Under the pieces are notes generated by a model. The model was given only the letters and a program-made list of their open reading frames with translations, did no database searches and was not told the DNA's origin. A stretch of 33,244 nt of DNA from Verrucomicrobiales bacterium (GTDB lineage: Bacteria > Verrucomicrobiota > Verrucomicrobiia > Verrucomicrobiales > DEV007), in contig PAAG01000035.1 in assembly GCA_002698785.1 (NCBI GenBank), positions 1 to 33,244 on the forward strand. Reading direction: 5' to 3'. Position 1 is the first letter of the stretch. Every line of letters begins with the position of its first letter. Position numbers and translations under genes: made by a program. Shown piece by piece: positions 1 to 33,244 of the stretch.

Positions 1-132
1 CTCAGCACTCGACTACCGAACTCCCGCTCAGTACGAACGGGTCACTCTATCTTTAACATAATAACCCAATCAACGGTCCAATAATCCCTTGCACCTCAGT
101 CCGACTGCTGGAGACAAACACGATCCCTCCCC

Positions 133-150
133 TCACCTCCGATGAGGTGA
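133..150. other. short perfect hairpin upstream of first gene
   Basis: Seven-base arms TCACCTC (133-139) and GAGGTGA (144-150) flank the tetraloop CGAT. No T-run follows on either strand, so a factor-independent terminator is unlikely. It lies 86 bases before the first start codon and could be an operator or leader hairpin; chance is also possible. Nothing else is recognisable in bases 1-235. Confidence 0.25.
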
Positions 151-235
151 TTGTCAGGGTATCCGACTACGCGGAGACGTCCCCGGCATTCAAGACCTAT
201 GGTCAGGATGCGATTGAAAGGGAAGAGAAGGACTG

Positions 236-664
236 ATGCGGAAAATTGCTCTCTGGTCCTCAGTCGGGGTCTTTGCGATCCTGATAGCAGGCTACCTCGC
301 CCTGACTGTTGGGACACGGCCTTTTATTCCAAAGTGGTGGGATGAGTTTGAGGTGGGTATGCCAATGATAGAGGCATATAAGAAGCTCGAGGGGCGGGAG
401 TACCGCGAGATGATTGATGGCTCGTGGCATGGCCCGGGAATCCATATCGAGAAAACAGTAGGGTTTCGAAACTGGGAAATAACCCTGTATCAAGAAAAGG
501 GCGAGATTTCAGAAATATCCCTCGGCCACCATGATGCCCACTGGGGTTGGATCTATCAGGCGAGACTGAAATGGAGCGAGTGGGTCTACAGACTGAAGCA
601 GATATTCCCGAATCCGAATATGGCGCCGGATCCATTTGCGCTCTCTCTTCCAAAACTACCATGA
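236..664 (+). CDS. small single-pass membrane protein, paralogue A of four
   Basis: This 142-residue protein is one of four related proteins in the first 3.1 kb. It has an N-terminal membrane segment (about residues 5-25) that runs into the signature GYLALTVGTRPFIP, then an acidic turn with VGMPMIEA, a FRNWEI segment and a His-rich GHHDAHW motif near residue 100. The GM-x-x-x-E turn is loosely like SmpA/BamE-type small envelope proteins, which is only a weak resemblance. The start is supported by an AGAAGG-like ribosome site at 225-231. The stop codon overlaps the next start (ATGA at 661-664), so translation is probably coupled. The protein is probably anchored in the inner membrane with the C-terminal domain outside. 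Function unknown. Confidence 0.75.
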   Translation: MRKIALWSSVGVFAILIAGYLALTVGTRPFIPKWWDEFEVGMPMIEAYKKLEGREYREMIDGSWHGPGIHIEKTVGFRNWEITLYQEKGEISEISLGHHDAHWGWIYQARLKWSEWVYRLKQIFPNPNMAPDPFALSLPKLP

Positions 665-1104
665 AACGTACTGCACTCTGGCTTTCGCTTTCGATTCTTT
701 TCCTGGTAGCGGTAGGCTACCTCGCCCTGACGGTAGGGACACGTCCTTTTCTACCGGAGGAATGGAAAGCAATTCAGGTCGGGATGCCGCGCGAGGAAGT
801 ACACGAACTGATTCCGAACACATGGGGAAAACCGTCTTATCATACAAAATCATTCGGCCCACTCATCGTTGCGTCGACACCAAGAGAGTGGACTTTTTCT
901 CGCCATGGACTGGATAAAGCCAATTGGGATTACATCATAGGCCGTATCGGACTGCGAGGGTGGCACCTAGGGATCGGATATCAGAATGGCGCCGTTGCCG
1001 AACTGAAGATCTCCCACAGGGACGAGGTGAATTTCTGGGGCTCTGCTATACAAGCATGGGTGAACAAGCTCACCGGCTCGGACTTTGGCACGAGCCCCCC
1101 GTGA
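661..1104 (+). CDS. small single-pass membrane protein, paralogue B of four
   Basis: This 147-residue paralogue of the gene just upstream begins MKRTALWLS at the overlapping ATGA. A longer in-frame reading from 547 exists but would run deep into the upstream gene and lacks the paralogue-like N-terminus, so 661 is preferred. The membrane segment is followed by GYLALTVGTRPFLP, VGMPREEV and LRGWHLGI, then SHRDE where the other paralogues have a HH motif. At DNA level, about 40 bases around 290 and 715 are nearly identical, which indicates tandem duplication. It converges on the secretin-like gene 16 bases downstream, and no terminator hairpin is visible between them. Function unknown. Confidence 0.75.
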   Translation: MKRTALWLSLSILFLVAVGYLALTVGTRPFLPEEWKAIQVGMPREEVHELIPNTWGKPSYHTKSFGPLIVASTPREWTFSRHGLDKANWDYIIGRIGLRGWHLGIGYQNGAVAELKISHRDEVNFWGSAIQAWVNKLTGSDFGTSPP

Positions 1105-1120
1105 GCCGACCGTATGCGCT

Positions 1121-2098
1121 TCACTCTCTCGGTAGTTGGGAAAAATCGAGGCGGAGAAACTGAAGGACGATTCGATCATCCCGCGCATCCCGCGCATCCC
1201 GCTCCGATGGGAGAGGATTGGTCGAGCCGAGGAATGCGTATTCGCCTGCCCGCACATCGATCTCGGTCTGGATTCGACTGGTGTGGGTGATGGGCTGTTG
1301 AATGGGAGCATCGCCCTTGGTGGCTTCGTCAGGCCTCTGCTGATATCCTCCGAACTCGGAGTTTCGGGAATCGATTTTCAAATGGTAGTGACCGCTCCGT
1401 TCGTTGAAGGTCGGGTCGACTGTCAGGATGAGGCCGTAGTCTGTTTCGACGAACTCGGTCTGTATCGCAGGGATGGGTTTGAGCTTCGCCTTACCGTCCA
1501 GGGAGACTTTGCCAGGGATTTGGGGAGGATGGATGGCCCTGGGCTGAGGTACGTTCTGGCCCGAAGATGACCTCGCCTTCTCACCGGGCGAAAGGGACAG
1601 CACCACGATCTCAGCAATCCTGGCGCGCCCCCTTTTCACCCAATCCTGTACCGTTTTCCGGAGGGGTGTGGCGTCGGCTTCGAGGCGATTGTCGAGCATC
1701 CAGCGGGAAAAGTCGGATTGGTCGACTTCGATATGCTCGATGATGAGGTGGTGAGCTTTCGGGTGTTTCCGCAAGTATTTGTCCACCCAGTCATCGAACA
1801 GATTGAGCTGCCCCAAGGTGTTCCGGATGATAAGTTGAGAGGTAGGTCCACCCTGACTCACAAAGGCTCCCGGCCCAAACTCCATCCCAACGTAAGTCTC
1901 AAGAAATTCCCGCGCCGTCATTCGATGGCTCGAAAAGGGATTGGCCGGATCAACCGGAGCGTCAGAGGTGAGAAACGTCGGAGGGACCGGGTATACGTTG
2001 GTATACAACTCTGGCTCTTCGGCGTTTTCACCCTCTTGCGCGGACACCAACAGCGGCACAAACAGGAGGCAAAGGCAGAAAAAAAGTCGAGCAACCAT
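1121..2098 (-). CDS. exported orphan secretin-like protein (type II/III secretin domain remnants)
   Basis: This 325-residue protein has a clean Sec signal peptide (about 1-20, ending VSA|QE). Residues 33-110 contain NVYPVPPTFL and TSQLIIRNTLGQLNLFDDWV, which resemble the N-domain of secretin-like proteins found in multiple copies in Verrucomicrobiota. The C-terminal third has DYGLILTVDPTF and QQPITHTSRIQTEIDVRAGE, reminiscent of the secretin core strands that normally read as QP-x-F-S-T-R followed by DGQTVVLGG. It is much shorter than a pore-forming secretin and has no secretion ATPase or pseudopilin gene nearby, so a complete secretion machine is unlikely; it may be a periplasmic relative. 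A 9-base repeat (three units at 1177-1203) encodes an ARDARD stretch near the C-terminus. It lies antisense between the two pairs of small membrane proteins. Confidence 0.65.
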   Translation of the reverse strand: MVARLFFCLCLLFVPLLVSAQEGENAEEPELYTNVYPVPPTFLTSDAPVDPANPFSSHRMTAREFLETYVGMEFGPGAFVSQGGPTSQLIIRNTLGQLNLFDDWVDKYLRKHPKAHHLIIEHIEVDQSDFSRWMLDNRLEADATPLRKTVQDWVKRGRARIAEIVVLSLSPGEKARSSSGQNVPQPRAIHPPQIPGKVSLDGKAKLKPIPAIQTEFVETDYGLILTVDPTFNERSGHYHLKIDSRNSEFGGYQQRPDEATKGDAPIQQPITHTSRIQTEIDVRAGEYAFLGSTNPLPSERDARDARDDRIVLQFLRLDFSQLPRE

Positions 2099-2215
2099 CG
2101 GCAGAACAATGCCATGAAACCAAAACCCTCAACGTGCGACAAGAAAGAAGCGGATCCCTTTTCGAGGGCGGTTGTTCTTGTGTCTACATTTCCGATTTGA
2201 GAGAGTCTGATCTCC

Positions 2216-2647
2216 ATGAAGCGCGCAGCGGTTTGGTTCTCAATTACGACGGTGGTGGTTTTGATCGCGGGGTATTTCGCACTGACAGCGGGGACGCGTT
2301 TCTTTCTGCCGTCGGCGTGTGATGAGATTGAGGTGGGTATCAGCGAAAAAGATTTCCTGGAGAGTTTGCCGCCTGATTGGGAAATCACCCAATTTCACTA
2401 TCCATACACAGCGAGGATAAATAATTTCACTCCAAATGATATGGCCGAAGAATGGTATGTCGTCGAATACCGGAAAAGCCCTGCCGAGGTTCAGTATCGG
2501 GTCGAAGGTCGGATCGGCTTTCGATCTTGGGGGTATTGGTTGCTGTTTACCGAAGGAAATGCTGAGTCGATCGAAACGGGACACCACGACTGGCACAGCG
2601 TGCAGTGGTATCGTCTTCAGTCACAAATCGGAAGATTGGTTGAGTGA
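2216..2647 (+). CDS. small single-pass membrane protein, paralogue C of four
   Basis: This 143-residue member of the tandem family begins MKRAAVWFS, with a membrane segment (about 5-25) and GYFALTAGTRFFLP. DEIEVGI follows, with Ile where the others have Met, then FRSWGY and GHHDWHS near the C-terminus. No strong Shine-Dalgarno site precedes the ATG; the upstream sequence is gagagtctgatctcc. Its stop is 13 bases before paralogue D, so the two are probably co-transcribed. At the GYxALTxGTR segment, C and D are closer to each other than to A or B, at both protein and DNA level. That fits one ancestral pair duplicated as a unit or two successive duplications. Function unknown. Confidence 0.75.
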   Translation: MKRAAVWFSITTVVVLIAGYFALTAGTRFFLPSACDEIEVGISEKDFLESLPPDWEITQFHYPYTARINNFTPNDMAEEWYVVEYRKSPAEVQYRVEGRIGFRSWGYWLLFTEGNAESIETGHHDWHSVQWYRLQSQIGRLVE

Positions 2648-2660
2648 TTGTTATTCTGTG

Positions 2661-3101
2661 ATGAAACACCCGGTAGTCTGGTTTTCCGTGTCGTCGGTGG
2701 TGGTTTTGTTCGTCGGCTATCTCGCGCTGACGGCTGGGACGCGTTTCTTTCTGCCGAAGGAGATCGGCGAGATCGAACCGGGCATGCACTATGACGAAGT
2801 TCGGGACTCGATTCTCGCAGACTGGGTGTTTCAGAGTGACCTGCCTCCCATGTCTGGGTTGCGTATCCCTGTCGGTCCTGAACCGCCGAGGGAGTATCAC
2901 GATTTCTGGCATATTGCAGGACTGCGCGAGATGACCTTGCACCTGAAAGGCCCCCTCGCCCTTCGCAATTGGGAAATCGGTGTGGAGTTCTCTGAAAACG
3001 GCAAAGTGGAGCGCGTCCATCACCATGCGACGGACTGGCACGAGCGGGCCTACGAACAAGCCCGATACTGGGTCGAGAAGAAATGGCAGAGTCTGAGATG
3101 A
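2661..3101 (+). CDS. small single-pass membrane protein, paralogue D of four
   Basis: This 146-residue protein begins MKHPVVWFS. The frame is open upstream to 2436, but the paralogue alignment puts the start at 2661. It has one N-terminal membrane segment, GYLALTAGTRFFLP, then GEIEPGMHYDEV, LRNWEIGVEF and VHHHATDWHE. The His-rich patch is the most conserved polar feature shared with A and C. The C-terminus ends in a basic helix (ARYWVEKKW). It converges with the minus-strand surface-protein gene; a hairpin at 3137-3168 separates them. Function unknown; an envelope-located role is inferred from topology only. Confidence 0.75.
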   Translation: MKHPVVWFSVSSVVVLFVGYLALTAGTRFFLPKEIGEIEPGMHYDEVRDSILADWVFQSDLPPMSGLRIPVGPEPPREYHDFWHIAGLREMTLHLKGPLALRNWEIGVEFSENGKVERVHHHATDWHERAYEQARYWVEKKWQSLR

Positions 3102-3136
3102 CTCGGGTTCCCCCCACACTGACATGTGGACACAGC

Positions 3137-3168
3137 AAAACCGCCAACCTTTCTGGAAAGGTCGGCGG
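3137..3168 (-). terminator. factor-independent terminator of the 3198-4841 gene
   Basis: A 12-base stem (3141-3152 with 3157-3168, one mismatched position, loop CTGG) is followed on the minus strand by TTTT (3140-3137). It begins about 30 bases past the minus-strand stop codon at 3198. On the plus strand no T-run follows, so it acts mainly on the minus-strand transcript. Confidence 0.75.
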
Positions 3169-3197
3169 CTGCGGAGTTGCTATTGTTGGAGGGTTTG

Positions 3198-4841
3198 TTA
3201 GTTGTTGTCAGGAACGACGATTGCTTTCACCGTATCGCGTGAGAAGTTGGCGATCGATCTGCCGAGCAGCTTGATCTTGCGGCGAGGCGTCCCGAGAGAG
3301 GAGCGATAGCGCAACCTGGACTGGAAGAGAACGATGTCTCCCGGCTCCACATCGCTGGCCACTTCTTTGTTCGTGCGGATGCGGGCAGTTACGTTCTGCC
3401 GTCCTCCGGTAAGGCGGAAGTAACGGCTCTTGATTTCGCTGCCTGCGCCTTTTTCTTTTACGCGGAAGTCGTCGATAGATCTCCCGTCGTTCTCCACGGC
3501 GAAGAAGTATTTCTTCTGGCGAGCTCCGGGAAGTTTCACCTTGATGCCCTGGCCACCGCCGCTGTTGTTGTAGCGGTTGTTGCCTTTCATCTTGGTGAGG
3601 TTGCGCTTCCGGCCGATCCGAAGGTCGGGCTGGAAGGCGGGATCGGTATCGAAAAGAGTCACGTAGAAGTCGTCGTCTTCGGGATCACCTATGCTTGTGG
3701 CGTCCTGCTCAAGGTCGTTGATGGCAACGTTCACACGAAGGAGACTGGGATTGACGATTTCGACAAGCACGTTTGCCTGACGATCCTGTAGGCTGGCTGT
3801 CCTGACAGTGGCAATGCCGATGTAGTCCTCTGCGCTTTTGCCAGCAAATGCCCCGGCGCTGACGAAATCAACATCGAAACGCCCCGCTCCGACCCGTGTC
3901 GATGTGACGGAACCACCCGAGTGGGATGAGGCACCTCGGACGAGGTCTCCGTTCGGCGCGACGCTGGCCATCATGGCGATGAGACGCGAGTCGGGGCTTC
4001 CTGCTTCGGAAGCGGCATTGAGGGCGTATACGACGAAACCGAAGTTTTCGTCTTCCGCGACACCCACATCTGCATTGGGGTTGTCCTGCACGTCGGTTGT
4101 ACGAACAGCGAACACGACAGCGTCGTCGGTGGAGGTTCCATTGTTTCCCACGTCGGCGCTGATGATTTGATCCTGGCTACCGCTGTCAATCGGTGTGGCG
4201 AGAAACAGGTAGTCCTGAGAAGAGTCGCCTACGAATCCACCCGGCTTCGAGAGGGTCACGGTATAGTCGCCTTCCGCATTTTTCTGAGAGGTGGCGTTGA
4301 CTCCGTCGACTCCAAAGCTGGCCAGCAGGGTGCCGTCGGTGTCTACGGTCCCGATGGCAAGGAGGTGGCGGGAGTCGCCGACAAATGATGTCTGTCCGGC
4401 AGTGATTCGGCGAATGACAAAGTAGAAATCTTCGTCGCGAGCTTCGCTGGACACGTTGCTCGATAGATCTTCGTAATCCGCTACCTGGACGTCGATGACG
4501 AGCTGGTCGGCGTTTACGCTTTTGACTTCAGCCGTTACGCCGTTGTCGTTCAGTAGATCGCCTCGTTCGATGCCGACTTCGATGAGAAAGTCGTCTTCTG
4601 TGTTCGACGCGAATGCTCCGATACTGTCGATCTGGATGTCGTAGGATCCGCTGCCGACGCCGTTGCGTGTCGAGCTGACTGTTGCACCGATAGGGCTCGT
4701 AGAAATTCCTACGTCCCCACTGGCGTTGATGTTGCCGGCTGCGATCAGAGTCTCCTGCGCAGTGGCTGTGTGAGTGAAACCTAAACTTGCTATAAGGAGT
4801 AAGGCACCCACGAGTGTTCTCGTTACGGGAGTATTTTTCAT
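3198..4841 (-). CDS. exported three-repeat protein with basic Ig-like C-terminal domain
   Basis: The 547-residue protein starts MKNTPVTRTL at 4841, giving a standard Sec signal peptide cut after A28 (TATA|QE). The frame stays open to 5000, but that stretch is not protein-like. Three tandem repeats of about 110-120 residues follow (about 32-150, 153-275, 280-400). Each opens L(I/L)A-x-G, contains GAFA/GGFVG and (E/Q)D(F/Y), and ends DEDF-type. Residues 404-547 (DNA 3201-3632) are the Lys/Arg-rich shared domain starting QPDLRIG, with VENDG, NVTA and DTVKA. The passenger part is acidic and the terminal domain strongly basic. A close paralogue lies at 27939-29564. The leader just before the ATG is AACC repeated three times, with no Shine-Dalgarno site. 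A surface-exposed structural role is inferred; no enzymatic motif is visible. Confidence 0.85.
   Translation of the reverse strand: MKNTPVTRTLVGALLLIASLGFTHTATAQETLIAAGNINASGDVGISTSPIGATVSSTRNGVGSGSYDIQIDSIGAFASNTEDDFLIEVGIERGDLLNDNGVTAEVKSVNADQLVIDVQVADYEDLSSNVSSEARDEDFYFVIRRITAGQTSFVGDSRHLLAIGTVDTDGTLLASFGVDGVNATSQKNAEGDYTVTLSKPGGFVGDSSQDYLFLATPIDSGSQDQIISADVGNNGTSTDDAVVFAVRTTDVQDNPNADVGVAEDENFGFVVYALNAASEAGSPDSRLIAMMASVAPNGDLVRGASSHSGGSVTSTRVGAGRFDVDFVSAGAFAGKSAEDYIGIATVRTASLQDRQANVLVEIVNPSLLRVNVAINDLEQDATSIGDPEDDDFYVTLFDTDPAFQPDLRIGRKRNLTKMKGNNRYNNSGGGQGIKVKLPGARQKKYFFAVENDGRSIDDFRVKEKGAGSEIKSRYFRLTGGRQNVTARIRTNKEVASDVEPGDIVLFQSRLRYRSSLGTPRRKIKLLGRSIANFSRDTVKAIVVPDNN
3541..3617 (-). repeat. 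DNA-level repeat, copy 1 (pairs with 28279-28355)
   Basis: This 77-base stretch encoding the start of the shared C-terminal domain differs at only 6 positions from 28279-28355. It is far more conserved than the rest of the two genes, which points to recent duplication or gene conversion of this segment. Confidence 0.8.
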
Positions 4842-5116
4842 GGTTGGTTGGTTGTGGTGGTTACAGCGCCGACCGAGAGGAGGTGGTAGATCGGGCTGTA
4901 TTGAGACGGACGGTCCCCGCACGCCATGTATGCGACTTTGTTTCACTTTTTGCGCAAGGAACTCTTCAAAACCGGAATCACCTCGCCGGTAAAAACACAC
5001 CTATCAACCAACCGCCTAACAGAACACGATTCCCATGCAGCCGTGGTCAGCACAAGAAATTGAGCCAAAGGGAGAAACACAAAGTCACGGCTAAGAACCG
5101 GGCTCCCGGGTCGTTT

Positions 5117-5136
5117 CGAAAAGGGTTCCCTTTTCG
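5117..5136. promoter_or_regulatory. 20-base perfect palindrome in divergent intergenic region
   Basis: CGAAAAGGG (5117-5125) and CCCTTTTCG (5128-5136) are perfect inverted repeats around TT. The site lies in the 340-base space between divergently transcribed exported-protein genes (4841 minus, 5182 plus), 45 bases before the protease start. There is no T-run, so an operator is more likely than a terminator. No regulator is identifiable. Confidence 0.4.
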
Positions 5137-5181
5137 TGTAAAAAACGGTATCCTCGACTTCCCCCCCCTCCCCCTTTCGCC

Positions 5182-6630
5182 ATGAAATGCCCTTTTTTCT
5201 GCCTGTTGGCGGTGCTGCCTTTCTGTGTGTCGATTTCGCACGGCATCGATATCGTGATCGACTACTCTCTCGACACGAACAATTTCTTCGACACGCAGCA
5301 GAAACGCGACGCGCTGCAGGCGGCGGCGGACCGCTACAGCCGCGTCATCACGAGCTCTCTGAATGCGGTAGGCCCATCGGACTCGACGGCGGGTTGGCGC
5401 ATCGGGTTCAACCATCCGGGCACTGGGGCGTCGTATGAGATCAGCACCGCGGCGAACTTTGGCAGCGATCCCCTGAGCGGTTCCGGTCCGGCGGATGAGT
5501 ATGGCTTTGCCGGGCTACCGGCGAATGTATGGATCCTGTATGCAGGCGGTAGAGCGCTGGGTAGCGCTGGTGTCGGCGGCACGGGGACGGGCACGAATTT
5601 CCTGAGCACCTTTGAAGATGAACAAGGCCCGATGCACCGAGGTATCGAGGACAATACTCCCGGCGACCCGATTACGGTGGACGATCTGCCTCGCTGGGGT
5701 GGCACCATTTCCTTCGATACGGGAGAGGACTGGCATTTCGATCTGACAACGGTGGCGCCGTTTGGAAAGCTGGATTTTTACTCGATCGCCCTGCACGAGA
5801 TCGGCCACGCGCTGGGGCTGGCGACGGATTTCAATCAGCTCCCCCACAGCGGATCGACCTACACGGGGGTGTTCGCGATTGCTGCTTTTAATGATGACAA
5901 TTCCGCCAGTGCGACATCACTCAGTCTCGTCAGCTCGGGCAATCTCCACTTTGCCGACAATGTGCATAAGTCTCTCGTTTTTTCCGATGGCACCCCGCAG
6001 ACGGTGGGTGTGGTAGGGGCCGGCGTGCTGCAGGATCTACTGATGGACCCGGTGGCAAATTTCGGCGGGATTCAGGACCGTATCGAGCTGACCAATGTAG
6101 ATGTCGCCGCACTGCGCGATGTGAACTGGTCGACTCTCGCCACGGCTCCTCCGCCGGATATCTTTCAGCCAGACATGAGAGTCGGCCCCTCCCTGACATC
6201 CGCACAAGGCGACGGGATCTATGGGACCTTTGGCGGCCAAGCATCGGTGCTGGTATCGAAGAAAGCGCGCCGCGTCACAGGAGTCATCGCGGTGGAGAAT
6301 GACGGCAACACCGACGACTCGTATTCGATGAGAGGCAGCCGGGGCAATCGCATTTTTCGGGTGAAGTATCTCAGCGGCGGCGCCAACGTCACCGCAGGCC
6401 TCATCGCCGGCACGCACAACACGGGCGTGCTTTCCCCCGGAGACTCTCCCCACCAGGTGGCACTGATCGTGCGCCCGAAGAAGAGTAAAATCAAAAAGGT
6501 AATCAAGCGTCCGGGCCGGCCACGGCGAGTGAGGTATAAGAAAAAGAAGATCTCCCTTTTCTACAACACGATATCCGATACAGACGCAGCCGCTACGGAT
6601 CAGGGCCTGATCCGAGTGAAGACTCGGTGA
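5182..6630 (+). CDS. exported metzincin-type zinc metalloprotease with shared C-terminal domain
   Basis: The 482-residue protein has a short signal peptide (about 1-21, MKCPFFCLLAVLPFC...). The catalytic site is HEIGHALGLATD (H205, E206, H209, G212, D216). This is the metzincin HExxHxxGxx pattern with Asp instead of the usual third His, as in snapalysin-type enzymes. SFDTGEDWHFDLT upstream and a Met in LMDPVANFGG downstream fit a matrixin-like fold with a Met-turn. Residues 329-482 are the shared C-terminal domain (QPDMRVG, VENDG, NVTA), here with a long Lys/Arg-rich insertion near 105-130 of the domain. The start follows a pyrimidine run (5158-5178) and lacks a Shine-Dalgarno site. It probably cleaves extracellular or surface proteins; the substrate is unknown. 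Confidence 0.8.
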   Translation: MKCPFFCLLAVLPFCVSISHGIDIVIDYSLDTNNFFDTQQKRDALQAAADRYSRVITSSLNAVGPSDSTAGWRIGFNHPGTGASYEISTAANFGSDPLSGSGPADEYGFAGLPANVWILYAGGRALGSAGVGGTGTGTNFLSTFEDEQGPMHRGIEDNTPGDPITVDDLPRWGGTISFDTGEDWHFDLTTVAPFGKLDFYSIALHEIGHALGLATDFNQLPHSGSTYTGVFAIAAFNDDNSASATSLSLVSSGNLHFADNVHKSLVFSDGTPQTVGVVGAGVLQDLLMDPVANFGGIQDRIELTNVDVAALRDVNWSTLATAPPPDIFQPDMRVGPSLTSAQGDGIYGTFGGQASVLVSKKARRVTGVIAVENDGNTDDSYSMRGSRGNRIFRVKYLSGGANVTAGLIAGTHNTGVLSPGDSPHQVALIVRPKKSKIKKVIKRPGRPRRVRYKKKKISLFYNTISDTDAAATDQGLIRVKTR

Positions 6631-6638
6631 GGTTGATT

Positions 6639-7001
6639 TTAGCCCTTCTCGATCTCAAGGAAGCGCTTCCAATTCTTTTGCGCGAGTTCGTCTTCAGGAT
6701 CGAGGTCGAAGGCTTTCAGATAAAGTTCGCGGCCCCTGGAATAGTCCCCGGTTAGGAGCGCAACATCGCCCTGACATCCAAGAGGCGTGGGCTCGCTGGG
6801 CATCAACTCCTCCGCCCTCTCGGCCCATGACATTGCCTTTTCCGCATCGCAAAGCTCGTAGTAACAGCTACTGATATACAGGCAAGTCCACCCGTCCTCA
6901 GGATTCTCAATAATGTCTTCCAGAAGGATGGGCAACGCCTCTTCCCAGCGGCGCTGACTCATGAGCGCTTTTGCTTCTTCCTGCTTTGGGGATGAGGTCA
7001 T
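6639..7001 (-). CDS. small cytosolic tetratricopeptide-repeat protein
   Basis: This 120-residue protein starts MTSSPKQEEA at an ATG (7001); a TTG-initiated form from 7028 would overlap the upstream stop and is less likely. It consists of about three TPR-like helical pairs: EEAKALMSQRRWEEALPIL, WTCLYISSCYYELCDAEKAM (with the typical YxxxxxxEKA spacing) and GDVALLTGDYSRGRELYLKA followed by FDLDPED. No signal peptide is visible. The gap from the preceding exported protein gene is 16 bases, so they probably form a two-gene unit. TPR proteins are protein-interaction scaffolds; the partner is unknown. It converges with the protease gene, with 8 bases between stop codons and no clear terminator. Confidence 0.75.
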   Translation of the reverse strand: MTSSPKQEEAKALMSQRRWEEALPILLEDIIENPEDGWTCLYISSCYYELCDAEKAMSWAERAEELMPSEPTPLGCQGDVALLTGDYSRGRELYLKAFDLDPEDELAQKNWKRFLEIEKG

Positions 7002-7017
7002 GGTGATGGACTGAGCA

Positions 7018-7524
7018 CTAGCGATCAATCCTGACTCGGATCGGCTCTGCTTTTATTGTTCCTATAACGACGGACGCGGGTAACGAAGCTTGATCCTCGC
7101 TGGCTTTCCAAACATATCGAAATGCGACGTGGTATTCTCCATCCTTCGGTACATGGTGCGGAAGATAAGCCGCTACCATCATTGATTTCCCAGGCTGAAT
7201 CACGAACAGATAATCCGTGGGCCATTCTGTATCGGCCCACAGCCCCGAAATACCGCATCTAGAGGGACGCTCCACGATATTCCCTTTCTGATCAGTGACT
7301 TGGAAATCATAGTGGGGATAGTGCCAATTCCACAGCGAACCATCGAGAGGGCGAATGAGGGTGATTTCTTCCTCTGTCAGATTGGTGAACTCGATGGTAA
7401 AATGACGAGACCCCGGTTCCTTTTGCGAGATCTTCGCCGCTACGGATTTTGCCATCGCTGTTTCATCTGCCTTGAGAAAGCAGCAGGATAACAAAGTCAC
7501 CAGCATGAGAATATGAAACCGCAT
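7018..7524 (-). CDS. exported protein of unknown function, possible lipoprotein
   Basis: The protein starts MRFHILMLVTLLSCCFLKADE; the ATG at 7524 lies 10 bases after an AGGAGG site, while an earlier in-frame ATG at 7533 sits only one base from it. LLSC in the N-terminal hydrophobic segment could be a lipobox, or the signal may be cut after FLKA. The mature part (about 145 residues) looks beta-rich: TIEFTNLTEEEITLIRP, then LFVIQPGKSMMVAAYLP and GEYHVAFRYVW. That resembles the extracellular beta-sandwich of intracellular proteinase inhibitor-like or FN3-like domains, but no family is certain. It is followed at once by the TPR gene. Function unknown. Confidence 0.65.
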   Translation of the reverse strand: MRFHILMLVTLLSCCFLKADETAMAKSVAAKISQKEPGSRHFTIEFTNLTEEEITLIRPLDGSLWNWHYPHYDFQVTDQKGNIVERPSRCGISGLWADTEWPTDYLFVIQPGKSMMVAAYLPHHVPKDGEYHVAFRYVWKASEDQASLPASVVIGTIKAEPIRVRIDR

Positions 7525-7721
7525 CACATCCATTCCTCCTAATGGTATACCTAGTTTGAATCAGAATAGCGATACTATTTCCGCCTTAATGCCCCTCAAT
7601 TAACGTCGCCGGTTTAAACTGCAGTGCTCGGAGGAATGATCGGTCAGTTTCCATACGAGCGCCTTCGCCCAGCGTGTAGTGAGGGAGTTCTCAGAATCAG
7701 ATCAAACAAGCATCCTTGCCC

Positions 7722-8930
7722 CTACCGAAACAACACCTTTGCCACCACACGATCAGTGTCTCGCTCCGAGGTGGCCTGGAAGAAGAGGTTCTGGCGGATG
7801 CGGTCTTTGGTCTTCCGCTTAATGATGGCTTTGAAAAGGGCACGTGATCCAGGTGCTATGTCAGGCTGGACGAGACCACGGGTGAGCTGGGCGGTGACGT
7901 TCCCTACCCCAATCTGCCGATAGAGGACTTTCATGCCGCGGACGCGGCGGCGGGTGCGGGTGGTGAGGTCGCCATTTTCGAATCCATCGTTCTCAACGGA
8001 GAAAACGAAGACGCTTTTGCGACGATCGGTGGCAGCGCGATGCTTCTGCCCGGCACCGTTGGTATTGTAAATATTGTTCCCTTTGAGACGGTTGGAGTTT
8101 TTGCCGATAAGGCCATCGACCTTTGAAACAAGCAGTGGGGCCTCGACAGCATTCAGGATCTCGCGCTGTTCGATGTTGCCGTTGTAGCGCTGGACTACGC
8201 CAACCAGCTTCACCTGTGTCTCGTCGTAGTCCGCAGGAAGGGTGTAGGTGTATTCGTGGCTGAAGCTCTGACCTGCGCCGACCTCATCAGGGATGACGTT
8301 GCTCGTTCCCCACGGGCCACCCGCGATTTCACGAACGACATTGCGGTGAACGTATCCGGCGATGGGATTCCCCGCACCAAAGTATGGGTGTCCGGCAGAG
8401 TTGTTGTAGTTGTTAGTCTGATCGTAGTCTTCGTCACCGGTGACGTTGTCTTCAACAACATAAAGATTAAACCGTAGGTTTCCAGAAACGGCACTGGCAA
8501 ACCGGGCGGTGACACGGACGGTCATTTCGCGAGTGCCAGGGTTCCACAAGACACGGGACAAGTTCACAGCGACGGGAGACGTGGTCGAGACTCGGTCGCC
8601 GACACGGTCCAGCCAGTCCGAGCGTGAAACGGTTACCGAGTCCTCGGCAGCGAATTTAAAATGATCGATCGAAGCTTGGGGAAAGGAAGGATTGAAACCG
8701 AAAGCAATCCCGTGACCTTCGGGAGTTTGCATAACATCACCATCGTGAACCTCGACAACGATCGTGTCAGGATAATTGGCAAGAATCGTCTCAATGTAGC
8801 TCTCTTTATCAGGACAAAAAGCACACCACGTGCCCGTGTAGACCTCGAGAATGGGATTGCGCTGCACCTGCGCGAAGAGCGGCGTAGTGCAGATCGATAG
8901 GAGTATTGTCAGGAAGGCGGCGGTTTTCAT
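7722..8930 (-). CDS. exported Omp28-like thioredoxin-fold protein with shared C-terminal domain
   Basis: The 402-residue protein has a signal peptide (1-20, PLFA|QV). The segment LEVYTGTWCAFCPDK has a C36-x-x-C39 redox motif in a thioredoxin-like context, followed by HDGD and FNPSFPQASID. This arrangement matches Omp28-related outer-membrane proteins. The middle (about 110-260) is a beta-rich domain with YVHRNVVREIAGG and GQSFSHEYTYTLP, also typical of that family. Residues 271-402 (DNA 7725-8120) are the shared basic domain (GNNIYNTNGAGQ, VENDG, GNVTA, DTDRVVAK). The CxxC pair suggests thiol-disulfide chemistry or a vestigial fold; this cannot be decided from sequence. It is a single gene with no close neighbours on the same strand. 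Confidence 0.8.
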   Translation of the reverse strand: MKTAAFLTILLSICTTPLFAQVQRNPILEVYTGTWCAFCPDKESYIETILANYPDTIVVEVHDGDVMQTPEGHGIAFGFNPSFPQASIDHFKFAAEDSVTVSRSDWLDRVGDRVSTTSPVAVNLSRVLWNPGTREMTVRVTARFASAVSGNLRFNLYVVEDNVTGDEDYDQTNNYNNSAGHPYFGAGNPIAGYVHRNVVREIAGGPWGTSNVIPDEVGAGQSFSHEYTYTLPADYDETQVKLVGVVQRYNGNIEQREILNAVEAPLLVSKVDGLIGKNSNRLKGNNIYNTNGAGQKHRAATDRRKSVFVFSVENDGFENGDLTTRTRRRVRGMKVLYRQIGVGNVTAQLTRGLVQPDIAPGSRALFKAIIKRKTKDRIRQNLFFQATSERDTDRVVAKVLFR

Positions 8931-9637
8931 GTCTCGTTAGAGAGACGAAGACACTGCCGCCAACATGCTGAAAATTATGATTTTACTAATTCGGTCAGGT
9001 GCTCCCCCTTCTTCCGGCAGGTTGATATTTTAGGATTGTTAGGAAATCAGAAAGAGATCGAATCGATATTCTAGCGCTCCAATCAGTTGTGTTATAGCTT
9101 TCAATGCCTTAAATCTCGTATTATAATACACCACTCTGGAACGTCTCATCTGATATCGTGGCGGCTCTCAAAATGCGGATTTGCACAGCCGTTTTCTCGC
9201 AGGACACTCTCAGGAGGTGAAAGAATTGATCCCTTTCTCGTGGTTGAAATGGTTTGTTATCAGGATTACATTTGGCGCATTTATGCCCAAATTACCTTGG
9301 GTTAAGGTCTCCAGAGTGTTGACAGAGACGTAAAAAACGATAGTAACTCCAACATGCTCACCGAAAGAGAACTGGAATCGGACTTTGGTCCTGAACGGAA
9401 GGTAGACTTCCTGGCGCGAATTTTTCAGCATCAGGCAGACTCCGACTGCGTCACTCCTTCTCTGGAACATGGCACGTCATCCCTGTTTCAAATTGGAATT
9501 TACGACGGGGAGATGCCGGATTTGCAAACGAACTACCGCACGGGTGATTCGGATCAGTAACGCAGTCTCTGTCTTGCCGTCCCCTTCGTCCTGACAGTTA
9601 GTGCGGAAGATGGGGCGCTTTTCCCCACGCCCCTCTG
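8931..9637. other. gene-poor intergenic region
   Basis: These 707 bases hold no gene I can support. Short open frames exist (plus strand 9354-9560; minus strand 9210-9470), but their products show no family signature, signal or paralogue. The part from about 8960 to 9350 is more AT-rich than the flanks, fitting a divergent promoter region for the Omp28-like gene (minus) and the 797-residue gene (plus). A decayed small gene is possible. Confidence 0.5.
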
Positions 9638-12031
9638 ATGAGTGACACTCCGCTTCGGTTGCCGGCTCTGTCTGCTGTCTTCTGCGCCACACACGCGGAA
9701 CACTTCCAAGATGTTTTTGAAACGCGAGCTGACAATTTGCTGGAATCACTGAGGGCTGGAGGAGGATCGTCGGCAAAGTTCATGGTCTTTGGGCGCTATG
9801 ATCACTTGATTCTTACACTCTCTGATGATCCGGAAGACTTGCGAATGGCTGACCGTGAGTTAAATCTCACCAGTCAGGTCGCCAATCAATGGGCGACGTA
9901 CGGCAGGGTCCTGTCAATGCCTGAGGATTACGAAGGGCTAGAAGAATTGGCGAAAGACTTTCCTTTGATGGGAGTGTGCTTCCTCAGGGTAAATCGGTCC
10001 ATTGTTAGTCAAAATCCATCGATGGGATATCTCGACGAGATCATCCGTGAGATGAAGTCAGTTGCAGCAGGGCATGACGACACCCGGTGGATAGTGACAA
10101 GTACCACAGGCTGGGAAGATGTGATGCTACTCGTTTTTGGAAAGGCTTTCACCTCGATTGCCGACGTTGTACGCAACGTTCGTCAAATCCCCAATCCGAA
10201 TAATTCCCCGGATGCGAGTTCGACTGCGATGCTAACAAGTTGTACTCTGCCTGCGATACATTTTTCATGGCGAAGATCGATGGCAACGAGCCGAGAGGAA
10301 CGGGAAGAACTTGCTGGCACTCTACTCCAGTCCGTTCGAGAAGAGGATCCGATGGCATGGAATGTTCGTTTCGAAGTGGCTCCTGGTAGGGGTGATTTCT
10401 TCATGAAGAAAGTGGAGGAAATGGCGAAAGAAAGCCTCCTTCTCGAATCGAAAGACAGTCGCATCCATTATTCACTCGTATTTGGACAGGTCGATGTAAG
10501 CCTGACACAACGCCATTTAGGCTCTTCAGAGAACCAGAACCTGACAGACTTGATTCGATTTCTCATCCATGTTGGCTTTGCCATCTCCGGTCAGATGGGA
10601 ACTCCCGTTCGCGCTATGCAGACGGTGCTTTACCTCGATCAACCTCTGGACCTCCAGCATGATGAAGAGATCAACGGTGAAGGGATGCAGAATTTCCTGA
10701 GGCCAGTCGGCACGTTACGTGATAGTTTTGAGTCAGAAGCGCGTAGCACACTCCAAGAGTTGGGCATGCCGATACCGACGATCAATGTCATCGAAGGAAT
10801 GATGGCACGGCTGGATTCACTGCATGAAGATGAGTTCTTGAGTGATGAATTTCTTAGCCTCTATATGCTGGGTCGCGGGTTCATCAAGAAGACGACAGTC
10901 AGTCTCGAGACGGTGTTGAAGCGAGGGCTTTTTGATTCGGACCGATTGCAGGAACTTCGTAGTGCACTCGGAGAATGGAAGCACTATCTCGCTCGCTGTT
11001 TATCGGACCGGTATCGAGGCCGCTACCCAACGGGTGAGAATACGGTTCTGCCCTTGTCCTCACACCAGAATTCGTATCACAAATTCCTTACCGTTGCAGA
11101 TGTGTTGGTGAGCCAGATCTATTTTCTGGCTCGGCATCATACAAACCGCAGAGTACAGGAGGTAAAGCCCGATGAGGCAGTCAATCACTCCATGGCTCTG
11201 ATACCGATTGGTGTCTTTGTTGGTGACTCTCCCTCTCCCTATGCAATCACCGAACCCGTAAAGAGCTTCTACACGGCATTCATCGATGTCTCTTCCGATC
11301 TCGTATTCGATCTAAAACAGATCATCTACCTCGCTCATGAGGTGGGGCATGTGCTGTTCAAGGAATTCGATAAGCACTGTATTGATCCCGAGCAATACCC
11401 TTACTGGGGGCAGCACAAAACGTTTGTTTCAGAAATCTTGTGCGAAGCTTTCGGCTGCGCAATCTGCACAGAGGGCGACATGACCGTATACGCCCAATTG
11501 AGCGACCGGGTCATTCGCCACTACTACCCCGACGAAGGTGTCTACCAAAAGGGAACGCTACTCAAGGCTGAAATGATTCGCTTTGCGGCCAATGGCGTGC
11601 TCGATGCGGTAGCACCGAAGTCTCTGGAGAAAGCAGATCGGCGAATTCGTCTTTCCGGACTACGCCGTGACTTTGAGGCCCATTGGGAACCAATTATCAA
11701 CTCGTTAACAGGTGGTACGGCCTCTCTGGTGAACAGAGACTATCAGGCGATTTACCAGGCTCTCTCTTCCATTTCAAACCACTACCAGTATCAGGATGAG
11801 TTTTTCGCTTTCCTGGAGAGTATCGGTGACTGCCGCCACGCCGATGTCTTCCAACATTTTGACGAGCAAGCACGACTGCTTCCGATGCTTCGGAAATTTC
11901 TCAAATCGAATGCCACCAGTGACTCTCTCAAAGCGAGTGAGAACTTCAGTGTGCTGGACGACATGTGGAGTCGGGCTGCAGTAACTCTTCGAGAACTCAA
12001 GGCAGATCAACGAGATCACCAACGACGTTGA
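9638..12031 (+). CDS. large cytosolic putative zinc metallopeptidase, family not recognised
   Basis: The 797-residue protein has no signal peptide or membrane segment. A zinc-site motif LAHEVGH lies at residues 565-571 (H567, E568, H571). SEILCEAFG follows at 598-606, with E599 a likely third ligand in the style of gluzincins. The N-terminal 300 residues appear to hold about three degenerate copies of one module, each with a G-x-x-D-(H/V) turn before a beta strand: GRYDHLILTL near 52, GWEDVMLLVFG near 155 and GQVDVSLTQ near 283. The middle and end are mainly helical. The start is chosen as the first ATG after a pyrimidine-rich leader. It stands alone, with no partner genes. An intracellular peptidase or stress-linked role is a guess. 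Confidence 0.7.
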   Translation: MSDTPLRLPALSAVFCATHAEHFQDVFETRADNLLESLRAGGGSSAKFMVFGRYDHLILTLSDDPEDLRMADRELNLTSQVANQWATYGRVLSMPEDYEGLEELAKDFPLMGVCFLRVNRSIVSQNPSMGYLDEIIREMKSVAAGHDDTRWIVTSTTGWEDVMLLVFGKAFTSIADVVRNVRQIPNPNNSPDASSTAMLTSCTLPAIHFSWRRSMATSREEREELAGTLLQSVREEDPMAWNVRFEVAPGRGDFFMKKVEEMAKESLLLESKDSRIHYSLVFGQVDVSLTQRHLGSSENQNLTDLIRFLIHVGFAISGQMGTPVRAMQTVLYLDQPLDLQHDEEINGEGMQNFLRPVGTLRDSFESEARSTLQELGMPIPTINVIEGMMARLDSLHEDEFLSDEFLSLYMLGRGFIKKTTVSLETVLKRGLFDSDRLQELRSALGEWKHYLARCLSDRYRGRYPTGENTVLPLSSHQNSYHKFLTVADVLVSQIYFLARHHTNRRVQEVKPDEAVNHSMALIPIGVFVGDSPSPYAITEPVKSFYTAFIDVSSDLVFDLKQIIYLAHEVGHVLFKEFDKHCIDPEQYPYWGQHKTFVSEILCEAFGCAICTEGDMTVYAQLSDRVIRHYYPDEGVYQKGTLLKAEMIRFAANGVLDAVAPKSLEKADRRIRLSGLRRDFEAHWEPIINSLTGGTASLVNRDYQAIYQALSSISNHYQYQDEFFAFLESIGDCRHADVFQHFDEQARLLPMLRKFLKSNATSDSLKASENFSVLDDMWSRAAVTLRELKADQRDHQRR

Positions 12032-12112
12032 TCGCGTCTTCCGGGTGCATGTGCTGGCTTACTTGCCCTCGTCCTCTAATAGCATATACCAACCGCTCGC
12101 AGTAGAATCAGT

Positions 12113-12137
12113 AAAACGAAATAAACTTATTCGTTTT
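12113..12137 (+). terminator. possible weak terminator after the 797-residue gene
   Basis: AAAACGAA (12113-12120) and TTCGTTTT (12130-12137) are perfect 8-base arms around a 9-base loop, 82 bases after the stop at 12031. The arms are AT-rich and the only U-run is within the stem, so termination would be weak. It is also 62 bases from the end of the convergent acetyltransferase gene. Confidence 0.35.
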
Positions 12138-12199
12138 GCCAGGAATCTGCTCGCCAATTTCTCTCCGACATCCCCATTCTGAACTTCATTTGCGACCTG

Positions 12200-12763
12200 T
12201 CAGGCCTCTGCTTTACCCACACCTCGAATGACGCGCGCCGGATTCCCTGCCACAATCACATCCGGCGAAACGTCGCGCGTCACGACACTACCTGCACCGA
12301 CGATAGAGCGCTCGCCGATGGTGACTCCGGGACAAATGATGGCACCTCCACCGATCCACACATCATCCCCGATGCTGACGGGTTTTCCGTTTTCCAGCCC
12401 ACTCGCGCGGGTCTTCGCATCCTCGGGATGCAGGGCGGTGTAGATCTGCACCGCTGGCCCGATGAGCACGCGATCGCCAATCGTGACGGGCAGCACATCG
12501 AGCACGACGCAGTTGGCATTGAAATACACTTTCTCACCAAGATGAATATTCGTCCCGTAGTCGCAGTGGAATGGCGGAATGATGGCTACGTCAGTCTCGC
12601 AGCCCAACAGGTCGCTAAGGATGCGGCGTTCTTTCTCTTTATCGCCGGTATCGACGAGAAAGAGATCGCGACAGAGATCCCGCGCGCGGTTTCTGGCGGC
12701 GAGCAGTTCGGGATCGGAGGCATCGTAAAGCTCTCCGGCGAGCATTTTCTCTTTCTCTGTCAT
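12200..12763 (-). CDS. maa: maltose/galactoside O-acetyltransferase (Maa/LacA family)
   Basis: The 187-residue cytosolic enzyme transfers acetyl from acetyl-CoA to a sugar hydroxyl. Residues 1-60 form the Mac-type helical cap (EKMLAGELYDASDPELLAAR). Then FHCDYGTNIHLGEKVYFN and a left-handed beta-helix of hexapeptide repeats run to the end (IGDDVWIGGGAIICPGVTIG), closing with VAGNPARVI. H112 in IYTALHP matches the catalytic histidine of the family. The length agrees with Maa (about 183 residues) better than with LacA (about 203). It lies 19 bases downstream of the exported protein gene at 12783-13466, so the two may be co-transcribed. The leader is pyrimidine-rich (CCTCCTCCTGCT before the ATG). 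Confidence 0.9.
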   Translation of the reverse strand: MTEKEKMLAGELYDASDPELLAARNRARDLCRDLFLVDTGDKEKERRILSDLLGCETDVAIIPPFHCDYGTNIHLGEKVYFNANCVVLDVLPVTIGDRVLIGPAVQIYTALHPEDAKTRASGLENGKPVSIGDDVWIGGGAIICPGVTIGERSIVGAGSVVTRDVSPDVIVAGNPARVIRGVGKAEA

Positions 12764-12782
12764 AGCAGGAGGAGGAGTGGCT

Positions 12783-13466
12783 TCACTCAGTCTCTTCCTC
12801 TATATGATACAGATCGACTTTTTCCAAAGGAATGAGAGGCGCGGGATCGACTTTTGTCTTTTTGCTGGAGATGGTGTTCCCCTCTTCATCGCCGATTCTC
12901 TCGACGATGTCACCGGTGACGAGGTTTTCGTCTTTCTCCTTCAGCTCGCCCCGGTAGAAAGTGTATTCGGTGTGGCCGATGAGAAACCACCCACCATCCT
13001 GGTAGCGGTAGCGGTGTTTCATCCCCCAGCGCATCGCAGATCCCCCATAGTGGGACACATAAAAGGTGCCGCGCTCGATCTTGAGCGACTCATACGGATC
13101 ACCATAGACGCCACCCGAAAAGCGGGAAAGGACAGCTCTACCACTGACCGTGCTGACCTGATAGTGATCGCCATCTCGCAATAGCAGGATGAGAAGGCGC
13201 CGGGTATCGGGGCCATCGGGCTCGTAATTGCTATGTGTCAGAATGAGAACGGCATCGTCAGCGTCATCATTATTCAGGTCCCCACTGTCCTGCGCGAGTA
13301 TCTCCCAACCATTCGGGACGATATCCTCGGGAGTAGCTACCTGTTTCTCCAAGACGGGCATCTCCGCCGCGCGGGTCTCACCGTTCTTGACGACGAAAGC
13401 AGTGAGAATGAGGCATGCGGAAGTAAAGCACGCGACTAAAGAAATTGGGGCAGCAAAAGTCTTCAA
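12783..13466 (-). CDS. exported FG-GAP-like protein of unknown function
   Basis: The protein has 227 residues and an N-terminal hydrophobic segment (about 7-27) that is either a signal peptide or an anchor. DSGDLNNDDADDAVLIL (about 61-77) is a calcium-loop pattern of FG-GAP/VCBS-type repeats. RLLILLLRDGDHYQV and the GGSAMRWGMKHRYRYQDGGW stretch (near 145-165) match a widespread but uncharacterised family of small exported proteins. The start appears to be TTG (13466), preceded by an in-frame ATT; no in-frame ATG is available upstream. Its stop is 19 bases before the acetyltransferase start. Calcium binding is inferred; no catalytic residues are apparent. Confidence 0.7.
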   Translation of the reverse strand: MKTFAAPISLVACFTSACLILTAFVVKNGETRAAEMPVLEKQVATPEDIVPNGWEILAQDSGDLNNDDADDAVLILTHSNYEPDGPDTRRLLILLLRDGDHYQVSTVSGRAVLSRFSGGVYGDPYESLKIERGTFYVSHYGGSAMRWGMKHRYRYQDGGWFLIGHTEYTFYRGELKEKDENLVTGDIVERIGDEEGNTISSKKTKVDPAPLIPLEKVDLYHIEEETE

Positions 13467-13589
13467 AATGGCGTTATGATAAGCAGATTCCGTATTCTGC
13501 AGGATCTGACCGCAGAAGAAACGTATACACTAACGCAACTATGCATAGTCAAAAGGAAAAAGAAAATTTCTTCACTCTCCTTTACCAAT

Positions 13590-13636
13590 TTTCACAACTG
13601 CTCCATTTATTTTTCCCAAATGCTCCATTTGTGAAA
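13590..13636. promoter_or_regulatory. interleaved inverted and direct repeats in a divergent promoter region
   Basis: TTTCACAA (13590-13597) and TTGTGAAA (13629-13636) are perfect 8-base inverted repeats. Between them lies TGCTCCATTT twice (13599-13608 and 13621-13630), 22 bases apart. The region is AT-rich and separates divergent genes (13466 minus, 13666 plus). The spacing of about two helical turns fits dimeric regulator binding, but no regulator can be named. Confidence 0.35.
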
Positions 13637-13665
13637 TGCGCCATCTGGTCTTAGGATCGGCAGCA

Positions 13666-14010
13666 ATGGACCTTCCCCCTCTCGACCCGAAAGCCATTCC
13701 AGAACCCTATCCCGGACTCACCTACGAAGAGCTCGTGGCCATCATTGATGCCGTCCTCGAGACGGAAATGAGCGACGATGATGTGTCATTCTACCTGCAG
13801 ACCGTAGAACTGACGCTACCCGGCGCGGATGTGGAGGAGCTGCTTTTCTGGCCCGACCAGTGGTTCCGCGACGAGTCGATGAGCGAAGTGGACCTGAACG
13901 AATTCCAGATCGCCAACTACCTCCTCGCCTGGACTCGCCGTATGCTGCCCGGGTCAGAAAGGATCACACTGCCAGAGATCCCGACCTCGAAGGAGGCGAC
14001 TCGGAACTGA
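13666..14010 (+). CDS. small acidic cytosolic protein of unknown function
   Basis: The 114-residue protein starts MDLPPLDPKAIPEPYPGLTY; an ATG 30 bases earlier (13636) is in frame but gives an unlikely N-terminus. There is no signal peptide. It appears largely helical, with LTYEELVAIIDAVLETEMSD, an aromatic cluster LLFWPDQWFRD near 66-76, and FQIANYLLAWTRRMLPG. The composition is acidic and compact, as in small immunity-like or adaptor proteins, but no family is recognised and no toxin gene is adjacent. It is followed 80 bases later by the reductase gene on the same strand. Confidence 0.65.
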   Translation: MDLPPLDPKAIPEPYPGLTYEELVAIIDAVLETEMSDDDVSFYLQTVELTLPGADVEELLFWPDQWFRDESMSEVDLNEFQIANYLLAWTRRMLPGSERITLPEIPTSKEATRN

Positions 14011-14090
14011 TTGTGGGAACGGGTAAAAATCGTTTCCCCCCTCACTTTCCAGCTCACCACACCACTTCCCCTGCCCCACGATAGCAAGCC

Positions 14091-14624
14091 ATGGCAAACT
14101 ACGTCTACATCGCCGCGAGTCTCGATGGATACATCGCCACCGTGGACGGCGGAATCGATTGGCTGGAGGACGCTCCGAATCCCAGTGGTGGCGATTTCGG
14201 TTTTGCGGATTTCATTTGCCAGATCGATGCGCTTGTGATGGGGCGCGGCACTTTTGAGAAAGTACTGGAGTTCGATCATTGGCCTTACACCCACCCTGTT
14301 TTCGTAGTGAGCAACTCACTCGGCTCAGTTCCGGAACATCTCGAAGGAAAGGCGTCGATCGTGTCAGGTAGCCCGTCCGAAGTGGTCAAAGAACTGGCTG
14401 CCGAAGGTCTCGAAAATCTGTATATCGACGGCGGCAAAGTGATTCAATCGTTTCTAAAAGACGATCTGATCGATGAGCTGATCGTGACGAGATTTCCGAA
14501 GCTGCTCGGCAGCGGTATCCCGCTCTTCGGTGAGTTGGATGGGATTCTCGATTTCTTCCACGTCAGCACCGAAGTGCTGGAGAATTACCTCGTAAAGAGC
14601 CATTACCGCCGGGAGCGCAGTTGA
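14091..14624 (+). CDS. dihydrofolate reductase-like protein (RibD C-terminal domain family)
   Basis: The 177-residue cytosolic protein opens with YIAASLDGYIATVDGGIDWL, the hallmark N-terminus of DHFR/RibD-C type reductases. FICQIDALVMGRGTFEKVL follows at about 42-60, then VFVVSNSL and LENLYIDGGKVIQSFLK (NADPH-binding strand and loop). The C-terminal half has DELIVTRFPKLLGSGIPLF. The length fits stand-alone family members of the YyaP/YwjB sort, which are presumed NADPH-dependent reductases of unknown substrate; true DHFR activity should not be assumed. A short CCGGG-AAT-CCCGG hairpin at 14627-14639 follows the stop and may end the transcript. Confidence 0.85.
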   Translation: MANYVYIAASLDGYIATVDGGIDWLEDAPNPSGGDFGFADFICQIDALVMGRGTFEKVLEFDHWPYTHPVFVVSNSLGSVPEHLEGKASIVSGSPSEVVKELAAEGLENLYIDGGKVIQSFLKDDLIDELIVTRFPKLLGSGIPLFGELDGILDFFHVSTEVLENYLVKSHYRRERS

Positions 14625-14726
14625 TTCCGGGAATCCCGGCCACATCTTTCTACCTACAATCGATTCAAGTCGACATAGTCGATCGAATCTATACTCTATT
14701 CGGTGTATGATCACAGAAGTCGCTCC

Positions 14727-15176
14727 ATGTCGGGACGACCTAAAAGACCCCAGAGAAAGAAATTTGATATGCTCATTGTCCTCAGTTCCCTCGACGTGTT
14801 TATCGGATTTATCTTCGCCGTGGTTTCGTTTCCGTTGATCACCGGCTCCGTTCAGAGGAATGACTCCTACGGCGTAAGGAACAAAGGCACCTTGGCATCC
14901 GACGAGGTCTGGTATCCGGTCAATCGCTTTGCCGGAAAAGTCATGCTGATCTACGGGATCGTCCTTTTCCTGCTTGGCTTGGCCGGAGTGATCATGCACC
15001 TGAACAAGATCCCCATTCCGATCCCCCTGGGATTCATCATCGGCTTTGGCCCACTCTGGGTCATGCTCAGCATGGTGCACGTCGACACCTACCAGAGAAA
15101 ACACTTTCCAGAAGATCAAGTGATCGCAAAGAAAAAAGCGGACGATGCTGCTACCCCGGACACGCAGCGATCCTGA
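14727..15176 (+). CDS. three-pass membrane protein of unknown function
   Basis: The 149-residue protein starts MSGRPKRPQRKKFDML at 14727; a GTG eight codons upstream is in frame but less convincing. After a basic N-terminus come three hydrophobic segments: about 16-38 (IVLSSLDVFIGFIFAVVSF), 73-93 (VMLIYGIVLFLLGLAGVIM) and 101-122 (GFIIGFGPLWVMLSMVHV). The C-terminal tail is charged (FPEDQVIAKKKADDA). It leads a tight three-gene unit: the next gene starts 2 bases after this stop. No family recognised. Confidence 0.7.
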   Translation: MSGRPKRPQRKKFDMLIVLSSLDVFIGFIFAVVSFPLITGSVQRNDSYGVRNKGTLASDEVWYPVNRFAGKVMLIYGIVLFLLGLAGVIMHLNKIPIPIPLGFIIGFGPLWVMLSMVHVDTYQRKHFPEDQVIAKKKADDAATPDTQRS

Positions 15177-15178
15177 CA

Positions 15179-15703
15179 ATGACATTACAATATCGAAACA
15201 CCCACTGGGACTACTACGCTCTGTTCGAAGCACAAAGCCCTGACGCCGAAAAGACTGCGGCGCGAAATTACTACTCGCGCACCATTCTCTGGTGGGGGCT
15301 GCTGGCATTCGGCGCCTACGTAGGATACATGGCAGAGATGCTTTTCGCCACGTGCCTTTTCGTAGTCGCACTGATCTACTGGATTTGGCATTCCGTTCCC
15401 TACAGCCGTACCTATCGGAACGCCGTCCTGCAAGCGATGCGCGAACACAAGAAGAAAGAGATTTCCCTCACCATCGATGACAAAGGGCTCGCCGAAACGG
15501 TCAGCGACGTCGTGAGTATCGCACCGTGGAAAGCGTTCGTCGGATACATCCTGACCGATACACACCTGATTATCGAACTCGCTTGCGGATCTTTCGCCAT
15601 CATCCCGAAAGATGAGATCAGCGAAGGCGCCGAGCATCTCGATGAATTGGCAGCCATGTTGAAGGAGAAGAATGTTCCGAATCGGATCACCATGAAATCA
15701 TGA
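15179..15703 (+). CDS. YcxB-like two-pass membrane protein
   Basis: The 174-residue protein has two adjacent membrane segments (about 34-70: TILWWGLLAFGAYVGYM and ATCLFVVALIYWIWHSV). A cytosolic beta-rich domain follows, with ISLTIDDKGLAETVSDVVSI, APWKAFVGYILTDTHLIIEL and FAIIPKDEIS. This two-helix plus PH-like domain layout is that of the YcxB-like family, whose function is unknown. It begins 2 bases after the upstream membrane-protein gene and overlaps the downstream acetyltransferase gene by 4 bases (ATGA at 15700), so all three are almost certainly co-translated. Confidence 0.75.
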   Translation: MTLQYRNTHWDYYALFEAQSPDAEKTAARNYYSRTILWWGLLAFGAYVGYMAEMLFATCLFVVALIYWIWHSVPYSRTYRNAVLQAMREHKKKEISLTIDDKGLAETVSDVVSIAPWKAFVGYILTDTHLIIELACGSFAIIPKDEISEGAEHLDELAAMLKEKNVPNRITMKS

Positions 15704-16251
15704 GCGCATTCAAAGCAGCCAAATGCCACGTGCGCTACGCGGAGGAAAAGGATTTCCTCGATTTGGAGCAGATGTATCGGGAACATGAGGGTCATTCTTT
15801 GCCGAAAGGATATTTCTCTGATTACCAGACAACGCTTCGTAATAACTCGGTCACATATCTCGTGGCAACGGTGGACGGTCGGGTGGTCGGTGGCGGCGGC
15901 ATAACGAACTATATTCCTGGGAACCATGCGGCATTGACGTTTGGAATTGTCGCTCCTTCCGAATGTCGCAAGGGATACGGAACTTCGATCCTACTTTCGC
16001 GATTACTCTATGTGGATCCCCGACCGAATGGATGCCAGATAAATCTCCAAGCGACAGAATGGAGTGCCCATTTTTTCCGCAGAATCGGTTTCTCCTGGTA
16101 TGGCAAGGACCAAGATGATGAGGGCAATCGCTTTCTATTCGGAACACAGACGGTCAATCCCGGTGACGAGCAGGTATTTCAAAGAATACTGAAAGAGGGC
16201 GGCGTTACGCTCGGGTTTCAACCTGACAGACCCACTCTTTCTTTAGAATAG
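15700..16251 (+). CDS. GNAT-family N-acetyltransferase
   Basis: The 183-residue cytosolic enzyme transfers acetyl from acetyl-CoA to an amine; the acceptor is unknown. RYAEEKDFLDLEQMYREHE begins the fold. YLVATVDGRVVGGGGI supplies the central strands. LTFGIVAPSECRKGYGTSIL (about 79-98) is motif A, with an R-K-G-Y-G pyrophosphate loop, and SAHFFRRIGF (122-131) is the motif B region. Its ATG overlaps the stop of the YcxB-like gene. The C-terminal 40 residues extend past the core fold. Function beyond the family level cannot be read from the context. Confidence 0.85.
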   Translation: MSAFKAAKCHVRYAEEKDFLDLEQMYREHEGHSLPKGYFSDYQTTLRNNSVTYLVATVDGRVVGGGGITNYIPGNHAALTFGIVAPSECRKGYGTSILLSRLLYVDPRPNGCQINLQATEWSAHFFRRIGFSWYGKDQDDEGNRFLFGTQTVNPGDEQVFQRILKEGGVTLGFQPDRPTLSLE

Positions 16252-16289
16252 ACGTAGCAGATCAATCCCCTTTTCCCTCTCCTGCCTTC

Positions 16290-16637
16290 ATGGAACTGAG
16301 CAACCGCAAACCACCAGGTGTTTCGATCGAAGACCTTTCCGAAGGGTCGGGGCGCATCGCCGCGGCAGGCTCTGTCGTTCGAATCCGAACACGAGGCCGC
16401 CTGAACCGTGGCGAATCGATCGATTACGACGAGGAAAACGGAGACATTGCCGAATTTCGCATCGGAGAAAGACAAATCATCCCCGGTCTGGAACGAGGTG
16501 TGATCGGTATGCGCGAAGGAGGGACGCGAAGGCTTCCCATCAGCCCCCACCTGGCTTACGGAGACTCCGGCGTGCCGGATAGAATACCACCCGGAGCGGT
16601 TCTCGAATATGATGTTGAGCTTTTATCGTGTGATTGA
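16290..16637 (+). CDS. FKBP-type peptidyl-prolyl cis-trans isomerase
   Basis: This 115-residue single-domain protein catalyses proline cis-trans isomerisation in protein folding. The family core is clear: QIIPGLERGVIGMREGGTR (about 63-81), followed by ISPHLAYGDSGVPDRIPPGA and LEYDVELL at the end. The tryptophan at the floor of the FKBP pocket is replaced by Leu in GLERG, a common bacterial variant. There is no signal peptide, so it is cytosolic, unlike many periplasmic FKBPs. The ATG follows an unbroken pyrimidine-rich leader (about 16265-16289) with no Shine-Dalgarno site. It is a monocistronic-looking gene between the GNAT gene and a hypothetical gene. Confidence 0.9.
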   Translation: MELSNRKPPGVSIEDLSEGSGRIAAAGSVVRIRTRGRLNRGESIDYDEENGDIAEFRIGERQIIPGLERGVIGMREGGTRRLPISPHLAYGDSGVPDRIPPGAVLEYDVELLSCD

Positions 16638-16671
16638 GTAAATTTCATCTCCCCCTCCCTCACAAACACCC

Positions 16672-17433
16672 ATGAACCCTATCCGCCGATTCTTTGGAAA
16701 ACTCTTTGATCAAGATTCCGATCAGCAAAGCGCCACATCGCCCTCACCCTCGAGCCCGGCGCCTGCCGAGCGGGTCTGGGACGAGTCATCTCGAAAGGAT
16801 CTACAAGACTGGATACGCAACGATATCCGTGGCGAAGTCCGCCTGAGGAGCCGGGACAACGACGACATCCTGGAGAAATGCTTCGAAGCCTACATCCAGG
16901 ACGAATGCCCGGAGGAAGAGTGGGAAATTTTCCAACAAATCGCCAAGGTGGAACTGCAAAAGGCGCTCGAAGAATACGAGAGAGATCAGGAGACCTGGCC
17001 CGAAGAGACAGACTGCGACCGACTCGATCAAGTCGAGAAAGAGCTGCGCGATAAAGGGATCCTCCTCTGGCAGGTCTCGCCCTGCTGCAATAGTTGCTCC
17101 GCAAGTGAACTCCCCGATCGCATCGACGAGATTGACGAACGCTTCCCCGGCTTTCGCGGTGTCGTTCGAGGCTATGCCTTTTTCCATGATCAGAGCATGC
17201 CAGACGAGCTCGCCGACAGCACCGAGATCTCCGTCTACATGTCCTACGGTTGGTTTTTGCCCGAAGACAGCGACGATGTTTCAGACGACGAGTACGAAAA
17301 GCACGCTCTCGGCATCGCGAAAGAGGTGTGCGACTGTCTCAAGGAACACGGCTTCACCGTGGACTGGGATGGCAGCATGTCACGAAAGATCGGCATCAAC
17401 CTGAACTGGCGCCGACGCACGATGCTGCAGTAG
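16672..17433 (+). CDS. cytosolic protein resembling DUF6891
   Basis: The 253-residue protein starts MNPIRRFFGKLF and has a Ser/Pro-rich linker at 20-32. An acidic helical region follows (about 38-130). Then comes a Cys cluster CCNSCSASEL (C138, C139, C142) and a C-terminal domain with RGYAFFHDQSMPDEL, ISVYMSYGWF and a final FTVDWDGSMSRKIGINLNW. The Cys cluster followed by FFHDQ and a WDGS end is the pattern I recall for DUF6891, a domain of unknown function; this is from memory. The three Cys could bind a metal or be redox-active. The leader is pyrimidine-rich. No operon partner is evident. Confidence 0.75.
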   Translation: MNPIRRFFGKLFDQDSDQQSATSPSPSSPAPAERVWDESSRKDLQDWIRNDIRGEVRLRSRDNDDILEKCFEAYIQDECPEEEWEIFQQIAKVELQKALEEYERDQETWPEETDCDRLDQVEKELRDKGILLWQVSPCCNSCSASELPDRIDEIDERFPGFRGVVRGYAFFHDQSMPDELADSTEISVYMSYGWFLPEDSDDVSDDEYEKHALGIAKEVCDCLKEHGFTVDWDGSMSRKIGINLNWRRRTMLQ

Positions 17434-17486
17434 GTGAAGGCGTCGTGACTTGCTTTCCCCTCCCGACTAGCCTACGAGAAAACAGC

Positions 17487-17702
17487 ATGCCATACATCAA
17501 TCTGCAGATCACCAAAGGCGCTACGAGGGATCAGAAAAAAGCGATCGTCGAAGAGTTCACAAACACTCTGGTGAAGCACCTCGGCAAACAGCCCGAACAC
17601 ATCCACATCGTCATCGACGAAGTGGAGGAAGAAAACTGGGGATACGCCGGCATGCTAACCGATGATTTTCGGAAGACGATGCGGGAAAAAGAAACGGGCT
17701 GA
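17487..17702 (+). CDS. 4-oxalocrotonate tautomerase-like protein
   Basis: The 71-residue protein begins MPYINLQITKGATRDQKKAI. Removal of Met leaves Pro1, the catalytic base of the tautomerase superfamily. The helix IVEEFTNTLVKHLGKQPEHI and strand HIVIDEVEEENWGYAG complete the usual beta-alpha-beta unit; the length fits the 60-75 residues typical of 4-oxalocrotonate tautomerases. A longer in-frame reading from 17250 runs antiparallel to nothing useful and overlaps the upstream gene, so 17487 is the start. The physiological substrate is unknown; no aromatic degradation genes are nearby. The leader is again pyrimidine-rich. Confidence 0.9.
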   Translation: MPYINLQITKGATRDQKKAIVEEFTNTLVKHLGKQPEHIHIVIDEVEEENWGYAGMLTDDFRKTMREKETG

Positions 17703-17794
17703 GTATGCCACTTTTCTTGACGCCTTCTACTCGACCAAACTGGCGACGAGAAGGAAGATAATGTGGTAAGACTTCCCAGTTTCCTGATGCATTA

Positions 17795-18169
17795 ATGAAC
17801 TTCGCTCACCGATACCCGCTCAACGTTCCAGGGAAGTTCTACGTAACTGGCGAATGCACCGACTGCGACCTTTGCCGAGAGTGTGCACCGGACAACATCC
17901 AGAGAGACGACCGCCACGGCTATTCGTATTTCTACAAACAGCCTCAGACGGAGGAAGAAATGGCAGCCGTCCTGCTCGGTGTTGAAGGATGCCCAACCGG
18001 AGCAGTGAGGCAGGACGGCGACACATATGACTGGGAGAAAGAGCCGATCATCAACTGGAACTCCTTGCTCAATGCCGAGTTCGACCTCGGCCCACTAATC
18101 TCTCAGGCCGATTCCATCGAGAGGTATTCCGGGACAGATAGCCATGCGCCGGAGAAAAAGTCTCCGTAG
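17795..18169 (+). CDS. single-cluster ferredoxin, copy 1
   Basis: The 124-residue protein has C21-x2-C24-x2-C27 plus C66 in EGCPTGAV, the layout of a single [3Fe-4S] or [4Fe-4S] cluster ferredoxin. An additional C30 (CREC) sits where relatives usually have Thr or Tyr, so a fifth cysteine is available near the cluster. The flanking YPLNVPGKFYV and APDNIQRDD are shared with the second copy at 18604-19026. The C-terminal 40 residues are variable. It is cytosolic and probably an electron carrier; no partner oxidoreductase is adjacent. Confidence 0.85.
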   Translation: MNFAHRYPLNVPGKFYVTGECTDCDLCRECAPDNIQRDDRHGYSYFYKQPQTEEEMAAVLLGVEGCPTGAVRQDGDTYDWEKEPIINWNSLLNAEFDLGPLISQADSIERYSGTDSHAPEKKSP

Positions 18170-18250
18170 TGGAAAAAGCTGTTTTCGTTAATCCCCTGGT
18201 AAGCTCCTGATCCACGTCGCGAGTCCCCTCGCCTTCCCCAAGCACCCCGA

Positions 18251-18359
18251 AATTGTCTTGTCCCCCGCCCCTCGATTCGATACAATACAGTCGAAATCTC
18301 CGCCATGACGAGCCGGAGATACTGGTTCAGATCACGGCGGAGCGACAGGTGAGACAATT
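18251..18359. other. nested inverted repeats, possible structured RNA or decayed element
   Basis: Outer arms AATTGTCT (18251-18258) and AGACAATT (18352-18359) enclose inner arms CTCCGCC (18298-18304) and GGCGGAG (18336-18342). An alternative inner hairpin, ATCTCCG (18296-18302) with CGGAGAT (18314-18320), competes with that stem. All three pairings are perfect. The region lies between the first ferredoxin stop and the MITE-like element, on no known gene. Confidence 0.35.
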
Positions 18360-18369
18360 CTCACGATAA

Positions 18370-18581
18370 ATACCTCTTGGCAAAATTATTTGCCGAAATC
18401 ACGAGGTTGAAATGGGGGCTAACGAGGCGCTCAGGAGTGAGTTGGGTTTCCCCAACGAGCGAATGAGGAACGAAGTTAGGCTCGATTTCAGCCCGAGACT
18501 TACAAAACTATTCTGAGCAAAGCGAAGCAATCTCCACTGATAACATAAATTGTTTCGGCAAAGAATTTTGCCAAGCGGTAT
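18370..18581. mobile_element. MITE-like element between the two ferredoxin genes
   Basis: Terminal inverted repeats at 18370-18398 and 18553-18581 match at 27 of 29 positions; the inner 23 bases match at 22. Each terminal repeat itself holds a 6-base palindrome (GGCAAA...TTTGCC). A second, internal inverted pair (18405-18423 with 18475-18493) forms 17 of 19 pairs including two G-U. Inside that lie CGCTC/GAGCG (18428-18432, 18457-18461) and GTTGGG/CCCAAC (18441-18446, 18451-18456). The element is 212 bases, encodes no protein, and the ends show TA at the borders. It ends 22 bases before the second ferredoxin ATG, so it also forms that gene's leader. No second copy or transposase is in the window. 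Confidence 0.7.
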
Positions 18582-18603
18582 AAAACTCCACCCCCCGAAG
18601 AAA

Positions 18604-19026
18604 ATGAACTTCACCCACCGATACCCACTCAACGCACCGGGGAAGTTTTACATTGATGATCAATGCACAGACTGCGACCTCTGCCGAGAGTATGCGCCGG
18701 ACAACATCCGGAGAGACGACCGCTACGGTCACTACTACATCTCCAAACAGCCCGAGACGCGGCAGGAAGTCGCCGCCGTAAAGCAGGGCATCCACGCCTG
18801 CCCCATGCACGCCGTCCAGCACGATGGCGATCGGCATGACTGGGATTGTGAGCCCATCATCGACTGGAACGCAGCCCTCCACCGTTTCGGCCACGAAGCC
18901 GACTTCGATCTCGATGTGCCGGTCATACCCTACGAGCAAACCCTCGAGCAGGAGCGCCCGGGATGCGAAGACACACAGCCCGAAAGCAAACACTACTGGT
19001 GGCAAAAGCTGTTTTCTCATTCGTAG
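18604..19026 (+). CDS. single-cluster ferredoxin, copy 2
   Basis: The 140-residue paralogue starts MNFTHRYPLNAPGKFYI. The cluster ligands C21, C24, C27 and C66 (HACPMHAV) are kept, but position 30, Cys in the first copy, is Tyr (CREYAPDN). The CP-x-G-A loop of copy 1 is CPMHA here, with His in place of Gly. The C-terminus is longer and more acidic. A longer frame open from 18550 falls within the MITE-like end and is not used. The two copies, roughly 60% alike by eye over the core, may serve different partners or redox potentials. Confidence 0.85.
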   Translation: MNFTHRYPLNAPGKFYIDDQCTDCDLCREYAPDNIRRDDRYGHYYISKQPETRQEVAAVKQGIHACPMHAVQHDGDRHDWDCEPIIDWNAALHRFGHEADFDLDVPVIPYEQTLEQERPGCEDTQPESKHYWWQKLFSHS

Positions 19027-19196
19027 TATACGAAAGGAGATGACGGTAAAATTACGGCTCCATCTCTTGTATGGACATCAGACACACTCTTGCAATATCT
19101 GAAATACTGCCACCCCCCTACCTCAGGCACACACCACACCAATTACATCCTCTCGGCATACTTATTGACTAGGCCAGAATTTTGGTACCCAATAGA

Positions 19197-19208
19197 ATTC
19201 GATCGAAT
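19197..19208. promoter_or_regulatory. 12-base palindrome upstream of a small exported protein gene
   Basis: ATTCGATCGAAT is a perfect palindrome, followed by a further ATTCGAA half-site (19208-19214). It lies 50 bases before the ATG at 19259 and downstream of a TTGACT that could be a -35 box (19165-19170), though no well-spaced -10 box is evident. Possible operator. Confidence 0.3.
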
Positions 19209-19258
19209 ATTCGAACACCTTCCTCCAGTTTACCCACCATTCCATATTCAATTAACTC

Positions 19259-19642
19259 ATGAAAACATTTATACTCATCGCAAGCCTATCTTTGCTCGTC
19301 TCTATTGCACCAGCAAAGGATCAGCTCACACTCGACCAACTTTATGGCTCATGGGAAAGCAATAGTGCCCCATCGGAAACCTGGACCTTCTCTCCGGGCG
19401 GCCTGTTAAACATAAAAGGAACCACCAGTTCACCAAGTATCCAATACCAAACTGCGATCAGCGAGGGGGAATTCCTCCTCTTTATCGAGGACGAAACATG
19501 GAGAGATAATTTATTAATTTTCGCAGCCAGAAAACCGAACAACGACACACTACTCCTTTACTACCTGACAAAAGGGTCTGAACTATTCAATCCAAACAGT
19601 CGAATTGAATCTACATTAGAATTCAGATATAAGCAAAACTAG
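19259..19642 (+). CDS. small exported protein, lipocalin-like pattern
   Basis: The 127-residue protein has a signal peptide (about 1-19, VSIAPA|KD). LYGSWESNSAPSETWTFSPGGLLNI near 29-53 follows the common pattern of small exported lipocalin-like domains: G-x-W near the N-terminus, then a strand ending in a G-x-x-x-I turn. The rest alternates short strands and turns and ends in TLEFRYKQN. The gene and its flanks (about 19030-19660) are visibly richer in A+T than the neighbours, which may indicate recent acquisition. The specific ligand or role is unknown. Confidence 0.6.
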   Translation: MKTFILIASLSLLVSIAPAKDQLTLDQLYGSWESNSAPSETWTFSPGGLLNIKGTTSSPSIQYQTAISEGEFLLFIEDETWRDNLLIFAARKPNNDTLLLYYLTKGSELFNPNSRIESTLEFRYKQN

Positions 19643-19784
19643 ATTTCGCACTTCTTAAGATTGGCATAACAGTCAAAACGCCGCATAACGCCAAGATCCC
19701 AAGCTCAGACCGCAGCACATACCGGACGAAAACTCAAATAAAAGGCATTCTTCCAGACGGCAAACCTCCACCTCATTCAAAATA

Positions 19785-20165
19785 ATACGCCCCTTTTCAG
19801 AACCCACCCGGATCACCTGCGCATTTCTCCTTGCTCCCCTGCTCTACACCGTTTTTTGCGCACTCCTCGATATTCATTCTATTTCTTCTCCGACGTATTT
19901 AGGCTCCCTCGGCATCACGACTGTCTTCGCTTACGTTTTTGCCGTCCCGCCGCTCCTGATCGCGTTCCTCGTCTTTCGAAAGACAGGGAAGGAATCGGTT
20001 AAAAACTACACCATCGCCGGAACTCTCGTCGGCGGCATGATGTTTCTAGGAATGAGTTCATCGAACGAGGGAAATCCGGTCGAGCCAATTATGGCCCTTT
20101 TGACAGGATCACTTTTGGCGGGGAGCATTTCTTTCCTGTTCGCCCTCATACGAGGCGCGAAATGA
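19785..20165 (+). CDS. four-pass membrane protein lacking a canonical start codon
   Basis: This frame is open from 19689 to the TGA at 20163-20165, but has no ATG, GTG or TTG before residue ~85. From about 19785 it reads IRPFSEPTRITCAFLLAPLL and onward. It has four hydrophobic segments (ITCAFLLAPLLYTVFCALL; TTVFAYVFAVPPLLIAFLVF; YTIAGTLVGGMMFLGM; IMALLTGSLLAGSISFLFAL) and an internal FRKTGKESVKNYTIAG. The layout recalls a common bacterial family of small membrane proteins with an AYxxxxxxGxP segment and a following RRxGxxSxxxY motif. Either initiation is at ATA/ATT-type codons, or the start was lost and this is a decaying gene. Coordinates of the start are approximate. Confidence 0.55.
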   Translation: MRPFSEPTRITCAFLLAPLLYTVFCALLDIHSISSPTYLGSLGITTVFAYVFAVPPLLIAFLVFRKTGKESVKNYTIAGTLVGGMMFLGMSSSNEGNPVEPIMALLTGSLLAGSISFLFALIRGAK

Positions 20166-20201
20166 GGAGAAGACAAGCAGATAGACAACCGCCCCTGACA
20201 A

Positions 20202-20747
20202 ATGCCCCCCACCCCAACCCAATGGAACCCGATTTCCATCAACGAAATCCAGTCCCTCTGCGGCGACTTTGAGGACTGGGTCTTGTGCGGAGGTCACTCT
20301 GTCGCCCTGTTCACCGGCGACGATCGGAGACCACACGGCGACATCGACATCTCCATTTTCCGGTCACAGGCGGTCGCCTGCCTGCAAGCGATCGGGAAAC
20401 AGAAAGTGTTCCTCGCAGCTAACAAAACTCTCGTCCCCTGGGACGGATCACCGATTCCCGACGAGGTCCACGATATCTGGATCGCCAATCCCGAATCAAA
20501 CGAATGGATTCTCCAGATCATGATCTACGACGACGATGAGGACCGCGTTTACTACCGCAGAAACCGGGCAATCTCCTGGAGCAAAGAGTCGCACTCTTTC
20601 ATGAAAGACGGCATCCGGATTCTCAATCCCTTTGTCACGTTTCTCTTCAAATCGAATCAACCGAATTTGGAGCCGAAAGAGATCGACGATTTGATTCAGT
20701 TGATCGAGAAAGGAGTGGGCGTGCAATGGAAAAAGGAAAGCGACTGA
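20202..20747 (+). CDS. nucleotidyltransferase-like protein (AbiEii/ANT(2'')-like)
   Basis: The 181-residue cytosolic protein has WVLCGGHSVALFTGDDRRPH leading to GDIDISIF (D47, D49). The G-G-x-(S/A) turn and D-x-D pair are the metal-binding core of the Pol-beta nucleotidyltransferase superfamily, in the arrangement of AbiEii toxins and aminoglycoside 2''-type adenylyltransferases. IWIANPESNEWILQIMIYD and RNRAISWSKE follow, then LIQLIEKGVGVQWKK. AbiEii-type toxins are normally paired with a cognate antitoxin, and none is seen here, so a stand-alone house-cleaning or modification role is as likely. It begins 36 bases after the preceding membrane-protein frame. Confidence 0.75.
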   Translation: MPPTPTQWNPISINEIQSLCGDFEDWVLCGGHSVALFTGDDRRPHGDIDISIFRSQAVACLQAIGKQKVFLAANKTLVPWDGSPIPDEVHDIWIANPESNEWILQIMIYDDDEDRVYYRRNRAISWSKESHSFMKDGIRILNPFVTFLFKSNQPNLEPKEIDDLIQLIEKGVGVQWKKESD

Positions 20748-20774
20748 ATAGGAGCTCATTTGCGAAATTGAAAA

Positions 20775-20801
20775 GGAAACATCACCCTGACCGATGTTTC
20801 C
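20775..20801 (+). terminator. probable terminator after the nucleotidyltransferase-like gene
   Basis: GGAAACATC (20775-20783) and GATGTTTCC (20793-20801) are perfect 9-base arms around a 9-base loop. ATTCTCATT follows, a loose T-rich tail, and AAAA precedes the stem, so the hairpin could act on both strands. It lies 28 bases after the stop at 20747. Confidence 0.6.
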
Positions 20802-20851
20802 ATTCTCATTATCGATTTCCAGAATGAGTCGTTCAGCGAGAACTTGGAGGC

Positions 20852-21172
20852 ATGAAATCGCTGTTTACAATCTTGTCCCTCTCCACCCCCGTAGCGGCGT
20901 CTCTTGCAGGGACTGTGCACGCACTACTCATTCAGCCTGATTTCTACTTCGGCTATTTTGAAGCCCAAATTGACCTGGGTATCCTCGTCCGCATCGGTGT
21001 CTTCCTCCTGTATTTGCTCGGCGGTAGCTTGATCTCCATTTTCCTTTCCCTCTTTGCGTTCATCCTGAGAGAACCCTTGGCGAAACACACGCTTTGGTTT
21101 ACTGCCCCCTGTCTCGTGATCTTCGCAACTACCGCCGTGCCTATTGTTTCGGGATACCTTTCTCTACCGTAG
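20852..21172 (+). CDS. three-pass membrane protein of unknown function
   Basis: The 106-residue protein starts MKSLFTILSL, with a GGAGG directly before the ATG (spacing only one base). Hydrophobic segments lie at about 5-27, 44-70 (VRIGVFLLYLLGGSLISIFLSLFAF) and 78-102 (KHTLWFTAPCLVIFATTAVPIVSGYL). It consists of little but membrane segments and short loops. No family is recognised. It converges with the VOC gene, with 20 bases between the stop codons and no strong hairpin. Confidence 0.65.
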   Translation: MKSLFTILSLSTPVAASLAGTVHALLIQPDFYFGYFEAQIDLGILVRIGVFLLYLLGGSLISIFLSLFAFILREPLAKHTLWFTAPCLVIFATTAVPIVSGYLSLP

Positions 21173-21192
21173 CCCATCAGATAGCCCCCCGA

Positions 21193-21603
21193 TCACCCCT
21201 CCCGCAGGTGCGGAAGAGCCGCGATGAGGCACCCTCCATCTGGCGGAGTGATGAGCGCACTCGGGGTAAAGCTCATATCCTTCTCGATTTTCACCGGATA
21301 CTTGCTGGAAAGACGCCGAAGACGCTCCTCGGAGATCTCGTCGATAAAGAAATAGAGTGCCCCTGATGGCTCGGTGTCCGTCGCCTCTTCGAGACAAACG
21401 GTCATATCAGACAAGTAGATCGCAGTCCCGCGCCCTTGATTAAAGCCGGGCACAAACTGAAGCACCTCATCAGAATCATCGACGCGAACCCCGAGATCGG
21501 TGAAGAACTGCTTCATCGCATCGTAGTTCCGCGTGACAACGTAGAGCAGTGGAGTTGCTGAAAACTCCTCCGGCTTCTCCTTTCCGTAGTTCAGCCAGTG
21601 CAT
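21193..21603 (-). CDS. VOC-superfamily (glyoxalase-like) protein
   Basis: The 136-residue cytosolic protein has ATPLLYVVTRNYDAMKQFFTD followed by LGVRVDDSDEVLQF, the beta-alpha-beta-beta opening of a vicinal oxygen chelate fold. TAIYLSDMTVCLEEA, ALYFFIDEISEERLRRL and ALITPPDGGCLIAALP complete a second half of the same fold. Metal ligands cannot be assigned safely: typical His and Glu positions are not clearly conserved, so a binding rather than an enzymatic role is possible. The ATG at 21603 begins MHWLNYGKEKP, a somewhat unusual N-terminal extension before the first strand. Confidence 0.7.
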   Translation of the reverse strand: MHWLNYGKEKPEEFSATPLLYVVTRNYDAMKQFFTDLGVRVDDSDEVLQFVPGFNQGRGTAIYLSDMTVCLEEATDTEPSGALYFFIDEISEERLRRLSSKYPVKIEKDMSFTPSALITPPDGGCLIAALPHLREG

Positions 21604-21743
21604 GCTTCGATTCAGGTCACGAAACAGGGCCGTTTGATTCCTTTTTGTGCATCCCTACCAAATCAGGAACGACTTTCACTATCCTATCTTAGGGATACCC
21701 TCCTCTGCCCATGCCACCAACAAACCACTAAGCATCTCAGTTC

Positions 21744-21769
21744 TGCGAACCATTGTTGCGAATCATTGT
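21744..21769. repeat. tandem 13-base direct repeat upstream of the propeller gene
   Basis: Two adjoining 13-base units, TGCGAACCATTGT (21744-21756) and TGCGAATCATTGT (21757-21769), differ at one position, and TTGAAT follows. They lie about 40-66 bases before the ATG at 21810, in the position of a promoter or regulator site. No regulator can be named. Confidence 0.4.
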
Positions 21770-21809
21770 TTGAATAGGCTTTAAATATGGTACACCCTCT
21801 AAAAAAGCC

Positions 21810-23270
21810 ATGAAGACTCTATCCTTCCTGTTCGGAGTACTTATTCTCTCATCTCCCGCGATTGCCATCGAGCGGGTCACTCTCCTGCCGGGTGGCGGGG
21901 AGCAAAACGGATTTCTCAATGAACCTAAGTTCAGCAGCGACGGCAGCTACGTCGCATTTTCCAGTTCGGAAAGCGATTTCCATCCCGACGAACGGGGCTT
22001 CTACAATGTGTATGGCTGGGTTCGGGACACGATGACTTTCGAATTGCTCTCACGCGATGAGACAGGCCTGGGAGCAGGCGGAGACAGCTTCCTGGATAAT
22101 ATCAGTGCGAATGGAAGGTACGTCACGTTTCGTGCAGAGAGCCAGCTGGTCAGCGATGACGGAGACAGCCTGCGCGATATTTATGTTCGTGACAGGACCG
22201 GCATGACGACGACTCTCGCATCGCGCGCCGACGGTGCCATGGGTGACGAAGCGAACGCAGCCTGCTCGGATAGCGACATTTCTGACAACGGTCAGTATGT
22301 AGTATTCATCAGTGGTGCGACGAACCTCGTCACTGGCGTCACCAGCGGCACCGACCTGGTCTATCTCCGGGACACGGTGAACGATATAACGATTCTCGTT
22401 TCAAAGTCCGACGCCGGTACGGCTGCCAACGCGCAGTGTTTCGACTGCTCCATTTCCGCAGACGGAAGGTACGTGGCATTCAGAACCTCGGCGAATAATT
22501 TACTGGGAACTGGCAACGATACAAACGGCGACACCGATGCGTTTGTCGTGGATCTCCAGGCGAATCCCAGCCCGACTATCTCTCGCGCCAGCCTGAGCAG
22601 CAGTGACGCGGAGATCGGTGCCGGAATATACCAAATGGACTTTGCGAAGAACGGGACCAAGCTGGTGTTTTCCAGCAAGGACACCAGTGTGGTACCGGGG
22701 GTGGCACCAACGGGCGTCAACAATTTCCAGGTCTACGTTCGTGACCTGGTAAACGGGACCACGACTCACGCAAGTAGAACCTCTTCCGGAACGGCGTCGG
22801 AAGTGAGGTGTGACAATATCGCGATTTCCAACAATGGGAATTATGTCTCTTTCTATACAAAGTCGAACAACATAGGAGTCGGGGACTCGGGAGATCAGTC
22901 GGACGTATTTGCTTTCAACGTGACAACCGGAAAAGTCACGCGCGTTTCCGTAGCAGAGGATGGAACCCTGGGTGACGCAGGCTCCACCGATAGCGATGTC
23001 AGCGATACAGCCGAAGTCGTATTTAAAACCTCAGCCTCGAATTTCGACCCCGGCGACACGGGTGCGGACACCGACTACTATATCGCGCCGGTCGATGCGC
23101 CTTCGATCAGCACAGGCAGTGGGAACGCAGCGCTCAGAGCCTCTCTGCTTAAGAAGATCAAAAAATTCAAGAAGAAGCTGAAGCGCGCGAAGAAAAAGAA
23201 AAAGGTCGCCAAGGTGAAGAAGTTCAAGAAGAAAATCAAAATCTTCAAAAAGAAACTCAGAGCCCTATAG
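21810..23270 (+). CDS. exported WD40/TolB-like beta-propeller with basic 44-residue tail
   Basis: The 486-residue protein has a signal peptide (1-19, SPAIA|IE). Several copies of a PD40-type repeat follow, each with S-x-(N/D)-G-x-Y-V-x-F and a preceding D-x-x-(V/I)S pattern, for example ISANGRYVTFRA (near 94), ISDNGQYVVFIS (near 153), ISADGRYVAFRT (near 215) and ISNNGNYVSFYT (near 344). This gives a six-to-seven-bladed propeller of the TolB-like sort. Residues 443-486 (DNA 23136-23267) are almost entirely Lys-rich helix with LLKKIKKFKKKLKRAKK and end LRAL. The same tail occurs at the C-terminus of the gene at 29907. It lies alone on the plus strand in a minus-strand cluster. Confidence 0.8.
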   Translation: MKTLSFLFGVLILSSPAIAIERVTLLPGGGEQNGFLNEPKFSSDGSYVAFSSSESDFHPDERGFYNVYGWVRDTMTFELLSRDETGLGAGGDSFLDNISANGRYVTFRAESQLVSDDGDSLRDIYVRDRTGMTTTLASRADGAMGDEANAACSDSDISDNGQYVVFISGATNLVTGVTSGTDLVYLRDTVNDITILVSKSDAGTAANAQCFDCSISADGRYVAFRTSANNLLGTGNDTNGDTDAFVVDLQANPSPTISRASLSSSDAEIGAGIYQMDFAKNGTKLVFSSKDTSVVPGVAPTGVNNFQVYVRDLVNGTTTHASRTSSGTASEVRCDNIAISNNGNYVSFYTKSNNIGVGDSGDQSDVFAFNVTTGKVTRVSVAEDGTLGDAGSTDSDVSDTAEVVFKTSASNFDPGDTGADTDYYIAPVDAPSISTGSGNAALRASLLKKIKKFKKKLKRAKKKKKVAKVKKFKKKIKIFKKKLRAL

Positions 23271-23341
23271 GTTTCGCTTTTCTCAGGCCCGATCTGCAGT
23301 CCTGCTGAAATGGGTGTTTCCTGAACCTCGGAGCAACCGGA

Positions 23342-23414
23342 TCCTCTCCAATTAGAGGAAATGAGTTATATCGTTTCCGGCGAAGTTTTTCGATGATCCC
23401 ACGCTTTTCGTGGG
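23342..23414. other. two small hairpins between convergent genes
   Basis: TCCTCT (23342-23347) pairs with AGAGGA (23354-23359), and CCCACG (23398-23403) with CGTGGG (23409-23414). Neither is followed by a T-run on either strand, so they are weak candidates for a shared terminator region between the convergent propeller (stop 23270) and beta-helix (stop 23431) genes. Confidence 0.25.
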
Positions 23415-23430
23415 TAGGTGGCGTCGACTC

Positions 23431-25473
23431 CTACCTCCCCGGCTTCACCTTCACTTGCACGGTATCGACAGAAACAGGGGCAGTTGTTGACTGGGCAATG
23501 AGCTTGAGTTTCAGCTTCGGACTCCGTCCCGGCGTGGTCTTCTTCACCTTATGCTGAAAGACCACCGTATTTCCTGGAGCTATGTTAGGGATTACGTAGC
23601 CGCGACGCTTCAGGGCACCGGTGACATTCGCCCTTCCTCCCGTTAGGCGGAAGCTCTTCAGCTTATATCCCTTCTTCACCTTTGTCTGACGCAGGAGAAC
23701 GCTGTCGGCATCACCATCGTTCTGGACCGAGTTCCAGTATTTGCTGAAACGCTTTCCATTTAGCTTCACCTTCACTTTCTGCCCTGCTCCGCTGGCGTTG
23801 TAGAGATTGTCTCTTTTGTGTGTGGCAGGGTTTCCTTTCAGACCAATCTTATTGTCGGGCTGGTGTTTCAATTCTACTGCTCCGAGGTCCGCCGCGGAGC
23901 CAAAGATCCTAGCAGATCCCCGCGCGTCTTCTGCCGGAGTATTTCCCGAAGTGACCGCCTGATCAACCACCGGCAATCCACCCTCCGGCACAAACCCAAA
24001 TTTCCCCTCCGCAATCAAAGTGAAGAAACCGATCTTCGGATCGACCACAGGCGTCTCCTGCCCCACGAAGTTCCCTCCCACTTTGTTAAAGCTGGAGGGA
24101 AAAATGTCATCATTGTTCGTCACATTGAAGTCCGTGTTGTCGTAGACGATGGAGTTCTCGAGAGTCAAATTCATATCACCATAGATCCCACCCCCAAGAC
24201 CAGTGGTGGCCTCATTCTCCACAATGGTGGAGTGGATGATCGTGAGGTCGGCTCCGGCGGGTGCGTGAATTCCACCACCCGAGTCCTCGGCATCATTCCG
24301 GAAAAGCGTGGTGTTAACGAGCGTGATGTCCGCGTCGGAGGCACCGTTCCGTGCATAAATTCCGCCGCCCGCTGAGCCCGCATTGTTCCCGGCATCGCAA
24401 GAGTTCGTCTGTATCAAAGAGTCTTTGATCAGCAGAAGTGGACCCTCCGCGTAGATACCTCCCCCATCCCCGTTAAAGCCGAATGCCGCTCCGACATTGA
24501 CGCCAGCCCTGCCCGTCGAATTTCCCTCGATACGACAATCAGTGATCGTGGCCAGCTGTCGCATGCCGCTGGCATGGTCGAGAAACATCGCCCCTGCGTT
24601 TCCGCCATCTCCCGGTGCGCCGCTCCCAGCATCTCCACCATTACCAGCTCGGTTCGATGTTCCAAACACCGTTCCGGAAATATCGATCATCCCCGTCGTG
24701 TAGACAACGTAGAGCACACCACCCCAACCGCCGTCACCAGCATCTTCACTCCCGAAGGCTTCACCACCATTTCCAGCATTGTTGGAGCTGAAATCACAAT
24801 CAGTAATCGTGATGTCTCCGCTTGTAGTGGAGAAAAGCACGCCACCGTGCCCTCCATTTCCTGCGTTCATCGGGCTGGATCCATTGCCACCATGCCCAGC
24901 GCGATTCACTCCGAAATAGCAGCCGTCGAGAGTCACGTTCCCCGTCTCCACTCCGATCACTCCCCCATTTCCGCCATTCGCACCGACAGCACCGTCTTGC
25001 GCCCGGTTGAACTGGAAATCACAATCCCTCACAACGAGGTCACCTGAAGAACGAAAAATAATCGCCCCGCCGGCAAATCCCGATTCCCCCACCGCATCCT
25101 GAATATCCATTCCCTCCAGTGTGAGACTCGTCGAGCCCTCGGCTTGAAAGGCAGCAGATCCCGGGCTGCTGATAATCAGACCATTCGGAAGCGATGCCGC
25201 AGAAATCTCGATCGAGATGGAGGAATTGATCAGAATCTTCGAGCCCAGAATGATCGACTGGCCATCCAGGTCCTGATGAAAGGTGATCCTGTTCGTCGGA
25301 TCACCCGTGGTAACAATATCGCCGATCGCGTCGCGCAAGGTATTGCCGTTGCCATTGTCCAGTTCGCTGGTCACCACGACGTCGAGAGAATGCCCGATAC
25401 CGTTGAACCCGAAAGGAGCGAGCAAACAGCAGGTGGCCAGCACATTACGAAGGAGAAGTCGCTTCGTCTTCAT
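23431..25473 (-). CDS. exported choice-of-anchor Q-like beta-helix protein with shared C-terminal domain
   Basis: The 680-residue protein has a signal peptide (about 1-29). NTLRDAI followed by RITFHQDLDGQSI, and many turns of the type (I/L)-x-x-C-x-F with Gly/Asn-rich loops, form a right-handed parallel beta-helix (about 45-480). DARGSARIFGSAADLGAVEL near 515-535 closes the domain in the style of choice-of-anchor Q proteins. Those proteins are named because different genomes attach them with different C-terminal anchors. Residues 538-680 (DNA 23434-23862) are the shared domain (QPDNKIG, VQNDG, NVTG, DTVQVKV). This pairing is independent support for an anchoring role of that domain. Function: adhesion or polysaccharide contact is inferred. 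Confidence 0.85.
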   Translation of the reverse strand: MKTKRLLLRNVLATCCLLAPFGFNGIGHSLDVVVTSELDNGNGNTLRDAIGDIVTTGDPTNRITFHQDLDGQSIILGSKILINSSISIEISAASLPNGLIISSPGSAAFQAEGSTSLTLEGMDIQDAVGESGFAGGAIIFRSSGDLVVRDCDFQFNRAQDGAVGANGGNGGVIGVETGNVTLDGCYFGVNRAGHGGNGSSPMNAGNGGHGGVLFSTTSGDITITDCDFSSNNAGNGGEAFGSEDAGDGGWGGVLYVVYTTGMIDISGTVFGTSNRAGNGGDAGSGAPGDGGNAGAMFLDHASGMRQLATITDCRIEGNSTGRAGVNVGAAFGFNGDGGGIYAEGPLLLIKDSLIQTNSCDAGNNAGSAGGGIYARNGASDADITLVNTTLFRNDAEDSGGGIHAPAGADLTIIHSTIVENEATTGLGGGIYGDMNLTLENSIVYDNTDFNVTNNDDIFPSSFNKVGGNFVGQETPVVDPKIGFFTLIAEGKFGFVPEGGLPVVDQAVTSGNTPAEDARGSARIFGSAADLGAVELKHQPDNKIGLKGNPATHKRDNLYNASGAGQKVKVKLNGKRFSKYWNSVQNDGDADSVLLRQTKVKKGYKLKSFRLTGGRANVTGALKRRGYVIPNIAPGNTVVFQHKVKKTTPGRSPKLKLKLIAQSTTAPVSVDTVQVKVKPGR

Positions 25474-25590
25474 TGATAAGGGAAGGTCTTGTTTTGCGGG
25501 ACGCTATGATACTGCGGCTCACCGATTGAGCAAGGCGCATATACCGACTTTTCCCAGGACAAACACCCTATAGGTAGAAAGACCCACCCA

Positions 25591-26094
25591 TCACTCCATA
25601 TCAATCTCGGCGCGATATAGCTCACACGATTGGGCAGCGGACTTCTCCCATTGCTCCGCAGTGTAACCAGGATCATTCAAAATCCCCATCGGCTGGCACA
25701 TACCGACGATCTTCGAGAGAGCATCCGCAGCTACCGCAGAATAAGGGCCCGACAGCTCGCTGATCAGGTAAGCAAAACACCTCTCCAACGTGTCTACATC
25801 ATTCGCATTTACCTCCCCCTCCAGACCGCACCGGACCAGTTGCCATTGCATCAAACCCGATCGAACCGGCCCTCCGAACGGCTTTTCCGACGACGGCATC
25901 TCCTCTGGAGACTGGAGAATTTCGAGAGTTTCGCGCTTTTCCTCCTGCGTAGTCGTTTCGCTCCCAAAGATCTCGACCGTCTTCCATCCACTCACAAAAT
26001 CGATAGACCTTCCCTCAACCGCAGGCGGCAAATCGACCGGCGCAGCAACGCTGGAAAGTGCCAATGCAAAGGGGAACAAAAAGAAAAACCTCAT
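25591..26094 (-). CDS. small exported protein of unknown function
   Basis: The 167-residue protein has a signal peptide (1-17, MRFFFLFPFALALSSVA|AP). The mature part is helical and acidic with four Cys (C108, C125, C152, C161 by approximate count), and segments VNANDVDTLERCFAYLISEL, AVAADALSKIVGMCQPMGIL and EQWEKSAAQSCELYRAEIDM. The Cys may form disulfides in the periplasm. It does not carry either recurrent C-terminal module of the cluster. It lies between the beta-helix and NHL genes on the same strand, with gaps of more than 100 bases, so co-transcription is uncertain. No family recognised. Confidence 0.65.
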   Translation of the reverse strand: MRFFFLFPFALALSSVAAPVDLPPAVEGRSIDFVSGWKTVEIFGSETTTQEEKRETLEILQSPEEMPSSEKPFGGPVRSGLMQWQLVRCGLEGEVNANDVDTLERCFAYLISELSGPYSAVAADALSKIVGMCQPMGILNDPGYTAEQWEKSAAQSCELYRAEIDME

Positions 26095-26241
26095 GCCGTC
26101 GAGAAGTCGATAGTCTTCCCCCTACAACGGACAAAACCGAGACAAAAATAGAAAAACACCGTTCTGCCACCCAGGCAATTAGCGAGCCCCCCGCCACCGC
26201 CGAGCAACGAGGAGACTCACCACATCCTAACAACCACCCCA

Positions 26242-27780
26242 TCACCTCCTGAATTTCAGTTTCGCTTTTACCATATCCGTGGTTCCCGCCTCCTTTGACG
26301 AGCAGGCAACGCGAAAAGTCCTACGTGTCCTGGGTCGATCCAGCTTCGCCTTCACCTTCGCACGAAACTGCACTTGCTCCGTAGCTCCCACTTCGAGAGC
26401 ATAGCCACGCTTCATCGCAGCAGTAACATTGCCCTTCCCGATCTGCACATACTTCGGCTTGAACTTCCGGTTCGCCCCGCTGACACGCACCGTCATACCA
26501 TCAGCGAAAAGACCATTCGTATCGCTTTCAATATTGAAAAAGAACTTCGCCTTCGGGCTGCCGACGCTCTTGATCCTCTGCAGCTGTCCAGCACCGGTGG
26601 GAGTATAAACGTTGTTCCCCTTTTGCCCATTTCGCTTCTTGCCAACGGTGGCGTCGGGCTGAAAGCTGGTAGCAGGCGCGGCTTCCTCGATCCTGCGAAT
26701 GCGGTGGTTCAGCGTATCTGTCAGGAAAAGATTCCCATACGAATCGATGGCGAGTCCGGCCACATGAGAGATCTTCGCGGCTACCGCAGATCCACCATCG
26801 CCGGAGAAGCCCTCGATCCCCGTGCCCGTGATCGTGCGAAGCCTGTCCGGTCCCTTCACGATCCTGCGAACGCGGTACTGGGTCGTGTCGGCAATGTAGA
26901 CATTCCCATCCCGATCGACTTTGACATCGACCGGAGAATAAAGTTGAGCAGCCAACGTCGGAACATTGTCCCCATTGTAACCCGGAGTCCCCGTGCCGCA
27001 GATCGTCGAGATGATCCCCGTCTTTGCATCCACAAAACGCACGACCGAATTTCCCGTGTCCGCGATGTAGAGGTTATTCTCCCGATCGAAGCAAAGGCCG
27101 TGCGGATACGTGAGCCCCGCATCCGTCGCGGGACCACCGTCTCCCGTGTGCCCGAACAGACCGCTACCCACCACCGTTGTGACTTTGCGAGTGTCCTTGT
27201 CGATCTTCCTGATCTTGGCATTCGCACTCGCCATCACATAAAGGTGACCCTCCATATCGAATGCGAGATACATCCCCGACCCCAGGTTCGCATCCAGGGC
27301 ACTGGCACCGTCATCAGTATTGGTGCCGCCACCGGCATAACGAGTCACGTAGCGCGTTTTCGCATCAATTCTAAAAACACCATCGGAGCCGTCGCAGGCC
27401 ACATAGACATTTCCCAAACCATCGATCGCGAGCGAGTTGGGCGCGTAGAGGTAGATGTCATCCGCGTGAGCGTTTTCAACAGGTGCAGTTACTCCAGCAC
27501 CACCCGCATAGGAAGAAACAATTCCCGTCGTGCGGTCGTATCGACGGACACGTGAGGAGCCATCGATGAAATAAAGGTTCCCCTTCGGATCGCAAGCGAT
27601 CCTTCTCGGTTCTTCCAAAGTGGCAGAAAGGCCAAACCCACCGTCACCGCCGTAGCCCTCCGCACCGGTTCCAACGATGGTAGAGATGTCGCCCGGATCG
27701 GCATGGGCAACAATCGGTGAAGCAGCCAAAACCAGCGATGCGGCAAAAACAAAAGGAGTCTGTAAAAGAGATTTCTTCAT
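26242..27780 (-). CDS. exported NHL-repeat beta-propeller with shared C-terminal domain
   Basis: The 512-residue protein has a signal peptide (about 1-27, SPIVAHA|DP). From about 28 to 365 it holds six NHL-type repeats. Each has a blade centre such as GNLYFIDG, GNVYVACDG, GHLYVMAS, NNLYIADTGNSVVRFVD, GNVYIADTTQYRVRRI or GNLFLTDTLNHRIRRI, and several are preceded by GTGxxGYxGDxG and L-x-x-P. NHL proteins are six-bladed propellers that bind proteins or small ligands. Residues 374-512 (DNA 26245-26661) are the shared domain. It is one of the more divergent copies, with ESDTNG in place of ENDG but with GNVTA and DMVKAKL kept. No terminator hairpin is obvious downstream. Confidence 0.85.
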   Translation of the reverse strand: MKKSLLQTPFVFAASLVLAASPIVAHADPGDISTIVGTGAEGYGGDGGFGLSATLEEPRRIACDPKGNLYFIDGSSRVRRYDRTTGIVSSYAGGAGVTAPVENAHADDIYLYAPNSLAIDGLGNVYVACDGSDGVFRIDAKTRYVTRYAGGGTNTDDGASALDANLGSGMYLAFDMEGHLYVMASANAKIRKIDKDTRKVTTVVGSGLFGHTGDGGPATDAGLTYPHGLCFDRENNLYIADTGNSVVRFVDAKTGIISTICGTGTPGYNGDNVPTLAAQLYSPVDVKVDRDGNVYIADTTQYRVRRIVKGPDRLRTITGTGIEGFSGDGGSAVAAKISHVAGLAIDSYGNLFLTDTLNHRIRRIEEAAPATSFQPDATVGKKRNGQKGNNVYTPTGAGQLQRIKSVGSPKAKFFFNIESDTNGLFADGMTVRVSGANRKFKPKYVQIGKGNVTAAMKRGYALEVGATEQVQFRAKVKAKLDRPRTRRTFRVACSSKEAGTTDMVKAKLKFRR

Positions 27781-27871
27781 AGAGATAGAGCAGTTGTTGC
27801 CCCCTCCAAAGAGATCTCTCGCGGTTCGTTACACAGATTTATCCATTTTTACGATCACCAAACCAGAAACC

Positions 27872-27903
27872 AAAAACACCGGACTAATTTCGGCCCGGTG
27901 TTT
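27872..27903 (-). terminator. factor-independent terminator of the 27939-29564 gene
   Basis: AAACACCGG-type arms 27874-27882 and 27895-27903 form a perfect 9-base stem with a 12-base loop. On the minus strand TTTTT (27876-27872) follows. It begins 36 bases past the minus-strand stop. Good canonical terminator. Confidence 0.8.
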
Positions 27904-27938
27904 CCTTGCTTGAATTGTTGTTAGGGAAAAGAAACCGG

Positions 27939-29564
27939 TTAGTCGTCGAGAACAACCTTGGCTTTCACCGTATCTGTCGAACCGCTGAGAAGCGATGTTC
28001 CTCTCAACTTGATCTTGCGATTGCGTGCTGAGTCTGCGTTGCGATACTTGGGCTGTGCCTGAAAGATAACGGCCTGATCAGGAGAAACACCGGTAGCCAC
28101 TTCTCTCCCACGCTTCACCTTCGCAGTCACATTGGCGCGACCTCCGGTCAGGCGGAAATACTTGGATTTTACGATGCTGCCAGCGCCCTTTTCCTTGATG
28201 CCGAAATTATCAAGAGAAGCACCGTCGTTCTGAACCGCGAAGAAGTAGCGCTTACGTCCAGTCGGTGGCAACTCTACTTTGATGCCCTGGCCACCGCCGC
28301 TACTGTTGTAGCGATTGTTCCCTTTCATCTTCGTGAGGTTGCGCTTCTGGCCGATTTGCATGTCAGTCAGGAAATCGGGATCAGCGTCATACAGGACGAC
28401 AGTGAAACTATCGTCAGCGGGATCACCAACAGAGTCTCCCATTACCTCTACGTCGGTAATTCTAATTCCGATACGGAGAGTGCTGTCATTGACCAAGCTA
28501 ACCGTGGGTTGGATAATGTGGTCTTCAACATTGGGATCGGCGATCGTCGCAAGCGCGACATACTGGGAGGCAGTTTTGCCTGCGAAAGCATTTGCGGCTA
28601 CCACATCCACCTCGTAGACACCAATTGCTGTATCAGTGGAAGTAACAACACCGCCGGAGAGAGAGGTCGCACCCTTCGCAAGTGTTCCGGCACTTGTCAC
28701 ATTGGCACCAGCGATTAATAGAGCCGATTCGGGAGTTCCACCCACCGTTGAACCTGGAATCTGATAAACCGTGAAAAAGAAATCGTCGTCATCAGCTTCA
28801 CCCGCAGTCTCAGCACCGCCGATCTGGGTATCGAAGACGAGAATGTTCAACTCAACACTGTCGTCGGTAATGACCACGTCGTTGAGAGTTGGGATATCAT
28901 CATCTGTTGATGCACCTCTTACCGTCGCCATGACGACGAAATCTTCCACCGCAGCTCCTGCAAAGAAACCGGACTTTTCCAAAGTGACAGTATAGTCGCC
29001 AGTATTATTCTGCACCGAGGTTACCGCAATACTGTTCACCCCGAAACCAAAGGCCAGAGTGCCATTCGAATTCACCCGGCCCAGCCCCATGAGGGAACCC
29101 GATCCTGCACCAATGGTAGAGTTGGCATTCATTTGGCGAATCACGAAACCGAAGTCAGTATCAGACGCGTTTGAATTATCCTGATCCCCATTTCCCTCAA
29201 GGTCGACTCCGCGAGTCGTGACAACGAGCTGATCGGCCGTCACATTAGTGGCGACTCCATAAGCGAAGTTATCTGAATCAGACCCCAGTCGGGTGATCTC
29301 TATGAGGAAGTCCTCCTCCATGGCACCCGCGAAAGCCCCCACCGCATCGATTACGATGTCGAGGTCCCCCGTGCCGTTGTCGGTGATGGAAAGAGCTCCA
29401 CCCACAGAGTTTGCACTGTTAAAGAACGAAGCAGCCGAAGCATCGACAGTTCCCATCGCGATGATGGAATCATCTGCGGCCCGCAATGTAGCAGCAGTAC
29501 ACGAAAAAAGAACGGAAAGGCAAGCCCCTCCGATCACTCGATTCAGAATGTGAGACATTTTCAT
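27939..29564 (-). CDS. exported three-repeat protein with shared C-terminal domain (second copy)
   Basis: The 541-residue paralogue of the gene at 3198-4841 has a signal peptide (about 1-30, ATLRA|AD). LFSC at about residue 21 could be read as a lipobox, but the AxA site fits better. Three tandem repeats of about 110-115 residues follow (about 33-145, 150-265, 275-390), each starting with a (L/I)-x-x-x-G-x-V motif, with internal GAFAG, GFFAG or NAFAG. Residues 400-541 (DNA 27942-28367) are the shared domain (MQIGQKRNLTKMKGNNRYN, VQNDG, NVTA, DTVKAKV). The repeat part is acidic, the end basic. Terminator at 27872-27903. A structural surface role is inferred. Confidence 0.85.
   Translation of the reverse strand: MKMSHILNRVIGGACLSVLFSCTAATLRAADDSIIAMGTVDASAASFFNSANSVGGALSITDNGTGDLDIVIDAVGAFAGAMEEDFLIEITRLGSDSDNFAYGVATNVTADQLVVTTRGVDLEGNGDQDNSNASDTDFGFVIRQMNANSTIGAGSGSLMGLGRVNSNGTLAFGFGVNSIAVTSVQNNTGDYTVTLEKSGFFAGAAVEDFVVMATVRGASTDDDIPTLNDVVITDDSVELNILVFDTQIGGAETAGEADDDDFFFTVYQIPGSTVGGTPESALLIAGANVTSAGTLAKGATSLSGGVVTSTDTAIGVYEVDVVAANAFAGKTASQYVALATIADPNVEDHIIQPTVSLVNDSTLRIGIRITDVEVMGDSVGDPADDSFTVVLYDADPDFLTDMQIGQKRNLTKMKGNNRYNSSGGGQGIKVELPPTGRKRYFFAVQNDGASLDNFGIKEKGAGSIVKSKYFRLTGGRANVTAKVKRGREVATGVSPDQAVIFQAQPKYRNADSARNRKIKLRGTSLLSGSTDTVKAKVVLDD
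28279..28355 (-). repeat. DNA-level repeat, copy 2 (pairs with 3541-3617)
   Basis: This copy differs at 6 of 77 positions from 3541-3617. The two copies lie about 24.7 kb apart in the same orientation, so recombination between them could delete or duplicate the intervening segment. Confidence 0.8.
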
Positions 29565-29906
29565 TGGTCAGTAGTAGCAGTTCACAAAGCATCAGGGGAC
29601 TTTCTCAAAACAAAGCGATGCCTCATGGTCGAGGTAGACGCGCGACCAGTAACCGGGATTCAAAAAAGATGAAAAAAAATGTAAGAATCACGTAATTGCC
29701 TGATTTCCAGAAGATAACACCCCTTAATACGGAAACTTTCGGAGTCAGCCCATATGCGAACTGGCTTTCCTCCGGACCTCACTACTTACCGAAAACATCT
29801 CGGGGCAACCGAAAACAGGCATATCCTCTCAACAGCACACCAACGTGGTAATCCGAACGATACCACAACAACCGATCGGACGATCAAGCCCTAACCAAAA
29901 ATCCCC
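29565..29906. other. intergenic region
   Basis: These 342 bases hold no gene I can support. There is a small inverted repeat TGGTCG (29626-29631) / CGACCA (29643-29648), and A-rich tracts near 29665-29680 that would suit a promoter for the minus-strand gene starting at 29564. Nothing else is recognisable. Confidence 0.45.
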
Positions 29907-30617
29907 TCACAAAGCCGCCACCTGCCGCTTCAGCTTTCGTATCTTCTTCTTCAGGCGCCGCACCTTCGCATTCCTATCCTTCCGCTTTGCCAGCCGAAGC
30001 TTCTTTTTGAACTCACGAATCTTCGAGAGAAGAAACGCACGCTGGATCGGGATCGGGTCCACCCACTCGGGGTAGGTTTCCACCTGGTTGATGATGGCTG
30101 GCCCGTCCGGATCCGCATCGTCGAAGACCAGACGAACCATATCGATCGTGTGATCAGTAAAGCCATCATTGAACGCACGAAAAAACACGAACCCCACCGT
30201 CTCCTGCCCTCCATTGATCCGCGCGTCCGTAAAGCGTACGAAACCGAAACTCTGAACAAACTCCGGAGTCGGCCCAGAACTCGTAGCTGACCCTATCGAT
30301 GCTTTATAGCGTGTCGTAGTGGATGCAGGAAAAATGCGCCGATCCACCCGTGCCTGGGCGACCAGGGAGTTACTCTTCAACTCGAAAATTTGAATCCCGC
30401 GATACTGGTGGGACGTCGTGCCGGGAATATTGTAATTCAGCACCACATTGCGAAGTTCATCATTCCCGTCCCCCGTGATATCCCCTTTAAAGGCCGACGT
30501 ATCGACGAAAGTGATCGTCTGGTTCAAGTTGATCTGGACCGTCCTCGCCTCAGCCTTCCCCGCAAAAGCAGCCGAGCCAACCGCCGCAGCAGTCCCCGCG
30601 AGCCAGCGATTTCCCAT
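29907..30617 (-). CDS. exported protein with basic 44-residue tail
   Basis: The 236-residue protein is read from the ATG at 30617, which has an AGGACGGG-like ribosome site and gives a canonical signal peptide (MGNRWLAGTAAAVGSAAFAG, cut near KAEA|RT). The frame is open to 30965, but a terminator at 30874-30908 lies inside that stretch; an ATG at 30692 is an alternative. TVQINLNQTITFVDTSAF and GDITGDGNDELRNVVLNYN (calcium-loop-like D-x-T-x-D-G-x-D) start the mature part, followed by beta-rich sequence. Residues 193-236 (DNA 29910-30041) form the Lys/Arg-rich tail LLSKIREFKKKLRLAK... ending in VAAL, which aligns without gaps with the propeller protein at 21810-23270. Confidence 0.7.
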   Translation of the reverse strand: MGNRWLAGTAAAVGSAAFAGKAEARTVQINLNQTITFVDTSAFKGDITGDGNDELRNVVLNYNIPGTTSHQYRGIQIFELKSNSLVAQARVDRRIFPASTTTRYKASIGSATSSGPTPEFVQSFGFVRFTDARINGGQETVGFVFFRAFNDGFTDHTIDMVRLVFDDADPDGPAIINQVETYPEWVDPIPIQRAFLLSKIREFKKKLRLAKRKDRNAKVRRLKKKIRKLKRQVAAL

Positions 30618-30873
30618 TCCCGTCCTGGGGACAAAATCCGGGCGTTCCGTTTCGAGCGATTCACGCTCGCAATTCAAAAGGGGCGATTCCATGACGGGAG
30701 TGTAGTCAAATTTGGATCGCCATAGCAATCCTCCACTCGCGGAAGAAGCAGTGTTCATTCCTCCCGCACCCAGAGTATCAAAACTCTCCGATTCACCAGC
30801 AACATTGATACTCCCACGCTGGAGTGAGGCCTTCAGGCCTTCCCAAAAGCCAAGCCTCTCAACGTCCAAAAAC

Positions 30874-30908
30874 AAAAAAAACGGTGGCTTCACCAACAGA
30901 AGCCACCG
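30874..30908 (-). terminator. factor-independent terminator of the 30938-32179 gene
   Basis: CGGTGGCTT (30882-30890) and AAGCCACCG (30900-30908) form a perfect 9-base stem with a 9-base loop; TTTTTTTT (30881-30874) follows on the minus strand. It lies 30 bases past the stop at 30938 and before any plausible start of the next gene (30692 or 30617). The rest of 30618-30937 is leader sequence without a supported gene. Confidence 0.85.
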
Positions 30909-30937
30909 AATCCTCAGGAAAAATACACTGTTCGATC

Positions 30938-32179
30938 TCAGTTCGTCGTCAGCTGCAGACGACATACATCCTTCGTCCCGGCGCCGGTTCGAGCATCCAG
31001 ATTAAAAGACTCACGACGACGCTTCCCGAACTTCTTCTTCCGCTTCGTCTTCGCTTCGACAACAATCAGCTCCCCCTGACCCGGCAACTTGATCGGCAGC
31101 ACAAAGCGCCCCGTACGCACAGCGCCCGTGACATTCGCCCCACGATTGCGATAGCGAAACTTCAGGCGCGAGCTGTTGCGCGGCCCCTTTGCGAGAATCG
31201 CCCGACGCCCATTGAGAAGATTGATCACCGGCCCGTTATTCTCAACCACCCAGCGGAACCTCTTCTTCTTCCCGACAGTCGCCCGCTTAGTCTGCCGATT
31301 ACTCGGGCGACGCTTGATAAAGTTCTGCCCCTTCCCGTTTATGATACCGTCCGGCTGCACCGTTTCGCTCAGCTGCACACGTCGAAACCGCGTCGAGGGG
31401 TTCGCAGCCTCAATCGTGATTCGAAGAGTGTTAGAAGAATCCACCCCCCAGAACACCTGCTCACCCGACGGGATCTGGCTCGCAAAGACCTGAGCAAACG
31501 TCTCCACAAAAATCTCCAGCTGCGTGTCGAGCGGTATCGTAGAGCCAAACGTCTCCTCCACCGTATTGGAAAAGACACCATCGCTCCCACTCGACATCCC
31601 TCCCGAAAACGCCCCGAGGAAAATAGGCTCTTGCGAAGATACCCCGTCTGAATCCAGAGACGCGACACCCTCCTCATCAATGAAAGTGCTCCCCTGCGCA
31701 TCACTCACCTTGAAAGCACCTAGCAATCCCACAAAATCATCACCCGCTGTGCCATCCACCGGATCAAGCAGGTCAAACTCCAGATCGTAATGCACACTGA
31801 TTTGATCGCTCGAATTGTTCCCCTCACTATCAAACGCCTCAAAATACGCATAACTTCGCACATAGTTCAGAACATCCTTCGGAGTCACACTCGCGAGCCC
31901 GAGAGACTGAAGAACAGTCGAGTTTCTGATAATAAACTCGATCGATGTAGCACTATCGAGACCACCGACGAACTCCACCTGGAACGATCCGAAAATCGTC
32001 TGCAAACAGACACTGTCCGACTGGATATCAGAGAAATCGTCCAGCAGACCGTCCGTGACGACCTTCTTTCTACCATTGAATTCGATTTCGGAAATATTAT
32101 CGCCGAAAACATTTTCCCCCCTCACCGAAGCGAAAGAAAAAACCAGCAGGGATGTGAATAGAACAAGAGTCAATTTCAT
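30938..32179 (-). CDS. exported acidic protein with divergent shared C-terminal domain
   Basis: The 413-residue protein starts MKLTLVLFTSLLVFSFASVRG at 32179; in-frame ATGs at 32191 and 32224 would add residues ahead of a standard signal peptide. The mature part (about 22-270) is acidic with many D-G and S-D turns, and has no recognised family. The C-terminal 139 residues (DNA 30941-31357) are the most divergent shared domain: VQPDG, VENNG and NVTG are kept, but GNN-x-Y is replaced by a Lys/Arg-rich stretch and the end is not DTVKAKV. It has a clear terminator. The role is unknown; a surface location is inferred from the domain. Confidence 0.8.
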   Translation of the reverse strand: MKLTLVLFTSLLVFSFASVRGENVFGDNISEIEFNGRKKVVTDGLLDDFSDIQSDSVCLQTIFGSFQVEFVGGLDSATSIEFIIRNSTVLQSLGLASVTPKDVLNYVRSYAYFEAFDSEGNNSSDQISVHYDLEFDLLDPVDGTAGDDFVGLLGAFKVSDAQGSTFIDEEGVASLDSDGVSSQEPIFLGAFSGGMSSGSDGVFSNTVEETFGSTIPLDTQLEIFVETFAQVFASQIPSGEQVFWGVDSSNTLRITIEAANPSTRFRRVQLSETVQPDGIINGKGQNFIKRRPSNRQTKRATVGKKKRFRWVVENNGPVINLLNGRRAILAKGPRNSSRLKFRYRNRGANVTGAVRTGRFVLPIKLPGQGELIVVEAKTKRKKKFGKRRRESFNLDARTGAGTKDVCRLQLTTN

Positions 32180-32230
32180 GAACAAGGGCATTAAGTAGGC
32201 CCTCATTCTCCCCGAACTCCGCAATCCAAC

Positions 32231-32252
32231 AATAGGGGTGAATTACCCTATT
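32231..32252. promoter_or_regulatory. hairpin or operator upstream of the 32179 start
   Basis: AATAGGG (32231-32237) and CCCTATT (32246-32252) are perfect 7-base arms with an 8-base loop, followed by TTT on the plus strand. No plus-strand gene precedes it, so it more likely works as an operator or leader structure of the minus-strand gene that starts 52 bases away. Confidence 0.35.
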
Positions 32253-32379
32253 TTTCGCAAATCACATCCGTCTAGGACGCGCCAGAAACAACACACTTCA
32301 CACCACCCACCCCAGGTAGCGCCTCGCGGCTCTCGAGTCCATTCGGCCTAACATCGGGGCCACCTACCGGAAAACCACC

Positions 32380-33207
32380 TCACCGGTAGGCATTCACGAT
32401 CTTTCCGCCCTGCACCACGAACTGATACTCACCGCCATGCTCAAGAGTGAACTCCAGCGACTCGCCCTGCACCTGGTGAATCCGCACAATCGGCGTCTGC
32501 CCCGGATCGACCGTCACAGTCCACGATTCCGTTTTTCCATCCGCAAGCCGGGCCTCCACACCGCCCCCACCATTGAGAAAGAACCCCACCTCATAGCCGC
32601 TATGATTGGCGAACGAAACCTGGATCTGATTCCCCGCCATCGGTTTAGCAGCCCCCGAGGATGCCTTCCCCTCGTTGGCAAAACACTCCAGCATCTTCTT
32701 ATAAGCAACGTTCGAACCCTTCAGGTCATATTGCACAATCCCCGCCTTACCCTGGATCGACAACGTCTTGCTGTTCGAAAAAAGATCGCCCGTTGACGGG
32801 AGATTCTCCAGATACACCCTCGTCCACGCATCCTGTTCCCGACCGATCCCACCGTAGACCGTCTTCATGCGGGGAAGACTATCAACCTCCGCAGGAGACT
32901 GCGTATTATAATACATCTTCACCCTGCCCTGCGGAGCGACACCGCTGACAAAATACTCAAGCGCCATGAAATCGTCCGTCATGATCAACCGCAAATACTC
33001 ACCCGCCGAAGAACCATCCTTGATACAAGTCGCACAGACAAAATTCCCCTGCGGATCAGTATAATAATTCACCTTCCAATCCCCCGGAGAAGCATAGTTA
33101 TGCTCAGTCAGGTCGAGCCCCTGCAACGGCTCCTGTTGAGCGATGGCCGAGTGCACACACATCACCAGAACACTGGCGAGCACAACCATAGTGGAAAGAC
33201 GAGTCAT
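32380..33207 (-). CDS. exported protein of unknown function
   Basis: The 275-residue protein has a signal peptide (about 1-23, HSAIA|QQ). The middle has CATCIKDG (C58, C61 approx.), GRVKMYYNTQSPAEVDSLPR and YDLKGSNVAYKKMLECFANE (a G-S-x-x-A-x-x-x-x-x-C ending). That pattern recalls exported proteins in which a DLxGSxxAxxxLxxC segment closes the first domain. The last about 80 residues form a second beta-rich domain (QIQVSFANHSGYEVGFFLNG to KIVNAYR). It lacks the recurrent basic C-termini of the cluster. Its upstream region beyond 33207 runs off the window edge, so any operon partner is unseen. No function assigned. Confidence 0.7.
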   Translation of the reverse strand: MTRLSTMVVLASVLVMCVHSAIAQQEPLQGLDLTEHNYASPGDWKVNYYTDPQGNFVCATCIKDGSSAGEYLRLIMTDDFMALEYFVSGVAPQGRVKMYYNTQSPAEVDSLPRMKTVYGGIGREQDAWTRVYLENLPSTGDLFSNSKTLSIQGKAGIVQYDLKGSNVAYKKMLECFANEGKASSGAAKPMAGNQIQVSFANHSGYEVGFFLNGGGGVEARLADGKTESWTVTVDPGQTPIVRIHQVQGESLEFTLEHGGEYQFVVQGGKIVNAYR

Positions 33208-33244
33208 AGAGAAAAGAAGATAGTGTTGAAGAAGCCTCCCATTA

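Follow-up and report, generated by a model that had tools for sequence, protein, structure and literature searches.

The RUP element of Streptococcus pneumoniae is 107 bp long and has been proposed to be mobilised by IS630-Spn1, and the Correia/NEMIS and ERIC elements are TA-ended palindromes that give folding transcripts able to affect mRNA, as set out in the relevant parts of PMC2229807. In Coxiella, QMITE1 and QMITE2 are MITEs that yield small RNAs, with variable ends and a conserved core in the case of QMITE1 (part of PMC5896051).

The element described here lies in a window, the whole stretch of DNA that was analysed, of 33,244 nucleotides (contig PAAG01000035.1, assembly GCA_002698785.1) from a Verrucomicrobiales bacterium. 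Like RUP, it belongs to a family of short, non-autonomous elements, with TA at both termini in part of the copies, and its ends resemble those of an IS630 insertion sequence; unlike RUP, for which the pertinent part of PMC2229807 reports no further signature of structure or function, it has a core that occurs phylum-wide behind many ends. With Correia/NEMIS and ERIC it shares the palindromic build, TA-ended in part of the copies, but here the core is common to different ends and its orientation to genes is even, whereas the corresponding part of the same source mentions no core across different ends (PMC2229807). The Coxiella QMITEs belong to one species, and the part of PMC5896051 that treats them contains no covariation test and no core across IS types, in contrast to the phylum-wide core reported here. 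Literature searches brought up no description of one structured core common to bacterial MITEs with different ends. We consider it about 80% probable that the window element is a TA-inserting MITE moved in trans by an IS630 transposase, and that its interior is a strand-specific fold of about 95 nt common to elements with other ends.

Anatomy of the element and the ferredoxin locus

An inverted-repeat search placed the terminal arms at 18370-18398 (+) and 18553-18581 (-); they are 29 nt long, complementary at 27/29 positions (93%) and separated by 154 nt, exactly as an earlier note on this DNA had described them. The family model (CM R2) gave a full-length match at 18369-18582 (+), one base beyond these ends on each side. 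The element stands between two ferredoxin genes (17795-18169 and 18604-19026, both +), which both match Fer4_13 in Pfam and are 57% identical, and 22 bases lie between its right end at 18581 and the ATG of the second ferredoxin at 18604, in agreement with the distance given there.

The segment 18360-18600 folds with -85.7 kcal/mol, compared to -56.6 +/- 4.65 kcal/mol for shuffles (z = -6.26; 0/200 shuffles as good). The nested inner stem and two smaller stems that had been noted before are predicted and covary among the copies. They correspond to an inner helix (18400-18423 with 18475-18497, +; columns 32-55 and 107-129 of alignment A5), in which 11/22 pairs change on both sides in this alignment of the copies from the same genome, to an apical hairpin (18437-18460, +; columns 69-92), and to a small 3' hairpin AGCAAAGCGAAGCA (18516-18529, +; columns 149-162), of which the window copy forms 2/3 consensus pairs. 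What had appeared as an inner 19-base stem is part of a structured core of about 95 nt at 18401-18497 (+), matched by the 95-position model R3 with 75.2 bits (E 2e-17); the single further match of R3 in the window at E <=1 has 13.6 bits (E 0.3). The sense strand of the core in this copy is the + strand of the window.

Rfam 15 (4227 models) contained no match to the window element, and in a search of 17 loci at E <=1 the only match overlapping an element, by 8 nt in L139, was the chance-level RF01946 (16 bits at a cut-off of 70). In the same locus (L139:1941-1986), Acido-Lenti-1 RNA scored 36.4 bits, against a gathering score of 37, at a distance of about 220 nt beyond a core element. A consensus scan for sigma-70-like promoters found none inside the window element and a promoter-like site upstream of it, TTGTCC-17-TACAAT at 18258-18286 (+), which is a consensus match only (1 found, 0.4 expected).

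Copies and insertion sites

The genome of origin (7.0 Mb in 60 contigs, completeness 95.9, contamination 5.0) contains eight copies with the ends of the window element, here called type A (TAGACC..TTGCCAAAA). They lie on both strands, terminal inverted repeats were found in all eight, and the other seven are 72-82% identical to the window copy; the single-copy state that the earlier note had named as evidence against mobility is thereby contradicted. These seven have genes of other families, or genes without Pfam match, as neighbours, and there is no evidence for the suggested involvement of the element in the ferredoxin duplication. Beyond this genome, a sequence-only model of type A ends (22 ends) matched in 12/33 genomes of the genus at E <=0.05, and a scan of genome contigs for such ends yielded five stretches, all of them in MAGs of Verrucomicrobiales or Akkermansiaceae.

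TA is present at both ends of 4/8 type A copies (L003, L005, L007, L008), whereas the window copy is flanked by AA and TA. When the flanks of L008 and of L023, a copy in a congener, are joined at one TA, each gives an uninterrupted gene start whose product would have a hydrophobic N-terminus (MMYKLLRLAAAAV; MGGTTMSIKHFILTGIGF), which points to single-TA empty sites reconstructed from the flanks, no real empty site having been seen. For the window copy no orthologous empty site was found, the closest ferredoxin relative (G029, 55% identical) being not syntenic; it lies in another neighbourhood, with no element among the scored matches on its contig.

Several further observations concern insertion sites. 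At L008:1352-3046 (+), a type A element lies close to where a PQQ-repeat protein gene is presumed to start; there it contributes 213 nt and a 564-aa frame is open through the element; Rickettsia palindromic elements likewise insert in coding frames that are left open. In L022, L091, L120, L121, L132, L146 and L169, a co-directional upstream gene ends about 3 nt or less from the element end, and a stop codon whose TA serves as the insertion site could be restored as TAG by an element starting with TA+G. In an Akkermansiaceae MAG (L115:7454-8000), type A-like ends surround a different palindromic interior (CTCTGCGTCTCTGCG-like). Several contig ends of G000 (L329, L339, L352, L368, L375, L377) also have element end motifs no more than about 200 nt away, so the assembly may be interrupted by elements and their number underestimated.

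Transposase partners

A transposase with matching ends, named in the earlier note as support for a mobile element, is present in a congener: in G032, a pair of type A ends delimits an IS630-type element of 1066 bp, whose 258-aa ORF has DDE_3 (E 3.5e-31) and HTH_33 (winged-helix) domains. Stops in frame ahead of this ORF, near the transposase start, indicate that the G032 copy is probably damaged, and no intact IS630 was found in the genome of the window, only a sub-cutoff relic. This relic, about 340 bp long and with degenerate ends, lies at L102:1471-1810. A second partner is found in G004, where a 1149-bp element with type B ends (TAGACCGTTTCTCAAAAG) carries a 328-aa ORF 68% identical to the G032 transposase, so that two end types, A and B, have a transposase partner. 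Type A ends near contig ends were further observed in G015, G010 and G019, several of them beside transposase fragments in G015 and G019.

The remaining types gave no such partner: for D and E every end pair in the retrieved loci is MITE-sized, and for C to I none was convincing in the examined loci or in the stretches from C50, from contig ends and from G068. In L272, type G ends spanning 1113 bp were considered as a partner element and turned out to be two neighbouring short copies. The type H ends that span 840 bp in L134 are weak, with 5 and 3 mismatches.

The interior of the element is not a decayed transposase. We infer that an IS630-family (Tc1/mariner-type DDE) transposase recognises the ends of about 30 bp and moves, or moved, the window element in trans. 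The eight same-ended copies, the IS630-type element of a congener, whose ends match, and the putative TA empty sites of two copies argue for the mobile element that had been one of the two readings proposed for this locus.

Many end types around one core

Reading of 46 elements revealed a conserved interior between ends that differ, with L134 and L137 as the most divergent. Besides types A and B, we distinguished type C (CTAG-TGTGGTGTT), type D (CTAG-GAGACTGTTGAAAAA), type E (CTAG-GGTGTGTGGACAAATT), type F (TAGCCCGTCCAGCAGA) and type G (TAGGGTGTGTTCGAAAAT). In the genome of the window, the R3 core model has 31 matches at E <=0.01; with two partial matches omitted and end types assigned by eye, the remaining 29 cores fall into seven types (A 8, B 4, C 4, G 6, H 3, I 2 and a D variant 2). 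Six of these (A, B, the D variant, G, H and I) occur on a single contig of 780 kb, C50, and contamination is therefore no explanation of the mixture, unless C50 is chimeric.

The end types need not all be unrelated. When 56 ends were clustered at 68% identity, 14 clusters resulted, several of which are variants of one type, and the resemblance of A to B and of E to G suggests that end types may be divergent. In 55/56 elements the offset of the core from the left end is 31-34 nt, and element length is nearly constant; this constant offset suggests change in place, not repeated capture of the core by decayed insertion sequences.

Insertion with target duplication is documented for type E by a natural experiment in G068. 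There, a type C element is interrupted by a type E element (variant GGCAGTGTGG) that has CTAG on either side, and type C copies without this interruption (L155/L161) have one CTAG at the corresponding site, which shows type E insertion with CTAG duplication. The target sites of the types differ, CTAG for type E and, from the joined flanks, probably TA for type A. A count in G068 gave 119 type E ends and 0 for the reversed control pattern, and the type E insertions look like a recent burst. Nested and neighbouring insertions in G068 are found in L292, L295 and L296. Outside the order of the window genome, L181, L183, L187, L189 and L193 are elements of 269-272 nt with apparently two cores in inverted orientation; both cores match the model in L181, L183, L189 and L193, and L187 was read by eye.

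The core is widely distributed. With the CM of the eight copies it was detected in at least 19/58 genomes and at least 7/18 genera of the family, and with the R3 core model in at least 26/387 genomes and at least 14/198 genera of the phylum, in more than one class; these counts are lower bounds, as the best 40 (family) and the best 10 (phylum) candidates per genome were scored. The phylum-wide cores have still other ends, discernible in 14/28 loci by automatic end search. Searches of viral contigs (a single exact and narrow pattern), plasmids (two queries) and phages (one query) yielded no core.

Covariation and strand bias of the core

Among the eight copies of the window genome, 26/67 pairs changed on both sides, compared to 11.4 in shuffles (0/500 reach 26), and the consensus fold reached -94.05 kcal/mol on the window + strand versus -64.48 kcal/mol on the other strand. 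On the pairs common to the structures of both strands, G-U and A-C pairs occurred in 13 and 3 distinct column types, respectively (p 0.021), with p 0.0075 to 0.064 on other pair sets of the same copies; in the four type A copies of related species taken alone, the wobble bias is not clear. From the 46 elements, excluding L154 (which has an insertion), L153, L134 and L137, dereplication at 85% gave 27 cores, which show two-sided changes in 26/28 pairs and a more stable sense strand in 27/27.

A larger alignment, with rows from 88 chosen loci, comprises 92 cores. It contains 875 compensatory cells, compared to 268 +/- 15 in shuffles (0/500), and has a covariation score of 0.882, compared to 0.244 (0/500); that all 28 of its 28 pairs show some two-sided change proves little, as shuffles give 25.6 and 3/500 reach this value. 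In the unpaired columns, 14/39 are conserved to >=90%, while the letters of the helices vary. Columns of mostly Watson-Crick pairs contain 158 G-U and 25 A-C, and the sense strand folds better than the antisense strand in 90/92 cores; for the 29 cores that belong neither to the family nor to the training set, the corresponding figures are 54 and 6, and 28/29. Alignment A10 was fitted to the model, so that its pairing leans towards the model structure; the wobble asymmetry and the loop conservation are less exposed to this bias. Together, covariation, loop conservation and the wobble and sense-fold biases argue against a bare palindrome and for selection on a single folded strand, be it RNA or DNA. 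Beside the apical hairpin, a GA-NN-GA / GA-YN-GA pattern, matched by a regular expression in 50/92 cores, may form tandem G-A pairs.

The folded strand might be single-stranded DNA formed in replication or transposition instead of RNA. G-T is a better tolerated mismatch in DNA too, and an even orientation to genes requires no transcription, but IS630-type DDE transposition uses double-stranded DNA, and a cruciform extrudes both strands and would leave no strand bias; we consider this reading rather unlikely.

It is more doubtful still that the elements form an ordinary MITE family, in which a functionless palindrome from one ancestor is kept symmetric by arm-to-arm template switching and the ends are divergent versions of one. 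Such correction would make the arms change together, as they do at one pair with UA in 4 and GC in 4, and the nearly constant length and core offset and the likeness of some end types are compatible with it. Arm correction is strand-blind, yet G-U outnumbers A-C by 158 to 25 and the sense strand folds better in nearly every core; the conserved unpaired columns and the different target sites, CTAG and TA, likewise speak against this account.

Orientation to neighbouring genes

Neighbouring genes were called by ORF and codon score, with approximate borders in 11 loci (L170 to L198). Among 50 chosen copies, the downstream gene is co-directional with the core in 23, opposed in 25 and without call in 2, and the upstream gene is co-directional in 27 and opposed in 22. 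For the eight type A copies of the window genome, the downstream gene is co-directional in 6, opposed in 1 and without call in 1, and a co-directional start lies within 18 nt of L003, L004 and L006; for the copies of this type in related species, it is opposed in 5/5. The even orientation makes a general role as mRNA leader unlikely, and leaves the strand preference unexplained if the core RNA stems from host transcripts. A clustering of copies about 20 nt before start codons is not claimed: several of the original gaps measured just about 40-90 bp, and closeness to start codons is then expected. Five flanking ORFs in a common reading-frame phase with the element end were judged to be possibly due to chance.

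That the element was recruited after insertion as a cis-acting leader of the second ferredoxin is very improbable, since, for all that its core sense strand is the ferredoxin strand, its end lies 21-22 nt before the ATG with a promoter-like site upstream, and the type A set of its genome is 6:1 co-directional with three close starts, the element is multi-copy and beside other genes, the 50 copies are balanced downstream, every type A copy from a related species is opposed, and the G029 ferredoxin has no element among the scored matches.

Discussion

The earlier note had offered a mobile element and a structured cis-regulatory RNA as alternatives. Of the latter, the structure has stood, as selection on one folded strand, and a general leader role has not, given the even orientation over 50 copies. 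With the evidence for mobility set beside that for a selected fold, the two readings need not exclude each other.

In our preferred reading, a TA-inserting MITE with a strand-specific fold, the natural unit would be the conserved core, which may have acquired different transposon ends in a fixed layout, 31-34 nt from the left end. The core would most likely be a transcribed structured RNA serving the element itself; such an RNA could bind a host factor, be processed from host transcripts, or raise the mobility or the tolerance of the element. The distribution of ends suggests that one hitch-hiker core rides several kinds of transposon.

The CORE-SINEs of animals, which are RNA retroposons, have a conserved central domain and different tails that match different autonomous partners. 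The present elements resemble them in combining a conserved core with several ends, seven types in one genome, and differ from these eukaryotic retroposons in having inverted-repeat ends of the DNA-transposon type, which, together with the CTAG duplication of type E, argue for DNA transposition and not for an RNA-mediated process. We suggest, tentatively and as something short of an even chance, that CORE-SINEs have in them a prokaryotic counterpart: a mobile module of structured RNA, ancient and present across the phylum, that swaps its ends, exploits successive transposases and has a fold that works for the parasite.

A MITE is usually regarded as a shell without content, recognised by its ends. 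In the present elements it is the ends that vary, and evolution has kept the interior throughout a phylum, for the most part on one strand. If this is true, the unit of selection would be the core, and such MITEs could be classified by their core instead of their ends. The core would then represent a structured RNA-like family of 95 nt without Rfam match, which can be tested for binding partners, processing and an effect on transposition. The findings suggest that one and the same entity can be both structured RNA and mobile element.
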